Assembly: GCF_001937665.1 (NCBI RefSeq)
Contig: NZ_MSKL01000002.1
Coordinates: 1-64,000, forward strand
DNA length: 64,000 nucleotides
Reading direction: 5' to 3'
DNA from: Actinomyces oris
GTDB lineage: Bacteria > Actinomycetota > Actinomycetes > Actinomycetales > Actinomycetaceae
The first letter of the stretch is position 1. Each line of letters begins with the position of its first letter. Positions 1 to 64,000 of the stretch are shown here, one piece after another. The notes beneath the pieces were generated by a model, which worked only from the letters and a program-made list of their open reading frames with translations, ran no database searches and was not told the DNA's origin. The position numbers were made by a program, and so were the translations under genes.

Positions 1-2422
1 CGTCGGCCCAGTCGGCGCGGGTCGCGGAGCGACCCTCGTGGGGGGCGACGCACAGCTCGGCGTAGCGGGTGGCCCACTCAAGGTAGGTCATCTCCTCGAC
101 GTCACCGAAGTAGGGCTTGGCGGTCTTGGCCAGGGCGTCGATCATCTCCTGGCGACGTGCGGCCATGGCGGCCTCGTCCCCGGCGAGCTCCTGGATGAGG
201 CGGGAGGCCCGGGCCGAGGAGTTGTCGATCTCGTAGAGGTCGGCACGCAGGTGGGACAGCCCGGAGGTCATGCCACCGATGGACTCCCCGGAGGCCACCC
301 AGCCGCCCTCAACCCCGGAGTCCTCGGGGATCCCGGGGGTGTCGACGAGGAGCTGTTTGACGTCGTCGTTGGTCTTGGCCTCCAGGCAGGTCATGGCGGC
401 GGTGCCGATCATGACGCCGTCGACGGGCGCGGCGGCCGTGCCGTAGGCCTCGGCCCAGCGGCCGGTGAGGTAGTCGGCCGCACGGGTGGGCGTGCCGATG
501 CCGCCGCCGACGACAAGGACCACGTTGCTCACGGCGCGGATGGCGTCGTAGGTGGCCAGGAGCATGGTGTCCAGGTCCTCCCACGAGTGATGGCCACCGG
601 CGTGCCCGTCCTCGATCTGGATGATGACGGGGCTGTCGGGCACGGCGCGAGCAATGGCCAGGACCTGACGGATCTGGTCCACGGTGCCGGGCTTGAAGGC
701 GATGTAGGGGAAGCCCTCGGCGTGCAGGCGCTCGAGCAGGGCGGTGGCCTCCTCGAGCTCGGGGATCCCGGCGGAGATGGTGATGCCGTCGATGGGGGCG
801 CCCCCGGCGCGGGCCTTGGACAGCAGGCGCTGGGTCCCCAGGTGCAGGTTCCACAGGTAGCGGTCCATGAACATGGCGTTGAAGGCCGCGGTGCGTCCCG
901 GTTCGAGCGCCTTCTCCAGGCCCTCGAGGTTCTCGGTCAGGACGGCAGGGGTGGTCTGACCCCCACCGGCGAGCTCGGCCCAGTATCCGGCGTTGGCGGC
1001 GGCCGCCACGATGGCGGGATCCACGGTGGTGGGGGTCATTCCCGCCAGAAGCACCGCGCTGCGTCCGGTCAAGCGGGTGAAGGCGGTGTCCAGGGTGAGG
1101 CGGCCGTCGGGCAGGCGGGTGATGCGCGGGGCGAAGCGGGAGCGGTCGACGCCGGGCCGGGGGGCCGCGCCGGCGCGGTCGAGGTCGTCAATGGCCTTGG
1201 CGGTCCCCGCGGGCACGACGGTGGTACCGGTACCGGCCACGACGCCCTCGGTGAGACGGACCAGGACGTTGCCCGGTCCCAGGTCCAGGACGGTGCGCAC
1301 CGGGTCGGCCGATCCGGTCCCGAGGGCGCCGGTGACCAGGCCGGGCCAGTCGACCGGGTCGATGAGCACGGCGGTGGCCAGCTCACGGGCGAGCTTCTCG
1401 TTCAGGCCGCAGGCAGCTGCCCAGGCGGCGACGTCGTCGACGGCACCGGCGAGCAGCGGGGTGTGGAAGGGGACCGAGGTGGTGAGGAACTCGGTGACCG
1501 GGGCCAGCACGGCGCCACCGCGACGGCGGTCCTTGCGGGCCTTGGCGCTGCGGGCGGCAGCGGCCTCCAGAGCGGTGACGACGCCTTCGAGGTCGGCTGG
1601 GCGCCCCGAGAGGATGTGCGCCTGACGGCCGTTGGTCACGCCCACGGAGATCCTCTCGGCGCCGGGGACCCGGGCCAGGACCGCGTCGAGCACGCTGCGG
1701 GTCACACCACGGACTGAGAGCATGGGGGTGGACTCCCCCACCGTGCCCAGGTCGAGGCGACGGGTGGTGCGGGTGGCCGCTGCGCCGATGAGGCGGGCGA
1801 TGGCGTGAACCTCGATGACGCTCTCGCGGTCACCGGTCTGCACGGCCTGGAGCAGGCTGACACCCAGGACACCCTGGGAGTGGCCGATGGCGCCCACCGG
1901 GGTGTGGGCGGTCGGGTCGATACCGGCGCCGGGCAGGGAGGCCAGGGCCGCGTGCTGGGCCATGAGGATGCCGGGAACGGAGACGTCGGCGCCGTCGGCG
2001 GCGGTGCGGTGCTGGGGCGCGACCGGGGCGGCCTCGTCGTCCAGGAGTCGCGAGCCGCGCGGGGTCACGGTGAGCAGATCGGTGGATACAGGGGCCAGGC
2101 GCTCGGCCACGGCCCGGTCGACCGCCACGACGTCATCGGCCAGGGCGTGGTCCAGGGAGACCAGGTCGGCCAGCGTCTGGCGCCAGGGGGTGGCCTGGCC
2201 TCCGAAGGTGATGATGTAGGGCTCGCCTCCACTCAGGCGCTCTGCGATGGTGGTCGCGGGGCTGGGGGCTTGCGAGTTCGTGTGCACGGTAGTGGTGTCC
2301 TTCGGTGTTGCGACGGCGTGGTCGGTGGTCTCGGAACGGTTACCAGAACTGAGGTCGGGTGAAGACGGGGAACGTGGCGGCGAGTAGGACTCGGAGCCGG
2401 GGTCAGAGGGGGATGTTGTCAT
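1..2422 (-). CDS. fas: Type I fatty acid synthase (FAS-I), N-terminal part; 3' end outside window
   Basis: Large multidomain synthase that elongates acyl chains from malonyl-CoA in the cytosol. About 807 N-terminal residues are visible and the gene runs off the left edge. The N-terminal third is an acyltransferase-type fold with the nucleophile motif GHSQG. It is followed by an FMN-type enoyl reductase region (LLAGMTPTTVDPAIV, then AELAGGGQ). This AT-then-ER order is that of bacterial FAS-I. The chosen ATG at 2422 overlaps the end of accD by 20 bp. A GTG at 2287 is an alternative that would remove a Ser/Pro-rich leader of 45 residues; neither has a strong Shine-Dalgarno. Placement behind accC and accD fits malonyl-CoA production feeding directly into FAS. 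The function is well supported; the start is not. Confidence 0.9.
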   Translation of the reverse strand, partial: MTTSPSDPGSESYSPPRSPSSPDLSSGNRSETTDHAVATPKDTTTVHTNSQAPSPATTIAERLSGGEPYIITFGGQATPWRQTLADLVSLDHALADDVVAVDRAVAERLAPVSTDLLTVTPRGSRLLDDEAAPVAPQHRTAADGADVSVPGILMAQHAALASLPGAGIDPTAHTPVGAIGHSQGVLGVSLLQAVQTGDRESVIEVHAIARLIGAAATRTTRRLDLGTVGESTPMLSVRGVTRSVLDAVLARVPGAERISVGVTNGRQAHILSGRPADLEGVVTALEAAAARSAKARKDRRRGGAVLAPVTEFLTTSVPFHTPLLAGAVDDVAAWAAACGLNEKLARELATAVLIDPVDWPGLVTGALGTGSADPVRTVLDLGPGNVLVRLTEGVVAGTGTTVVPAGTAKAIDDLDRAGAAPRPGVDRSRFAPRITRLPDGRLTLDTAFTRLTGRSAVLLAGMTPTTVDPAIVAAAANAGYWAELAGGGQTTPAVLTENLEGLEKALEPGRTAAFNAMFMDRYLWNLHLGTQRLLSKARAGGAPIDGITISAGIPELEEATALLERLHAEGFPYIAFKPGTVDQIRQVLAIARAVPDSPVIIQIEDGHAGGHHSWEDLDTMLLATYDAIRAVSNVVLVVGGGIGTPTRAADYLTGRWAEAYGTAAAPVDGVMIGTAAMTCLEAKTNDDVKQLLVDTPGIPEDSGVEGGWVASGESIGGMTSGLSHLRADLYEIDNSSARASRLIQELAGDEAAMAARRQEMIDALAKTAKPYFGDVEEMTYLEWATRYAELCVAPHEGRSATRADWAD

Positions 2423-4022
2423 GCTTCTTGGGCGACTCGGGGCGGGCGTCGTTCTTGGCTCGCAGCGCGGCCAGCGAGTCGACGATGACGTTGCGGGTGT
2501 CCTCGGGGGCGATGACGGCGTCGATCTCACCGATGGCCACGGCCTTGTCGGGGTTGATGACGGCGTCGGTGTACTCGGCAACGAGCCGCTCGTGCTCGGC
2601 GGCGGCGGCCTCCTCACCCTGCTCGTCACGGACCTTGGCCAGGTCGCGACGGTGGATGATGCCGACGGCGCCGGCAGCACCCAGGACGGCGATCTCGGCT
2701 CCCGGCCAGCAGAAGTTGAGGTCGGCGCCGATGGCCTTGGAGCCCATGACGATGTAGGCGCCGCCGTAGGCCTTGCGCAGGACGATCGTCACCAGCGGCA
2801 CGGTGGCGGTGGCGTAGGCGTTGATGACCTTGGCGCCGCGACGGATGATGCCGGCGTGCTCCTGCTCGGCTCCAGGACGGTAGCCGGGGACGTCGACGAA
2901 GGTGACCACCGGCAGGCCGAAGGCGTCGCAGAAGCGCACGAAGCGGGCGAGCTTCTCGGAGGCGTCGACGTCCAGGGTGCCGGCGTCCACCAGCGGCTGG
3001 TTGGCGACGATCCCCACCGGGTGGCCCTCGAAGCAGGCGAAGCCGACCACGACATTGGGGGCGAACTCCTCCTGGACCTGGACGAGCTCGCCGTGGTCGA
3101 CGACGGCCGAGACCACTTCGACGACGTCGTAGGCCTGCCGGGTGGAGGCCGGGACGATCTCGCCGACGCTACGGGCGGCCTCGGCGTCGGCCTGGGCGTC
3201 GGTGTCGTCGTAGGCGTACATGGGAGCATCGAGCTCGGCCGAGGAGGGCAGGTAGGCCAGGAAGGTGCGGACCTGCCCAAGGGCGTCCTCCTCATCGTCG
3301 GCCACGTAGTGGACGACGCCGGAGACGGAACCGTGGATCTGTGCGCCGCCTAGGTCCTCGGCGCTGATCTGCTCGCCGGTTGTGGCGCGTACGACGTCGG
3401 GGCCGGTGACGAACATGTGGGAGGCCTGGCGGGTGGCGATGACGAAGTCGGTCAGGGCCGGGCTGTAGACGGCGCCGCCGGCGCAGGGTCCCAGGATGAC
3501 GCTGATCTGCGGGACCAGTCCGGAGGCGGCGCAGGTGCGGTTGAAGATGCGCCCGTACTGGCGCAGGGCCCCCACGCCCTCCTGGATCTTGGCGCCGCCG
3601 GAGTCGATGAGTCCGATGACGGGGATGCGCAGGCGCAGGGCGTCGTCCAGGAGGCGGACGATCTTGTCCCCCTCGATGGTGCCCAGGGCGCCGCCGGAGA
3701 CGGAGAAGTCCTGGGAGTAGACGGCCACCTGGCGGCCGTCGATCTGGCCGAAGCCGGTGACGACGCCCGAGGGGCGGGCCTTGTCGCCGGCGCCCGAACC
3801 GGAGTAGCGGCCGATCTCCAGGAAGGTGGAGTCGTCGAGCAGGTCGTTGATGCGCTCGCGGGCGGTGCGCTTGCCCTTGGCATGCTGGCGGGCGGCGGCG
3901 CGCTCCTCGGCCTCCCGGTCGATGCGGGCGATGCGCTGGCGGAAGGCGGTGGTGGCGACCGAGTCGGCCATGGTGGTTCCCTGGGCAGGTGCTCCGGGGC
4001 CGGTTATGGGATCGGTGGTCAC
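2403..4022 (-). CDS. accD: Acyl-CoA (acetyl/propionyl-CoA) carboxylase carboxyltransferase beta subunit
   Basis: Carboxyltransferase subunit that moves CO2 from carboxybiotin to acetyl- or propionyl-CoA. The 539 residues are typical of the PccB/AccD family. Visible signatures are the N-terminal helix rich in Arg/Glu (GKRTARERINDLLD), oxyanion-hole Gly-rich stretches (SGGAKIQEGVGAL, GPCAGGAVYSPAL) and the C-terminal KAYGGAYIVMGSK motif. It starts with GTG at 4022, preceded by a GAGGAGG ribosome binding site that overlaps the end of accC. It lies 3 bp after the biotin carboxylase gene and overlaps fas, so the three genes look co-translated. Substrate preference cannot be read from sequence alone; linkage to fas favours acetyl-CoA. 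Confidence 0.93.
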   Translation of the reverse strand: MTTDPITGPGAPAQGTTMADSVATTAFRQRIARIDREAEERAAARQHAKGKRTARERINDLLDDSTFLEIGRYSGSGAGDKARPSGVVTGFGQIDGRQVAVYSQDFSVSGGALGTIEGDKIVRLLDDALRLRIPVIGLIDSGGAKIQEGVGALRQYGRIFNRTCAASGLVPQISVILGPCAGGAVYSPALTDFVIATRQASHMFVTGPDVVRATTGEQISAEDLGGAQIHGSVSGVVHYVADDEEDALGQVRTFLAYLPSSAELDAPMYAYDDTDAQADAEAARSVGEIVPASTRQAYDVVEVVSAVVDHGELVQVQEEFAPNVVVGFACFEGHPVGIVANQPLVDAGTLDVDASEKLARFVRFCDAFGLPVVTFVDVPGYRPGAEQEHAGIIRRGAKVINAYATATVPLVTIVLRKAYGGAYIVMGSKAIGADLNFCWPGAEIAVLGAAGAVGIIHRRDLAKVRDEQGEEAAAAEHERLVAEYTDAVINPDKAVAIGEIDAVIAPEDTRNVIVDSLAALRAKNDARPESPKKHDNIPL

Positions 4023-4025
4023 GGT

Positions 4026-5861
4026 TCAGGCCTCCTCGGAGTCGTTCTCGGGGGTGTGCATGCGCACCAGGACATCACCGGCCGAGACGGTGCGTCCGGC
4101 GCTGACGGGGATCTCCGAGATGGTGCCGTCATTGGGCGCGTGGACGTAGTTCTCCATCTTCATGGACTCCAGGACCACGAGCAGATCACCCTGACAGACC
4201 TGCTGTCCGGGCTCCACACAGATACGGGTGACGATGGCCTGCATGGGGGCGGCGATGGCACCGGGCTCACCACCGACGGCCCCGTTGTCGCCGGAGGCGG
4301 CGCCTCGAGGCGAGCGGGCCCCGCCGGAACGGCCGCGCAGCGGCTGAGCCCGGTTTCTGCGGGGGCTGAAGCCTCGCGCCGGGTTGGAGGGGGCGAGGAT
4401 CCCGTCGGGCAGGGTGAGCTGCATGCGGCGGCCGTTGAGCTCGATGATGTAGCTGGAGCGGGTACGCGGGTTGGCGACCGTCTCCGGGGATCCGTCGGCC
4501 TCCGACGCCGCCGCGGTGTCGTCGAGATCTGGCAGCACCTCCTTCTCGATCCACCGCGTGGTCACGGCCAGCCGCCCGGCCTTGTCGGGTGCGGTGAAGT
4601 CGGGTCGTGTCAGGACCTCGGCGTGCAGGGCGGTGCATACGGTGACGCCCTCGACAACCGTCTCTCGCAGGGCGCGCCGGGCTCGGGCGATGGCCTGCTG
4701 CCGGCTGGCGCCGGTGACGATGATCTTGGCGAGCATCGGGTCGAACAGGGGGGTGACGACATCGCCCTCGGTGACCCCGGACTCGATGCGGATACCGGGG
4801 CCGGCAGGCCAGCGCAGGCGGGTGATGGCGCCGGTGGAGGGGGCCAGGCCACGGGAGGGGTCCTCGCAGGTGATGCGCAGCTCGAGGCTGTGACCGCGGG
4901 GCGCGTTGATCTCACCGAGGTGACCGCCCTCGGCGATGCGCAGCTGGACCTCGACCAGGTCGGTGCCGGTCACCTCCTCGGTGACGCAGTGCTCCACCTG
5001 GAGACGGGGGTTGACCTCCAGGAACCACACATCGCCCTCGGGGGTCAGGAGGAACTCGCAGGTGGCCACTCCGACGTAGTCGACTGTCTCCAGGAGGCGA
5101 CGGGATGCCTCGACGAGACGGTCGTGAACGCCCTCGGGCAGGAAGGGCGCGGGAGCCTCCTCAAGGAGCTTCTGGTTGCGTCGCTGCAGGGAGCAGTCGC
5201 GGGTGGAGACCACGGCGAATTCGCCGTGGGAGTCACGGGCGCACTGGGTCTCGACGTGGCGCGCGGCCGTGACGAATCGCTCCAGGATGAGGGTGCCGCC
5301 TCCCTGCGCCGCGGACTCGAAGGCCGGGGTGGTCCTGACCTCCTCATCGTTGTGCAGGACGGTGATGCCCCGTCCACCGCCGCCGTCAGTGCGCTTCAGA
5401 GCGACCGGGTAGCCGTGGGCGGCGGCGAAGGCGATCACGGTGTCGGCGTCGGTGACCGAGTCGGTGATACCCGGTACCGGGGCGACCTGGGCACGCTCGG
5501 CGGTGGCCCGGGCGCTCATCTTGTCCCCGAGGGCATCCATGGCCTCGGGCGAAGGACCGACCCAGGTGATGCCGGCCTCGATGATGGAGCGGGCGAAGCC
5601 TGCGTCCTCGGACAGGAACCCGTAGCCGGGGTGGATGGCGTCGGCGCTGGTAGTGCGGGCCAGCTCGAGGAGCGCTGCCGCATCGGTGTAGGACGACCCC
5701 TCGGGTAGGGCGTAGGCCTCGTCGGCGAGCTCTGCCGCGGGACTCATCAGGTCCTCGGGCGTGTACGGAAGGATCGACGTCGCCCCGAGATCGCGAGCAG
5801 TTCGCACGATGCGCAGTGCGATCTCGCCGCGGTTGGCGATGAGGATGCGGGAGAGGGTCAC
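4026..5861 (-). CDS. accC: Biotin carboxylase / biotin carboxyl carrier protein fusion (acyl-CoA carboxylase alpha chain)
   Basis: ATP-dependent carboxylation of biotin, plus the swinging biotin carrier, in one 611-residue chain. The biotin carboxylase part (about 1-450) opens with RILIANRGEIALRI, has the ATP-grasp Gly loop (KRTDGGGGRGI) and the EVNPRLQVEH motif. A low-complexity Arg/Gly/Ser linker (about 480-515) leads to a biotinyl domain with the acceptor lysine near residue 568 in ESMKMEN. A GTG start at 5861 is preferred because AAGGAG lies 7 bp upstream; a TTG one codon earlier is also open. It is the first gene of the acc-fas operon; the 377 bp upstream should hold its promoter. Confidence 0.93.
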   Translation of the reverse strand: MTLSRILIANRGEIALRIVRTARDLGATSILPYTPEDLMSPAAELADEAYALPEGSSYTDAAALLELARTTSADAIHPGYGFLSEDAGFARSIIEAGITWVGPSPEAMDALGDKMSARATAERAQVAPVPGITDSVTDADTVIAFAAAHGYPVALKRTDGGGGRGITVLHNDEEVRTTPAFESAAQGGGTLILERFVTAARHVETQCARDSHGEFAVVSTRDCSLQRRNQKLLEEAPAPFLPEGVHDRLVEASRRLLETVDYVGVATCEFLLTPEGDVWFLEVNPRLQVEHCVTEEVTGTDLVEVQLRIAEGGHLGEINAPRGHSLELRITCEDPSRGLAPSTGAITRLRWPAGPGIRIESGVTEGDVVTPLFDPMLAKIIVTGASRQQAIARARRALRETVVEGVTVCTALHAEVLTRPDFTAPDKAGRLAVTTRWIEKEVLPDLDDTAAASEADGSPETVANPRTRSSYIIELNGRRMQLTLPDGILAPSNPARGFSPRRNRAQPLRGRSGGARSPRGAASGDNGAVGGEPGAIAAPMQAIVTRICVEPGQQVCQGDLLVVLESMKMENYVHAPNDGTISEIPVSAGRTVSAGDVLVRMHTPENDSEEA

Positions 5862-6238
5862 CAAGAGTCTCCTTACCTGGACGGCGCCGGGCTGGCGGCG
5901 GGCCCTCCTTGGGCCGGCGGGGCGGATCCGTGCCTTCCCTACAATCGCTGAAGGGCAGATCCACTGGACAACGACGTTACGTGGTCAGGGCACCACATTC
6001 CATTTGTGGAAACCTCACAAAGACCAAGAGTTGCGTTGGTGTAACAGTCGAGACCCCAGTAATGGGGCGGCATAACGGGGGCCTCGCAAAGGTGCTTCCT
6101 GCTCCGAGAGCGTCTTTGAGGTTTCCCACAAGGCCGATGAGGTGGAGGGTCTCTGCGCATCGGCTGTCACACCTGCATCATGAGCACCTCCTCTGACGAG
6201 GGGCTCCTGCGACCACGGTCATAGCCCTCTCTGTGTCG
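5862..6238. other. Intergenic region: acc-fas operon leader/promoter side and rpe 3' flank
   Basis: No convincing gene. Base composition is clearly lower in GC than the surroundings around 5980-6080, as expected of a promoter region for the leftward acc-fas operon, but no clean -35/-10 pair could be assigned. Two inverted repeats lie on the rpe side and may end rpe transcription: GCCGATG at 6133-6139 with CATCGGC at 6158-6164, and a 9-bp stem with one mismatch at 6182-6190/6198-6206. Neither is followed by a T tract on the minus strand. Confidence 0.4.
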
Positions 6239-6934
6239 TCAGTGGCCACGGCGAGTGCCATGGAGGTGTAAGGAGGCCGCCTCACGCAGCTCGGAGATGG
6301 CGACCAAGGCGTCGTCGGCCCGGTAGACCGCCGACCCGGCGACGAAGACGTCGGCACCTGCCTCGGCGGCGCGCTCGATCGTCTGGGCGGTGATGCCGCC
6401 ATCGACCTGTACTCGCAGGTCGAGCCCTCTGGTGCCGACCAGCTCTCGAGCACGATGGATCTTGGGCAGCATCGACTCGATGAAGGACTGCCCGCCGAAG
6501 CCCGGCTCCACGGTCATGAGCAGGAGGAGGTCGAACTCCCCCAGCACATCGGCGACCGCTTCCAGGGGGGTGGCGGGCCTCAGGGCGATGCCCGCGCCGG
6601 CGCCGAGTCGGTGGAGTTCACGCGCCAGACGCACGGGTGCTGTCGTGGCCTCGGCGTGGGGGGTGACGATCTGGCAGCCGGCCTCGGCGTAGGTCGGCGC
6701 CCAGCGGTCGGCGTCACAGATCATGAGGTGGGCATCCACGGGCAGCGAGGAATGTGCGAGCACCGCCTCGACCACCGGCAGCCCCCAGGACAGGTTGGGC
6801 ACGAAGTGGTTATCCATGACGTCGACGTGGATCCCGTCGGCACCTGGGGCGCCATCGTCTCCCGTGACCCGGCCGAGCTCGTCGGCCAGTTGGGCGATGT
6901 CGCAGTTGAGGATCGAGGGGTGGATGGCCGTCAT
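6239..6934 (-). CDS. rpe: Ribulose-phosphate 3-epimerase
   Basis: Interconverts ribulose 5-phosphate and xylulose 5-phosphate in the pentose phosphate pathway. About 231 residues, the usual size. Family signatures are IHPSILNCD at the N-terminus, [12 protein letters not shown] (metal-binding His/Asp), DAHLMI, the [12 protein letters not shown] loop and VDGGI near the end. An in-frame ATG lies five codons upstream at 6949, but the ATG at 6934 is preceded by AGGAG at 7 bp, so it is chosen. The gene follows rsmB by 37 bp in the fmt-rsmB-rpe order common in actinobacteria. Confidence 0.93.
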
Positions 6935-6971
6935 CGAGGTGCTCCTCATGATGCGCTGGTGTGGTTGTCAG

Positions 6972-8582
6972 TCAGCCGATGCGGCGCAGCAAGGCGCAGA
7001 ACATGGCGTCGGTGCCGTCGAGGTGGGGCCAGAGCTGAAGCGTCTCCCGGTCGGATCCGGCCGGTGGCTGAGGGGCCAGACGGGTGGCGACGTCCCCGGC
7101 GTGCAGGAGCTCAGTGCGCAGGCCCTCCCGCTCCAGAAGTCGCGTCACGTCCCGCACCACGAGGCTCGTCTCAAGGGCGTGCGGTGAGCAGGTCACGTAG
7201 GTCACCACTCCCCCGCGGCGCACGGCGCGCAGGGCGCTGGCAAGCAGCTCGCGCTGAAGCTCGGCCAAAACGGTGACGTCCCCCGGTGCACGGCGCCAAC
7301 GGGCCTCCGGGCGACGGCGCAGTGAACCGAGTCCTGTGCAAGGGGCGTCGACCAGGACGCGGTCGTAGGCGCCGGGCTCATCGCGCCCGAGATCACGCCC
7401 GTCGCCGCATCGCACCCGGGCAACCTCCCGCGGGATCGCGCGCAGCGAGGAACGCACCAGATCGGCCCGGTGGGGGCTGACCTCATTGGCCAGCAGCTGA
7501 GCGCCCGTCTGAGCGGCCCTCGCAGCGAGCAGGGCAGCCTTGCCACCGGGCCCGGCGCACAGGTCGAGCCAGCGCTCGTCACGGCCCTCGAGAGGAGCAT
7601 GTGCCGCAATGAGCGCCACCAGCTGGCTACCCTCGTCCTCAACCCCGGCCCGGGAGTCGCGGATCGCCTCGATCCTGCCCGGGTCTCCTCCGACCATGAC
7701 GACAGCAAGAGGGCTGACCCTGCCGGGATGCGGCTCAACATCGTGGGCCCGGTCGGCCTTGCGGGCGACCTTGGCCAGCGCTTCCGGTGCGATGAGGCCG
7801 GGCCTGGCGCACAGGGCCACTTCGGGGTCGGCGTTGTCCGCGACCAGGAGCGCCTCCAGCTCGTCGCCGCTGCGGCCGTGGGTGACCAGGGCCTGGCGCA
7901 GCGCCTTGACGATCCACTCCGGGTGCGACTGGGTGCGGGCCAGGGCGGTCGTCTCATCAGGCGCGTCCTGGCGCAGCTCAGCCATCCAGGAGTCGAGATC
8001 CTTCCCACTGAGCCGACGCATGACAGCGTTGACGAAGGTGGCTGCGCCGCGTCCGCAGGAGGTGGTGGCCAGGTCCACGGTGGTACTCACGGCGGCGTGC
8101 TGGGCCACCCTCATGCCCAGGAGCTGGTGTGCCCCCAGGCGCAGGACGTCGAGCACGGCCGGGTCGATGCGCTCCAGGGGGCGGTCTGTGCAGGCGTTGA
8201 TCATCGCGTCATAGCGCCCCTGGAGCCGCAGGGTCCCGTAGGTCAAAGCGGTGGCGAAGCCGGCGTCACGTCGGTCCAGGTCGGCGGAGTCCAGCAGCTC
8301 TGGCAGGAGGAGGTTGGCGAAGGCATCGTCACGGCGCACGCGGGTGAGCACCTCCAGAGCCACCTGACGCGCCGGGTCTGATCGGCGTTGAGCAGAGCGC
8401 CGTGACGTGTCTGCAGATGGGCCGCCCTGCCTGAGGGGCCGCCGCCCCTGACCTCGTCCGCCCTCATGGCGACCGCCGCGCTCACTGCGTCTTCTGGGCT
8501 TGCCGTGCCGCCCGCCGCCCCCGCCTCGCCGGCGCTCATCGTTGCCGCCTGACGTGTTCCGGCGCGCCGATCGCTCCCCCAT
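6972..8582 (-). CDS. rsmB: 16S rRNA m5C967 methyltransferase (RsmB/Fmu) with N-terminal NusB-like domain
   Basis: SAM-dependent cytosine-5 methyltransferase of 16S rRNA. The first 65 residues are a disordered Arg/Gly-rich extension. Next comes an NusB-like RNA-binding domain (ARQVALEVLTRVRRDDAFAN onward, about 70-220), then the Rossmann methyltransferase with SAM motif DLCAGPGGKAALLAA, VDAPCTGLGSLRRRPEARW (motif IV cysteine) and the VTCSPHALE motif carrying the catalytic TCS cysteine. Total 536 residues; the basic tail makes it longer than the E. coli protein (about 430). Start and fmt stop overlap as TGATG, indicating translational coupling. Confidence 0.92.
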   Translation of the reverse strand: MGERSARRNTSGGNDERRRGGGGGRHGKPRRRSERGGRHEGGRGQGRRPLRQGGPSADTSRRSAQRRSDPARQVALEVLTRVRRDDAFANLLLPELLDSADLDRRDAGFATALTYGTLRLQGRYDAMINACTDRPLERIDPAVLDVLRLGAHQLLGMRVAQHAAVSTTVDLATTSCGRGAATFVNAVMRRLSGKDLDSWMAELRQDAPDETTALARTQSHPEWIVKALRQALVTHGRSGDELEALLVADNADPEVALCARPGLIAPEALAKVARKADRAHDVEPHPGRVSPLAVVMVGGDPGRIEAIRDSRAGVEDEGSQLVALIAAHAPLEGRDERWLDLCAGPGGKAALLAARAAQTGAQLLANEVSPHRADLVRSSLRAIPREVARVRCGDGRDLGRDEPGAYDRVLVDAPCTGLGSLRRRPEARWRRAPGDVTVLAELQRELLASALRAVRRGGVVTYVTCSPHALETSLVVRDVTRLLEREGLRTELLHAGDVATRLAPQPPAGSDRETLQLWPHLDGTDAMFCALLRRIG

Positions 8583-9556
8583 CAGCTCATTCCCTCAGCA
8601 TCGTCGTTCTTGGGAGACGGCGCCCCTAGGAAGGCGCCCACCTCCGGGCGAGCCCCCCGGGCCCAGGCATCGGCGGACATCCAGTTGCGCCCGGCAGGCG
8701 CCACCTGCCCCAGACGGACGGCGCAGCCCCCGGTTCCCACGAGAACCTCATGCTTGGTGGCGCGCAGCTGACCGGGCAGGAGGTCGGTGACCTCCGGGAC
8801 CGGGGTGACCGGCCCCAGGCGGAACCTGGCCCCCTGGTAGGTGGTGTGGGCCCCCGGTGCCGGACTGACGCCCCGGACCCGGCGATCAATGATCAGTGCC
8901 GGATCGTCCCAGTGGACCTCGCCGTCGGCGGCGGAGAGCATGGGGGCGAGCGTGGCCAGCGCGTCATCCTGCGGCTCCGGGCGAACGCTCCCGTCCGCAA
9001 CGGAGCGCAGCACATCGAGGACCAGGGGCGCCCCGGCCCGCGCCAGCCGCTCCAGAAGGTCCCCACTGGTGTCCCGGCCACTGATGGCCTCGGTGAGTCT
9101 GCCGTAGACAGGACCGGTGTCGAGCCCCTCCTCGAGTCGGAACACACAGGCCCCGGTGACGTCATCTCCGGCAATGACCGCTCGCTGGACCGGAGCGGCT
9201 CCGCGCCAAGCGGGAAGCAACGAGAAGTGGAGGTTCAACCAGCCGTGCTCAGGGACGTCCAGCAGATCGGCCGGAACCAGGCGGCCGTAGGCGACCACGA
9301 CCGCGACGTCGACCCTGAGGTCGCGCAGCCAGTCGCGCACGTCGTCGGCCTCCTCACCCTTGAGGGTGGCCGGAGTACGTACGTCGAGTCCCGCGTCACG
9401 GGCCATGGCCGCCACCGGTGAGGGATGCAGTGTCCGGCCGCGTCCTCGGCGGGCGTCCGCACGGGTAAGCACCCCGACGACATCGTGCTCACTGGCCATC
9501 AGGGCCTCCAAGGTGGGCAGGGCTGCCTCAGGGGTTCCGGCGAAAAGCACACGCAT
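8582..9556 (-). CDS. fmt: Methionyl-tRNA formyltransferase
   Basis: Formylates initiator Met-tRNA with 10-formyl-THF. 324 residues, standard length. The N-terminal formyltransferase domain (MRVLFAGTPEAALPTLEAL) carries the HGWLNLHFSLLPAWRGAAPV motif with the catalytic Asn/His, followed by the C-terminal OB-fold tRNA-binding domain (about 210-310). Overlaps rsmB by 1 bp downstream. In many actinobacteria fmt lies next to priA; here priA is more than 9 kb away, on the far side of the arginine island. Confidence 0.95.
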   Translation of the reverse strand: MRVLFAGTPEAALPTLEALMASEHDVVGVLTRADARRGRGRTLHPSPVAAMARDAGLDVRTPATLKGEEADDVRDWLRDLRVDVAVVVAYGRLVPADLLDVPEHGWLNLHFSLLPAWRGAAPVQRAVIAGDDVTGACVFRLEEGLDTGPVYGRLTEAISGRDTSGDLLERLARAGAPLVLDVLRSVADGSVRPEPQDDALATLAPMLSAADGEVHWDDPALIIDRRVRGVSPAPGAHTTYQGARFRLGPVTPVPEVTDLLPGQLRATKHEVLVGTGGCAVRLGQVAPAGRNWMSADAWARGARPEVGAFLGAPSPKNDDAEGMS

Positions 9557-9595
9557 GCGGCCGAGTCTAAGGCTCCGGATCGCCCAGTGCGGGGT

Positions 9596-10267
9596 TCAGC
9601 GCCGGCCCGGCGTGGGGAGCAGGCCCAGGGCGATGAGTTCGGCCCGCAGCCGTCCTACGCCGGTGAAGCGGTGGGTGCGTAGCCCCAGCCGACGGGCCGC
9701 ATCGATGTTGACCGCCGAGTCATCGATGAAAAGAGTGCTGGAGGCCTGGAGGCGGTAACGACCCAGGAGCAGATCGAAGACGGCGGCATCGGGCTTGGTC
9801 AGGTGCTCCCGCCCGGAGACCACGATGCCGACGAAGCGCTCGAGCTGGGGAACCAGGAGTCTGGCCCGTTCGAAGGGGGCGGCGTCAAAGTTGGTCAGCC
9901 CGTACAGCGCTACGCCCGCCTCAAGGAGGTCATCGAGCAGATCCGCCATACCGGGAACGGGGCCGGTCAATGAGGCGGCGAAGCGCTGGCGGTACAAGGA
10001 GAGGATCTCCGCCCAGTCAGGGCGATCCGGGTGGGCTCGGGTGTAGTCGGAGAGCACCTGCTCGAAGGGCTCCCCCAGGTCCAGCCGCTCGTTCCAGGTC
10101 AGGAACCCGCCGTCGACGACGAACTCCTCCCAGGCGTCGGCCGAGACGTATCCGGCGACGGCCGCTATGGGCTCCCAGGCGTACAGGACGTTGCCGTAGT
10201 CGAGAACGACGGCACTCACGGAGTCGGAGGGCGCGATGGTCTTGAGGGCCGGGATCGTCGCGTTCAC
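9596..10267 (-). CDS. HAD-superfamily hydrolase (YihX-like)
   Basis: Probable small-molecule phosphatase of 223 residues. Motif I is VVLDYGNVLY, with the nucleophile Asp and a Gly-Asn where many HADs have a second Asp; this D-x-G-N-V form is characteristic of the YihX/glucose-1-phosphatase-like branch. A helical cap follows. Motif II is in ALYGLTNFD, the conserved Lys of motif III in HLTKPDAAVF, and motif IV is FIDDSAVNIDAARRLG. It lies 39 bp upstream of fmt on the same strand, so it may be the first gene of the fmt-rsmB-rpe unit, or belong to the right-hand island boundary. Substrate unknown. Confidence 0.8.
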   Translation of the reverse strand: MNATIPALKTIAPSDSVSAVVLDYGNVLYAWEPIAAVAGYVSADAWEEFVVDGGFLTWNERLDLGEPFEQVLSDYTRAHPDRPDWAEILSLYRQRFAASLTGPVPGMADLLDDLLEAGVALYGLTNFDAAPFERARLLVPQLERFVGIVVSGREHLTKPDAAVFDLLLGRYRLQASSTLFIDDSAVNIDAARRLGLRTHRFTGVGRLRAELIALGLLPTPGRR

Positions 10268-10513
10268 ATCCGGGATTGTCCCACACCTGCACTGTCAGGG
10301 CCTCAGGTGAGTCCGGCTGGGACGGAGCGCCCGCGACGTTTGTAAGTCATCTACTGGTGCTGGGCCACCTCACCTGTGGGTGAGAGGCGTTGGAAAGCAC
10401 CTCCGGAAGTGGTGAAGCGCCCGGTGGGAGCAACATCACGCATCGGTGAAAGATGCTCGATCGACGCGCTCTGAACTTCTCTCTACCTGGGGGTTTCCAA
10501 CCCTCAGAGACTC

Positions 10514-10547
10514 TGGTACGCTCGTACCAATTCGGTACGGGCGTACC
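10514..10547. promoter_or_regulatory. Tandem palindromic operator pair GGTACG-N2-CGTACC
   Basis: Two near-identical 14-bp dyads: GGTACG-CT-CGTACC at 10515-10528 (extended to 16 bp by flanking T/A) and GGTACG-GG-CGTACC at 10534-10547. Centre-to-centre spacing is 19 bp. Each is a perfect 6+6 dyad with a 2-bp spacer. Two copies side by side in front of arcA strongly suggest binding sites for a dimeric regulator. The binding protein is not known; the TetR-type gene at 18036 at the other end of the cluster is one candidate. They do not resemble actinobacterial ArgR boxes. Confidence 0.75.
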
Positions 10548-10567
10548 ATTTCAATAGTCAGAGCGCG

Positions 10568-10591
10568 TGATCCGCGTCATGATCCACGTCA
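10568..10591 (+). repeat. Tandem 12-bp direct repeat upstream of arcA
   Basis: TGATCCGCGTCA at 10568-10579 is followed immediately by TGATCCACGTCA at 10580-10591, 11 of 12 positions identical. It lies between the palindromic operators and the arcA ribosome binding site. It may be a second regulator's iterated site or part of a structured leader. Confidence 0.6.
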
Positions 10592-10593
10592 AC

Positions 10594-10609
10594 GACACAG
10601 TGCTGTGTC
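10594..10609. promoter_or_regulatory. Inverted repeat GACACAG-TG-CTGTGTC abutting the arcA ribosome binding site
   Basis: A perfect 7+7 bp dyad with a 2-bp centre, ending 4 bp before the GAGGGAG Shine-Dalgarno of arcA. Too tight a loop for a stable RNA hairpin, so a protein-binding site is more likely than an attenuator. Confidence 0.5.
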
Positions 10610-10621
10610 AGAGAGGGAGTC

Positions 10622-11845
10622 ATGGATTTTTCCGTAGATTCCGAAATCGGGAAGCTTCGCCAGGTCATCCTGCACAGACCCGGCAACGAGATGCTCCGAC
10701 TCACTCCGCAGAACAAGGACCACCTCCTGTTCGACGACGTCCTGTGGCTTGACCGGGCGCAGGAGGAGCACGACCAGTTCGCGCGAGTTCTGACCGACCG
10801 CGATATCGAGGTGCTCTACCTCAGCGACCTGCTGGCCCAGACCTTGGAGGTTCCCGAGGCCAGGAAGTACGTCCTGGACCGGGTCGTCAACGAGAACACC
10901 AGCGGCCCCAGCGCCGCCGAGCCGCTGCGTGCCCTGGCAGACGGGATGTCCGGTGCTGAGCTGGCCGAGGTGCTCATCGCCGGGATCACGAAGGCCGAGC
11001 TGCTTGAGCGCACCTCCTGCCCGGACTCGCTCGTGCTGGCCTCCATGGACGACGACGACCTGCTTCTGTCGCCGTTGCCCAACCACCTCTTCACTCGCGA
11101 CACGTCCTGCTGGGTCTACAACGGGGTGTCCATCAACTCGATGATGATGCCGGCCCGGCAGCGCGAGACCATCAACTACGAGGCGATCTACCGCTGGCAC
11201 CCCCGATTCGCGGGCTCCGAGTTCCCGGTATGGTCCGAGGGCACGCAGGCCGGCCCCGCCACCGTCGAGGGTGGCGACGTCCAGATCATCGGCAATGGCG
11301 CCGTTCTGGTCGGAGTCTCCGAGCGCACCACCGCGCAGGGCATCGAGAGGCTCGCAAGCCGGCTCTTCGCCGGAGGCAAGGTGAACCAGATCGTCGCCGT
11401 TGAGATGAACCGGACGCGCGCCCAGATGCACCTGGACACGGTGATGACCATGGTCGACGTCGGCACGTTCACTGTCTACGGTGGTCTGGGGAAGCTGCCG
11501 ACGCTCACGCTGCGCCCGGACGGCGACAAGCAGATCAGCGTCACGCGCAACGCCCCCGAGGACATGTACCGCGTCATCGCCCAGGCTCTGGGTGTTGACG
11601 AGCTCAACGTCCTCATCACGCCCCAGGACTCGATGGCCGCCGCCCGCGAGCAGTGGGACGACGGCTCCAACACCCTGGCCATCGCCCCCGGCGTCATCGT
11701 CACCTACGAACGCAACATCAACACCAACGAGTACCTTACTTCTCACGGCATCGAGGTCCTGACCATTCCCGGCTCGGAGGTCGGTCGTGGTCGCGGTGGC
11801 CCGCACTGCATGAGCTGCCCGACCCTGCGGGACCCGGTTGCCTGA
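10622..11845 (+). CDS. arcA: Arginine deiminase
   Basis: Hydrolyses L-arginine to citrulline and ammonia, the first step of the arginine deiminase (ADI) pathway, which yields ATP and raises pH. 407 residues, normal length. Visible are [19 protein letters not shown] at the N-terminus, the LFTRDTSCW motif, and the C-terminal [13 protein letters not shown] with the catalytic cysteine (C396). The ATG at 10622 has GAGGGAG upstream. arcA-arcB-arcC run in one direction with short gaps, so they are read as one operon. No arcD-type arginine/ornithine antiporter lies next to them; other transporter families occupy the cluster instead. Confidence 0.96.
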
Positions 11846-11909
11846 GCCGGCCCCGGCCGGCACGTATGAAGAACTGTCAGCACACCACACACAGGACGAA
11901 GGAATCCTC

Positions 11910-12917
11910 ATGACCCACCCCCTGCACAACCGCCACTTCCTCAAGGAGCTCGACTTCACGGCCGAGGAGTGGGGCTCTCTGCTCGAGCTCGCTGCCCAGC
12001 TCAAGAAGGACAAGAAGGCCGGCCGCGAGGTGAAGCGACTGACCGGCAAGAACATCGCCCTCATCTTCGAGAAGACCTCGACGCGCACCCGTTGCTCCTT
12101 CGAGGTGGCTGCCTATGACCAGGGCGCACAGGTCACCTACCTCGACCCCTCCGGCTCCCAGATGGGGCACAAGGAGTCCGTGGCGGACACCGCCCGGGTC
12201 CTGGGCCGCTTCTACGACGGCATCGAGTTCCGCGGCAAGAAGCAGGAGCACGTCGAGGCCCTGGCCGAGCTCTCCGGTGTGCCGGTGTGGAACGGACTGA
12301 CTGACGAGTGGCACCCCACTCAGATGCTCGCCGACCAGCTGACCATGCTGGAGCACGCCGACAAGCCGATCGAGAAGATCTCCTTCGCCTACCTCGGGGA
12401 CGCCCGCAACAACGTCGCCAACTCGCTGCTCATCGCGGCAGCCCTCATGGGGATGGACGTGCGGATGGTGGCCCCCAAGGAGCTGCAGACCCCTCCCGAG
12501 GTGGTGGCTCAGGCCGAGAAGCTGGCCAAGGAGAGCGGTGCCCGCATCCTCATCACCGACGACGCCGCCCAGGGCGTCAAGGGCGTCGACTTCCTCTACA
12601 CCGACGTGTGGGTCTCCATGGGTGAGCCCAAGGAGGTCTGGGACCAGCGCATCGCCCTGCTCAAGCCCTACCAGGTCAACGCCAAGCTGGTGGAGGCCAC
12701 CGGCAACCCGGACGTGAAGTTCCTCCACTGCCTGCCGGCCTTCCACGACCGCAACACCACGGTGGGCGAGGACATCTTCGCCAAGACCGGCATGAACGGC
12801 CTTGAGGTGACCGACGACGTCTTCGAGACCGAGCGCAACGTCGCCTTCGACCAGGCCGAGAACCGCATGCACACCATCAAGGCCGTGATGGTCGCGACCC
12901 TCGGAGAGTGGGACTGA
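11910..12917 (+). CDS. arcB: Ornithine carbamoyltransferase, catabolic
   Basis: Phosphorolysis of citrulline to ornithine and carbamoyl phosphate, second ADI step. 335 residues from the ATG at 11910, which has GAAGGA at about 7 bp; a longer in-frame start at 11838 overlaps arcA and lacks support. Carbamoyl-phosphate binding [12 protein letters not shown] and the ornithine-side motif HCLPAFHD are intact. The start [15 protein letters not shown] is that of the long, catabolic-type OTCs. Its position between arcA and arcC assigns the catabolic role; sequence alone does not exclude anabolic use. Confidence 0.95.
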
Positions 12918-12920
12918 ATC

Positions 12921-13901
12921 GTGAGAATCGTTGTTGCCCTCGGAGGAAATGCCCTGCTGCGCCGGGGGGAGAAGCCCGACGCCAGCACCCAGATCCGCAA
13001 TGTCGAGATCGCGGCCCGCGAGCTGGCCAAGCTGGCGGAGAAGCACGAGCTGGTCCTGACTCACGGAAACGGCCCCCAGGTGGGTGTCCTGGCCCTGCAG
13101 TCCGCCAATGACGAGCGCCTCTCCGAGCCCTACCCCTTTGACACCCTCGGCGCCCAGACCCAGGGCATGATCGGCTACTGGCTGCTGCAGGCCATGCAGA
13201 ACGCCCTGCCGGGGCGCCACGTGGCCGCCATGGTCAACCAGACCCTGGTCATGGCCGGTGACCCGGCCTTCTCCAATCCGACCAAGTTCGTCGGTGAGGT
13301 GTATACCAAGGAGGAGGCCGAGAAGCTGGCCGAGGAGCGGGGCTGGGTGGTCAAGCCCGACGGCGAGTACTATCGCCGCGTCGTCGGCTCCCCCATGCCG
13401 CAGCGCGTCATTGAGACCCGCCTGGTGCGCTCACTCCTGGAGGCCGGTGCGATCGTCGTCTGCTCCGGTGGTGGCGGCGTGCCCGTCGTCCGCAGCGAGG
13501 AGGGCAAGATCAAGGGCATCGAGGCCGTCATCGACAAGGACCTCACCGCGTCCGTCATGGCTGAGGCCCTGGAGGCCGATGCGCTTCTCATCCTCACGGA
13601 CGTTGATGGAGTGTTTAAGGACTTCGGAACCGAGAACCAGACACAGGTTCCGAGGGCGACGCCGGCAGAACTGCGGGCCCTGGGACTTCCCAGTGGTTCC
13701 ATGGGACCAAAGGTCGAGGCGGTGTGCCGATTTGTTGAGCTGACTGGTGACATGGCGGCAATCGGACGTCTTGAGGACGCCGTTTCCATCATTGAGGGCC
13801 AGGCAGGGACCATCGTGACTCCCGGAGGCAACTACGGGGGCCCCGACGATATCCATCCCCCCATTCCCGAGCAGATCGACACGCGCATCCGTAGGGCCTG
13901 A
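12921..13901 (+). CDS. arcC: Carbamate kinase
   Basis: Transfers phosphate from carbamoyl phosphate to ADP, giving ATP, CO2 and ammonia: the energy-yielding last ADI step. 326 residues. Signatures are VVALGGNALLRRGE at the N-terminus, LTHGNGPQVG and GSMGPKVEA. Starts with GTG at 12921, 3 bp after the arcB stop, with only a weak GGAG upstream, so translational coupling is likely. No strong intrinsic terminator is obvious directly after it. Confidence 0.95.
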   Translation: MRIVVALGGNALLRRGEKPDASTQIRNVEIAARELAKLAEKHELVLTHGNGPQVGVLALQSANDERLSEPYPFDTLGAQTQGMIGYWLLQAMQNALPGRHVAAMVNQTLVMAGDPAFSNPTKFVGEVYTKEEAEKLAEERGWVVKPDGEYYRRVVGSPMPQRVIETRLVRSLLEAGAIVVCSGGGGVPVVRSEEGKIKGIEAVIDKDLTASVMAEALEADALLILTDVDGVFKDFGTENQTQVPRATPAELRALGLPSGSMGPKVEAVCRFVELTGDMAAIGRLEDAVSIIEGQAGTIVTPGGNYGGPDDIHPPIPEQIDTRIRRA

Positions 13902-14111
13902 CCGGCGCAACGGCATCGGTCCTTCAAGGAGGTGGTGAACACCCTCAACCAGCAATGACCGTGCCACGGTTCAGCGATCATTCTTTATTTCCAGATACTC
14001 CTACGACCACTTTTTCGGTTCCTTCAGAGTAGAATGACAGCGTTGAACCATAGACACATCACCTGTCTTAATTCACGCACCACACACCGAGCACAAAGGA
14101 GTGACTTACTC
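13902..14111 (+). promoter_or_regulatory. Probable separate promoter region of the amidinotransferase gene
   Basis: 210 bp, AT-rich from about 13972 on, unlike the coding flanks. Contains a perfect dyad ACCGTG-C-CACGGT (13958-13970), a -10-like TAGAAT at 14030-14035 without a convincing -35, a 7-bp inverted repeat TCATTCT (13978-13984)/AGAATGA (14031-14037) whose right arm overlaps that -10, and a strong AAAGGAG ribosome binding site before the ATG at 14112. This suggests the amidinotransferase can be transcribed separately from arcABC. Confidence 0.45.
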
Positions 14112-15239
14112 ATGACGAAGATCGTCAATTCTTGGAACGACTTCGACCCTCTCAAGCGCGTGATCGTTGGACGCGCCGACTTCTCGGTTATTCCTCCCGA
14201 GGAGCCCGCCACGTCTGAGAAGGTGCCGATCGACTCCGAGATGCGCGGCATGTGGGGCCCCCGCCCCACCGCGACCGTCGAGGCCGCCAATGAGCAGCTC
14301 GACAACTACGTCAAGATCCTCGAGGGGCTGGGCGTCCAGGTGGACCGCCCCACACCGCTGCAGTGGAACCAGGCCATCCAGACGCCTGACTTCCGCACGG
14401 AGTCTGGCTTCACCCAGATGCCCCCGCGTGACATCCTGCTGACCATCGGTGACGAGATCATGGCGTCGGCCAACTCGTTCCGCTGCCGGTACTTCGAGTA
14501 CCTCGCCTACTGGCCCCTCATGAACCAGTACTTCGAGGAGGACCCGGAGTTCAAGTGGACCCAGGCCCCTCGTCCTCGGCTGACGGACAAGTCCTACAAG
14601 CACAACTACTACGACGAGCGGATCTCACTGGAGGAGCGCCTTGAGCGCACCGCCGCCAAGGACTTCGTGACCACCGAGTTCGAGCCGATGTGGGACGCCG
14701 CGGACGTCATGCGTGTGGGTAAGGACCTGTTCATCCAGCACGGTCTGACCACCAACCGCAAGGCGATGGAGTGGTTCAAGCGCTACTACCCGGACCTGCG
14801 GGTGCACGCGGTGAACTTCCCCGGCGACCCCTACCCGATTCACATCGACGCCACCTTCGTGCCGCTGCGGCCCGGGCTGATCATCAACAACCCGCACCGC
14901 CGCCTGCCCGAGGAGCAGCGCAAGATCTTCGAGGCCAATGACTGGCAGATCGTCGACGCAGCTCCCCCGGCCCACGAGGTGCCGCCGCCGCTGTGCTACT
15001 CCTCCGTCTGGCTGTCCATGAACTGCCTCGTCATCGATCACAAGACCGTGTGTGTCGAGGCCAGCGAGGTCCACCAGATGGAGCAGATGGACAAGCTGGG
15101 CATGAACGTCATCCCGGTTCCCTTCCGCGACGCCTACGCCTTCGGTGGTGGTCTCCACTGCGCGACGGCGGACGTCTACCGCGAGGGCGGCTGCGAGGAC
15201 TACTTCCCCAACCAGGTCGCTGACCCGACTCTGGTCTGA
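14112..15239 (+). CDS. AGAT-type L-arginine:X amidinotransferase
   Basis: Predicted to transfer the amidino group of arginine to an amine, releasing ornithine and a guanidino compound. 375 residues from the ATG at 14112 (AAAGGAG upstream). The match to glycine amidinotransferase is strong: PPRDILLTIGDEI, RCRYFEYLAYWPLM, FVTTEFEPMWDAADVM, IHIDATFVPLRPG, YSSVWLSMNCLVID and AFGGGLHC. The catalytic triad is all present as Asp195, His244 and Cys350, with spacing close to that of human AGAT (Asp254/His303/Cys407). The two residues just before the catalytic His, corresponding to Asn300 and Met302 of human AGAT, are Tyr241 and Ile243, so glycine need not be the acceptor. It is clearly not a second ArcA. 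Its setting beside arcABC and two permeases suggests a guanidino-compound branch; the acceptor is unknown. Confidence 0.85.
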   Translation: MTKIVNSWNDFDPLKRVIVGRADFSVIPPEEPATSEKVPIDSEMRGMWGPRPTATVEAANEQLDNYVKILEGLGVQVDRPTPLQWNQAIQTPDFRTESGFTQMPPRDILLTIGDEIMASANSFRCRYFEYLAYWPLMNQYFEEDPEFKWTQAPRPRLTDKSYKHNYYDERISLEERLERTAAKDFVTTEFEPMWDAADVMRVGKDLFIQHGLTTNRKAMEWFKRYYPDLRVHAVNFPGDPYPIHIDATFVPLRPGLIINNPHRRLPEEQRKIFEANDWQIVDAAPPAHEVPPPLCYSSVWLSMNCLVIDHKTVCVEASEVHQMEQMDKLGMNVIPVPFRDAYAFGGGLHCATADVYREGGCEDYFPNQVADPTLV

Positions 15240-15246
15240 TCTCAGG

Positions 15247-15289
15247 GGTGCGGGGCGGTGGCTCATGGATCGGGCTGCCGCCCCGCACC
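15247..15289 (+). terminator. Terminator hairpin after the amidinotransferase gene
   Basis: Perfect 12-bp GC-rich stem GGTGCGGGGCGG (15247-15258)/CCGCCCCGCACC (15278-15289), loop 19 nt, beginning 8 bp after the stop codon. No U tract follows, as is common in high-GC genomes. It separates the amidinotransferase from the EamA gene. Confidence 0.8.
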
Positions 15290-15311
15290 GTTCCCGGCTC
15301 TGCTCTTCGTA

Positions 15312-15362
15312 ACGCGGTCAGCGGACACTCCGTTGAACTGGCTGCGGCCGAACTGACCGCGT
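15312..15362. repeat. Long-arm inverted repeat upstream of the EamA permease gene
   Basis: Perfect 10-bp inverted repeat ACGCGGTCAG (15312-15321)/CTGACCGCGT (15353-15362) with 31 bp between the arms, 63 bp before the permease start. It could be a second terminator, a leader structure or a spaced operator. I could not match it to a known riboswitch. Confidence 0.5.
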
Positions 15363-15424
15363 GAGATCCGGCAATGATGCCGATCTGCTGTGCATGCCGG
15401 GGGAACTCAGGAGACAAAACTGCC

Positions 15425-16438
15425 ATGTCACAGACTTCGTCCGCTGAATCCTCTGTCACAGAGTACGTGATGAACAAGAAGCTTGGCGCCATTGCCATGC
15501 TTCTCTCCGCCACCGGGATGGGGCTCGTCGGCACCATCAGCCGTGGCACGACCGCCGGCCTCGCTGACGCCGACAAGTCCGTCATCGGATCGTTCCTCGC
15601 CTTCGGGCGTATGACCGTTGGGCTGCTCGGCTTCATTCTTATCCTGGTTATCACTAAGAAGACCGGCTTGTTCCGGCGCACCCGCCTGAGCCCCACCGTG
15701 ATCCTGGGAGGAGTGGCGATCGGCCTGTCCCTGGGCTGTTATATCTCTTCGACGCTGATGACGTCGATCGCCAACGCCGTCTTCCTCATCTACACAGGAC
15801 CTCTGTTCTGTGCGCTGCTCGCACGCATCTTCCGCAAGGAAAAGATCAGCGTGCTCTCTGGAATTTTCCTGTTTCTGGTATTCGTCGGCATGCTGCTGAC
15901 CATCGGAATCATCGACTTCAAGAACGGAAGTCTCACTTTCGGGCTGGATCTGTCGGCCTCGTCTCCTGAGTTCCCTCAGAAGAAACTGGGAGACCTTCTT
16001 GGCCTGCTGTCAGGAGTCTTCTACGGCCTGGCGATGTTCTTCTACGGCTATCGCAAGGACGTGGACTCGGTTGTACGCGGTGTCTGGAACTTCTTCTGGG
16101 CCGCCTCTGCTACGCTTGCGATGTCGGTCATCCTGAAGCCCTGGCACGGCGTTGCGTCCTTCAAGGCCACCAACTGGATGTGGGCCGTGGCCCTCTTCCT
16201 CGTCTGCGGACTCTTCGCGCTGGGATTCTTGGTTGTTGCAGGGCGCAACCTACCTGCCGTGGAATACTCGACGATCTCCTACTGGGAGTGCCCTGTCGCC
16301 ATTCTGTGTGGTATCATCGTCTGGGCGGAGAAGCTCACTCCTGTGGGAATGGTCGGGGGGCTGCTCATTGTTGGAGGAGGACTGGCCCCGATCATCGTGG
16401 ATGCGGTCTCCCGAAAGTCACGTGCCTCTGAGGCCTGA
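15425..16438 (+). CDS. EamA/DMT-superfamily membrane transporter
   Basis: Integral membrane permease of the drug/metabolite transporter superfamily, about 337 residues with roughly ten hydrophobic segments in two EamA-like halves. The first begins LGAIAMLLSATGMGLVGTISRG; the second lies in the region after GLLSGVFYGLAMFFYG. The last segment (VGMVGGLLIVGGGLAPIIV) is typical of the family. The ATG at 15425 has AGGAG about 11 bp upstream; an ATG at 15470 would also give a complete first helix. Its place between the amidinotransferase and an MFS permease suggests movement of arginine-derived amines or guanidino products, possibly export. Substrate and direction are inference. Confidence 0.82.
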   Translation: MSQTSSAESSVTEYVMNKKLGAIAMLLSATGMGLVGTISRGTTAGLADADKSVIGSFLAFGRMTVGLLGFILILVITKKTGLFRRTRLSPTVILGGVAIGLSLGCYISSTLMTSIANAVFLIYTGPLFCALLARIFRKEKISVLSGIFLFLVFVGMLLTIGIIDFKNGSLTFGLDLSASSPEFPQKKLGDLLGLLSGVFYGLAMFFYGYRKDVDSVVRGVWNFFWAASATLAMSVILKPWHGVASFKATNWMWAVALFLVCGLFALGFLVVAGRNLPAVEYSTISYWECPVAILCGIIVWAEKLTPVGMVGGLLIVGGGLAPIIVDAVSRKSRASEA

Positions 16439-16444
16439 TCGTTG

Positions 16445-16493
16445 TGTGATCCTGTCTGCCTGCGTTAACTTCCTGCAGGCAGACAGGATCACA
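16445..16493. terminator. 19-bp perfect hairpin terminator between EamA and MFS genes
   Basis: Left arm 16445-16463 and right arm 16475-16493 are exact reverse complements over 19 bp (beginning TGTGATCCTG, ending CAGGATCACA), with an 11-nt loop. It starts 7 bp after the EamA stop. Very stable; no U tract. Works on either strand. Confidence 0.88.
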
Positions 16494-16495
16494 TG

Positions 16496-16501
16496 TATAA
16501 T
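16496..16501 (+). promoter_or_regulatory. Candidate -10 box TATAAT for the MFS permease gene
   Basis: An exact TATAAT, rare in this GC-rich window, immediately follows the hairpin and lies 66 bp before the MFS start. No good -35 is visible at 16-18 bp, since that space is inside the hairpin arm. Suggests independent transcription of the permease. Confidence 0.45.
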
Positions 16502-16567
16502 CTTCAACGTCTCTCCATGAGGCCTATTTCGTCAACGTCGACATTCACCGAGCCGGAGCCATAGGCT

Positions 16568-17926
16568 ATGCATACCGTCCACTCAGGAAGCACGAACGAC
16601 CATCACCTGGACTCAGAACGAAGTCTCGCACTGAGACGTGCAGCGAAAGCGAGCTTCATTGGCAACTTCATTGAGTGGTTCGACTACGCCTCGTACGGAT
16701 ACCTGGTCACCGTCATTGGTCACGCTTTCTTCCCGGCGGCAGACAAATCTGTCCAGCTGCTTTCGACATACGCAGTATTTGCGATGTCCTTCATTTTGCG
16801 CCCCATCGGAGCTGTTGTGTGGGGGGCGTGGGGGGACCGCTGGGGGCGCCGGTGGGCACTGTCATGGTCGATTCTCATTATGTCCGGGTCGACGTTCTTC
16901 ATCGGACTTCTTCCTACATACTCGGTCATCGGGATGGTGAGCGCCATCGGCCTGCTCGTCCTTCGAATGATTCAGGGATTCTCCGCGTCAGGCGAGTATG
17001 CAGGCGCTGGAACCTTCCTGGCCGAGTATGCGCCCCCAGCGCGCCGTGGGATATACACTTCCCTGGTTCCCGCCTCCACCGCCTGCGGCCTGCTTGCCGG
17101 CTCTCTCATGGTCACAGGGATGTTCTCGGTTCTCAGCGATGACGCCATGAACACCTGGGGGTGGCGAGTTCCCTTCCTGCTGGCCGGCCCGTTGGGGCTC
17201 ATCGGCCGCTACATCCGAGTGCACCTGGAGGACTCCCCCGCCTACCAGGAGATGCGTGCGGAGATGCCACAGGAGAAGAAGGCAACCAGCTGGTCCGAAC
17301 CGTTGCGCCTGCTGCTGCGAGACCACCTGCACGAGACGCTCATCACCTTCGGAGTCTCCTGTCTCAACGCCGTTGCCTTCTACATGCTCCTCACATATAT
17401 GCCGACTTACGTCCACGAAGAGCTCGGGTTCTCTCAGGACACCTCCACTCTGGCGACCTCCGTGATGCTGGTGGTGTATATCGCCGCAATCTTCCTCATG
17501 GGGCACCTGTCTGACTCCTTCGGGCGTCGTCGGATGCTCATCGCCGCTTGCGTTGCATTCATCGTCCTCACCATCCCGTTGTTTGTCGTGATGACGAAGG
17601 CCGCGAGCATGCTTGTGGTGGTCATCCTTTGTGAGATCGTCTTCGCCATAGCGCTGACCGCTAATGATGGAACTCTCGCCACCTTCTTGGCGGAGTCTTT
17701 TCCAACCAACGTTCGCTACTCCGGATTTGCCTTGTCCTTCAACGGGGCCAACGCACTTCTCGGTGGAACAACGCCGTTCATTGTCACATGGCTCATCAAG
17801 ATCACTGGCTCCCCTCTGGCGCCGGCGGTCTATCTTACGGTGATCGCACTGATCGCCATGGTGGCGATCTTCCAGTCCCGCACTATTCATGGGTCGGAAC
17901 TGACCGGGGAGCATACTCAACCCTGA
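16568..17926 (+). CDS. MFS permease, metabolite:H+ symporter (MHS) type
   Basis: Twelve-helix major facilitator protein of 452 residues. FIGNFIEWFDYASYGYL near residue 31 is the hallmark start of the MHS group (ProP, KgtP, ShiA, CitA relatives). The first cytoplasmic loop has WGDRWGRRWAL and helix 4-5 has RMIQGFSASGEYAGA; a second GHLSDSFGRRRML loop lies between helices 8 and 9. Known members import osmolytes or carboxylates with protons. In this cluster it may import arginine, an amine acceptor or an ADI-linked metabolite; the substrate cannot be read from the sequence. Confidence 0.85.
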   Translation: MHTVHSGSTNDHHLDSERSLALRRAAKASFIGNFIEWFDYASYGYLVTVIGHAFFPAADKSVQLLSTYAVFAMSFILRPIGAVVWGAWGDRWGRRWALSWSILIMSGSTFFIGLLPTYSVIGMVSAIGLLVLRMIQGFSASGEYAGAGTFLAEYAPPARRGIYTSLVPASTACGLLAGSLMVTGMFSVLSDDAMNTWGWRVPFLLAGPLGLIGRYIRVHLEDSPAYQEMRAEMPQEKKATSWSEPLRLLLRDHLHETLITFGVSCLNAVAFYMLLTYMPTYVHEELGFSQDTSTLATSVMLVVYIAAIFLMGHLSDSFGRRRMLIAACVAFIVLTIPLFVVMTKAASMLVVVILCEIVFAIALTANDGTLATFLAESFPTNVRYSGFALSFNGANALLGGTTPFIVTWLIKITGSPLAPAVYLTVIALIAMVAIFQSRTIHGSELTGEHTQP

Positions 17927-18035
17927 GCCCGAGCAACTCACTCAGAGCAATTGCTGACAGGTCGAATATAGACTGCCTCTTTACGAGGTCATTATCACCG
18001 TCTTGTTACGGACATGAACCTCTTGTCGTCGTAAG

Positions 18036-18791
18036 ATGATGAGCATGGCTAGTATCGATGCAGACGCCGCTGGAGATGCAGCGAGTAGCGACGCTTCCGC
18101 ACCTGCAGGTCCTCGCGCGGAATCCCGAGTCACACCGCGAGGCGAGGACCGCCGTCAGGCCATCATTGATGCCGCCGCAGCCATCATCCGCGAGTCAGGT
18201 CCTTCCGCGATCAGCCACCGCAGTGTCGCCAAACGCGCCGGGTGCTCCTTGTCGGCGACAACCTACTACTTCGATGGCTTGGAGGATCTCCTCCATCAGG
18301 CCGGGCTGGTCAACATCGGACTGTGGGCCTCCCGTGCGGAAGATGTCGCCGACCGGGTTGAGGCATTCAAGGGCGTCCCAGACCTCCCCCAACGGGTACG
18401 GTTCATTCTCCAGGCTACTCTTCCCGCACACGGCGCCTACTTCGGGCACTATCTTCAACTCATCTCCGCCAGCCAGGCATCCCCGGTCAAGCACGCCTAC
18501 CGCCAGGGACGCCAACGCCTCAATGCTGCATTGCGTCGTGTGCTGCGCCAGCTCGACAGCCCGCTCGAACCGGAGATGGTCATCGCCATCGTCGATGGTG
18601 CGGCCGTGACCGCCCTCAGTGAAGGGTGGAACGTCAAGTCCACCGCAGCGGGACTATTGACTGATCTCATTTCCTTGGCCCACGGCATGCCGCCCTTCCA
18701 GGCGCCAGGTGCCACGGTGGGCGCCGCTTCGGCTCCTGCCGCTCATGCGACACGGCCCGCCACGGTCAAGTCCAGTAGCTCCGCCAGTTAG
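18036..18791 (+). CDS. TetR/AcrR-family transcriptional regulator
   Basis: DNA-binding repressor-type protein of 251 residues. A disordered Ala/Ser/Asp-rich N-terminal stretch (about 45 residues) precedes the TetR HTH region (RQAIIDAAAAIIRESGPSAI, then SHRSVAKRAGCSLSATTYYF). The C-terminal ligand domain is not recognisable in detail. The start is uncertain: ATGATGAGCATG offers two more nearby ATGs and no clear ribosome binding site. As the only regulator in the arginine cluster it is the best local candidate for the GGTACG palindromes before arcA, but no such palindrome lies in front of its own gene, where TetR proteins often bind. Confidence 0.85.
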   Translation: MMSMASIDADAAGDAASSDASAPAGPRAESRVTPRGEDRRQAIIDAAAAIIRESGPSAISHRSVAKRAGCSLSATTYYFDGLEDLLHQAGLVNIGLWASRAEDVADRVEAFKGVPDLPQRVRFILQATLPAHGAYFGHYLQLISASQASPVKHAYRQGRQRLNAALRRVLRQLDSPLEPEMVIAIVDGAAVTALSEGWNVKSTAAGLLTDLISLAHGMPPFQAPGATVGAASAPAAHATRPATVKSSSSAS

Positions 18792-18837
18792 GGCCTGCCC
18801 CGTTGGTCTCGTTCCTCGTTTGTTCTTCCAAGCATCC

Positions 18838-20985
18838 TCACCACAAACGGGTGGGATCGAGCTCAACCCGCATCGGCTCCTCACGCCGGGCCGAGCGGTC
18901 TCGCAGTCTTACCCCAAGCATGGTTGCAAGCGCTTTGCCCTGTGACAGCGGAGCGCGCACCAGGGCCCTGGCCACGCCGGGGGGAACCTGACCGCGAACG
19001 GGTGGCGGGGCCACCGGGCCCAGCACCTCAAAACCATCAGCGTCGGCCTGAGCCAGGAGTGACTCCACGCCACGCACCGGGCCGTCCAGACGTGCCACAC
19101 GCCATGCGGGCGGTAGATGCAGCTCAGCTCGCTCCAGAAGGTCCCTGCGGGCGAAGCCCGCCTGATCCCATCTCACAAGGGCTTGTGCCGCCACCGGATC
19201 CGGGCCGCCCAGGAGAATAACGCGAGCCGAACGCTCCGCCAGCGCCACGGCATTCGACCACTGGCGCAGCGCTTCACCCGCTGCCCCCAGATCGGGACGC
19301 GAGGACAGGGCCCCGCCGTCGAGAAGCAAGACGGCCCGGTATCCACCCTTGGCCACCGGCTCAGCCCCGGGCGTGGCCACGACAAGGCGTGGCGCGTCGT
19401 CAACCTCATCCACGACGCCATGGGCCTCCCGCGCTCCCGACACCACCACAGGGATACCGGGAAACGCCCTCCCGAGCTCCTCCCCCGTACGCGTGGAACC
19501 AACCGTCGCCATCCTCACGTCATGGCCGCCGCACTCGGGGCAGTCCCACTGCCCCACAGTACGAGCGCACCAACGGCAGGAGGTGCGACCCTGACGATCC
19601 ATGGCCAGTGGGCCACCGCAGAAGGTGCACCGGGCGGCCGAGCGGCACCGGGCGCAGGCAACCAACGGCGCGTACCCGGCGCGCGGCACCTGGACCAGCA
19701 CCGGACCATTCTGCAGGGCGCGCCGCAGTGCTCGATGGGCGAGCGATGGGACCCGGGCCGCACCGGAAGCGCCCTCCCGGTCCAACTCAGCCGGGCCAGG
19801 AACCTCCACTCGAGGCACCACACCGCGCACGATGTGACGAGAAGCCCTGAGGTTCTGGCACCACCCCTGCTCGACGAGTGACTGCGCCTCCACGGACCGG
19901 CTGAACCCGCCGATGAGCAGGCCGGCGCCCTCCAACGTGGAGCGCAGGGCGAGTACTGTGCGCGTATGACTGTAAGGGGCGTGAGGCTCCTCCAACCGGT
20001 TGTCCCCGTCATCCCAGACGGCCGCCAGTCCGAGCCGATGCACCGGGGCGAAGGCCGCCGCCCGAGTGCCGACGACAACCCGCGCACGCCCCATCAACAC
20101 AGCCAGAAAGGCCCGGTAACGGCGCGCCGGCCCGTGCTCGGCCGAGAGCACCACAATCGGTTCTCCCTCCAGCTCGCGGCCCAGCCGGGCGGCCAGGGCC
20201 TCAGCCTGTTGAGTCGTCGCCACAACGATGACCGCACTGCGGGAGCTCACCAACGTAGCCTGGACAGCCCGTGCCAGGCACACCTCCCACGGCTCAACCA
20301 CCGGGACGCACTGACCATCGCTGCCGGACAACGATGCCTGGTGCGGCCGCGGCTGCGCCGGTAGGGCGGACCAGACTACTCGTGGAGCCTCGCCATCGGC
20401 CAACCGTCTCAGGAACTCCTCACCACCGTCGTAAGGGTGCCAGCAGTGCGCGTTTGAGGAGGGGCGCTCCCAGGTGGGAAGGTCAAGGGGGGCCTTGGCC
20501 CTCTCCGCCTTCTCAGTAGTGGCGTGCCTGGTGGGAACCGCAAGACGGATAACGTCGGAGCGCGTCCCACAGCTGCGGGAGGCGACGGCCCCGATGAGGC
20601 GGCGTGAGCTCTCCGGCAGGACCTGGAGGTCGGAAACCACCCGGCGCAGAGCAGAGAGTCGGCCGATATGCGTCGTTGTCGCCCCCCGCTCCCAGATCCA
20701 ACCCCGCATCTCCTGCTCGCCGAAGCGAACCATCACCCGGGTGCCGGGCAGGGCCTGCTGGGCCAGTGCCGCAGGAACCAGGTAGTCGAAGGTGCGGTCA
20801 AGGTGCGGTATCGGCGAGTCCAGGAGGACCCTGGCCACGGGCTCGTGGACCCCGGCCACCGTCACCGTGCGCTGTCCGGGCTCCGGCAGCTCCAGCAGCT
20901 CACCCTGCCGGCTCACGCCAAGACCATACGCAGGTCCATCCGGCTCACCGGAAGCAGAAGCAGCGTCGTCGTAACCGGTTGCCAT
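18838..20985 (-). CDS. priA: PriA-like primosome protein, helicase motifs degenerate
   Basis: Replication restart protein N' homologue of 715 residues. The N-terminal 3'-DNA-binding domain (VARVLLDSPIPHLDRTFDYLVP) and the zinc-binding Cys-rich block (CARCRSAARCTFCGG then CRWCARTVGQWDCPECGG) are intact. The ATPase motifs are not: no GxGKT/S Walker A loop is present, and WDDGDN stands where DEEH is expected. This fits the actinobacterial PriA type that lacks ATPase activity, so it likely acts as a structural loader. Last gene of the mihF-to-priA run; its stop is 46 bp from the convergent TetR gene. Confidence 0.88.
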   Translation of the reverse strand: MATGYDDAASASGEPDGPAYGLGVSRQGELLELPEPGQRTVTVAGVHEPVARVLLDSPIPHLDRTFDYLVPAALAQQALPGTRVMVRFGEQEMRGWIWERGATTTHIGRLSALRRVVSDLQVLPESSRRLIGAVASRSCGTRSDVIRLAVPTRHATTEKAERAKAPLDLPTWERPSSNAHCWHPYDGGEEFLRRLADGEAPRVVWSALPAQPRPHQASLSGSDGQCVPVVEPWEVCLARAVQATLVSSRSAVIVVATTQQAEALAARLGRELEGEPIVVLSAEHGPARRYRAFLAVLMGRARVVVGTRAAAFAPVHRLGLAAVWDDGDNRLEEPHAPYSHTRTVLALRSTLEGAGLLIGGFSRSVEAQSLVEQGWCQNLRASRHIVRGVVPRVEVPGPAELDREGASGAARVPSLAHRALRRALQNGPVLVQVPRAGYAPLVACARCRSAARCTFCGGPLAMDRQGRTSCRWCARTVGQWDCPECGGHDVRMATVGSTRTGEELGRAFPGIPVVVSGAREAHGVVDEVDDAPRLVVATPGAEPVAKGGYRAVLLLDGGALSSRPDLGAAGEALRQWSNAVALAERSARVILLGGPDPVAAQALVRWDQAGFARRDLLERAELHLPPAWRVARLDGPVRGVESLLAQADADGFEVLGPVAPPPVRGQVPPGVARALVRAPLSQGKALATMLGVRLRDRSARREEPMRVELDPTRLW

Positions 20986-21023
20986 ACAAGCCTTCAGAGG
21001 TCTCCCGCCCGAGTGCGCGGGAC

Positions 21024-22229
21024 TCAGACGGCCTGGCGCAGAGCCTCAACGCGGTCGGTGGCCTCCCAGCTGAAGCCGGGACGCCCGAAGTGCCCGTAGG
21101 AGCTGGTGGCTCGGTAGATGGGACGCAACAGGTCGAGGTCCCGCACGATCGCGGCCGGACGGAGGTCGAAGACCTCGTTGACGGCTTTCATGATGCGATC
21201 CTCGGGAACGCTCGCCGTCCCGAATGTCTCCACGTAAACGCCCACCGGGTGGGCTGAGCCGATGGCGTAAGCCACCTGAATCTCACATCTTCTGGCCAGC
21301 CCTGCCGCTACGACATTCTTAGCGACCCAGCGCATAGCGTAGCTGGCGGAGCGGTCCACCTTCGAGGGGTCCTTGCCGGAGAAGGCGCCCCCGCCGTGGC
21401 GGGCCATCCCACCGTAGGTGTCCACGATGATCTTGCGTCCGGTCAACCCGGCATCACCTGCCGGACCTCCAATGACGAACTGTCCTGAAGGATTGATGAG
21501 GACCTCGGTGCCGGCGGTGTCGAGCTCGGTGCCGGCCTGGGCCTCGGCGGCCAGTACCGGCTCAATGACTTCCGTCTGCAGAGCGTCGGTGAGCCAGGCA
21601 CGAGTGCGGTCCGCATCGTGCTGCGTGGAGATGACCAGGTTGTGCAAGCTCACCGGCCTGTGGCCGTCGTAGCCGATCGTCACCTGGGTCTTGCCGTCGG
21701 GGCGCAGGCCCGGGAGGATTCCCTGCTTGCGCACGACGGCCAGGCGCTCCGCCAGACGATGCGCCAGATGGATGGGCAGCGGCATGAGGGCCGCGGTGTC
21801 GTCGCAGGCGTAGCCGAACATGAGCCCCTGGTCGCCGGCACCCTGAAGGTCGAGAGGATCGATGTCCGTGTCATCCCTACGAGCCTCGAGGGACTTGTCC
21901 ACTCCGGCCGCGATGTCCGCGGACTGCTGCCCGATCGATACCGAGACACCGCAGGAGCGGGCGTCGAAGCAGACATCCGAGGAGGTGTAGCCGATGGCGG
22001 AGATCTCCTGGCGCACGATCTCAGGGATCTCGACGTAGGCCCTCTCTGTGGTCACTTCGCCGGCCACGTGTACCAGACCGGTCGTCACCATGGTCTCAAC
22101 CGCAACGCGCGCGGTGGGGTCCTGCTCGAGGATGGCGTCGAGAATCGCATCAGAGACACGGTCGCAGATCTTGTCCGGATGTCCTTCAGTGACCGACTCG
22201 GAAGTGAACAGACGCAAGGAGGAACTCAC
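21024..22229 (-). CDS. metK: S-adenosylmethionine synthetase
   Basis: Makes SAM from methionine and ATP. 401 residues with the family landmarks [25 protein letters not shown] (ATP/K+ site) and [17 protein letters not shown] (P-loop-like). Starts with GTG at 22229; upstream lies only a weak site. Sits between coaBC (68 bp) and priA (38 bp), so transcription from the upstream operon is likely. No SAM riboswitch is seen ahead of it. Confidence 0.96.
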
Positions 22230-22262
22230 CCGCCCATCGTAGTCACCACCAGCACTGATCCG

Positions 22263-22280
22263 TCGTGGCGTTACCCACGA
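22263..22280 (-). repeat. Short hairpin in the coaBC-metK gap
   Basis: TCGTGG (22263-22268)/CCACGA (22275-22280) with a 6-nt loop, 34 bp before the metK start. Could modulate read-through between coaBC and metK; weak on its own. Confidence 0.3.
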
Positions 22281-22297
22281 AAACGCGGAGCCGGGAG

Positions 22298-23635
22298 TCA
22301 GACTGCGTCCACCAGGTCGGCGGTCAGGGAGATGAGAAGACGGGCGACGTCCATCTTGCTCCCTTGTCCCCGCGCTACTTCCGTACCGTGAGCATCCAGT
22401 ACGACGACGGCGTTGGGGACGTCTCCGAAGCCGAGTTCCTCCCCCACCGCGTTGACCGCCAGAAGGTGAGCCCCTTTACGGCGGGCCTTGGCCCTGCCGT
22501 GGAAGAGCACGTCGCCGTCCTCGTCACCGGTCTCTGCGGCGAATCCGACGACGATCTGACCGGGCCGAGGCGGATCACTCACCAGCCCGGCCAGGATGTC
22601 CGGGTTGGTGGTGAGCTCAATGGACATGGCCGGTTCTCCGGGACGATCCGCTCCGGCGGGCGCCTGCTTCTTGAGCTTGGTGGTGGCTACGGTGACGGGT
22701 CGGTAGTCGGCAACAGCTGCTGCCATGATGACAGCATCGGCGTCGCGGGCGCCGTCACGCACGGCACGGAGCATGTCTGAAGCGGTACCAGCCGCGACAA
22801 CAGTCACCTCCGCAGGCAGGGCGTTGAGCAGATCGGAGGCCACGTGCGCCTGGACCAGGGTGACGCGGGCTCCCTGTTCGGCGGCGGCCGCCGCCAGTGC
22901 GCAGCCCTGACGCCCTGAGGAGCGGTTGCCGAGATACCGCACCGGATCGAGGGGCTCACGTGTACCGCCGGCCGAGATAACGACGTGCCGACCTTCCAGG
23001 CGTCCGTCACCCTCAGCCGAAACGTCCTCCGCTTCCGCAGCCACGGCGGCGGGTCGTCTCAGAACAGTCAGGGCCTGCGACACGATCTGCTCGGGCTCAG
23101 GCATCCGTCCCACTCCGGAATCCTTGCCGGTCAGACGGCCGGAGTCGGGCTCGATGACAGTCAGGCCGCGCTCACGCAGCACCGCCACGTTGTCTTGGGT
23201 GGCGGGATTGAGCCACATCTGGGTGTGCATGGCCGGAGCCAGGACGACGGGGGCCTGGCAGGTCAGTATCGTTGCGGTGAGCATGTCATCGGCCCGTCCT
23301 GCCCGCACCCGCGCCAGCAGGTCCGCCGAGGCCGGAGCGACCAGGACGAGCTCGGCCCACTCCGCCACGGCCACGTGCTCGACCGCGGCCGGGTCGTCGA
23401 AGACACCGGTGGATACGGTCTGGCCGCTGACCGCTGCCAGCGCCGGAGCACCAATGAACTTCAGTGCCGACTCAGTGGCCACCACCTTGACCTCGTGCCC
23501 GGACTGACGCAGCAGTCGAATGACGAAGGGGGCCTTGTAGGCGGCAATCGACCCGGACACGCCGACGACGACGCGCCGCGGCCCCTCGAATGCGGTCGCG
23601 GCGCGCTCACTCACAGCAGTGTGCGGCTCGTCCAT
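22298..23635 (-). CDS. coaBC: Bifunctional phosphopantothenoylcysteine decarboxylase / phosphopantothenate-cysteine ligase
   Basis: Two consecutive steps of coenzyme A synthesis in one 445-residue flavoprotein. The N-terminal CoaC half ([15 protein letters not shown], then the APAMHTQMW motif) is followed from about residue 205 by CoaB ([45 protein letters not shown] and the K-rich KLKK stretch). Starts 12 bp after the rpoZ stop. Standard gene order with rpoZ and metK for actinobacteria. Confidence 0.95.
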
Positions 23636-23647
23636 GGCGAGCCCGGC

Positions 23648-24046
23648 TCAGAACTGGATGTCGTCAAGGCTGGTGGGAGTCTCGCCCCCCTCGAGGGAGA
23701 CCGGAGCGTCCAGCGAGATGTCGCTGAACATATCGGCCTCGGCAGCCCGACGGGCTTCCTCGGCCTCGGCACGGCGGGCGCGGGCCACGTCCCCGGGAAT
23801 GACCTCGAGCTTGTCCTCGGCGATCTCACGCAGAGCGATGCCCAGAGACTTCTCGCCGACCTCGGAGTCGACCAGCGGGCCGAAGAACTCGAACTGGTTG
23901 TCCTCGAGCTGCTGGGTGTAGGTGTTGATCTGGCGGGAGCGCTTGGCGGCCTCCACCACGAGCCCGTACTTGGAGTCGACCTTCTTCAGAAGGTCGTCAA
24001 TCGGCGGGTTGGTGATGCCCTCGGGCTGGGGAGAGGTTCCGAGCAT
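23648..24046 (-). CDS. rpoZ: RNA polymerase omega subunit
   Basis: Small RNA polymerase subunit that aids assembly of beta'. The conserved core is INPPIDDLL-like ([19 protein letters not shown]) followed by [10 protein letters not shown] and [13 protein letters not shown], all omega hallmarks. The chosen ATG at 24046 has GGAGG at 7 bp; the ATG two codons upstream is too close to it. 132 residues, with an acidic C-terminal tail of about 45 residues rich in Ala/Glu that is typical of actinobacterial forms. Located 45 bp after gmk. Confidence 0.93.
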
Positions 24047-24091
24047 GTGCATGCCTCCGGTTCAATCTCGATAGTTCAGATCCACGTTATT

Positions 24092-24691
24092 CTAACTGCC
24101 GAGCCCCATGAGTCTCTCCAGCTCCGCGGTGGCGCTCGCCACGGTGTCATTGATGACGACGTGGTCGAACTCGTTGGCCGCCTCCAGCTCGGTGCGCGCT
24201 GTGGCCAGGCGCCGTTCCTGCTCCTCGGCGTCCTCCGTACCACGCCCGGCCAGCCTGCGAACGAGTTCGTCCCAACTCGGTGGGGCGAGGAAGACGAGCC
24301 GGGCCTCAGGCATCGCCTCACGAACCTGGCGGGCGCCGGCCAGGTCGATCTCCAGCAGTGCCGGACATCCGGCGTCGAGCCGGTCCTGGACCGGGCCACG
24401 GGGAGTGCCATACCGATACGCGCCATGAACCAAGGCCCACTCGAGCATCTGGCCTCCGGCGACGAGCGAGTCGAAGTCTTCGTCACTGACGAAGTGGTAG
24501 TGCACACCGTCAGCCTCACCGGGACGAGGCTGACGGGTGGTGGCCGAGACCGAGACGAACAGGTCTGGATGGCGTCTGCGCAGCTCTGTGACGACGGTGC
24601 CCTTGCCCACCGCTGTGGGGCCGGCCAGAACGGTGAGGCGGGCGAGCGCGGGAGCGGATGGGTCTGCGGCAGCAACGTCGGTCATGGTCAC
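24092..24691 (-). CDS. gmk: Guanylate kinase
   Basis: Phosphorylates GMP to GDP. 199 residues with P-loop [13 protein letters not shown], the GMP-binding [11 protein letters not shown] and [10 protein letters not shown] motifs, and [17 protein letters not shown]. Lies 51 bp after mihF and 45 bp before rpoZ in the usual actinobacterial order. Confidence 0.95.
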
Positions 24692-24742
24692 ATCATGACC
24701 TACCGGGCGCTGTCGGCACGAGCCCGCATCCGAGCAGTTGTC

Positions 24743-25054
24743 CTAGCCGAAGCGCTCCACCAGCGCCGCCCTCTGATTCGCTCCCAGTCCACGAACACGA
24801 CGGGACTCGGCGATATGCACGTCAGCGAGGATCGCATCAGCTGTTGTGGTTCCCACACGCGGGAGGGAGATGAGCAGTGCTCTGACCTTCATCTTGCCCA
24901 GGACATCATCGGTCTCCGAGGCGGTAAAGAATTCGGAGAGCTTGAGCTCCCCGCTCTTGAGCTCGGACTTGATGCGTGCGCGCTGCGATCGTGCAGCGGC
25001 CGCCTTTTCCAGTGCCTGAGCCCTTTGCTCAGGTGTCAGTGTAGGAAGCGTCAT
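24743..25054 (-). CDS. mihF: Actinobacterial integration host factor (mIHF)
   Basis: Nucleoid-associated DNA-binding protein of the actinobacterial mIHF/sIHF family, about 103 residues. The N-terminal helix (LTPEQRAQALEKAAAARSQR) and a helix-two-turn-helix DNA-binding part (LLISLPRVGTTTADAILADV, then IAESRRVRGLGANQRAAL) match the family. The ATG at 25054 is preceded by GGGAGGAG at about 8 bp; a longer open frame upstream has no family resemblance and is excluded. Sits between pyrF and gmk, as in mycobacteria and streptomycetes. Confidence 0.93.
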   Translation of the reverse strand: MTLPTLTPEQRAQALEKAAAARSQRARIKSELKSGELKLSEFFTASETDDVLGKMKVRALLISLPRVGTTTADAILADVHIAESRRVRGLGANQRAALVERFG

Positions 25055-25203
25055 GGTGTGTCTCCTCCCGGTCCAATGCCAGTGACCCGCACCACAAGCA
25101 TAAGTCGGGTCCAGTGCACTCGCATTCGCAGGGGCCCATATTCCACAACCGACTTCGTGTTTCCGCACACACCCTCGCCGAAGTGGGCGACAGCGCACGA
25201 GGC

Positions 25204-26088
25204 TCAGCGAAGAGCCGTCACGGCCTCATGGGCAGACGCCAGTGCGGCTTTTCGCAACTCCTCAATGGAGGGACCGGCCCGGAGAACCCCGCGCGAGGTG
25301 GAGGCCAGGACCTGACGGCGCGCCGCCCCGAAAACGGTCTCCAGCTCGGCCGGCCCTGCTCCCTGGGCGCCAATCCCGGGCGCCAGCAAGGGGCCGTTGG
25401 CACGCTGCAGGTCGATTCCCAGATGAGAGACCGCTCCTCCGACGGTGGCACCGATGACCAGCCCGATGCAGCCGAGTCTGCCTTCGCCACTGGCCTGGGC
25501 GTTGGAGGCGGTCACTCCCTCCACGATGCCTGCGGCCACGGCCCGGTCCCCGTTGACAGCGTGCTGAACGGCGGCTCCTTCAGGATTAGAGGTCAGGGCC
25601 AGGACGAAGACGCCCCGTCCGTTGGTCTCCGCGAGATTGAGCACGGGAGTCAGGGAGCCGTAGCCCAGGTACGGTGACACGGTGATGGAGTCCGCGGCCA
25701 GAGGAGCATCGTCTGACAGGTAGGCCTGGGCGTAGCCGGCCATCGTGGAACCGATGTCCCCGCGCTTGACGTCGAGAACGGACAGGGTGCCGACGTCGCG
25801 CAGGGCCGCCAGGGTCTCCTCGAGGACCGCGATGCCGGCGCTGCCGTGACGCTCGAAGAAGGCGGACTGCGGCTTGACGGCGGCCACGTGCCCTCCGACG
25901 GCTTCGACGGTCCGCAGAGCGAAGTCTCGCAGCCCCGCGGCCGAGTCGGCCAGTCCCCAGGCCTCGAGCAGGTTCGGGTGGGGGTCGATGCCGACACACA
26001 GGGGTCCGTGATCATCCATGGCATCAGCCAGGCGCGCGCCAAAGGAGCGACGGGAGTGATTGTGCTGATTGGGGACGGTGGGGGTCAT
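25204..26088 (-). CDS. pyrF: Orotidine 5'-phosphate decarboxylase
   Basis: Last step of UMP synthesis. 294 residues, group of the longer PyrF proteins found in actinobacteria. Seen: [27 protein letters not shown] and the catalytic [19 protein letters not shown] with Asp-x-Lys-x2-Asp. The ATG at 26088 has AAGGAG 5 bp upstream and overlaps the carB stop as ATGA, so the start is secure. Last gene of the pyr operon; a 149-bp gap follows before mihF. Confidence 0.94.
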
Positions 26089-29000
26089 CGAGTCTCCTTG
26101 TCGGCAACGTAGTGGGGCTCGGGCGCTGAGCATCGCCGGGATCGGCGGGCGGCAATGTGCTCCTGGAGGCTGCGAACCCGGAAGGGTCCGCGCAACTGGG
26201 CCTCGAGGGCCTGGACCGCCGCCTGGAGCTGTTGAACTGTGGTGATGATGGGGCGGTCGGCGCCGGTTGTAGCCGCGCGGATGGAGTACCCGTCGGCGCG
26301 GGCTCCCTGGCCTTTGGGAGTGTTGACGACCATGTCGACGGCGCCGGACTCAATCAGCCCGGCGATCGTCTGCTCACCGTGCGCGCCGACGCCCTGGCTG
26401 ATCTTGCGCACGGCCATGGCGTCGATCCCGTTGCGGCGCAGTACCTGTGCGGTCCCGGTGGTGGCCAGGACGGTGAAGCCGAGCTCGGCCAATCGAGCCA
26501 CCGGCAGGATGATGGCGCGCTTGTCCCGGTCCGCCACGGATACGAACAGTGTGCCCTCTTCTGGCAGACCGCCGTAGGCGCCGGCCTGGGACTTGGCGAA
26601 GGCGCGGGGGAAGTCCACGTCGTAGCCCATGACCTCACCGGTGGAACGCATCTCCGGTCCCAGGATCGTATCGACGACACGCCCCTCGGCGGTGCGGAAC
26701 CGTTTGAATGGCAGGACCGCCTCCTTGACGGCGATCGGGTCATCGGGATCGGTGATGGCGGCGTCGGCCTCGGGCAGGTGGCCGGAGGACCTGAGCGAGG
26801 CGATCGTCTCCCCTGCCATGATGAGGGCCGCCGCCTTGGCGAGCTGCACGCCGGAGGCCTTCGAGACGAAGGGGACCGTGCGTGAGGCCCTTGGGTTGGC
26901 CTCAATGACATAGAGGACGTCGGAGACCAGGGCGAACTGGATGTTGAGCAGCCCGCGCACCCCCACCCCGACGGCGATCGCCTCAGTGGAGCGCCGGATG
27001 CGCGCGATCTCCGTGTCGGAGAGGGTCATGGGTGGCATGACGCAGGCCGAGTCGCCGGAGTGGATCCCCGCCTCCTCGATGTGCTCCATGACTCCGCCGA
27101 GGAACAGCTCGCTTCCATCGTAAAGGGCGTCAACGTCGATCTCGATGGCGTCATCGAGGAACCGGTCGATGAGCAGCGGCCCGGTCCCGTAGACGCCACC
27201 GGGCTCGCGGCCGGCTCGCTGGAGATAGTCGTCCAGGCCGCCGGCGTCGTAGACGATCTCCATACCTCGCCCACCGAGCACATAGCTCGGGCGCACCAGG
27301 ACCGGGTAGCCGATGTCCTGAGCGACCGAGCGGGCCTGCTCATCGCTCAATGCGGTGCCGTGCGCCGGTGCGGGCAGCCCGGCGCGCTGGAGGACGACGC
27401 CGAAGGCCTCGCGGTCCTCGGCAGCGTCGATGGCCTCGGGGCTTGTGCCCAGGATCGGCACCCCGGCCTCGGACAGCCTGGAGGCCAGGGACAGCGGCGT
27501 CTGCCCGCCGAGCTGGACGATGACACCGGTCACCGGACCTGCCGCGCGCTCGGCCTCATAGACCTCGATGACGTCCTCGAAGGTCAGAGGCTCGAAGTAG
27601 AGCCGGTCGGAGACGTCGTAGTCAGTGGATACGGTTTCCGGGTTGCAGTTGACCATGACGGTCTCGTAGCGCTCGGACAGCGCCATGGAGGCGTGGACGC
27701 AGGAGTAGTCGAACTCGATGCCCTGCCCGATGCGGTTGGGGCCCGAGCCCAGGATGATGACGGCCTCGCGCTCGCGGGGCGCAACCTCGGTCTCCAGGTC
27801 GTAGCTGGAGTAGAGGTAGGGGGTACGTGAGGCGAACTCGGCTGCGCAGGTGTCCACGGTCTTGTAGACCGGGCGCAGCCCGAAGGCGTGACGGACCTCG
27901 CGCACCGTGTCCTCGCCGATGCCTCGCAGAGCGGCGATCTGGACGTCGGAGAAGCCGTGGCGCTTGGCCAGGGCCAGGACCTCGGGGGTGAGGACCTCGG
28001 CGTCCTCGACCTCCTGAGCCACCTCTTGGAGGAGCAGCATCTGGTCCAGGAACCAGGGGTCGATGCGTGTGGCCTCGTGGAGCTGAGAGATCGTGGCGCC
28101 TCCGCGCACTGCCTGCTGGAGGTCGACTAGCCGGTGCTCACTGGGGGTGGCGATGGACTCCAGCAGCTCGGAGGTCTGCTGTGCGGTGGGAGCAGGTCCG
28201 TCCCAGTGGAAGACAGTGCCCTTCTTGTCCAGGGATCGCATGGCCTTCTGAAGCGCCTCGGTGTAGGAACGGCCGATGGCCATGGCCTCTCCCACCGACT
28301 TCATGGTGGTGGTGAGCCGGGGATCGGCGCCCCGGAACTTCTCGAAGGCGAAGCGCGGAACCTTGACGACCACGTAGTCCAGGGTCGGTTCGAAGGAGGC
28401 CGGTGTGGAGGCGGTGATGTCGTTGGGGATCTCGTCGAGTGTGTAGCCCACGGCGAGGCGGGCGGCGATCTTGGCGATCGGGAAGCCGGTGGCCTTGGAT
28501 GCCAGGGCGGAGGACCGCGAGACGCGCGGATTCATCTCAATGACAATGATCCTGCCGGTGGCAGGGTCGACTGCGAACTGGATGTTGCAGCCGCCGGTGT
28601 CGACCCCGACCTCGCGGATGACGGCGATACCGATGTCCCGCAGCTGCTGGAGCTCGCGGTCGGTCAGGGTCAGGGCCGGGGCGACCGTGACGGAGTCGCC
28701 GGTGTGCACGCCCACGGGGTCGATGTTCTCGATGGAGCACACGACCACCACGTTGTCGGCGGCGTCACGCATGAGTTCGAGCTCGTACTCCTTCCAGCCC
28801 AGGATTGACTCTTCCAGGAGGACCTCGGTGGTGCGTGAGGCGGCCAGACCGGCACCGGCAATACGGCGCAGATCGGCGTCATTGAAGGCGACGCCGCTGC
28901 CCAGACCCCCCATCGTGAAGGAGGGGCGCACGACGACGGGGTAGCCGCCCAGCGCATCCACTCCGGCTCGGCACTCGTCCATGCTGTGGGCGATGACGCT

Positions 29001-29435
29001 ACGGGCGACCTCGGCGCCGCAGCGCTCGACGACGTCCTTGAACTCGTCGCGGTCCTCCCCGGCGTTGATGGCCGCGGCGGAGGCGCCGATAAGCTCGACG
29101 TCATACTCCTCGAGCACACCCCGCTCGACCAGGCTCATGGCGGCGTTGAGGGCCGTCTGCCCGCCCAGGGTGGGCAGGAGGGCATCGGGGCGCTCCTTGG
29201 CGATGATGGTGGTCAGGACCTCGGGGGTGATTGGCTCGATGTAGGTGGCATCGGCGACGTCCGGGTCGGTCATGATCGTGGCCGGGTTGGAGTTGACCAG
29301 GACGACGCGGATTCCCTCGCTGCGCAGGACTCGGCAGGCCTGGGTGCCGGAGTAGTCGAACTCGCAGGCCTGCCCGATGACGATGGGGCCCGATCCGATG
29401 ACCAGGACGGAGGTGATGTCAGGGCGAGCAGGCAT
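26085..29435 (-). CDS. carB: Carbamoyl-phosphate synthase large subunit
   Basis: Makes carbamoyl phosphate from bicarbonate, ATP and glutamine-derived ammonia for arginine and pyrimidine synthesis. About 1116 residues. Two homologous ATP-grasp halves are visible: first half [20 protein letters not shown], second half [20 protein letters not shown] near residue 555, each with EMNPR/EANPR motifs. A C-terminal MGS-like regulatory domain follows from about 960. The ATG at 29435 is 1 bp past the carA stop; an upstream extension is out of family. Overlaps pyrF by 4 bp. Confidence 0.96.
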
Positions 29436-29436
29436 G

Positions 29437-30660
29437 TCAGTTCTTGTCCTCGCGGTCCTGGCCCTGGCGGTGCTCCCGCATGAGGCGGATGAATCGGTCG
29501 AAGAGGTGCTCGGCGTCGTGGGGGCCGGCAGCGGCCTCGGGGTGGTACTGCACCGAGAAGGCCGGCAGATCGAGAGCCCGCAGTCCCTCGACGACGCCGT
29601 CATTGAGCCCTAGGTGAGAGACCTCCACCCGGCCGTAGCGACCATTGTCGAAGGGCGCCACGGAGGGCTCGTCAACGGGCGCGTCGACGGCGAAGCCGTG
29701 GTTATGGGCTGTGATCTCCACCTTCCCGGTGGTGCGGTCCAGGACAGGCTGGTTGACGCCGCGGTGCCCGTAGGTGAGCTTGTACGTGCCGTACCCCAGG
29801 GCCCGCCCCAGGAGCTGGTTGCCCAGGCAGATGCCGAAGAAGGGGATGCGCGCGTCGAGCACGCCGCGCAGAAGCTCGATCTCGACGTCCGCGGTCCCGG
29901 GGTCTCCGGGGCCGTTGGAGAACAGGACGCCGTCAGGCCTGAGTGCAAGGATCTCGGAGAGGGTGGTAGACTGGGGCAGGACGTGTACGCGTACGCCGCG
30001 CTCGGCGAGCTGCCACGGGGTACGCGACTTGATGCCCAGATCGATGGCGACCAGGACCGCGACCGGCTCCTGACCCTCGGCCGGTCCGGTGGGCTCGACG
30101 ACGTAGCCGGAGGGAGTGGTCACCTCGGCGGCCAGGGCGCGACCGCTCATAGGTGGCTCGCTGCGCACAGTCTCCAGGCAGATGTCGACACAGGCCTGGC
30201 TGGGACCACCGGGGTCGGTGCCTCCGGCAGGCAGGGAGTCCCCGGAGAAGATGCCGCCGCGCATCGCGCCCGCCTCGCGTAGGTGGCGGGTCAGCGCCCG
30301 GGTATCGACCTCGCATATCCCGACGATGCCGGAGGCCCGCAGGTCGTCCTCCAACTCCCGGCGGGAGCGCCAGCTGGAGGCTCGTCGGGCCGGTTCGCGC
30401 ACGACGTAGCCGGCCACCCAGATACGGTCGGACTCGGCGTCTTCGTCGTTGACCCCGGTGTTACCGATGTGTGGTGCCGTCTGAACCACGATCTGGCGGT
30501 GGTAGGAGGGGTCGGTCAGTGTCTCCTGATACCCGGTCATCCCGGTGGAGAAGACGATCTCCCCGATGGCGCGTCCTGGAGCCCCATAGCTGCGGCCCCG
30601 CAGGGCCCAGCCGTCCTCCAGGACGAGGAGGGCGGCTGGGCGGTGGGTCGACTCAGACAT
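29437..30660 (-). CDS. carA: Carbamoyl-phosphate synthase small (glutaminase) subunit
   Basis: Class I glutamine amidotransferase supplying ammonia to CarB. 407 residues from the ATG at 30660, which overlaps the pyrC end by 8 bp. N-terminal CarA domain ([36 protein letters not shown]); C-terminal glutaminase with [21 protein letters not shown] (nucleophile Cys) and [12 protein letters not shown] (His/Glu). Embedded in the pyr operon between pyrC and carB. Confidence 0.96.
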
Positions 30661-31975
30661 GAGCCGAGTCAGCAGGGGCCTCGACAGGAGCCCCGTCCAG
30701 GACGGTGGGCCGGCCGTGGAGGAAGGTGGCCATGACCTGACCCGGGAGCTCCATGCCCGCGTAGGGGGTGTTGGTGGAGCTGGTCCATTGAGCGGAGCCG
30801 TCGACGGTGCGGCGCACCTCAGGGTCGACCACCGTGATGTTGGCCGGAGCCCCGATCTCCAGCTCACATCCCTGGTCGCTCAGGCGACCGATGCGGGCAG
30901 GGGTCGAGGACATGGCCCGGGCGATGTCGCGCCAGGTCATGCGTCCGGTGCTGACCATTGTCTCGATCAGGACACTCAGAGCCGTTTCCAGTCCCGTCAT
31001 GCCGAAGGCTCCGGCCTGCCACTCGCAGTCCTTGTCCTCCACCGGGTGCGGGGCGTGGTCAGTACCGACGACGTCGATGGTGCCATCGGCCAGGGCCTCG
31101 CGAACCGCCTCCACGTCCTCGGCCGTGCGCAGCGGAGGGTTGACCTTGTACAGCGGCGAGTAGGTACGGGCCATCTCGTCGGTCAGCAGGAGGTGGTGCG
31201 GCGTGACCTCGGCGGTGACATTGATACCGCGGGACTTGGCCCACCGGATGATGCCGACGCTGCCGGCGGTGGACAGGTGGCACACGTGCAGACGCGAGCC
31301 CACGTGCTCGGCCAGCAGGACGTCGCGGGCGATGATCGACTCCTCCGCCACCGCGGGCCAGCCGCGCAGTCCCAGCTCTGCGGAGACAACGCCCTCGTGC
31401 ATCTGGGAGCCCTCGGTGAGGCGGGGATCCTGAGCGTGCTGGGCGATGACGCCGTCGAAGGACTTGACGTACTCCAGTGCCCGGCGCATGAGGACGGGGT
31501 CGGAGACGCACTTGCCGTCGTCGGAGAAGACGCGCACGCGGGCGGCGGAGGTCGCCATGGCGCCCATGTCGGACAGGTGCTCACCGGCCAGTCCTGCCGA
31601 CACGGCCCCCACCGGGTGGACGTCCACCCAGCCGGCCTCACGACCCAGCCGCAGCACCTGCTCAACGACACCGGCGTTGTCCTGGACGGGCGTGGTGTTG
31701 GCCATCGCGAAGACGGCGGTGTAACCGCCAACGGCCGCCGCGCGGGTACCGGAGTAGATGGTCTCGGCGGACTCCCCTCCGGGCTCGCGCAGGTGAGTGT
31801 GGATGTCGACGAGCCCGGGCAGGGCGATGAGCCCGTCAAGGTCATGGCGCTGGGCGTCGGCGGGGGCCTTCGCTGCGGCGTCAGGGCCGATGGCGGTAAT
31901 AGTGCCATCGGTGATGAGAATGTCAGTGGGGTCCTCGCCGTAGGGGCGGACACCGGTCAGGAGGTGGGAGGTCAC
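30653..31975 (-). CDS. pyrC: Dihydroorotase
   Basis: Cyclises carbamoyl-aspartate to dihydroorotate. 440 residues, amidohydrolase fold of class I. Metal ligands are visible in [12 protein letters not shown]; further motifs are [21 protein letters not shown] and [12 protein letters not shown]. Overlaps pyrB (4 bp, ATGA type) and carA (8 bp). Confidence 0.95.
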
Positions 31976-32961
31976 AGCTGGTTCCCTTCGTCAGCGAGGA
32001 GGAGGTAGAGGGCGGCCATACGGACAGAGACTCCGTTGCCGACCTGCTCGATGATGCGTGAGCGGGGGTCGTCGGCGGCCTCGGCGGTGATCTCGAGGCC
32101 GCGGTTCATGGGGCCGGGGTGCATGACGATGGCATGCTCCGGCATGGCCCGGCGCCGGGCTGAGGTGAGGCCGTAGACGCTGGAGTACTCGGAAGGACTC
32201 GGGAAGAAGCCACCGCCGGCGGCACTCATGCGCTCGCGCTGGACGCGCAGCATCATGACGGCGTCGGGCTGGATGTCCTCGATCGCCTCATCAAGGTTGT
32301 AGGAGACCTCGCAGGGCCAGTCGTCCATGCCGACGGGCAGCAGCGTCGGGGGCGCCACGAGGGTGACCTTGGCTCCGAGTGCCGTCATGAGGTCCACGTT
32401 GGAGCGGGCCACCCGGGAGTGCAGGACGTCTCCGACGATGATGAGGCGGGCGCCTTCCAGGTCGCGCCCCTGCGGGGCGGGACTGCCGTCCGCTGTCGCG
32501 CCGGCACCGGGGACGTACCAGCGGCGCAGCGTCATGGCGTCCAGAAGCGCCTGGGTGGGGTGCTGGTGGGTGCCGTCGCCCGCGTTGAGGACCGGCACGT
32601 TGATCCAGCCGGCGTGGGCCAGCAGGTGCGCGGCGCCGCAGGCGGAGTGGCGCACGACGACGGCATCCGCGCCCATGGCCATGATCGTCTGGGCGGTGTC
32701 CTTGAGGGACTCCCCCTTGGACAGTGAAGAGCCCTTGGCCGAGAAGTTGATGACGTCGGCGCTCAGGCGCTTGGCGGCGGCCTCGAAGGAGAGCCTGGTG
32801 CGAGTGGAGTCCTCGAAGAAGAGGTTGACCACGGTCTTGCCGCGCAGCGTTGGGAGCTTCTTGACCGCCTGGCTCTGCGTGGCGGCCATCGCCTCAGCGG
32901 TGTCCAGGATCATGACCGCCTCGTCGTGGGTCAGGTCCTTGGCGGAGAGCAGGTGCTTCAT
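31972..32961 (-). CDS. pyrB: Aspartate carbamoyltransferase catalytic subunit
   Basis: First committed step of pyrimidine synthesis. 329 residues. Carbamoyl-phosphate site [24 protein letters not shown] and the C-terminal [12 protein letters not shown] motif are intact. No pyrI regulatory gene lies beside it. It overlaps both neighbours by 4 bp, indicating tight coupling in pyrR-pyrB-pyrC. Confidence 0.95.
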
Positions 32962-33626
32962 CGGGTGGCCTCCTGGTCGGCGCGCTCGCTCGAACGCTCA
33001 GTAGGGACGTCTGCGGGAACAATGGTGACGGCGTCGGTGGAGGCGCCGAGCTCGGTCAGGGAGACCACGACCTTCTCGGTGCGGGAGGTCGGCAGATTCT
33101 TACCCACGTAGTCAGCGCGGATGGGCAGCTCCCGGTGGCCCCGGTCGACAAGGGTGGCGAGCTGTACGGCCCGGGGGCGGCCGACGGCACCCAGGGCATC
33201 GAGGGCGGCACGGATGGTGCGTCCGGAGTAGAGGACGTCATCGACGAGGATGACGACCTTGCCGTCAATGCCTCCCTGGGGGATCTCAGTGGGACGGGGC
33301 ACGCGGATGGGATGGCGCCCCAGGTCGTCGCGGTACATGGTGATGTCCAGGGTGCCGACCGGGACCCTGGCGGCAGCCTGAACCTGCCCCGCCTGCTTGG
33401 ACCACTGCGTTCCTTCGCTCGAAGCGACGGCGAGCGCCTCGACGAGTCTGTGTGCAAGTGGCGCTCCCCCGCTGGGGATCCCTAGGACGACGACGTCCTG
33501 AGTCCCGTGGTTGCGTTCCAGGATCTCGTGCGCGATACGGAACAGGGAGCGGGCTATATCGGGAGGTCCGAGGATCTCCTTGCCCTGGATCGATGCGCCA
33601 GAGGCGCCTGACAAACGTTCGGCCAT
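32958..33626 (-). CDS. pyrR: PyrR bifunctional pyr-operon regulator / uracil phosphoribosyltransferase
   Basis: RNA-binding regulator sensing UMP, also a type I phosphoribosyltransferase. 222 residues with about 20 extra at the N-terminus. PRPP-binding loop [21 protein letters not shown], substrate-side [16 protein letters not shown] and [13 protein letters not shown] are typical. AAGGAGG lies 6 bp before the ATG at 33626 and is part of a predicted PyrR target in the leader, which predicts autoregulation at translation. First gene of the pyr operon. Confidence 0.94.
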
Positions 33627-33632
33627 TTCAGG

Positions 33633-33668
33633 CCTCCTTCCCCGCCTCTCTGGACGGACTTAAAGGAT
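33633..33668 (-). promoter_or_regulatory. PyrR-binding RNA element overlapping the pyrR Shine-Dalgarno
   Basis: Read on the minus strand, the leader holds UCCAGAGAGGC (33644-33654), which matches the conserved PyrR recognition loop known from Bacillus pyr leaders. It is flanked by AUCCUU (33663-33668) and AAGGA(GG) (33633-33639), which can pair as the lower stem. The 3' arm of that stem is the Shine-Dalgarno itself. PyrR bound to UMP would be expected to stabilise the hairpin and hide the ribosome binding site, as shown for mycobacterial pyr leaders. No terminator/antiterminator pair is seen. Confidence 0.75.
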
Positions 33669-34017
33669 GTTGGTCGCCAGCGAGTTTACGCCACCCGCAG
33701 CGGCTTGCGCTCGCCCACGCAGAACGGGCTTCAGAGACGAAGGTCACGTCGATGTCAGTGAATCGGCTCTACACCTGGTACCAGTCGCGGCAGGGCGTGT
33801 TTTGCGTCTACAAATCGTCCGTGACAATGTTTAGTCTTAGCCCAATGCTCGGGCGTCACCAGACGCTGACTGCGAGATCGTCACAACATGTCGAGAGCTT
33901 GAGAAGTGAGTGCCGGATCCATCTGAGCCCGATTGAGAGCTGAACGATGTCGCGGGGCAGACAAGGTCCGGTGTTGCTGCCGCTTCAGCGACTTCTTCTC
34001 AAGCAAGGAATGCCCTC
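33669..34017. other. Intergenic region between divergent pyrR and GH16 gene
   Basis: No gene. Expected to contain both the pyr promoter (minus; a TAAACT-like -10 around 33680-33690 is possible) and the GH16 promoter (plus; GTGACA at 33821-33826, 17 bp, AATGCT at 33844-33849 is a weak candidate). A perfect 10-bp palindrome CTGGTACCAG lies at 33775-33784. None of these is certain. Confidence 0.35.
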
Positions 34018-34881
34018 ATGACACTCCCTACTCGACGTTCGATCATCACCGGCCTCGGCGCCGGGGCGGGGCTGGCCGCCGCTGGTCTGGTGTCCCCCTC
34101 GCCGACCGCTGCAGCCAAGCCGACCTACGATTTCGGCAGTCTTATCTTCAATGAGCAGTTCTCCAGCGGGACGGACTTCTCTCCGTCGCGTTGGCGCGAC
34201 AACCGCTCGGAGCCCGAGTCCTGCACCAGTTATGACTGGGGGGTGTTCACGCATGACTCCCACAGCATCAGCAACGGTGTCGGGCATCTCCTGTGGCGCA
34301 AGCGCGCCACTCCCCTCAAGGGCTTCCAGAACCGCTTCGACAAGGAGCCGACCCTTCGCTACGTCGACCAGGCATTTGTCACCACGCAGGGACTGTTCTC
34401 CTTTGTCTACGGCTCCTTGGAGACCAGGGCGCGCTTCCCGCAGTCAGCCGAGGGCCTGTTCGCCGGGATCTGGTTGCGAGCGGACGACGATGACAACGGA
34501 GGCGAGATCGATGTCGTTGAGACCTATGGTGGCGGCAGCGCCACCGGTATCGCCGAGTCGACTGTGCATTTCGGCCAGGCGGGGGGCACAGGAAGCAACC
34601 TGGGGGTCTCGCCGCGGCCCGATCTCACCCAGTGGCACACCTACGGGATGGAGAAGACCCCCGAGAGCATTCTTTTCCTTTTCGACGGTCAGCCCTACCA
34701 CGAGGTCTCGCGTTCAACATCGGAGAAGGAGTTCGATGAGTGCTTCGGTGACGACGCCGCCTACCACATCTGCTTAACCACGCACAGCGGAAGTATTCAC
34801 CGAGGCCGGCTGAACCATGAGGGCTTCACCCAGGCACAGGTGGATATTGACTATATCGTCGTACGGGCCATGGACGAGTAG
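34018..34881 (+). CDS. Exported GH16 family glycoside hydrolase (beta-glucanase type)
   Basis: Secreted beta-glucan hydrolase, 287 residues. N-terminal twin-arginine signal (PTRRSIITGLGAGAGLAAAGL, cleavage likely near residue 33), then a GH16 concanavalin-like domain. The catalytic motif is GGEIDVVE with Glu163 (nucleophile), Asp165 and Glu168 (acid/base) present; GSLETRARFP and the late WHTYG motif are also family features. AAGGA lies 8 bp before the ATG. No cell-wall sorting or carbohydrate-binding module. Substrate within GH16 (laminarin, lichenan, other) cannot be fixed. It is an insertion relative to the usual nusB-pyrR order. Confidence 0.85.
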   Translation: MTLPTRRSIITGLGAGAGLAAAGLVSPSPTAAAKPTYDFGSLIFNEQFSSGTDFSPSRWRDNRSEPESCTSYDWGVFTHDSHSISNGVGHLLWRKRATPLKGFQNRFDKEPTLRYVDQAFVTTQGLFSFVYGSLETRARFPQSAEGLFAGIWLRADDDDNGGEIDVVETYGGGSATGIAESTVHFGQAGGTGSNLGVSPRPDLTQWHTYGMEKTPESILFLFDGQPYHEVSRSTSEKEFDECFGDDAAYHICLTTHSGSIHRGRLNHEGFTQAQVDIDYIVVRAMDE

Positions 34882-34892
34882 CTGATGCGGCG

Positions 34893-34946
34893 CCCTCAGC
34901 CTGCACTCCGGCCGGTTCGCCAGGACGCGTTGGCGCGGGCTGAGGG
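34893..34946. terminator. Inverted repeat after GH16 gene
   Basis: Perfect 9-bp arms CCCTCAGCC (34893-34901)/GGCTGAGGG (34938-34946) with a 36-nt loop, starting 11 bp after the GH16 stop. Likely part of a double terminator between convergent genes. Confidence 0.5.
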
Positions 34947-34950
34947 ACTG

Positions 34951-34982
34951 TGCCGGCACCCGAGTTCTCCTCGGTGCCGGCA
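34951..34982. terminator. Bidirectional terminator between GH16 and membrane protein genes
   Basis: Stem TGCCGGCACCCGAG/CTCGGTGCCGGCA with a single bulged C and a 5-nt loop (TTCTC). It ends 6 bp before the convergent membrane-protein stop, so it can serve both strands. Confidence 0.82.
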
Positions 34983-34987
34983 ACAGA

Positions 34988-35770
34988 TCATGCGAACTGC
35001 GTTCCCGGAGCCTGAGGCGCTCTGACCGATGGGTCCAGTGCCCTGCTCATGCGGAGGAGAAAGCCGAACCCCACTGCGATCAGAGCCTGCACCAGGTCGC
35101 AGGTGATAAGCACTGATTCCATGAAGTAGTCAGTGCCCCCAGCAGAGGAGCCGGACGATCCCTCCAAGAACAAAGTGACATAGCTGATGACGGCGGGAAG
35201 CCCCGCGACGATACTCGCGGCCAGCAGTGCCGACGTTGGCATCTTGGCCTCGTCCCATCCGTCGGGCTGGACTCTGGGCGTCCTGGAATGCGCCTTGATG
35301 CAGGCGATGAGAGCAAGGATGAAAGTAGCGATCCACCCGAGGCCAACGATGAACGGGGTGAAGATCATCGCGAGAAGGCCAATGAAATCAAGGAATGTGA
35401 ACTCCAGGGACGGATCCTTTGGGACGACGGAAGTAACGAATAAGGTGGTGGAGGTGATCATCTGAACGCTCATGGTGATGATCCCGGCGACGCCACTCGA
35501 GAGAGACACCTTGCGGGTTGCGGAGCGCTTGCGCTGAACCGTCGTCAGGACCGGGTCGTTCCAGCCGAAGCCAGGAACAGGAGTCTGCCCCATCGAGGGG
35601 TAGTAGCGGCCGTAAGGAACTGTCATGTGTCCGTTCCACGGGTAGCCGGCGTTGTCGGGACCGGACGGTAACGATGCTGGACTCTCGGGGCCATACGTCC
35701 CCTCCTTGAGCGACGAACTGCCCTTGATGTAGGGGTAGTCGTTGGGATTCTGGGGAGGTAGGTGACTCAC
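34988..35770 (-). CDS. Membrane protein of unknown function with Pro/Tyr/Gly-rich N-terminus
   Basis: Not recognised. 260 residues. The first 85 are hydrophilic and rich in Pro, Gly, Tyr and Ser. Four to five hydrophobic segments follow: around 88-115 (SSGVAGIITMSVQMITS), 123-160 (two adjoining spans, the second GLGWIATFILALIACI), 180-202 (ALLAASIVAGLPAVISYV) and 220-240 (ALIAVGFGFLL), ending in a short polar tail. This arrangement occurs in small actinobacterial envelope proteins with DUF4190-like tails, but I see no decisive motif. Convergent with the GH16 gene; its partner role is unknown. Confidence 0.7.
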   Translation of the reverse strand: MSHLPPQNPNDYPYIKGSSSLKEGTYGPESPASLPSGPDNAGYPWNGHMTVPYGRYYPSMGQTPVPGFGWNDPVLTTVQRKRSATRKVSLSSGVAGIITMSVQMITSTTLFVTSVVPKDPSLEFTFLDFIGLLAMIFTPFIVGLGWIATFILALIACIKAHSRTPRVQPDGWDEAKMPTSALLAASIVAGLPAVISYVTLFLEGSSGSSAGGTDYFMESVLITCDLVQALIAVGFGFLLRMSRALDPSVRAPQAPGTQFA

Positions 35771-35836
35771 GGGGGTGCTCCAGCATCGGCAGAGGGGATG
35801 GCCTCAGCCTAGGCCGACGGTGTCGGATGGGAGCAC

Positions 35837-35870
35837 CTCACGGCATAGGGAGTGCACCCCATGCCGTGAG
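35837..35870 (-). terminator. Terminator downstream of nusB
   Basis: Perfect 10-bp stem CTCACGGCAT (35837-35846)/ATGCCGTGAG (35861-35870), extended after one mismatch by three G-C pairs around a 6-nt loop. It begins 20 bp after the nusB stop on the minus strand and ends the alaS-to-nusB block. Confidence 0.85.
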
Positions 35871-35889
35871 CCCCTTCGCTCCATATGAC

Positions 35890-36381
35890 TCAGCGCAACG
35901 TGTCCGCGAGGTCGCCGATACGCCCTAGAAGCCCTCCCAGGTACCTGGGTGACTCATCGGTGGAGAGCATCCGGCTCAGCGTCATGGCCTCGTCCACGGC
36001 AACAGGAGCATCGACGTCGTCGTTGTAGACGATCTCCCAGGTGGCGACACGGGCAATGGCGCGGTCGACGGCCGGCATGCGCCCCAGGGTCCATCCCTGG
36101 GCGTAGGTCTGGATCGTCTCATCAACGTCGCCCAGATGGTCGCACACACCGTTGAGGATATCCCGCGTGTAGGCAGGGGCCTCGGTGTGGTTGGCCGAGC
36201 TGACGGCGCGCAGCTGCGCGAAGGAGCGCAGCTCCTCAGTGTCCTCGGAGCTCAGCATCCCGCGCTGATCGGCCTCGAAGAGGATCTCGATGGCACGCCG
36301 GCGAGCCTTGGTGCGGGCGGTGACCGGGTGCCGCGACGCGGGGCTCGAGTGGGTCGAGCCCTCCTCGGGATGCTCGGTCAT
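35890..36381 (-). CDS. nusB: Transcription antitermination protein NusB
   Basis: RNA-binding antitermination factor that works with NusE on boxA RNA, mainly in rRNA operons. 163 residues. ARTKARRRAIEILFEADQRG and the late VAVDEAMTLSRML with RYLGGLLGRIGDLA are NusB signatures. The ATG overlaps the efp stop as TGATG. The gene follows efp as usual in actinobacteria; pyrR, often next, is here displaced by two foreign-looking genes. Confidence 0.93.
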   Translation of the reverse strand: MTEHPEEGSTHSSPASRHPVTARTKARRRAIEILFEADQRGMLSSEDTEELRSFAQLRAVSSANHTEAPAYTRDILNGVCDHLGDVDETIQTYAQGWTLGRMPAVDRAIARVATWEIVYNDDVDAPVAVDEAMTLSRMLSTDESPRYLGGLLGRIGDLADTLR

Positions 36382-36944
36382 CAGTCGTTGACGCGGGAGA
36401 TGTAGGAGCCGGAGCGGGTGTCCACCTTGACCTTGTCACCGGTATTGAGGAACAGGGGGACCTGGATCTCGGCACCGGTCTCGACGGTGGCCGGCTTGGT
36501 GCCCGCGCTGGAACGGTCGCCCTGGAGGCCCGGCTCGGTGTGGGAGATCGTCAGGACCACGGAGGCCGGCAGCTCGACGAACAGGACCGAGTCCTCGTGG
36601 AAGGCCACGATGACCTCCTGGTTCTCCAGCATGAAGGTGGCGGCGTCGCCAACGGTGGCCGAGGGGACGTAGGTCTGCTCGTAGGACTTGACGTCCATGA
36701 AGACGTAGTCGTCGCCGTCCTTGTAGAGGTACTGCATGTCGCGCCGGTCAACGGTGGCGGTCTCGACCTTGAGGCCGGCGTTGAAGGTCTTGTCGACGGT
36801 CTTGCCGGACAGGACGTTCTTGATCTTGGTGCGCACGAAGGCGGGGCCCTTGCCGGGCTTGACGTGCTGGAACTCCACTACCTGCCACAGCTGGCCCTCG
36901 AGGTTGAGCACCATGCCGTTCTTCAGGTCGTTCGTCGTGGCCAC
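36381..36944 (-). CDS. efp: Translation elongation factor P
   Basis: Relieves ribosome stalling at polyproline. 187 residues, exact family length when started at the GTG at 36944, which has GAGGA 8 bp upstream; longer frames to 37031 add non-family residues. [19 protein letters not shown] opens the KOW-like domain. The tip loop reads [10 protein letters not shown] with an unmodified-type lysine in the PGKGP palindrome known from actinobacterial EF-P. No EpmA-type modification genes are seen nearby, consistent with that type. Confidence 0.95.
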
Positions 36945-37034
36945 GAGGGTTTCCTCACTGTTGCATTGCATCTGGGACGCGCTGATCCTACCGCGACCTG
37001 CCGCGCTCACCCCGTGACGGGCGTGTCGCACCGA

Positions 37035-37601
37035 TCACGAGTGGCGGGACAAATCGGCTGCGACGGCGCTCATCACCTTCTCGCCGGCCTCGTCGGGGGT
37101 GGTTGTGGTGGTGTCGATGACGACGTCGGCCAGATCCCGGCACTGGGCCTGACGTTCGTGGAGCATCTGGACGAACTGGTGGTGGATGGTTCCCAGGGCC
37201 ACGGACCGGGGTGCGTCGAGACCGTTACGGGTGGCCAGGGCCCGGGTGGCGCAGATCAGGGCCACGACGCGGTGACTCTGACGGTTGGCGAGCCTAAGAC
37301 GCTCAAGGCCCTGGCGTACTCCAGCAGCCTCCAAACAGCCCGATCCCAGGGCGACGACGACGCTCCCGGTCTGGGCACGCTCCAGGAGCCTCACAGCGGT
37401 GTCGGCCTCGACGCGGCGGTACTCGGTCTCCGGCACCGCAACGAGCGCCAGGTCCGGGCGGGTTCCCAGCTCGTCGGCAACGAGCCGCCCCAGATCGAGC
37501 ACGGGCAGGCCCTGGGCACTCCCGACGGCACGGGCCACGCTCGAGCAGCCGGCACCCGGCGGGCCGGTGAGGATGAGTGAGCCCGGTGCCGTGGCACTCA
37601 A
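37035..37601 (-). CDS. Degenerate shikimate-kinase-like P-loop paralogue
   Basis: 188 residues resembling AroK in overall plan but missing key residues. The P-loop reads LTGPPGAGCSSVA: the invariant Lys of GxGK[ST] is Cys. The shikimate-binding DTD is replaced by DLG (VLDLGRLVADELG). A GSGCLEAAG stretch stands where AroK has GGGAVL. Catalysis by the normal mechanism is therefore unlikely; a regulatory, structural or vestigial role is possible. Starts with TTG at 37601, overlapping the aroKB stop as TTGA, so it is co-translated with an active shikimate kinase. Followed by efp after a 90-bp gap. Confidence 0.7.
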   Translation of the reverse strand: MSATAPGSLILTGPPGAGCSSVARAVGSAQGLPVLDLGRLVADELGTRPDLALVAVPETEYRRVEADTAVRLLERAQTGSVVVALGSGCLEAAGVRQGLERLRLANRQSHRVVALICATRALATRNGLDAPRSVALGTIHHQFVQMLHERQAQCRDLADVVIDTTTTTPDEAGEKVMSAVAADLSRHS

Positions 37602-39466
37602 CCGCGGTGCCCTTCTGTTTGGTGGGCCCCACCGGTGACAGCCTCATGAGCCGACAGGAGAATACTCTCCGCCGGCGCCTGAACCCGCACGGGCCTGGCG
37701 ATGTCATCGAGCAGGACGAGACGTAGTCGGCCGCCGCGCACCTTCTTGTCGCTCATCATGGCCTCCTTGAGCTCCTCCCAGCGTCCCTCCCCTTCGGGGA
37801 AGCGGGTCGGCAGGCCGACCGCCTCGAGGCTCTGCCGGTGCAGGGCGAGTGCGTCACTGCTCAGATTGCCGTTGCGGTGGGCGATCTCGGCGGCGAAGAC
37901 GCAGCCGACGGCCACCGCCTCTCCGTGACGCCAGGAGTACCCGGTGACCTTCTCGATCGCGTGGGCGTAGGTGTGGCCGTAGTTGAGGACCTCCCGTAGG
38001 CCGGCCTCAGTGAGATCCTCCCCCACGACGGCTGCCTTGACCGCTACCGAACGGGCAACCAGGTCGGCCAGTACTGGCGAGTCCCAGGTCAGGCAGTCGG
38101 CGGGATCGGCCAGGACCCGGTCGAGAATGACGGAATCGGCGATCAGGCCGCACTTGACGACCTCGCCGAGTCCGGCCCGCAGCTCGGAGGCCGGCAGCGT
38201 GGAGAGCGTCTCCAGGTCGGCGATGACAGCGGCCGGCGGGTGGAAGGCACCCACCAGGTTCTTGCCGGCGGGCGTGTCGATCCCCGTCTTGCCGCCCACG
38301 GCGGCGTCCACCATGGCCAGCAGCGTGGTGGGCACCTGCACCACGGGAACACCCCGCAACCAGGTGGCGGCGGCGAAACCGGCCAGGTCCGTCGTCGCCC
38401 CACCACCGAGACCGACCACGAGCCCGTCGCGCCCCAGGCGGAAGGAGCCAAGCCGATCCCACAGGTGCTCCAGGACGCGCGCCTTCTTGGCCGCCTCTCC
38501 GTCGGGAACCTCGAGACGCAGGACGCGCAGGCCCTCGGAGGTCAGTGCCGCCTCGGCCGCGGCGGCGCGGTCGGCCAGCGCCTTGGCGTGAACGACGGCG
38601 ACACCTCCCGCACCCGCCCCCGGAACGTCCTGCACGAGGCGGGGCAGCTCGGCCACGATCCCGTGGCCGATGAGCACGTCGTAGGGGCTCTCTCCGGCAA
38701 CGCTGACCCGTCGTGCCCCACTGCAGACCTCGGTGGTGGCAACGGGCCGGACACGGACGCGCCGAGGCGAGTCACCGGGCCCGTCCGGGGCAGTGGCGGA
38801 GTCCGCCTGCGTCTCGGCCATGGGCGCCAGGACACTGACCGCCTGAGCGGTCTGGACCCCCAGGGCCACGAGGATGAGAGCGGCGATCTGCTGGGGGCTG
38901 AGCCCATCGGTGGGCACGGTGAGAGTGGCGACCTCGGAGTACAGCGGTGAGCGCTGAGCGTGGAGCGCCTCCATCCGCGCCAGGACGCCCGCGTGCTCGC
39001 CGTGCTCCTCACAGCGCTGCTGAGCGGCACGGGCCTGGTCGGAGTCCGCGTCAGGAGCCATGACAGGGCGCCCCGACCCGTCGCCCACGTGCTTGGCGGC
39101 GGTGCTCGGGGAGGCGGACAGGTAGATGACGGTATGACCGCGCAGCAGGTCTCGGTTCTCGGAACGCAGAACCGCTCCCCCACCCAGGGCGATGACGCCC
39201 TGAGCGGCTGCCGGGGAGTCCAGGACCGCCCGCATGGCCCGGTGCTCGCGGTCGCGGAAGCACTCCTCCCCCTCGGAAGCGAAGATCTCGGGGATCGTCA
39301 TGCGGGCGCGCCGGCGGATCTCGGCGTCGGTGTCGGTGACCTGGACCCCCAGGGCCTGGGCCAGGAGCCTGGCCTGAGTGGTCTTGCCCGCGCCGGGCAG
39401 CCCCACCAGCACCAGGGGCAGCTGGTCGTCGCGCAGAGCGATGGTCGGAACACGCTTCCAGGTCAT
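37598..39466 (-). CDS. aroKB: Shikimate kinase / 3-dehydroquinate synthase fusion
   Basis: Two shikimate-pathway enzymes in one 622-residue chain. AroK occupies about 1-210: VLVGLPGAGKTTQARLLAQA (intact P-loop), VTDTDAEIRRRA (shikimate-binding DTD), CFRDREHRAM and ALGGGAVL. A Pro/Ala/Arg linker (about 215-260) leads to AroB (VGLGGGATTDLAGFAAATWL, PTTLLAMVDAAVGGKTGI, GLGEVVKCGLI, NYGHTYAHAIE, WRHGEAVAVG). The ATG at 39466 is preferred; an upstream in-frame start at 39616 would overlap aroC and adds a disordered stretch. The same two enzymes are separate but adjacent genes in most actinobacteria. Confidence 0.92.
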   Translation of the reverse strand: MTWKRVPTIALRDDQLPLVLVGLPGAGKTTQARLLAQALGVQVTDTDAEIRRRARMTIPEIFASEGEECFRDREHRAMRAVLDSPAAAQGVIALGGGAVLRSENRDLLRGHTVIYLSASPSTAAKHVGDGSGRPVMAPDADSDQARAAQQRCEEHGEHAGVLARMEALHAQRSPLYSEVATLTVPTDGLSPQQIAALILVALGVQTAQAVSVLAPMAETQADSATAPDGPGDSPRRVRVRPVATTEVCSGARRVSVAGESPYDVLIGHGIVAELPRLVQDVPGAGAGGVAVVHAKALADRAAAAEAALTSEGLRVLRLEVPDGEAAKKARVLEHLWDRLGSFRLGRDGLVVGLGGGATTDLAGFAAATWLRGVPVVQVPTTLLAMVDAAVGGKTGIDTPAGKNLVGAFHPPAAVIADLETLSTLPASELRAGLGEVVKCGLIADSVILDRVLADPADCLTWDSPVLADLVARSVAVKAAVVGEDLTEAGLREVLNYGHTYAHAIEKVTGYSWRHGEAVAVGCVFAAEIAHRNGNLSSDALALHRQSLEAVGLPTRFPEGEGRWEELKEAMMSDKKVRGGRLRLVLLDDIARPVRVQAPAESILLSAHEAVTGGAHQTEGHRG

Positions 39467-39542
39467 GATCGTGTCTGCCTCTCCGTTGAGATCGCTGTGG
39501 GTGGTACCAGTATCGCCCGAGCAGAGCGAGTTGCCACGAGAT

Positions 39543-40775
39543 TCACCGCTCGGTTCGCCACTGTGTCCGTTCTGCGATGCGGGCCTGGTAGGAACGGAGG
39601 TTGCGTCGGGCCTCATCGACCGAGTCGCCTCCGGTCTTGTCCAGCAGAAGATCGGCCAGAACCAGGGCGGTCATGGCCTGAGCGATCACCGCTCCGGGGA
39701 CGACGGCGCACACGTCGGAGCGCTGGTGCAGCCCGGTGGCGGCCTCACCCGTGGCCAGGTCGACGGTGCGCAGGGCCCTGGGCACCGTGGAGATCGGTTT
39801 GAATGCGGCCCTCACCCGCACATCGGAGCCGTTGGAGATGCCGCCCTCGATGCCGCCGGCACGGTTGGTGGGCCTGGTGAGCGTTCCTGAGGTCACTGAG
39901 ACGATCTCGTCATGGGCGGCTGAGCCCCGCCGGGCCGCCTCGGCGAAGCCGTCGCCGATCTCCACACCCTTAACGGCCTGGATCCCCATGAGCGCGGATG
40001 CCAGGCGCGCGTCGAGGCGGCGGTCGGCGCTGACATGGGTGCCCAGTCCCACTGGGACACCGGTGGCGATGACCTCGACGACGCCCCCGAGCGTGTCACC
40101 CTCCTTCTTGGTGCCATCGATCTCAGCGACCATGGCGGCACTGGTGGCAGGATCCGTGCAGCGCACCGGGTCTGCGTCCAGGCGCCCGGTGTCCTCAACA
40201 CTCGGTGGGGGCGCGTCCTCGGGCAGGGCGACCGAGCCGATCCGCACGACGTGGCTGACCAGTCTGATGCCGGCGACCTGTGCCAGAAGGGCCTCGGCCA
40301 AGGCCCCCAGCGCCACCCGGGCGGCGGTCTCACGGGCTGATGCCCGCTCCAGGACCGGACGAGCCTCATCCAGGTCGTACTTAAGCATCCCTGGCAGGTC
40401 CGCGTGCCCGGGCCTCGGGCGGGTCAGCGGTCGGTTGCGGGCGATCTCACGCTCATCGCCGGTCCCGGCGTCGATGAGCAGCTCATGGGGATCCACGGGG
40501 TCGGCACTCATGACCGTGGACCACTTGGGCCATTCGGAGTTGCCGATCTGTAGGGCGACGGGGCTACCGATAGTGCTCCCGTGGCGGATGCCGCCCAGGA
40601 CCCGCAGCTCATCGCGCTCGAAGGCCTGGCGAGCACCGCGCCCGTGCCCCAGACGACGCCGGGCCAATGCTGCCCGAATGTCCTCACTGGTGATCCGCAC
40701 GCCTGCGGGCATGCCCTCCAGCACCGCGGTCAGGGCCTCGCCGTGGGACTCCCCGGCCGTCATCCATCGAAGCAT
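39543..40775 (-). CDS. aroC: Chorismate synthase
   Basis: Forms chorismate from EPSP with reduced FMN. 410 residues. Signatures are [21 protein letters not shown] at the N-terminus, [30 protein letters not shown] and the Arg-Ala pattern [13 protein letters not shown]. Followed by aroKB with 76 bp between. No aroA is in the window. Confidence 0.95.
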
Positions 40776-40841
40776 GAGGCAGATACTCTCACACGCCGAT
40801 GTCGCCTCCGGCGTCCCACGTCGAGATTCCCTGCGCGCGGA

Positions 40842-41792
40842 TCAGCCGTCGGTGCCGGCCAAGGTCGAGGTCAGTGCCGCGCGCATGCACTCGATGTCCG
40901 GCTGCTGCCCGGTCATGAGCTGTACCTGGGGCACTGCCTGGTGCAGGAGCATGAGCCAGCCCGGCGCGACGGCTCCGCCGGCACGACCCCAGGCCTGAGT
41001 GAGAGCAGTGGGCCAGGGGGCGTAGACGACGTCGAGCATGACCGCCGTCGGACGACTCCGACCCGAGCGGTCCGCAAGCGCATCCAACGGACCGGCCAGA
41101 GGATCCGCTGCCCCGGCGGGCAGAGTCGAGATGACGACGTCTGCTGCGGCCAGGCGCCGGGACGCCTCGATGTTGGAGGCTGCGTCGGTGGGCTTCCAGG
41201 TGAGGGTCTCAATACTCAGCCCCATGCGGTGGGCGGCGCTGAGCGCGCGACCGGGGCCGGCGTGCCTTCGTGCCACAACGGTGATCCGGCCGGCCCGGAG
41301 CTCTCCGAGCGCCGCAAGGGCCGAGCAGGCGGTGGCGCCCGAGCCGAGGACGACGGCCTGCTCGACCCGGAGGTACTCATCCGGCGAGCCCGATGTCTGT
41401 CTGCCGGCGGTCTCCCGCAGTGCGCCCACGATACCTGCGACGTCGGTGTTGAAGCCGGCCAGGAGCGCGCCTCCTGCGCCGCTGCGCTGCGCCACCACGG
41501 TGTTGACGGCACCGACGGCCTCGGCGAGGGGGTCGATGACGTCAAGGTGCGCCAGGAGCGTCTGCTTGTGGGGCATGGTGACGCTCAGGCCCGCCCAGGC
41601 CGGCCCGGCCTGAACCGGAGCGGCCAGTTCGGCGAGCAGCCCGGGCAGCTCTGGAGGCGCTGTCTCGAGCCGCTCGTAGGACCAGTCGTCCAGCCCCAGT
41701 CCGGCGTAAGCGGCTCGATGCAGCACGGGAGACAGCGAGTGGTTCACCGGGCTGCCGATGACGGCTGCGCGGTGGCGGATCACTGCCGCCAT
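40842..41792 (-). CDS. aroE: Shikimate dehydrogenase
   Basis: NADPH-dependent reduction of 3-dehydroshikimate. About 316 residues. Substrate domain VIGSPVNHSLSPVLHRAAYA and GLSVTMPHKQ (catalytic Lys), GFNTDVAG, then nucleotide-binding VVLGSGATACSALAALGELRA. The ATG at 41792 starts 4 bp after the mltG stop; a GTG at 41804 is possible. This version is longer than E. coli AroE by about 40 residues. Confidence 0.9.
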   Translation of the reverse strand: MAAVIRHRAAVIGSPVNHSLSPVLHRAAYAGLGLDDWSYERLETAPPELPGLLAELAAPVQAGPAWAGLSVTMPHKQTLLAHLDVIDPLAEAVGAVNTVVAQRSGAGGALLAGFNTDVAGIVGALRETAGRQTSGSPDEYLRVEQAVVLGSGATACSALAALGELRAGRITVVARRHAGPGRALSAAHRMGLSIETLTWKPTDAASNIEASRRLAAADVVISTLPAGAADPLAGPLDALADRSGRSRPTAVMLDVVYAPWPTALTQAWGRAGGAVAPGWLMLLHQAVPQVQLMTGQQPDIECMRAALTSTLAGTDG

Positions 41793-41796
41793 CGGG

Positions 41797-43008
41797 TCAG
41801 CCACTCTTCTTCTCGCCGTTGCAGATCTCCTTGTTCTTGTTGCAGTAGTCGTTGAGCTTCTTGGTGTTGGCCTTCTGCTCGTCATTGGTGGAGGCGAACA
41901 GGGTCTCGCCGGTCTCGAGGTTGACCGTGACGAAGTAGAGCCAGCTTCCGGCCGGTGGGTTGATCACCGCCTTGATGGCCGCCTCACCGGGACTGCCGAT
42001 CGGCCCTGGTGGGAGCCCCTTGTGGACGTAGGTGTTGTAGGCGTTGTTGGCGTCCTGAGTCTCCGCCTCGGAGGGGATGCCGCCATAACGCCCCAGGCCG
42101 TACTGCACTGTCGAGTCCATCTGGAGCAGGCCGTGGGTCTCTCCATCGGTCTGCGCCAGACGGTTCTCAATGACCCGTGCTGCCTGCCCGTAGTAGCGTT
42201 CGCTGTTGACCTCACGCTCAACGATGGAGGCCTTGGTCAAAACCTTCTGGTAGTCCTCCTTGGGCACCTTGAGCTCTTTGAGCTGGGTGACGGTCTTGGA
42301 GACCATCTTCTTGATCAGGTCCTTGGGAGTGGCGTTCTCGGCGACGTCGTAGGTGCCCGGGGCGAGCCAGCCCTCCACGTTGCCGCCGGCCTCCGCGGGC
42401 AGACCGATCCCAGCAGTATCGGCGTAGGCCGCCTCGATCTGCTCATCGGTGAAGTTGCCGACCTTCTTGAGCCGGTCCTTGACGATCTGCTTGGTGACAC
42501 CTGCGGGGATGGTCAGTGTGTGATCGCCCTTGCTCTCAGGGTCGAGCAGCGCCTGGAGCGCGGAGCTCGCCGACATCTTCTTCTTGAGCTTGTAGGTGCC
42601 CGGCTGGATCGTATTGCCCTTCGGGTTGTTCTTCGCCGCATTGGTGAAGGCCTTGCCGGAGGCGACGACGCCCTTGCTCTGGAGGATGTCACCAATGTCG
42701 ACTCCGGAGGCTCCCTCCGGGATCGTCACGGTGACCTCGCCCTCGCCTTCACCCTTGTAGTCCTCGGCATGGGTCGCCTGGGCAGAGGCGTCACGCATGA
42801 TCCCGATGGCCTTGTAGCCCAGGACGCCGACAGCCGCGAGGGTGACGACAATGACAAGGCTCGTCAGCCAGTGCCGGCGCCGCTTTCGCTGACGGCGCTC
42901 AACCTTCTCCATGCGCCGCTGTCTGCGGCTCTTGGGTTTGTCCTTGGCGTCGCCAGCGTCCTCATCGCGCTGGATGCCGAGCTCGGCGAAGAAATCGTCG
43001 TGGCTCAC
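41797..43008 (-). CDS. mltG: Endolytic peptidoglycan transglycosylase MltG
   Basis: Membrane-bound lytic transglycosylase that terminates nascent glycan strands. 403 residues: cytoplasmic basic N-terminus (Lys/Arg-rich, about 1-52), one TM helix (LTSLVIVVTLAAVGVLGYKA), LysM-like stretch, then the YceG domain with the catalytic Glu in TKASIVEREVNSERY, followed by VIENRLAQ, LLQMDSTVQYGLGR, YNTYVHKGLPPGPI and NPPAGSWLYFVT. Overlaps ruvX by 4 bp. The position between ruvX and aroE is conserved in actinobacteria. Confidence 0.94.
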   Translation of the reverse strand: MSHDDFFAELGIQRDEDAGDAKDKPKSRRQRRMEKVERRQRKRRRHWLTSLVIVVTLAAVGVLGYKAIGIMRDASAQATHAEDYKGEGEGEVTVTIPEGASGVDIGDILQSKGVVASGKAFTNAAKNNPKGNTIQPGTYKLKKKMSASSALQALLDPESKGDHTLTIPAGVTKQIVKDRLKKVGNFTDEQIEAAYADTAGIGLPAEAGGNVEGWLAPGTYDVAENATPKDLIKKMVSKTVTQLKELKVPKEDYQKVLTKASIVEREVNSERYYGQAARVIENRLAQTDGETHGLLQMDSTVQYGLGRYGGIPSEAETQDANNAYNTYVHKGLPPGPIGSPGEAAIKAVINPPAGSWLYFVTVNLETGETLFASTNDEQKANTKKLNDYCNKNKEICNGEKKSG

Positions 43009-43532
43009 GCTCTGCCTCTCTTGATCGGGTGGACTCGCTCACCGGCCGGGACCCCGGACATCCGCTCAGTTGTGATGGCCTGTTCAAGGATGACGACCGC
43101 TGCCGCTTGGTCGACGATACCGCGAAAGCTCCTCTCCTTCAGGCCAGCCGCGTGCAGATCCCGGTGAGCAGTGACGGTGGTGAGTCGTTCATCGACCAGC
43201 CGGACGCACACCCGCTGCGGCAGGCGGCTCGCCAGGTCGCGCGCCCATGCGCGGGCGTCCCTGGTTGAGCTCGAGCTGCCTCCGCCCATGTGCTTGGGCA
43301 GACCAACGATCACCTCGAAGGCACCGTACTCCTCGACGAGGTCAACGGCCTCGTCGAGGTCTGCACCATAACGGTCCCGCCTGAGAGTTACCACAGGAAA
43401 CGACAGAATCGCGTCCTGATCGCAACGAGCGACACCGATACGTGCCTTGCCGACGTCGAAGGCGATGCGTACGCCGGGACGGAAACCCGTCGGGGCAGGC
43501 TGAGCCGATGAGTCTGTCACGTGATCTGCCAC
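43005..43532 (-). CDS. ruvX: Holliday-junction resolvase-like protein (RuvX/YqgF)
   Basis: RNase H-like fold protein involved in rRNA 5'-end processing in E. coli and proposed as a resolvase. About 175 residues. IAFDVGKARIGVARCD with the first acidic residue, VIVGLPKHMGGG, LVDERLTTV and a late IVDQAAAVVILEQ are the family motifs. GTG at 43532 or 43520 are both possible starts; an ATG-initiated extension far upstream runs through alaS and is not credible. Stop and the mltG start overlap. Confidence 0.9.
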   Translation of the reverse strand: MADHVTDSSAQPAPTGFRPGVRIAFDVGKARIGVARCDQDAILSFPVVTLRRDRYGADLDEAVDLVEEYGAFEVIVGLPKHMGGGSSSSTRDARAWARDLASRLPQRVCVRLVDERLTTVTAHRDLHAAGLKERSFRGIVDQAAAVVILEQAITTERMSGVPAGERVHPIKRGRA

Positions 43533-43560
43533 GGAGTGCGGGGCGAGCCGGCTCGCCGGG

Positions 43561-46272
43561 TCAGGCCTGGATCTGCTCGGCGACGGCGCGCAGCGCCTCG
43601 TCCAGAGCCTCTGGGTTCTGACCACCGCCCTGAGCCAGGTCGTCCTTGCCGCCACCGCCGCCACCCAGTACCTGAGCGGCGGTGCGCACCAGGGCACCGG
43701 CTCGGATGCCCTTGTCACGGGCACCGGCATTGGTGGCCACCACCACCACCGGACGCGAGCCCAGGACCGCACCGACAGCGACGACGGCGGGCTCGGCGTC
43801 ACCGAGCCGGCTGCGGGCGTCGAGGGCCAACGAGCGTACGGCGTCGGCGGAGCCGACGGGCCCGAGGTCTGCTGACGCGAGACGGACCTCACCCAGCCGG
43901 ACGGCGTCTGAGACGATGCCGGCCGTGCGCGCGGACAGCGCCGCCTGCTCGGCCACGGCCAGGCGCTTCTCGGCATCCTTCAGGCGCGTCATGAGACTCT
44001 CGACGCGCTCGGGCAGGTCCTCGGGACGGCCCCCGACCATGGTGGAGAGCTGGGAGACCAGGGCGTGCTCCTTGGCCTGGTAGCCGTAGGCGCCCTCACC
44101 GACGAGGGCGTCGATGCGGCGTACCCCCGAACCGATCGACGACTCGCCCAGCACCGCGATACGGCCGATGTGCCCAGTGCTGGGAACGTGGGTACCGGCG
44201 CACAGCTCCTTGGACCAGTCACCGCCGATGGAGACGACGCGCACCTCCTTGCCGTACTTCTCCCCGAACAGCGCCATGGCTCCTGCGGCGCGGGCGGCGT
44301 CGATGTCCATGACCTCATCGGTGACGGCCAGGTCCTCCGACAGCCTGGCGTTGACCCGCTCCTCAATGCCGGAGATCTGGTCTGCAGCCAGGGCGGAGCC
44401 GTGACGGAAGTCGAAACGCATGCGGGAGGGGGAGTTCTCACTGCCGGCCTGGGTGGCGTTGTCGGAGACGATCTCGTGAAGCGCCTTGTGCACCATGTGG
44501 GTGGAGGTGTGGGCACGTGCGATCGCCAGGCGGCGAGCCGAGTCAATCTGGGCGAAGGCCTTCTCCCCCACTGCGATCGTGCCCTCGGTCAGGGTGCCGC
44601 GGTGGACGTGCAGCCCTTTGACGGGGGCCTGGACGTCATCGACCTCGACGGTGCCGCCGTCAGCCAGTCGGATCGTACCCCGATCGGCGAGCTGACCACC
44701 CATCTCAGCGTAGAAGGGGGTGCGGTCCAGGATGACCTCGACCTCGGCCGGGGCGGTCACGACGCTCTGCGGGACGCCGTCGACGAGGACCCCGGCGACG
44801 GTGGCCTCGGCGGAGGACTCGGTGTAGCCCAGGAAGGTCGAGCCACCACCCATCTCCTTCTCCAGCTCGCGGAAGACTCGGATGTCGGCGTGCCCGGTCT
44901 TCTTGGCGCGAGCGTCGGCCCGAGCACGCTCCTTCTGCTCGTTCATGAGACTGCGGAACGCGCTCTCATCGACATCGACCCCCTGCTCGGCCGCCATCTC
45001 CAGGGTGAGGTCGATGGGGAACCCATAGGTGTCGTGCAGCTCGAAGGCGCTCTTGCCGGACACCAGCGGGCGCCCGGTGCGGCCGGCCTCCTTCTTGGCC
45101 GAGGCCACCGCGGTGTCCAGGATCGTGGTGCCGGCGGCCAGGGTGCGGCGGAAGGCGTCCTCCTCGCCGTAGGCCACCTCGGAGATGGTGCTCCAGCCGG
45201 TCTCCAGCTCGGGGTAGGAGGCCTTCATGGCGTCCTTCGAGACGGTCAGCAGAGTGGGCATGGCGGCCTCGTCGACGCCGAGCAGACGCATGGAGCGCAC
45301 GGCCCTGCGAATGAGTCGGCGCAGGACGTAGCCGCGACCGTCGTTGCCGGGGCGCACGCCGTCGGAGATGAGCATGAGGGCGGAGCGCACGTGGTCGGCG
45401 ACTACCCGCATGCGCACGTCATCGTGGTAGGCCTCGCCCGCCTCGGGGCCGGCGGAGCCGCGGCCGTATACCTTTCCGGAGAGCTCCTCGGCGGCCTTGA
45501 TGACGGGGAAGACCTCGTCGATCTCATACATGTTGGGCTTGTCCTGCATGATGAAGGCCAGACGCTCCAGACCGGCTCCGGTATCGATGGCCGTCTGGTC
45601 GAGCTTGCCCAGGAGCTCGAAGTCGTGCCCCTTGCCCTCTCCACGCAGGAACTCGTCGAAGACAAGGTTCCAGATCTCCAGGAAGCGGTCGCCCTGGGTG
45701 TCGACGGCGGGACCACCGTCGGGCCCGTAAGCGGGGCCGCGGTCGTAGTGGATCTCGCAGCAGGAGCCGGCGGGGCCGGGCTGCCCTGTCGACCAGGAGA
45801 TGTCCTTGAAGGGAAGCAGCTGGATCCGCTCGGCGGGAACCCCGATCTCACGGGTCCAGTAGTCGAAGGAGACCTGGTCCTCCTCCCAGATCGTCATCCA
45901 CAGCCGGTCCCCGTCCAGACCGTAGCCGCCCTCCTCCCGGCTGCCTGTCAGCAGACCCCAGGCGTAGGAGATGGCCCCCTCCTTGAAGTAGTCGCCGAAG
46001 GAGAAGTTGCCGTTCATCTGGAAGAACGTGCCGTGGCGCGTCGTGATACCGACGTTGTCGATGTCATTGGTGCGGATGCACTTCTGCACCGAGGCCGCCC
46101 GGGGCCAGGGGGCCTCCTCAGTACCCAGGATGTAGGGGATGAAGGGCACCATGCCCGCCACAGTGAACAGGATGGAGGGCTCGGGAGACACCAGGGAGAC
46201 CGAGGGCCGGATCTCGTGCTCGTTCGCGGCGAAGTAGTCCAGCCAGCGGCTGCGGATCTCGGATGTGCGCAT
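43561..46272 (-). CDS. alaS: Alanyl-tRNA synthetase
   Basis: Charges tRNA-Ala. 903 residues. Class II core (PSVSLVSPEPSILFTVAGM, TRHGTFFQMNGNFSFGDYFK), the editing domain zinc motifs (ARAHTSTHMVH and LCAGTHVPSTG) and the C-terminal DHH-like domain ending in GGGGGGKDDLAQGGGQ. Started at the ATG at 46272 (MRTSEIRSRWLDYF) with GAGGA upstream; the open frame continues upstream without family similarity. No T-box leader was found in the 175 bp before it. Confidence 0.96.
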   Translation of the reverse strand: MRTSEIRSRWLDYFAANEHEIRPSVSLVSPEPSILFTVAGMVPFIPYILGTEEAPWPRAASVQKCIRTNDIDNVGITTRHGTFFQMNGNFSFGDYFKEGAISYAWGLLTGSREEGGYGLDGDRLWMTIWEEDQVSFDYWTREIGVPAERIQLLPFKDISWSTGQPGPAGSCCEIHYDRGPAYGPDGGPAVDTQGDRFLEIWNLVFDEFLRGEGKGHDFELLGKLDQTAIDTGAGLERLAFIMQDKPNMYEIDEVFPVIKAAEELSGKVYGRGSAGPEAGEAYHDDVRMRVVADHVRSALMLISDGVRPGNDGRGYVLRRLIRRAVRSMRLLGVDEAAMPTLLTVSKDAMKASYPELETGWSTISEVAYGEEDAFRRTLAAGTTILDTAVASAKKEAGRTGRPLVSGKSAFELHDTYGFPIDLTLEMAAEQGVDVDESAFRSLMNEQKERARADARAKKTGHADIRVFRELEKEMGGGSTFLGYTESSAEATVAGVLVDGVPQSVVTAPAEVEVILDRTPFYAEMGGQLADRGTIRLADGGTVEVDDVQAPVKGLHVHRGTLTEGTIAVGEKAFAQIDSARRLAIARAHTSTHMVHKALHEIVSDNATQAGSENSPSRMRFDFRHGSALAADQISGIEERVNARLSEDLAVTDEVMDIDAARAAGAMALFGEKYGKEVRVVSIGGDWSKELCAGTHVPSTGHIGRIAVLGESSIGSGVRRIDALVGEGAYGYQAKEHALVSQLSTMVGGRPEDLPERVESLMTRLKDAEKRLAVAEQAALSARTAGIVSDAVRLGEVRLASADLGPVGSADAVRSLALDARSRLGDAEPAVVAVGAVLGSRPVVVVATNAGARDKGIRAGALVRTAAQVLGGGGGGKDDLAQGGGQNPEALDEALRAVAEQIQA

Positions 46273-46447
46273 GGGGTCCTCATCCTGTTCGAGGTGTGCC
46301 CGGGCACTGCGGCCCTCGGGCCGGGTGCTGGGCGTGTGGACGGTGTGGTGTGGTCGACCGGCCGGCCCGGTACACAGTGCAAACGGTGGAACCAATCGCC
46401 TGTGGGCTCGGAGCCGGTCGGGTTGCTCCATGGTGAGCGTACTCCCA

Positions 46448-46492
46448 CGCCGGGGCGCCCCGAACCTCTCAAGGGTCCGGGGCGCCCCGGCG
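46448..46492 (-). terminator. Terminator downstream of rpsD
   Basis: Perfect 15-bp GC-only stem CGCCGGGGCGCCCCG (46448-46462)/CGGGGCGCCCCGGCG (46478-46492), loop 15 nt, starting 18 bp after the rpsD stop on the minus strand. It separates rpsD from alaS. Confidence 0.88.
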
Positions 46493-46509
46493 TCAGGTGA
46501 GTGTGAGGG

Positions 46510-47133
46510 TCAGCGCGAGTAGTACTCGACGACCATCTGGACGTCACAGGTCACGGGGACCTCGTCGCGCTTGGGGCGGCGCACCAGCGTCGCGGAGAGC
46601 TTCTCGAGGTCCACGTTGAGGTACTCCGGGACGGGGGGCAGCACGTCGCGGTGCGCGCCGGCGGCGGCGACCTGGAAGGGCACCATCACCTGGGAGCGGG
46701 GACGGACCTGGATGGTCTGGCCGGGCTTGACGCGGTAGGAGGGGCGGTCCACGACCTTGCCGTCGACGAGGATGTGGCGGTGGACCACGTCCTGGCGGGC
46801 CTGGGCGATGGTGCGGGCGATCCCGGAGCGCAGGACGAGAGCGTCCAGGCGCATCTCAAGCAGCTCGACGAGGGACTCACCGGTCAGGCCCTGACCGCGA
46901 CGGGCCTCCTCGAAGACGCGCTGGAGCTGGGCCTCGCGGATGCCGTACTGGGCGCGCAGGCGCTGCTTCTCCTTGAGACGGACGGCGTAGTCGGACTCGG
47001 TGCGACGACGGGCGCGGCCGTGCTCGCCGGGGCCGTAGGGGCGGCGCTCGAAGTAGCGCACGGCCTTGGGGGTCAGCGGGATGCCGAGGGCGCGAGAGAG
47101 GCGCACCTGACGGCGGGAGCGTGAAGAGCTCAT
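46510..47133 (-). CDS. rpsD: 30S ribosomal protein S4 (stand-alone gene)
   Basis: 16S rRNA-binding primary assembly protein. 207 residues. SRSRRQVRLSRALGIPLTPK, YFERRPYGPGEHGRARRR, RLKEKQRLRAQYGI, and the S4 domain (MRLDALVLRSGIARTIAQAR with HILVDGKVVDRPSYRVKPG). No zinc-type CxxC cluster at the N-terminus. The ATG at 47133 has AGGA about 9 bp upstream. Located alone next to alaS rather than in the alpha operon, as in several actinobacteria. Confidence 0.95.
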   Translation of the reverse strand: MSSSRSRRQVRLSRALGIPLTPKAVRYFERRPYGPGEHGRARRRTESDYAVRLKEKQRLRAQYGIREAQLQRVFEEARRGQGLTGESLVELLEMRLDALVLRSGIARTIAQARQDVVHRHILVDGKVVDRPSYRVKPGQTIQVRPRSQVMVPFQVAAAGAHRDVLPPVPEYLNVDLEKLSATLVRRPKRDEVPVTCDVQMVVEYYSR

Positions 47134-47388
47134 GTGTTTCATTCCTGTCGGATCGGTGGTCGCACGCCGTGGCTGGTGCCGACGGCGCGGGGTCAAGCCT
47201 CGGTTCGGGCCGGGACCCCAGGAGGTCCGCATCGCCATCGGCCGGTGGCGCCAGCAGGAGCCATCAGCCGTCCTCGATGTGGACAACTCGAGAACTCTAG
47301 CGTGCTCACCGGCAAAAACCTATGTCGGAACCGCTCGGTGTGAGACGGTCCTCAACCTCTGCCCGGCTCGGCCGTTCAAGGGAGTGCG

Positions 47389-48789
47389 CTACCGCTCATC
47401 GAGGATGCGTCGGACCGCCTCGAGACGGGAGGCGAGCTGCTTCTCGAAGCCGTTGCCGGTGGGCCGGTAGTACCGACTGTCCTCGAGCCCGTCGGGCAGA
47501 TACTGCTGACCGACGACGGCGTGGGGGAAGTCGTGAGGGTAGCGGTAGCCCTTGCCGTGCCCGAGTCCCTCGGCCCCGGCGTAGTGGGCATCGCGCAGGT
47601 GAACGGGCACGGCCGAGGCCTTGCCGGCCCTCACATCGGCCAGCGACTCGTTGAGCGCCACGGTGACGGCGTTGGACTTGGGGGCGGTGGCCACGGCGAG
47701 CGCGGCCTGGGCCAGGATGAGGCCGGACTCCGGCATTCCGATCATGGCGACCGCCTGCTGCGCGGCCACGGCGGTGGACAGCACCGTGGGGTCGGCGAGC
47801 CCGACATCCTCAGCGGCGTGGATGACGATGCGGCGGGCGATGTAACGAGGATCCTCCCCTGCGGCGATCATGCGCGCCAGGTAGTGCATCGTGGCGTCGG
47901 GATCCGAGCCGCGCATCGACTTGATGAAAGCGCTGATGACGTCGTAGTGCTGGTCTCCGGCCCGGTCGTAACGCACCGCAGCCACGTCGGCGGCCCGCTC
48001 GATGTCGGCGACCTCAATGACGGGCTCCTCCCCCGTATCGCGCGCCAGGACCGTGCCTGCGGCGGCCTCCAGCACTGTGAGCGCCTTGCGGGCGTCGGAA
48101 CCGGCCATGCGCACGATCTGCGCGCGCGCCCCCTCACTGATGCGTACTGTTCCGGCCAGGCCCCGCTCGTCATCCAGGGCACGATCGACAAGTCGCCCGA
48201 TGTCATCGGCTTGCAGAGGATGGAGCGTCAGGAGCAGGGAACGGGACAGGAGCGGCGAGACGACGCTGAAGGACGGGTTCTCCGTGGTGGCTGCGATGAG
48301 CGTCACCCACCGGTTCTCCACACTGGGAAGCAGGGCGTCCTGCTGAGAGCGGGAGAAGCGGTGCACCTCGTCGATGAACAGCACCGTCTCCTCCCCCGCC
48401 GCCAGACGGCGCCTGGCATCCGAGACGACGGCCCGTACGTCCTTGACGCCTGCCGTCACCGCCGACAGCTCCACGAATCTGCGGCCGCTGCCTCGTGCCA
48501 CCAGGTAGGCCAGCGTTGTCTTACCGGTTCCGGGCGGGCCCCACAGGATGACCGAGGACAGGGACGATCCGGAGGGCCGTGCGGCGCCACCGCCCTGCTC
48601 GCCCACGGGGAGGTGCCTGTCCGCCCCAGCCGGTTCCACGAGTCGTCGTAAGGGCGATCCAGGAGTGAGCAGGTGCGCCTGCCCCTCGAGCTCATCGAGT
48701 GTGCGCGGACGCATCCGTACTGCCAGCGGTGCGTGGGAGTCCACGGGGATCCCGGCGTCATCCGTGCCGGCCGACTCGAACAGGTCCAT
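47389..48789 (-). CDS. rarA: Replication-associated recombination protein RarA (MgsA), AAA+ ATPase
   Basis: AAA+ clamp-loader-like ATPase acting at stalled replication forks. 466 residues. Walker [18 protein letters not shown], Walker [12 protein letters not shown], sensor [16 protein letters not shown], and the C-terminal tetramerisation part ([44 protein letters not shown]). A Gly-rich insert of about 20 residues lies just before Walker A. Confidence 0.94.
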
Positions 48790-48923
48790 GGGCCGACCCT
48801 ATCCTCCCCCGCTCCCGACTCCACTGGAACCACTGGTCGCCCAGGTGGCTACGACGACTCCTCTCCGGGTCCGACGCCAATCGGACCCGGCGAGCACCGT
48901 GAGCACGGCGGCGGCCGAGTCGG

Positions 48924-49541
48924 TCACAGGAGGCTGACGTCTCCGGCGCCCTCGCGCAGCACCTCGGGGACGTCGTCGGTCAGGTCGATGACGCTGGTGG
49001 GCTCCCCCTGTCCGACCGGCCCCTCGATGACGACGTCGATGAGGTGCCCCAGCGAATCCTGGATCTCCCATCCGTTGGTCTCGGGCTCCTCCTGGCCGGG
49101 GCGGATGAAGGTGGAGGACAGGATGGGAGCGCCGAACTCGGCGACGAGGGACTGGGTGATGGCGTGGTCGGGGATGCGCACGCCCAGCGTGTGCTTCTTG
49201 GGGTTGAGCGTCATCCGGGGCACGTCCTTGGTGCCCTTGAGGATGAAGGTCCACGGCCCCGGGGTAAGCCGCTTGATGAGCCGGAAGGCGTTGTTGCCCA
49301 CGATGGCCAGCGGCCCGACCTGGGCGAAGTCGGCGCACACGAAGGTGAAGTTGTGCTTGCCGTCGAGCTGGCGGATGGTGCGGATCCGGTCCAGCCCCTC
49401 CTTGTTGCCCGGCGCACAGGCCAGGGCGTATCCGGAGTCGGTGGGGTAGGCGACCAGGCCGCCGTCGCGCAACGTGTCGACGACCTTCTCAACCAGACGC
49501 ACCTGCGGGTTGACGGGGTGGAGCTCGATGTAACGTGCCAT
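48924..49541 (-). CDS. YciO/YrdC/Sua5-family protein (threonylcarbamoyl-AMP synthase type)
   Basis: 205-residue YrdC-fold protein. GGLVAYPTDSGYALAC, KHNFTFVCADFAQVG, TPGPWTFILKGTKDVP and VGVRIPDH-like (TLGVRIPDHAI) match the YciO branch. YrdC/Sua5 enzymes make threonylcarbamoyl-AMP for tRNA t6A; YciO itself is less well understood, so the exact activity is left open. Divides rarA from the GDPD gene. Confidence 0.88.
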   Translation of the reverse strand: MARYIELHPVNPQVRLVEKVVDTLRDGGLVAYPTDSGYALACAPGNKEGLDRIRTIRQLDGKHNFTFVCADFAQVGPLAIVGNNAFRLIKRLTPGPWTFILKGTKDVPRMTLNPKKHTLGVRIPDHAITQSLVAEFGAPILSSTFIRPGQEEPETNGWEIQDSLGHLIDVVIEGPVGQGEPTSVIDLTDDVPEVLREGAGDVSLL

Positions 49542-49598
49542 GCCCCCACCCTACCGCGAGTGACAGGTCTCACACAGCATTCCGAAGGCAGGAGAACG

Positions 49599-50321
49599 TC
49601 AGCCGCGAGGGATCTGGTGAGGGACGTCGGAGAAGACACCGGTCACGCCCCAGTTGAAGAGCTCGTTGGCTCGGCTCGGCGAGTTGACGGTCCAGACGTT
49701 GACGCCGTAGCCCTCGGCCCGAAACTCCTGAACCTGCTGCCGGGTCAGTCCGGAGTCCTCGGGGTGGATGTAGTCGGCACCCACGATCTCGAGCGTGCTC
49801 CTCCAGTCACCCGACAGCGCACGACTCTCATAGAGGCACCCCACGGGCACCTCCGGGGCGCGCTGCTTGAACAGGTGGAGCAGGAGGTGGCTGAAGGAGG
49901 AGACGATGACCTTGACGTCCGGACGCAGGCGCTCGAACTGTGTGATGACGCCGTCGATGAGGCGCAGAGTCGCCTCCTTGCCGGTCTCATTGGGCTTGAT
50001 CTCGATATTGGCGTTGAGACCGGTGTCATTCATGAGGTCGATGAGCTCCCTCAGGGTGGGCAGCGGCTCACCCACAAACCGAGGGGAGAACCAGCCTCCG
50101 GCGTCGATCCCCTCCAGGTCGTCCACCGTCAGGTCGTCGTACCGACCGGTGCGATTCGTGGTCCGATCCAGGGTCGAGTCATGGCAGATGATGACTGTTC
50201 CGTCCGCAATGATGTCGACGTCGGCCTCCACCCACGCCACCTGATGATCCATCGCACAACGGAAAGCGGCCATGGTGTTCTCCGGGGCCAGCGAGCTCAG
50301 GCCCCGGTGCCCGAAGATCAT
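49599..50321 (-). CDS. Glycerophosphodiester phosphodiesterase (GDPD, UgpQ-like)
   Basis: Hydrolyses glycerophosphodiesters to glycerol 3-phosphate and an alcohol. 240 residues from the ATG at 50321, with GGAG 8 bp upstream; it opens directly with FGHRGLSSLAPENTMAAF, the first catalytic His motif. Further signatures are VEADVDIIADGTVIICHD (Glu/Asp/His) and NANIEIKPN. No signal peptide, so cytoplasmic. A longer frame up to 50537 runs through the divergent promoter and is rejected. Confidence 0.9.
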   Translation of the reverse strand: MIFGHRGLSSLAPENTMAAFRCAMDHQVAWVEADVDIIADGTVIICHDSTLDRTTNRTGRYDDLTVDDLEGIDAGGWFSPRFVGEPLPTLRELIDLMNDTGLNANIEIKPNETGKEATLRLIDGVITQFERLRPDVKVIVSSFSHLLLHLFKQRAPEVPVGCLYESRALSGDWRSTLEIVGADYIHPEDSGLTRQQVQEFRAEGYGVNVWTVNSPSRANELFNWGVTGVFSDVPHQIPRG

Positions 50322-50421
50322 GCGCTCGTCTCCGCGTACGCACCCACCACTGTCTGAGGTCACCGATGACATGGCCGGAATGCTACATGAGCCGCACGAA
50401 CGCACTCCGCGGAAGAACGCT

Positions 50422-50449
50422 TTGACATCAAGGCGAGTTGATATAAAAT
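50422..50449 (+). promoter_or_regulatory. Leaderless promoter of the arsR-type operon
   Basis: A consensus -35 TTGACA (50422-50427), 16-bp spacer, and -10 TAAAAT (50444-50449). The predicted start of transcription falls at or within a base of the A of ATG at 50457, so the mRNA would have no leader and no Shine-Dalgarno; none is visible. Confidence 0.75.
50427..50442. promoter_or_regulatory. Operator candidate ATCAA-N6-TTGAT
   Basis: Perfect 5+5 dyad with a 6-bp centre lying entirely between the -35 and -10 hexamers of the operon promoter. A bound dimer would exclude RNA polymerase, so autorepression by the ArsR-type product is the simplest reading. Confidence 0.65.
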
Positions 50450-50456
50450 CCCTTGT

Positions 50457-50786
50457 ATGCGAAAGGTCGCCACACCACCGGAGGCCCCCCTTGGGGAGGA
50501 CTCGGCCGTGGTGCAGCTGTTCAAGGCGCTGGCTCACCCCATGAGGGCGAGCATCGTCTACCGCCTCATCAGCTCACCGGCTGACGTCACCGAGCTGGTG
50601 ACGTTCCTCGGCGTCTCCCAGCCCCTGGTCTCGCACCACCTGCGGGTCCTGCGCAACGCCCACCTGGTCGAGTCGGTCCGCGACGGCAAGCGCCAGAGCT
50701 ACTCCCTCATTGACGACCATGTCGCATCCATCTTCATCGACACCCTCGAGCACACGAAGGAGCACGATCATGACTGCCACCACTGA
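50457..50786 (+). CDS. ArsR/SmtB-family metal-sensing repressor with alpha-5 site
   Basis: 109-residue winged-helix regulator. HTH: AHPMRASIVYRLISS, VTELVTFLGVSQPLVSHHLR and a basic wing (VRDGKRQSYSLID). The C-terminal helix carries Asp86-x-His88 and His99-x2-Glu102 (or His103), the spacing of the interfacial alpha-5 zinc site of SmtB/CzrA, followed by a metal-rich tail HDHDCHH. The alpha-3N cysteine site of CadC/ArsR (CxC) is absent. Zinc, cobalt or nickel are likely effectors. The stop overlaps the next gene by 17 bp, so the two are co-translated. Confidence 0.9.
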   Translation: MRKVATPPEAPLGEDSAVVQLFKALAHPMRASIVYRLISSPADVTELVTFLGVSQPLVSHHLRVLRNAHLVESVRDGKRQSYSLIDDHVASIFIDTLEHTKEHDHDCHH

Positions 50787-51093
50787 GCACCGCCCCGCTG
50801 AGGCCCACCAGCACACCCACGGCCCCGACTGCGGGCACCTGGCCGTCATCCACGGAGACCACGTGGACTACATTCACAACGGCCACGCCCACCACGAGGA
50901 CAACGGCCACTACGACGAGTGCGACACCTGCTCGTGCGAGCACTGCTCGGACCCCTGCGCCGTGTGCGAGTGCGAGGACTGCACCTGCCCCACCTGCAAC
51001 CACAACACCTGCTCGTGCGAGCACTGCTCGGACTCCTGCTCCTCGTGCACCTGCGAGGACTGCACCTGCCCGACCTGCACGCACGCCGCCTGA
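50770..51093 (+). CDS. His/Cys-rich metallothionein-like protein with tandem Cys repeat
   Basis: 107 residues with 20 Cys and 16 His. Residues 1-51 are a His-rich part (THGPDCGHLAVIHGDHVDYI, then HNGHAHHEDNGHYDEC) of a kind found in small proteins next to ArsR-type sensors. Residues 53-79 and 80-106 are two copies of a 27-residue unit, each with nine Cys (TCSCEHCSD then CEDCTCPTC), 21 of 27 positions identical. The ATG at 50770 has AAGGAG 7 bp upstream. No signal peptide or TM helix, so a cytoplasmic metal store or buffer is likely. Function is inferred from composition and linkage to the metal sensor. Confidence 0.85.
   Translation: MTATTEHRPAEAHQHTHGPDCGHLAVIHGDHVDYIHNGHAHHEDNGHYDECDTCSCEHCSDPCAVCECEDCTCPTCNHNTCSCEHCSDSCSSCTCEDCTCPTCTHAA
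50926..51087 (+). repeat. Tandem 81-bp in-frame repeat in the metallothionein-like gene
   Basis: Two adjoining 81-bp units (50926-51006 and 51007-51087) encode the 27-residue Cys repeat. Their first 27 bases are identical, and most later differences are single bases in a few codons, pointing to a fairly recent internal duplication. Confidence 0.85.
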
Positions 51094-51146
51094 GCGACTC
51101 AGTCAGTCACCCCTGGACGGGCTCCGCCTTCAGGAGGTGCGCCCCT

Positions 51147-51192
51147 GTGAGGGCCTTTTGCCGAATGACGTATGTCGGCAGGAGGCCCTCAC
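51147..51192 (+). terminator. Nested hairpin downstream of the metal operon
   Basis: Outer stem GTGAGGGCC (51147-51155)/GGCCCTCAC (51184-51192), a symmetric 3x3 internal loop (TTT/GGA), inner stem TGCCGA (51159-51164)/TCGGCA (51175-51180), and a 10-nt loop. It starts 54 bp after the stop. Probably the operon terminator. Confidence 0.65.
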
Positions 51193-51287
51193 GGTTTGCG
51201 GCAACGCTGTAGCCGACGGCGCCCGACGCAGACGGTCAGCGGGAGGCCCCTGGACGATGAGGCTCAGGGAATGGCGAGTTTGCACCG

Positions 51288-52871
51288 ATGCGCACGCGCA
51301 ACGATCATGTGCCCATGAGCAGTCCCCTGCCTGTTTCCGGTGCTTCTGGGCACGTCGCACCGCCTGTGCCCGGTGTCCGTCTGGGACAGGTGCTGGGTCA
51401 GGGAGGATTCGCCACCGTCTACGCCGGGGAGCAGGTCTCGTTGGGGCGCCCAGTGGCTGTCAAGATCGACTCCAGGCCGCTGCACGACGAGCGCAACCGC
51501 CGACGTTTCATGCGGGAGATGGCGGCCGCCAGCCGGATCAGCGGGCACCCGAACGCGGTCTCGCTGATCGACTCCGGAGTGCTTCCCGACGGACGTCCCT
51601 ACCTGGTCATGGAACGCTGTGACGGAGGCTCCTTGGCCCAGGTCCTCGAGCGCTGCGAGCTCAGTGCCGCCCAGGCCGTCAGCATCGTCACGGCCGTCTC
51701 CGCCGCGCTGGGAGCCGCTCACGAAGCCGGGGTCCTCCACCGCGATATCAAGCCCGGAAACATCCTCATTGACGCCTACGGAAGCCCGCGTCTGAGCGAC
51801 TTCGGCCTTGCCGCCATCCAGCGCGAGGGCATCGAGTCCTCCGTCACCCTGGAGACGATGACACCGGACTTCGCTCCGCCGGAGGCCTTCACCCTGGCTG
51901 AGCCCTCACCCAGCGGCGACGTGTGGTCGATGGGGGCCGTTCTGTTCACGCTCCTGACCGGCCGAGGTCCTCGTCGCACCGCAGACGGCACGGCCCGAAG
52001 CCTACCGGAGATCATCAACCACCTGTCCGTACCCGTGGACACCTCGGACACACGTATCCCCGAGGCGTTACGTCCGCTGCTCGACCGGGCGCTGCACCCC
52101 GACCCCGCTCAGCGGTACCGCGACGGCAACGAGCTGACCGAAGCACTGACTCGGGCCGGCGGGCTCTCGAACGGCGCGTTCAGCACCCCTCACTCGGCGC
52201 TACGGGATTCCCACCCCCTGCCTGCGGCGATCTCGACGCCCACAGCCGGATCGCGCCGCTCGAGCAGGGCACTGATGCTCCTGGCACTGGGGGTGACAGC
52301 GGGCGTCGTCATCTCCGCCGCTGTGCTGGGCGCCGTCAGGCTCATCGACTCGGTGCCGTCAGCGAACCGGGCAGCCCAGCGGGCCTCTGCCTCACCCGTC
52401 CTACATGCGGGGGCCCGAGCGGAGCAGGGCGCCGGCAGCCGCCCCTCGGCTACGGCCCGGGCAACCGTCCCCGGCTCCCGGAAGGCCTCGCCCTCCCCGA
52501 CAGCCGCCCCGACTCCCGCGCAGGTCAACGCCCAGGGCATCCCCTACTCCGACGACATGCCGTGGCCTCTGGGGACCTGCCTGAGCCGGACGACCTCGGT
52601 CGTGGGCGGCACGAGTGTCAGCCAGGTCGACTGCTCCCAGGCCGACTGGATCGTCTTCGCCGGCGGAACCTTCGACCCGGCCACGACCGCTTCCAGCGCC
52701 TCCGAGGCGCTAACGGATGACCCGCAGGTCAAGGTCACCTGCACCAGCACCTACGCGGAGCGCTACGGACTCGACCTGTCCACCAGCTACTCGATCAATA
52801 CGCTCGGTCCCAGTGATCAGGAGTGGGAAGCGGGCAATCGCGGTTTCGCCTGCGTTCTGGGCCGGCTGTAG
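51288..52871 (+). CDS. Membrane Ser/Thr protein kinase (Hanks type) with unknown extracellular domain
   Basis: 527 residues. The kinase domain (about 30-290) has GQGGFATVY (Gly loop), VAVKI with Lys59, the catalytic LHRDIKPGNIL, SDFGLA and an APPEAF variant of APE, so it should be active. A Pro/Ser linker, one TM helix (ALMLLALGVTAGVVISAAVL, near 330), an Ala/Ser/Pro stretch and an external domain of about 110 residues with conserved-looking cysteines follow. No PASTA repeats, so it is not PknB. The ATG at 51288 or at 51315 may be the start; neither has a clear ribosome binding site. Confidence 0.88.
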   Translation: MRTRNDHVPMSSPLPVSGASGHVAPPVPGVRLGQVLGQGGFATVYAGEQVSLGRPVAVKIDSRPLHDERNRRRFMREMAAASRISGHPNAVSLIDSGVLPDGRPYLVMERCDGGSLAQVLERCELSAAQAVSIVTAVSAALGAAHEAGVLHRDIKPGNILIDAYGSPRLSDFGLAAIQREGIESSVTLETMTPDFAPPEAFTLAEPSPSGDVWSMGAVLFTLLTGRGPRRTADGTARSLPEIINHLSVPVDTSDTRIPEALRPLLDRALHPDPAQRYRDGNELTEALTRAGGLSNGAFSTPHSALRDSHPLPAAISTPTAGSRRSSRALMLLALGVTAGVVISAAVLGAVRLIDSVPSANRAAQRASASPVLHAGARAEQGAGSRPSATARATVPGSRKASPSPTAAPTPAQVNAQGIPYSDDMPWPLGTCLSRTTSVVGGTSVSQVDCSQADWIVFAGGTFDPATTASSASEALTDDPQVKVTCTSTYAERYGLDLSTSYSINTLGPSDQEWEAGNRGFACVLGRL

Positions 52872-52941
52872 GTCTGCAGCGGTCTCACGCGCCCCGCCGT
52901 GCACGGGGCCCGCACCGACAAGGACCCGGTTCCGCATCTCT

Positions 52942-53115
52942 TGGCGGGGTAGTCACTACGCGTTCATCGTCGAGGGCAATCAGAAGACCCTGCACCGAAC
53001 TCTGAAGGATCTGCCGTGGAAGAACGTCCCGCCCATCTCCTCGGTTGACACTGGCCACGGGCGGTGGGCGCGACGCACCAGTACCACCACGAACCGCAAG
53101 ACTCTGAAACAGGCC
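52942..53115 (+). pseudogene. Remnant of an ISAs1-family transposase
   Basis: About 58 codons, read in the +1 frame relative to nothing else, give GSHYAFIVEGNQKTLHRTLK, then DLPWKNVPPISSVDTGHGRW. This is the conserved block of ISAs1-type transposases (GNQ-x-TL, W-x2-VP, GHGR-x2-RR). Start, most of the DDE core and end are missing and no terminal inverted repeats were seen, so only an internal scrap remains in the 259-bp gap between the kinase and the hydrolase gene. Confidence 0.75.
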
Positions 53116-53130
53116 AGGCCCAGGGGCGGG

Positions 53131-53904
53131 TCACCGGCCGGTGCTGGCGAAGACTTCCTCGATGAAGGGATCGACGAGCCGGTGGTAGGCCTCCGGGGCG
53201 TCCCGCCGCACGCAGTGGCCGACGCCGTCGAGCAGCACCAGGCGCACGAGCGGATTGGTCACTTCAGTGGGGTCAGGAGCCATGTCGCCGCGGCGGGGTG
53301 CCAGGTAGAGCGTCGGCGTCCTCAGCCGGTTGATGGCGCTGACGAGGTCGGCCTCGCCGAGATAGGTGCCCTCGCGGATGTAACGGCGGTCGACCCGTTT
53401 CTTGCACGCGGCCCAGCCCTCGATCTCGGATTCGCTCCATGAGGTCTCGCGCCTCATGCGTTCCCGCTCGGCCGCGCCGCCGTCGGCGAAGGCGTCCAGG
53501 AACCGTTCCTGATGCTCCACGAACCAGGGGGCAGGGGCCCAGTGCCCGGTGGGACGTGCGACGTCCTCCAGGACCAGTGCCCGAACCAGCTCGGGCCAGG
53601 CGACGCTCACCCGCAGCGACATGAGCCCTCCCAGACTGTGGGCCACGACGACCGGCGGCTCCGAGAACAGGGCCAACGTCTTCTCAAGGTCCTTTTGCAT
53701 GGTCTGCGGCGCCCGGGCCAGGGTCTCGTCATCCCACCGCGGGGAAGCCCCGTGCCCCCGCTGATCGATCGCGAGGACGTGATACCGGGAGGACCAGCGG
53801 GCCACGGCGTCGGGCCAGGCGGTAGCCGATTCGGTCAGGCCGTGGACCAAGAGCAGCGGCGGATCCGCCGGGGCGCCCCACTCGTGCAGCGCAAGCATCG
53901 TCAC
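53131..53904 (-). CDS. Alpha/beta hydrolase
   Basis: 257 residues. LLLVHGLTESATAW (oxyanion His-Gly), AIDQRGHGASPRW, nucleophile elbow VVAHSLGGLMSL (Ser), and the catalytic His in GVGHCVRRDAPEAY. Size and sequence fit cytosolic esterase/lactonase-like enzymes, but the substrate cannot be named. It stands alone, with 226 bp on one side holding an IS remnant. Confidence 0.85.
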   Translation of the reverse strand: MTMLALHEWGAPADPPLLLVHGLTESATAWPDAVARWSSRYHVLAIDQRGHGASPRWDDETLARAPQTMQKDLEKTLALFSEPPVVVAHSLGGLMSLRVSVAWPELVRALVLEDVARPTGHWAPAPWFVEHQERFLDAFADGGAAERERMRRETSWSESEIEGWAACKKRVDRRYIREGTYLGEADLVSAINRLRTPTLYLAPRRGDMAPDPTEVTNPLVRLVLLDGVGHCVRRDAPEAYHRLVDPFIEEVFASTGR

Positions 53905-54029
53905 CTCGTCGAGTGTAGGCGAAGAGCGCGCACGAGCTCCGTGCTCGCATCGGCCCCGGCTGAGCTCATCGATTCCGATGAGGGCAGGTCTTCCAGGGCC
54001 TGTGGCGAAAGTCGTCGAGTTCGGTGCTC

Positions 54030-54051
54030 CCCGGGGGCCGAGGCCCCCGGG
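54030..54051 (-). terminator. Strong palindrome downstream of aspS
   Basis: CCCGGGGGCC (54030-54039) and GGCCCCCGGG (54042-54051) form a 10-bp stem, closing to about 8 bp with a realistic loop. It lies about 120 bp past the aspS stop on the minus strand. The rest of the 265-bp gap 53905-54169 shows nothing else. Confidence 0.55.
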
Positions 54052-54169
54052 TGTATCCGCGACACCGGGATCGGCACCCCATCCGCAAGTCTTAGCCTGA
54101 CGACGCGACCTTCGAACTCAGCTCTGCTTCATCCCGTCCTCTTTGCCCTGCGCCGCAGAGCCGGACTCG

Positions 54170-55942
54170 TCACTCGTCGTCCGGGACGGCGTCGACCCCG
54201 GCCTCCTTGCGCTGCTCGGGCGTGATCGGAGCAGGCGCCTCGGTCAGCGGGTCGAAGCCGCCACCGGACTTCGGGAAGGCGATGACGTCACGGATGGAGT
54301 CGGCCTTGGTCAGCAAGGAGACGATGCGGTCCCAGCCGAAGGCGATACCGCCATGCGGTGGGGCGCCGAAGGTGAAGGCGTCCAGAAGGAAGCCGAACTT
54401 CTCCTGAGCCTCCTGCTCACCGATCCCCATAACGTTGAAGACGCGCTCCTGAACGTCGCTGCGGTGGATACGGATGGAGCCACCGCCGATCTCGTTGCCG
54501 TTGCAGACGATGTCGTAGGCGTAGGCCAGGGCGTTGCCCGGGTCGGTGTCGAAGGTCTCCAGGCACTCGGGCTTGGGCGAGGTGAAGGCGTGGTGGACCG
54601 CGGTCCAGGCGGACTTGCCCAGGGCCACGTCGCCGTCGGCCTTGGCGTCGGCGGAAGGCTTGAACAAGGGGGCGTCCACGATCCAGACGAAGGACCACTC
54701 GTCGTCGTTGATGAGGCCGCAGCGCTTGCCGATCTCCAGGCGGGCGGCGCCCAGCAGGGCGCGGGAGGAGTCCACGGGACCCGCGGCGAAGAAGATGCAG
54801 TCTCCGGGCTCGGCACCGGCGGCCTGGGCCAGGCCCTCGCGCTCGGCGTCGGTGATGTTCTTGGCGACGGGGCCACCGAGGGTCCCGTCGTCGGCGACGG
54901 TGACGTAGGCCAGGCCCTTGGCACCGCGCTGCTTGGCCCACTCCTGCCAGGCGTCGAAGGTGCGTCGGGACTGGGAGGCCCCGCCGGGCATGACGACGGC
55001 ACCCACGTAGGGGTTCTGGAAGACCCGGAAGGTGGTGTCCTTGAAGTAGTCGGTCAGGTCCACCAGCTCGCAGCCGAAACGCAGGTCGGGCTTGTCCGAG
55101 CCGTATTTCTCCATGGCGTCGCGGTAGGTCATGCGGGCAATGGGCGTGGGCAGGTCGTAGTCGATGAGGGCCCATACCTCGCGCAGCACGTCCTCGGCGA
55201 CGGCGATGACGTCGTCCTGCTCGACGAAGCTCATCTCCACATCGAGCTGGGTGAACTCGGGCTGGCGGTCGGCGCGGAAGTCCTCATCCCGGTAGCAGCG
55301 GGCGATCTGGTAGTAGCGCTCCATACCGGCAACCATGAGCAGCTGCTTGAACAGCTGCGGGCTCTGCGGCAGGGCGTACCAGGAGCCCGGTGCCAGACGA
55401 GCCGGGACCAGGAAGTCGCGGGCTCCCTCCGGGGTGGAGCGGGTCAGGGTGGGGGTCTCGATCTCCACGAAGTCATGGGAGTCCAGGACCCTGCGAGCGG
55501 CCTGGCTGACCTTGGCACGCAGGCGGATGGCGTGTTGCATGGCACTGCGCCGCAGGTCGAGGTAGCGGTAACGCAGCCGGGACTCCTCGCCGACCTGTCC
55601 GGCGTCCTCGGCGTGGTCGGAGACCTGGAAGGGCAGCGGGGCGGAGGCATTGAGGATCTCGACGTCGGAGACGACGACCTCGATCTCGCCGGTGGGCAGG
55701 TTCGGGTTGGCGTTGCCCTCAGGGCGGGCGCTCACCTCACCGGTGACGGCCAGGACGTACTCGGCGCGCAGGTCGTGGGCGATCTCCTCCCGGATGACGA
55801 CCTGGGCGATACCCGAGGCGTCCCGCAAGTCGATGAAGGCCACGCCTCCGTGGTCACGCCGTCGGTCCACCCATCCGGTGAGGGTCACGACCTGGCCGAT
55901 GTCTGAGGCGCGCAGGGAGCCTGCGGTGCGAGTTCGCAGCAC
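54170..55942 (-). CDS. aspS: Aspartyl-tRNA synthetase
   Basis: Charges tRNA-Asp (or Asp/Asn). 590 residues. N-terminal OB-fold ([35 protein letters not shown]), class II motif 2 ([20 protein letters not shown]) with QLDVEMSF, the GAD insertion domain typical of bacterial AspRS, and motif 3 [16 protein letters not shown]. No gatCAB genes in the window, so its discrimination of tRNA-Asn is unknown. Confidence 0.96.
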
Positions 55943-56048
55943 GGTGCTGAGTTCCTTCCGTGTGGGGCACTGAGCCGGTGCCCGTCGGGGCGCACCACGA
56001 GACGGGTGGGCGCCGGCGGCAGTTTACAAGGAGCTCGGCACTCGGGCG

Positions 56049-56843
56049 TCAGGCCATGGCCCGACGGCGTTGGTAGGCCGCCATCCTGCGACGGTTGATC
56101 GCCACGAGCACCGACAGCACGACCAGGATCACGCTGAGCACGAGGATGGAGGCACCGATGATCGGAAAACCGGTTGACCCGCCATCTGGACCAGCGGCCT
56201 GGATGCCGGAGGCTCCGGCACCATTGGGCCGCCCCACGGCCGCGACCTGACGGGGTGGTGGCGTCGGAGCGGGCGGAACGGTGGGAGGGGTGGACCCTCC
56301 GATGACCGTGACGCCCGAAACAGTGAAGTAGGGGCTCTTGTTGGTGTAGTCCGCCGCGTTGCTCTCCTGGCCGCTCTCCCCCTGAGCCCCGGAGACCCGG
56401 AATCGCAGCCAGTGGTTTCCCTGCTCGACGTACTCGGGAAGCTCGAAGGAGCCCGCAGCGGTGCCGTCCTTCTTGACGGTGATCGTGGCGACCACCTCGG
56501 ACTCCGTGGGGTGAGAGGCGACCAGCGCGCCGTCGTCGACGAGGACCTGGACCGTCACGCCACTGGGAAATCCCGAGAGCGTGTACATGATCGTTCCTCC
56601 GACGGCGACTGTCGAGGGGCTCACCGTTGAGGCGGTTCCTGTGGTGGAGGGACCGGTCTTGGTGTCCGCCCTGGCAGCGGGGCTCGTGGAGACCAGGGCT
56701 GCCAGGGATGCGAGGAGGACGGAGCAGACGACGATGAGCACGCGCGTCGAGCCCTGGAGGCAGCGGAAGCCGGTCCGATGCCAAGCCGGTGCAGGACGCC
56801 GATCTCGACGTATGCGCTCTGTCATCCGGGACGTCCGGATCAT
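56049..56843 (-). CDS. Exported type I membrane protein, unknown function
   Basis: Not recognised. 264 residues from the ATG at 56843, which has an excellent AAAGGAGGT at 8 bp. A basic N-region then a signal peptide (VLIVVCSVLLASLAALV, cleavage around APAARADT-like SPAARADT). The exported part (about 60-180) looks like an Ig/PKD-type beta domain (VAVGGTIMYTLSGFPSGVTV, ATITVKKDGTAAGSFELPEY). A Pro-rich stretch, a C-terminal TM helix (IIGASILVLSVILVVLSVLV) and a short Arg-rich tail follow. No LPXTG motif. Likely paired with the larger surface protein 75 bp upstream. Confidence 0.78.
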   Translation of the reverse strand: MIRTSRMTERIRRDRRPAPAWHRTGFRCLQGSTRVLIVVCSVLLASLAALVSTSPAARADTKTGPSTTGTASTVSPSTVAVGGTIMYTLSGFPSGVTVQVLVDDGALVASHPTESEVVATITVKKDGTAAGSFELPEYVEQGNHWLRFRVSGAQGESGQESNAADYTNKSPYFTVSGVTVIGGSTPPTVPPAPTPPPRQVAAVGRPNGAGASGIQAAGPDGGSTGFPIIGASILVLSVILVVLSVLVAINRRRMAAYQRRRAMA

Positions 56844-56918
56844 CTGCTCCCACCTCCTTTCCACGGCCGCGTGTTCCGGCCCCGTGACGATGTCATTGAC
56901 GATCTCTACCGCACCGTC

Positions 56919-59243
56919 TCAGCGCCTGCGCGGCATCCGCAGTTGCGGGGCGGACCGGGGTGCGCCGAGCGGCATGCCGGAGAACGCAGCGACCAGCAGG
57001 CTCACGGCACCGACGACCAGCAGTCCTCCAGCGCTGCCCAGGAGCATGTCGTTGGCACTGAGTCCCTTCGTGGACGCAGCCGCTTTGTCCGGGAGGGGCA
57101 GGAGCTGAGCCTGTGCCGGATTGCGAGGATCGAAGGACGCGGAGGAGATCTCCAGCTTCGCCCATCCCAGCAGGCTGTTGTCACGATCGGCTACCGCCAA
57201 CTCGTAGGAGCCGGACTCGAATGTCGAGATGTCGATGGAGACGCTGTTGGCGTCGTCGACCTGCACCCAGCCCTTGGTGGTGGCTCCGGGGAAGACGAAC
57301 ACCGACACCCACTCGCCCGCCTGCACCTTGGACTTGGGCAGGACGAGGTTGACGATGTTGCCCTGGCGGGAGCCGGACAAGGAGCCGGCATTGTCCGCGC
57401 TCAGGTGCGCGGCGCTGGCCACCGGGGGCACCGGGCTCCGGTCAGGACGGACAGTGCGCTGAGAGGACGTGTCGGGCTCGGGCGAGCCCTGCGTCGAAGC
57501 CGCGGAGTCCTCCGGGGCCTGTGCGCGTACGTCTCCTGAGCCGCCGGCGCTCGGGGCGGGAGCAGCTCCTGCGTTTGCCTGCTGAGGGGCGGAGCCGTCC
57601 TGCGAGGCCGAGGAGCGTGAGTCCGATCCGGTGCCGGGTGCCTGAGGTGCGGAGGAGTCGCCCTGGACACCTGCACCGGCGTCTGTGCCGGCTCCTGCAC
57701 CTGTACCGGAACCCGTGTCGCCCGGGTTGATGCCTGGGGCGCCATCCGTTCCGGGGCGCCCGCCGTCATCCGGATTCGGCTTCTGAGCGTTCTGATTGGG
57801 TTCGGCCGAGAGGGTGGGAGCAGGGCCGGAGGGTGAACCAGTCGGCTCCGGCGCGGGTTCCCTGGTGGGCGCCCCGGTGGCCGAGGGCTCAGCGCTCGGA
57901 GTGGGGGCCTGGCTCGGCGCGGGGGCCGGATCCGGCTTGGGTTGTGGAGCAACGGCCTTGCTGAGGGTGAAGATGTTGGTGCCGGCCGTCAGCCCGGCAC
58001 CAATGGACGAGACCTGGACGTAGTAGCGTCCTTTATCGGCGTTGCCTGCGGTGTAGAGCGCCGACAGGTTGAGCTGGGCGTCGAAGGACCCGTGGTGGAA
58101 GGTGACGGGGACCGAGAGCGTCCCCGGAATCACGTACCCACCGTAGGCCGCGACCTTGATCTCGACCGACTTCTCGCCATCGAGCATCGTCCCTTGGGAG
58201 CACCAACCCGAACCCCGGACTCTGACAGCGTTCTCTGGGTCGTAGGCGGGTTCGCCCCCCTGAGGGTCGGAGCCGTCGGAGCTGAGCACCTGGACGGTGG
58301 GCTTGGCCTGGCACGTCTCAACAGCGGCGCTCGGGGATGCGCTCGGCTGAGCGGACGCAGTCGGCTCAGGCAGAGGCGCCCCTGTAGGCGAGGGCGATGA
58401 GCTGGGTGAGGCAGTCATGGAAGGACTGGCAGACGCGCTGGGTGCTGCGGAGGGAGTCGGTGTGGGGGGTGCCGGTGAGCTGGGGGCCGCTGAGGAAGTC
58501 GGTGTGGGAGTCGGCGTAGGAGACACGGAGGGGTCCGGCACTGGTTCAGGAGTCGGCTCCGGCGTGGGCTCAGCGCTCGGCTCCGCGGTGGGTGCGGCGG
58601 ACGGCTCGGAAGTCGGTTCAGCAGTCGGCTCCGGTGTTGGTTCGGGGGCCGGAGGGTTGATGACATTCGGGTCCTGCTTGACGAAGGAGAACAGGCCTGT
58701 TGTCGCACTCACTGTTCCGCTGGTGTAGGTAAGGCTGAAGACCCTTGTGCCGACGTCCCAGCCGCTGTCCCCGGTGACCTGACGCATACCCTTGACGAGA
58801 TAGTCGGTCGGGATGAACACGTCCTGCTCGCCGTTGGCGGGAGCCGGTCGCTCGAGCTCGGCATTGAGACCAGGAAGCAGGTACGGAGTGACGGTCCTTC
58901 CCTCGACGACGTTGAGCGTGATGGCGGGGTCCTCCAGGACTTCTCCTGCGGTACTGCACCAGTCCGACAGGATTGACTCAACTCCCACGCCGAATCCAGT
59001 CTCGTAGACCGGAACCACATACTCGGGTTCCGACTGGCCCTCGGGGTAGACCATTCTGGCTGCGGGGTGGCAGGCCGAGCCGTTCTCGGAATCCTCAGCG
59101 GCTTTGCCTTCGTTCAGGAGGGGCATGGCGGCCACACCGGCGGTGGCCAGAACAATGCCAAAGGCTGTCAGAACAGCAAGAATTGCGCGCACACCGACCC
59201 TGGTCGCAGGGAGGGCCGCAAGCAGCCGCTGAGCGTATTGCAT
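56919..59243 (-). CDS. Large Pro/Ser/Thr/Glu-rich membrane-anchored surface protein
   Basis: 774 residues; family unknown. Signal peptide (ILAVLTAFGIVLATAGVAAM), a first folded domain (about 55-200, two Cys, ending GTRVFSLTYTSGTVSATTGL), a long linker of PEP/TPE/SAP repeats (about 205-320), a second domain of similar plan (two Cys, TFHHGSFDAQLNLSALYT, GLTAGTNIFTLSKAV), a second Gly/Ala/Pro-rich linker (about 435-610), a small third domain, a TM helix (LLVVGAVSLLVAAF) and a basic tail. The end of domains 1 and 2 is alike (AGTNIFTLS/VGTRVFSLT), suggesting duplication. No sorting motif, so anchored by the membrane helix. A cell-surface adhesin or assembly role is possible, not shown. Confidence 0.78.
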   Translation of the reverse strand: MQYAQRLLAALPATRVGVRAILAVLTAFGIVLATAGVAAMPLLNEGKAAEDSENGSACHPAARMVYPEGQSEPEYVVPVYETGFGVGVESILSDWCSTAGEVLEDPAITLNVVEGRTVTPYLLPGLNAELERPAPANGEQDVFIPTDYLVKGMRQVTGDSGWDVGTRVFSLTYTSGTVSATTGLFSFVKQDPNVINPPAPEPTPEPTAEPTSEPSAAPTAEPSAEPTPEPTPEPVPDPSVSPTPTPTPTSSAAPSSPAPPTPTPSAAPSASASPSMTASPSSSPSPTGAPLPEPTASAQPSASPSAAVETCQAKPTVQVLSSDGSDPQGGEPAYDPENAVRVRGSGWCSQGTMLDGEKSVEIKVAAYGGYVIPGTLSVPVTFHHGSFDAQLNLSALYTAGNADKGRYYVQVSSIGAGLTAGTNIFTLSKAVAPQPKPDPAPAPSQAPTPSAEPSATGAPTREPAPEPTGSPSGPAPTLSAEPNQNAQKPNPDDGGRPGTDGAPGINPGDTGSGTGAGAGTDAGAGVQGDSSAPQAPGTGSDSRSSASQDGSAPQQANAGAAPAPSAGGSGDVRAQAPEDSAASTQGSPEPDTSSQRTVRPDRSPVPPVASAAHLSADNAGSLSGSRQGNIVNLVLPKSKVQAGEWVSVFVFPGATTKGWVQVDDANSVSIDISTFESGSYELAVADRDNSLLGWAKLEISSASFDPRNPAQAQLLPLPDKAAASTKGLSANDMLLGSAGGLLVVGAVSLLVAAFSGMPLGAPRSAPQLRMPRRR

Positions 59244-59647
59244 GACGTGGTCTCGTTCATGGGCGGGGGCAGATGGACTTACTCGTACAGCAAATGGCTG
59301 ACAACCGAGATGCACGAGGAAAGGACGCACCGCGAAGCAGGCGCGGCCGCCTTTCGCGAACGATGATAGACGGACGCCCCCTTTCTAAGAATCCGCTATC
59401 ACCAGAAAACATCGTCCGCGTCGTCGATTCCTGGTTAAGTATACACACGGATAACCCTACGATCGGTCGGGATGAGATCATTCAGAACCGGAATTCTTAG
59501 GGAAACTCAAGCGTTGGTAACGCTAAATCAGTATACGTGATCCCGTTGTGGCCAAGATTTCTTTTGAGTCACGGTTTTATTCGTGCAGCAGATCGGGGCC
59601 CCGCCCCGCGCCCCTCTCTTCTCCGACGGCCACCCGTGAAAGCGCGC
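59244..59647. other. AT-rich intergenic region with surface-protein promoter candidates
   Basis: 404 bp without a gene and, at 59330-59580, the most AT-rich stretch in this part. Two TATACT boxes are found on the minus strand (59438-59443 and 59530-59535) facing the surface-protein gene, without good -35 partners. A perfect odd dyad, AGCGTT-GGT-AACGCT, lies between them at 59510-59524. The end toward 59647 is the 3' flank of the esterase gene; only a loopless CGGGGCCCCG palindrome was seen there. Confidence 0.4.
59510..59524. promoter_or_regulatory. Operator-like dyad AGCGTT-N3-AACGCT
   Basis: 15-bp odd palindrome with 6-bp perfect arms, located between the two -10-like TATACT boxes upstream of the surface-protein gene. 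Shape and central AACG-type arms resemble LacI-family operators; no LacI gene is in the window. Confidence 0.5.
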
Positions 59648-61147
59648 TCAGGTGCCCGGCTGCTGGAGTCCCAGGTCCTGCTCGTGAGCATCGAGTCCCC
59701 GCGACAGACCATGACGCCACCAGGCGTAGTCATGGCCACCGCGCTCCTCCCGGTACTCGACGAGAGCCCCCTCCTGCTCGAGGAACACCGCCGCTGTTCG
59801 AGCGGCGCGTTGCAGGCCGCCTTCATGGACCCCGCACTGCACCACCAGGCGAGCCTCCAGACCGCCACCGCTGCGGGCATCCAGCTCCTCCTGCCCCCAC
59901 GATCCGATGGAGTCGCTGCGAGTCTCAGCACGGCGGCGCAGCCAGGTCAGCAGCTCCCCCTCGCCCTCACCACGACACTCCGAGCCAAGCCAGAAGGAGC
60001 CGGACTGGACAACCGCGCGGGTGGCCAGCTCGGGATGGTGCAGAACGAAGTCGGCTGCTGCGACCCCTCCCAAGGACTGCCCGGCCACCACGATCCGATG
60101 CGGAGACCATGGGTGCACACCAACACCGTCAGAAGGTGAGTCGGTCGCGCGCCCATGGTCGCCGGCCGCCCGTCGTGCCGCCTGCAGGCAACGGTGGAGC
60201 AGCTCTCTGCTGCGTCGTGGATCCGCCAGGTCGCGTGAGCGCATCGCCAGGCCGCCGGAGTCGATGAGCAGCAGATCCCAGCGGCTGGATCTGGCGGCCA
60301 GGTGATCGACGGCGTCGTTACCGCGCCAGATGTTTCCGTCGAGCAGGACCAGCAGGCCGCGCTCGTACCGCCCACCGGAGGATTCCGGGACACGGCACCC
60401 GCGCCACAGCGTGACTCGGCGCCTGGGATCGTGCGGCTCATCAAAGTCCCTCAACGCCTCGTCCTCCAGGTCGAACCTGATGTCGTACCCGTCGCGCTCA
60501 TCATGGGGACGGTTCAGCGCCTGGTCCGCCAGAGCCCCCGAACCGGTCCTCCAGTCCGGGTGCAGCAGGGCCTTGGGCCCCAGCCACATCGAGGAGACCA
60601 GGCCGAAGCCGTCATGCAGTCGGTCGGGGTTGAGAGGATCCGGCCGCCCCAGCGCGTGAACACGCTTCCAGCACTCGCGCCGGGCCCCGGCGTCGTCAGG
60701 CAGCGGGGCTTGAGTCACGACGATTCGGTAACCCAGGAGCGCATCCTGCGGCAGCAGGACATGAAGCGCCCACCAGCCGGTTCCGGGAACCCGGACGGCG
60801 AGCGCCGGCGCGATGTGGGTGCGATGGTTGTCGGTCAGGGTGTTGAGATGGATGAGAACACTCGGACTGGCGCCGTGCTGCTGGTCATCGCGCCACAGGA
60901 AGGTCGTCTCCACCATCTCGACCCCGTCGACGACACGGCTCTCCCCCAGGAGAGGACAGCCACCGGCCGCAGCGGCGGCCAAGGCTGAATCGTCGGGAGC
61001 CTGAGGCCACCACGCCGGAGTCATCCGAACAGGGCCCCCGTCCGGCGCCAACGGGGTGGGGACCAGCTCTCGCCACCGAGCCCGCGGTGCGGATGGCTCG
61101 CGGCTACGCGCCTCACTCACCCCGCCGACTCTACAGCGGCGCCGCAC
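59648..61147 (-). CDS. Enterochelin esterase-like (Fes) hydrolase
   Basis: 499 residues, cytosolic. The N-terminal Fes domain (VVDGVEMVETTFLWRDD, HLNTLTDNHR) and a C-terminal esterase-D-like alpha/beta hydrolase (LLVLLDGNIWRGND, VVAGQSLGGVAAADFVLH with the nucleophile Ser, GGHDYAWWRHGL with the catalytic His) match siderophore esterases such as Fes. GTG at 61147 or 61120 may be the start. In known systems such enzymes release iron from imported catecholate siderophores. No siderophore synthesis or uptake genes are in the window, so a xenosiderophore or another ester is possible. Confidence 0.82.
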   Translation of the reverse strand: MRRRCRVGGVSEARSREPSAPRARWRELVPTPLAPDGGPVRMTPAWWPQAPDDSALAAAAAGGCPLLGESRVVDGVEMVETTFLWRDDQQHGASPSVLIHLNTLTDNHRTHIAPALAVRVPGTGWWALHVLLPQDALLGYRIVVTQAPLPDDAGARRECWKRVHALGRPDPLNPDRLHDGFGLVSSMWLGPKALLHPDWRTGSGALADQALNRPHDERDGYDIRFDLEDEALRDFDEPHDPRRRVTLWRGCRVPESSGGRYERGLLVLLDGNIWRGNDAVDHLAARSSRWDLLLIDSGGLAMRSRDLADPRRSRELLHRCLQAARRAAGDHGRATDSPSDGVGVHPWSPHRIVVAGQSLGGVAAADFVLHHPELATRAVVQSGSFWLGSECRGEGEGELLTWLRRRAETRSDSIGSWGQEELDARSGGGLEARLVVQCGVHEGGLQRAARTAAVFLEQEGALVEYREERGGHDYAWWRHGLSRGLDAHEQDLGLQQPGT

Positions 61148-61571
61148 TGGCCTGGCAACGGTGCAGCGAAGGTCAGCTCCTGACGCGGTGCCGGCCGTGG
61201 TCGACTCCTCCGTGAGGCGAGTAGCCGGATGATGACGTTGCGGGGCTCGATCCGTAGGGCTGCTGACATGGCCACGAGACCGACCTCACCTGTGATCCAG
61301 ACCGTGGAGCACAGAATGCCGCCGATTCTCCCGTAGCCTGGGCTCAGGAGCGATCCGTGCCCTGTTGACCCCGTTCGGGTCCTGCCGCATCCGGTGTGCG
61401 GCATGAGCATCCCGTGAGTCTGTGCGTGTTAGCCCATGAGTCACCCGGCCAGTCCGGGTGCGGGGCGAGTGTGGTGGGCCAGGTACGGCAAAGAGCGGAG
61501 GACAAAAGGTCCTCCCCCACACTCCGCCGCGGTCCCCGACATCTTCATGGGGACAGATATGGGAAAACTTC
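61148..61571 (+). promoter_or_regulatory. Long structured 5' region of the DEAD-box helicase gene
   Basis: 424 bp without a gene. The last 190 bp hold at least three strong hairpins: TGCCGCA (61384-61390)/TGCGGCA (61398-61404); CACCCGG (61442-61448)/CCGGGTG (61454-61460); and a long arm 61464-61474/61517-61528 (GGCGAGTGTGG with CCACACTCCGCC, one bulge) that encloses GGAGGAC (61497-61503)/GTCCTCC (61509-61515). The start codon lies 43 bp after the last. A structured leader fits autoregulation of RNA helicases. No clear promoter hexamers were assigned. Confidence 0.55.
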
Positions 61572-64000
61572 ATGACTACCTCCTCCAGCAGCACTGTGCC
61601 CGGTGCCTCCGACGACGTCCGGAGTACCGACAGCAACGGCCCCCTGAGTCTCGACGCGCTCTTCTCCGCCGAGCTCTCCGGCGGCCGGCCGACCAAGACC
61701 GACGACGACGTTGCCGCGCCGCACCACTCCGACGACGCCACCTCCTCCCCTGAGGACTTCGCGACTCCCGCCTCCTCCGACTCCCCTGAGGACCCTGAGG
61801 ACGTCGACCACGAGGACGAGGCGGACGACGTCGACCGGAACCTCCCCGAGGCCGACCCGGAGGACGGGGTCGACGACCCCGATGAGGACGACGGTGTCGA
61901 CATCGATGAGGACGAGGTCGACGGCCACACTCCTTTCATCGACACCGACACTGATTCCGATGGCCACCGGCACGCCGACGAGCACGCCACGTCCCCGCGC
62001 AACCGGGACGAGGACGAGGTGAAGGCGGGTCGCGAGGACGACGAGATCACTTTCGCCGACCTGGGTCTTCCCGGGGACCTGCTCAAGGCCATCACCGACA
62101 TGGGCTTCGTGACCCCGACCGCAATCCAGAAGGAGGCGATCCCGGTCCTGCTGGCCGGCCGCGACGTCGTCGGCGTCGCCCAGACCGGAACCGGCAAGAC
62201 GGCGGCCTTCGGACTGCCGCTGCTCGACGCCGTCGACTCCCGTGACAGCGTGGTTCAGGCACTCGTCCTGGCCCCCACCCGCGAGCTCGCGCTCCAGAGC
62301 GCCGAGGCCATCACCGATATGGCCGCCCGCTCCCGCGGCCTCGACGTGGTGGCCGTCTACGGCGGCGCTCCCTATGGTCCCCAGATCGGCGCTCTCAAGG
62401 GCGGCGCCCAGGTCGTCGTCGGCACTCCCGGACGCGTCATCGACCTCATTGACAAGGGCGCTCTCCAGCTCGACGATGTGCGCTACTTCGTCCTGGACGA
62501 GGCCGATGAGATGCTGCGCATGGGCTTCGCAGAGGACGTCGAGACGATTGCTCAGTCCCTTCCCACCGATCGGCGCACCGCCCTGTTCTCCGCGACGATG
62601 CCTCCGGCCATCCAGGCCGTGGCGCGCCAGCACCTTCACGAGCCCGTTCAGGTCGAGGTCTCCAGGCCGGCCTCCACCGTCGCCACCGTTCACCAGACCT
62701 ACGCGGTGGTTCCCTTCCGCCACAAGATCGGGGCCGTCTCCCGGGTCCTGGCCGTCACTGACGCCGAGGCCGCCATCGTCTTCGTGCGGACCAAGTCCAC
62801 GGCCGAGGACGTCGCCATCGAGCTGGCGGGCCGGGGCATCCAGGCCGCTGCCATCTCCGGTGACGTGCCTCAGCGCGAGCGCGAGCGCCTCGTGGAGCGA
62901 CTGCGCGCCGGGACCCTCGACGTGCTGGTGGCCACCGACGTTGCCGCCCGCGGACTGGACGTGGACCGCATCGGCCTGGTCGTCAACTTCGACGTGCCCC
63001 GTGAGGCCGAGGCCTATGTGCACCGTATCGGTCGCACGGGCCGCGCCGGCCGCCACGGGGAGGCCGTCACCTTCCTGACCCCCAAGGAGAAGGGCAAGCT
63101 CCGCCAGATCGAGCGCCTCACCGGAAGCCGTCTGGAGGAGATCACCTTGCCGTCTCCCGCGGACGTCTCCGAGCACCGTGCCCGCAAGCTCCTGTCCAAG
63201 GCCGCCGCCCGCCACGAGCGCGGCCGTCTGGACATGTACCTGCCGCTGGTGGCCGACTCCGCCCGGGAGTTGGACATTGACGTCGAGGAGCTGGCGGCCA
63301 CGCTGCTGGCCCTGGCCGTGGGAGACGAGGGACCGCGCAGGCGCGAGGACCGTGGCGGTGAGCGTGCCCAGCGCGCGCGCCGTGAGGAGAACCTCGACTC
63401 CGAGGGGACCTTCCTGTCGGCCTCCTTCGAAGGCGGGCGCGAGAAGAACCGTCGCGGCGAACGGGGCGAGGGCCGCCGCTCGGCCACGCGGTCCGGCCGC
63501 CGCGAGCACGAGGGCCCCGGCACCGTCTACCGCGTTGAGGTAGGGCACCGAGACCGGGTCCTTCCCGGCGCGATCGTCGGCGCTCTGGCCAATGAGGGCG
63601 GGATCGAGGGCTCCGATATCGGCAAGATCGACATCCTTCAGTCCTTCTCCCTGGTCACGATCTACGCCGATCTCAGCCCCGAGCAGCTGAGCGTCATGGG
63701 GCGGGCGACCTTTGCCGGCCGCGAGCTGCGGATCCGCCCCGACGAGGGTCCGGGTCACGGCTGGTCCGGCCCCAACGGCGCAGAGCGCCGTCCCAAGCGG
63801 CGCGACTGGGACGACCGCAAGGACCGCGGTGAGCGCGGCGAACGGCCGGAGCGCGGATTCCGCCCCCGCCGTGATGACGGCGAGCGCGGCTGGAAGGACC
63901 GTGACGGACGCGGCGGTAGGGGCGGTTACGACCGCTCGGAGCGCGGGGACCGCCGCGACAACCGCCGGTGGGACGAGCGCCGTGGCGAACGGGACGGCTT
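61572..64000 (+). CDS. deaD: DEAD-box RNA helicase (DeaD/CsdA-like), 3' end outside window
   Basis: ATP-dependent RNA helicase, over 809 residues and still open at the window edge. The first 155 residues are acidic and disordered (runs of Asp/Glu). The helicase core follows: Q motif (GFVTPTAIQ), Walker A AQTGTGKTAA, PTRELA, GTPGR, VLDEADEML (DEAD), FSATM (SAT), then domain 2 with FVRTKS, ATDVAARGLD and HRIGRTGRAGR. After an Arg-rich stretch comes a DbpA-type RNA-binding domain (VYRVEVGHRDRVLPGAIVGA, RELRIRPDEGP), then an RGG/RD-rich basic tail. Acidic head plus basic tail is unusual in length. The start ATG at 61572 lacks a good ribosome binding site. Confidence 0.92.
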   Translation, partial: MTTSSSSTVPGASDDVRSTDSNGPLSLDALFSAELSGGRPTKTDDDVAAPHHSDDATSSPEDFATPASSDSPEDPEDVDHEDEADDVDRNLPEADPEDGVDDPDEDDGVDIDEDEVDGHTPFIDTDTDSDGHRHADEHATSPRNRDEDEVKAGREDDEITFADLGLPGDLLKAITDMGFVTPTAIQKEAIPVLLAGRDVVGVAQTGTGKTAAFGLPLLDAVDSRDSVVQALVLAPTRELALQSAEAITDMAARSRGLDVVAVYGGAPYGPQIGALKGGAQVVVGTPGRVIDLIDKGALQLDDVRYFVLDEADEMLRMGFAEDVETIAQSLPTDRRTALFSATMPPAIQAVARQHLHEPVQVEVSRPASTVATVHQTYAVVPFRHKIGAVSRVLAVTDAEAAIVFVRTKSTAEDVAIELAGRGIQAAAISGDVPQRERERLVERLRAGTLDVLVATDVAARGLDVDRIGLVVNFDVPREAEAYVHRIGRTGRAGRHGEAVTFLTPKEKGKLRQIERLTGSRLEEITLPSPADVSEHRARKLLSKAAARHERGRLDMYLPLVADSARELDIDVEELAATLLALAVGDEGPRRREDRGGERAQRARREENLDSEGTFLSASFEGGREKNRRGERGEGRRSATRSGRREHEGPGTVYRVEVGHRDRVLPGAIVGALANEGGIEGSDIGKIDILQSFSLVTIYADLSPEQLSVMGRATFAGRELRIRPDEGPGHGWSGPNGAERRPKRRDWDDRKDRGERGERPERGFRPRRDDGERGWKDRDGRGGRGGYDRSERGDRRDNRRWDERRGERDG

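Follow-up and report, generated by a model that had tools for sequence, protein, structure and literature searches.

Described metallothionein systems

A small Cys- and His-containing zinc-binding protein under the control of an SmtB-type repressor is the arrangement known for the cyanobacterial metallothioneins SmtA/BmtA. By analogy, it may also be the arrangement of a two-gene locus of Actinomyces oris, located in a 64,000-nucleotide stretch of contig NZ_MSKL01000002.1 (the window), whose second gene (mt) specifies a metallothionein-like protein of 107 residues. SmtA is one compact domain of about 56 amino acids, whereas the Actinomyces protein joins a His-rich module to two repeats of nine Cys each. 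The Cys spacing of Pseudomonas PflQ2 differs from that of the Actinomyces repeats, and PflQ2 is not known to have a repeat or a His module; mycobacterial MymT is short and its Cys pattern is also different from theirs.

An alpha-5 repressor of the SmtB/ArsR family, AzuR, controls the Anabaena metallothionein NmtA, and in this respect A. oris would resemble Anabaena. The azuR gene is remote from nmtA (PMC8790569) and smtB is divergently transcribed (PMC7387436); in contrast to both, the arsR and mt genes of the window overlap on one strand. In marine Synechococcus WH8102, Zur takes the place of SmtB and bmtA carries two Zur boxes (PMC9337993); those Actinomyces in which the ArsR is missing would be alike in this. 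PflQ2 holds its metal in one cluster of nine Cys and a His, Zn3Cys9His, the same count as one Actinomyces repeat, and its operon is apparently without a metal-dependent element (PMC7387436). MymT is likewise an actinobacterial metallothionein, but it serves copper detoxification (PMC7387436). Another actinobacterial candidate, the possible metallothionein of chromate-resistant Frankia strains, has three or four CXXC motifs and several His; it is linked to chromate, not to zinc, and its likeness to the Actinomyces family is one of description (PMC4531530). According to the 2020 paper, biological function had been investigated for only two bacterial metallothioneins (PMC7387436).

A His-rich module joined to two nine-cysteine repeats

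The features of the locus are collected in Table 1. Translation and a script count give the 20 Cys and 16 His that the sequence-only reading had reported for the 107 residues, together with 19 acidic residues (D+E), a single basic one (K+R), two Tyr and no Trp or Phe. The pattern CxCxxC-x3-CxxCxC-x2-CxCxxC is indeed found twice, in the two 27-residue repeats noted before, and at the DNA level these are an 81-bp tandem repeat (1.9 copies, 89% matches, score 256). The His module has the consensus HTHGPxCGHxAxxHxDHVDYxHxGHxH...GHYDEC, in which the Cys of HGPxCG and the Cys of DEC do not vary in an alignment of 26 rows. Over the whole protein, that alignment has an unvarying Cys at 19 of 20 positions. 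The protein thus has sequence properties of the metallothionein class: it is small and Cys-rich, with CxC and CxxC motifs, few aromatic residues and strongly constrained Cys positions. An AlphaFold2 model computed on the same alignment has low confidence (mean pLDDT 48.6) and therefore does not give the geometry of the metal clusters.

Table 1. Features of the arsR-mt locus (window coordinates)
Feature	Position	Strand	Basis
Promoter-like site TTGACA-16-TAAAAT	50422..50449	+	1 found in 50300-51300, shuffle mean 0.1
Candidate operator GACATCAA-N6-TTGATAT	50424..50444	+	overlaps both promoter hexamers
ArsR/SmtB-family repressor, 109 aa, alpha-5 D-D-H-x10-H-x2-E	50457..50786	+	NF033788, PDB relatives, motif
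Ribosome-binding site of mt, AAGGAG	50757..50762	+	inside arsR 3' end
Metallothionein-like protein, 107 aa	50770..51093	+	translation, 20 Cys + 16 His, homologue conservation
His-rich module, aa 1-51	50770..50922	+	26-row alignment, His-only relatives
First Cys repeat (C54 onward, 27 residues, nine Cys + conserved His, C-x-H)	50929..51009	+	
Second Cys repeat (C81 onward, 27 residues, nine Cys + conserved His)	51010..51090	+	

None of 26 members matches a Pfam family up to an E value of 10, a search in which weak matches of Cys-rich sequences may have been lost to the HMMER filters. No NCBIfam family matches the 107-residue protein and neither does any PDB entry; the best PDB match of a profile of the Cys repeats (E 0.15) is not a metallothionein. 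Neither a Pfam model nor a solved structure of a metallothionein being matched, there is no detectable sequence relation to SmtA/BmtA. The protein is unlike the models of known bacterial metallothioneins, and the earlier statement that it differs from the compact SmtA and MymT forms is to that extent supported. No description of the family was found in the literature searched. It may have been predicted by Schmidt et al. (2010, J Basic Microbiol), who are cited in PMC4531530 for predicting metallothioneins and metallohistins of actinobacteria in silico. The family is apparently undescribed, and it is absent from the domain libraries searched; to that extent the proposal of a new type stands. 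The fusion itself, of one His module and a duplicated Cys repeat, had been proposed with it and is supported, but it is not peculiar to the genome of the window.

Full-length homologues are present in 34 of 49 Actinomyces genomes, a 35th having a weak partial match only, and in 42 of the 213 genomes of a family sample. The order sample has a full-length match in 9 of 248 genomes and the class-level sample in 13 of 394, with a one-repeat form (L081) in one more. In a phylum sample of 396 genomes, a profile of the Cys repeats alone matches two, one of them being that of the window, and the family is therefore uncommon outside Actinomyces. Its named carriers are A. oris (with a 100% identical protein), A. 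israelii, A. bovis, Cutibacterium avidum, Alloscardovia omnicolens, Streptoalloteichus, Aeromicrobium and Streptomyces griseocarneus. The sequence-only reading had asked whether searches with the separate halves would find the fusion elsewhere: it is carried by the 34 genomes of the genus and by other actinobacterial families, and it is not unique. A scan of viral contigs for the family gave eight stretches, none of them confirmed; eight records of a plasmid collection matched, none covering 80% of the query.

Constraint on the protein was counted over 58 distinct genes (89 before identical genes were merged, a larger set than the 54 loci referred to below). From residue 15 onward, Cys departs from the residue of the window in 1 of 1140 cases, His in 76 of 798 and other residues in 1024 of 3363 (30%). 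The dN/dS ratio for 28 equal-length Actinomyces genes is 0.33 (NG86, ratio of sums). That the open reading frame might be spurious was considered and rejected on the evidence of the homologues in 34 of 49 genomes, the near-invariance of Cys and this ratio.

The modules apart

The wider set of relatives has the architectures His, His-His, His-Cys (L081), His-Cys-Cys and Cys-Cys; the last is found in L117, which is without a His module and 60 amino acids long, counted from its ATG. Separable His and nine-Cys modules are combined in one family, which is present in Actinomyces and in Cutibacterium. Among 54 distinct fusion loci (77 before identical genes of two collections were merged), the metallothionein-like gene has an ArsR neighbour in 39, and so does the Cys-only L117. 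Near the His-only loci, in contrast, phmmer with the ArsR of the window (E 1e-3) finds none in the flanks of 22, by a search that an ArsR might escape if it were strongly diverged or lay farther away. The ArsR partner tracks the Cys repeats, not the His module, which overturns the earlier notion that it is the His module that is known next to ArsR sensors.

Small His-rich proteins annotated as 'zinc transporter permease' resemble residues 14-50 of the 107-residue protein; they have one or two His modules and are without the Cys repeats. On plasmids, L067 and L138 are proteins of this annotation with a single His module and about 50 residues, and at that size they can hardly be permeases. Two diverged His modules, without Cys repeats, are found in L065 (92-316, an Enterococcus faecalis plasmid record) and in L064 (Lactobacillus sp. 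Sy-1); these Firmicute relatives had been candidates for His-Cys fusions and were rejected as such. The His module is also present on two unannotated human fecal phage records, MT836058.1 (11451-11588, 58.7% identity) and MT837699.1 (5405-5512, 69.4%); in the phage collection, both matching records carry the His module only.

The proposed arsR-mt operon

The product of the upstream gene matches the ArsR domain PF01022 (2.3e-12) and, above its cut-off, the metalloregulator subfamily model NF033788 (1.3e-24); a PDB search matches it with the SmtB, NmtR and CzrA structures. The motif D-x-H-x10-H-x2-E/H is the alpha-5 zinc site of ArsR/SmtB sensors, of which the SmtB type derepresses in excess zinc. 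Its D-x-H-x10-H-x2-E form is present in all 44 ArsR partners checked and aligns with SmtB, in which we take D104, H106, H117 and E120 to be the alpha-5 zinc ligands that correspond to the motif of the ArsR in the window.

The 3' end of arsR and the metallothionein-like gene share 17 nt, and the AAGGAG is seven bases ahead of the ATG of the latter. Since the genes overlap in this way, and since the span 50300-51300 has a single promoter-like site, the two would be co-transcribed. The co-translation with a zinc-type sensor that the sequence-only reading had described is thus supported, for a putative operon, by the overlap, the alpha-5 motif and the match with SmtB. Seven bases separate the -10 hexamer from the ATG of arsR, and the arsR mRNA may for that reason be leaderless. 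In close relatives the arms of the candidate operator are kept and its six-base spacer changes; in L049 both arms are altered symmetrically, to ATATTAA...TTAATAT. The palindrome pattern was not recognised in the more distant loci and in some Actinomyces, and the operator is therefore supported for the nearer relatives only. In the nearer ArsR loci the promoters approach the consensus, and promoters of that kind would need a repressor.

Actinomyces loci without ArsR

Of the 34 Actinomyces genomes with a full-length match, all except G027 and G043 entered a regulator survey of 32 loci, in nine of which no ArsR lies beside the metallothionein-like gene. An orthologue of the ArsR of the window was found in none of these nine genomes, the best match being 31.6 bits compared with 232.4 for self. 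In ten genomes (these nine and that of the window) ArsR matches at E 1e-6 are confined to two, the window's own and G047, which has two unlike matches of 31-32 bits. Relocation of the ArsR gene to elsewhere in these genomes was rejected on these grounds. The nine loci are syntenic with that of the window: in all of them Sua5, which in the window lies beyond a GDPD gene, is upstream of the metallothionein-like gene. All nine also have a Zur-like box, the best in each locus having 0-4 mismatches to TGAAAATNATTTTCA, which we take to be the Zur-box consensus and against which boxes were scored. Each of the ten genomes has one Fur-family gene. In the four checked (three ArsR-less genomes and that of the window, the last confirmed by Pfam) it adjoins a znuB-like gene, and it is therefore taken to be Zur.

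In six of the nine loci, the -35 of the top-scoring promoter follows the end of a box (2-5 mismatches) at a distance of exactly 3 nt. The same spacing holds in L044 for the second-ranked promoter and is absent in L023 and L027 by the promoter scan. These promoters (TTGSCR-18-TAYNNT) are weak and have an 18-bp spacer, which would be typical of activator dependence. Given the usual distance to the start site, the box nearest to the promoter spans roughly -54 to -40, and further boxes in the six loci are 24-67 bp upstream of it. Streptomyces coelicolor Zur protects -78 to -40 at zitB, a gene that it activates (PMC11077047), and Zur activates bmtA of Synechococcus (PMC9337993). A Streptomyces box upstream of the -35 is, according to a review, not expected to repress (PMC6103462). 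The place of the box just upstream of the -35 in six of nine loci is thus as expected for activation by Zur of the zitB kind.

The boxes might be read the other way, the product being a zinc allocation or starvation protein that would bind zinc when it is scarce and pass it on, and that in the Zur-box species is repressed by zinc-loaded Zur and made in starvation. Besides the boxes upstream of the gene in nine Actinomyces loci, this reading can draw on L028, in which the box with the 3-nt spacing has 5 mismatches and the box that matches best, with 2 mismatches, is within the promoter; this position is more like that of a repressor and disfavours a pure activator there. It can also draw on L077, where arsR-mt comes after what appears by eye to be a ZnuB C-terminus. 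L054 is arranged unlike the other loci: it is without ArsR and its metallothionein-like gene (at 3001) directly follows an ABC-3 permease of ZnuB type (1986-2978), hinting at a zinc-starvation role there. At znuA, three Actinomyces genomes have boxes (3-4 mismatches) that, in contrast to those of the six mt loci, are at or just before the start codon and downstream of a TTGACG-like -35 (identified by eye). The ArsR-type members, moreover, have an SmtB-type alpha-5 sensor, which derepresses in excess zinc, and the Zur-like boxes at the ArsR promoters of L047 and L061 make more sense with the two regulators working in one direction. We consider a starvation protein unlikely; the gene would rather be made in excess zinc under either regulator.

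Chance, or another regulator, could also account for the boxes of the ArsR-less species, leaving only the ArsR operon real. The consensus was assumed and not derived, and the best boxes have up to four mismatches. Dinucleotide shuffles reach the observed box score in 5 of 60 cases for L023 and 4 of 60 for L044; in the other seven loci none of 60 does so, and the box of L029 is an exact match. Scanning the ten genomes at up to 2 mismatches gives 17 rows at 15 distinct places in seven genomes (0-5 rows per genome). They include five mt promoters, those of G002, G009, G012, G026 and G047; the other four of the nine mt promoters are missed at this threshold, and some of the places elsewhere look coding. 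Against this, a reversed control pattern gives one hit in the same scan, the 3-nt spacing is constant in six of nine loci, and all ten genomes have a single Fur-family gene. Chance boxes thus seem to us improbable, and Zur remains the preferred second regulator. Outside the nine, five other ArsR-less loci (L052, L054, L055, L056 and L100) have no Zur box beyond chance, and L057 is truncated, its contig starting too late for any upstream DNA.

Away from mt, L109 (about position 1501; G009:C2:8066) has a Zur-like box between genes that by eye are like those for a ribosomal protein L28 paralogue and CobW, both classical Zur targets. In the genome of the window, boxes L107 (G000:C25:125900) and L111 (G000:C27:41240) are near genes, again judged by eye, for ABC transporters of the ECF and the oligopeptide/nickel type, which are candidate zinc uptake systems.

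Proposed function

The product of the gene is probably a zinc metallothionein, and its family a distinct actinobacterial one; it would be made from an autoregulated arsR-mt operon in A. oris and under the drive of Zur in the ArsR-less Actinomyces. What we infer from the sequences is the metal binding with its stoichiometry, the repression with its relief, and the binding and activation by Zur. The metallothionein-like gene would be the second of the operon, and the SmtB-type repressor would occupy GACATCAA-N6-TTGATAT across the promoter. A rise of cytosolic Zn(II) would fill the alpha-5 site, the repressor would leave the DNA, and the metallothionein then made would sequester the excess zinc and plausibly also Cd. 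In ArsR-less Actinomyces, zinc-loaded Zur just upstream of a weak promoter would drive the same gene, also in excess zinc. A role in the detoxification of another soft metal, with Cu(I) or Cd(II) as the main ion bound, like that of MymT for copper, might be suggested by the repeats, rich in CxC and CxxC, and by the tight binding of these ions that thiolate clusters generally show, but the zinc-sensor D/H/H/E motif in 44 of 44 ArsR partners and an alternative regulator that looks like Zur make it improbable.

Possible replacement of the regulator and what it would mean

In a Sua5 tree of 21 rows (loci with a complete Sua5), three changes between the regulatory states are required, or no fewer than two when weakly supported branches are disregarded, and A. 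massiliensis, of the ArsR type, is nested in a supported clade of otherwise Zur-type species. It seems from this tree that the regulator was swapped in place two or three times within Actinomyces, with the direction either way. Several ArsR loci also have a Zur-like box: that of L047 has one mismatch and that of L061 three, scores reached by none of 100 shuffles, and weaker boxes are found in L048 (5 of 100) and in L080 (3 of 100), a locus outside the 54 distinct fusion loci; that of L099 is within chance (30 of 100). ArsR loci with a Zur-like box could be intermediates that have both inputs. It is our tentative view, held a little short of even confidence and tempered by the position of the best box of L028, that an undescribed actinobacterial metallothionein family has had its control replaced in place at least twice in one genus, between a co-operonic SmtB-type repressor at a near-consensus promoter and zinc-dependent activation by Zur at a weak one, with Actinomycetaceae TAE3-ERU4 and Cutibacterium keeping both.

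If this is true, Actinomyces would be a second, independent lineage that repeats the cyanobacterial alternative of SmtB/SmtA and Zur/BmtA, and a second lineage would let the evolution of the SmtB/Zur switch be tested by comparison of promoters. The genus offers for this purpose close species that differ in the wiring of one metallothionein-like gene, some using an SmtB-type repressor and others, seemingly, Zur.
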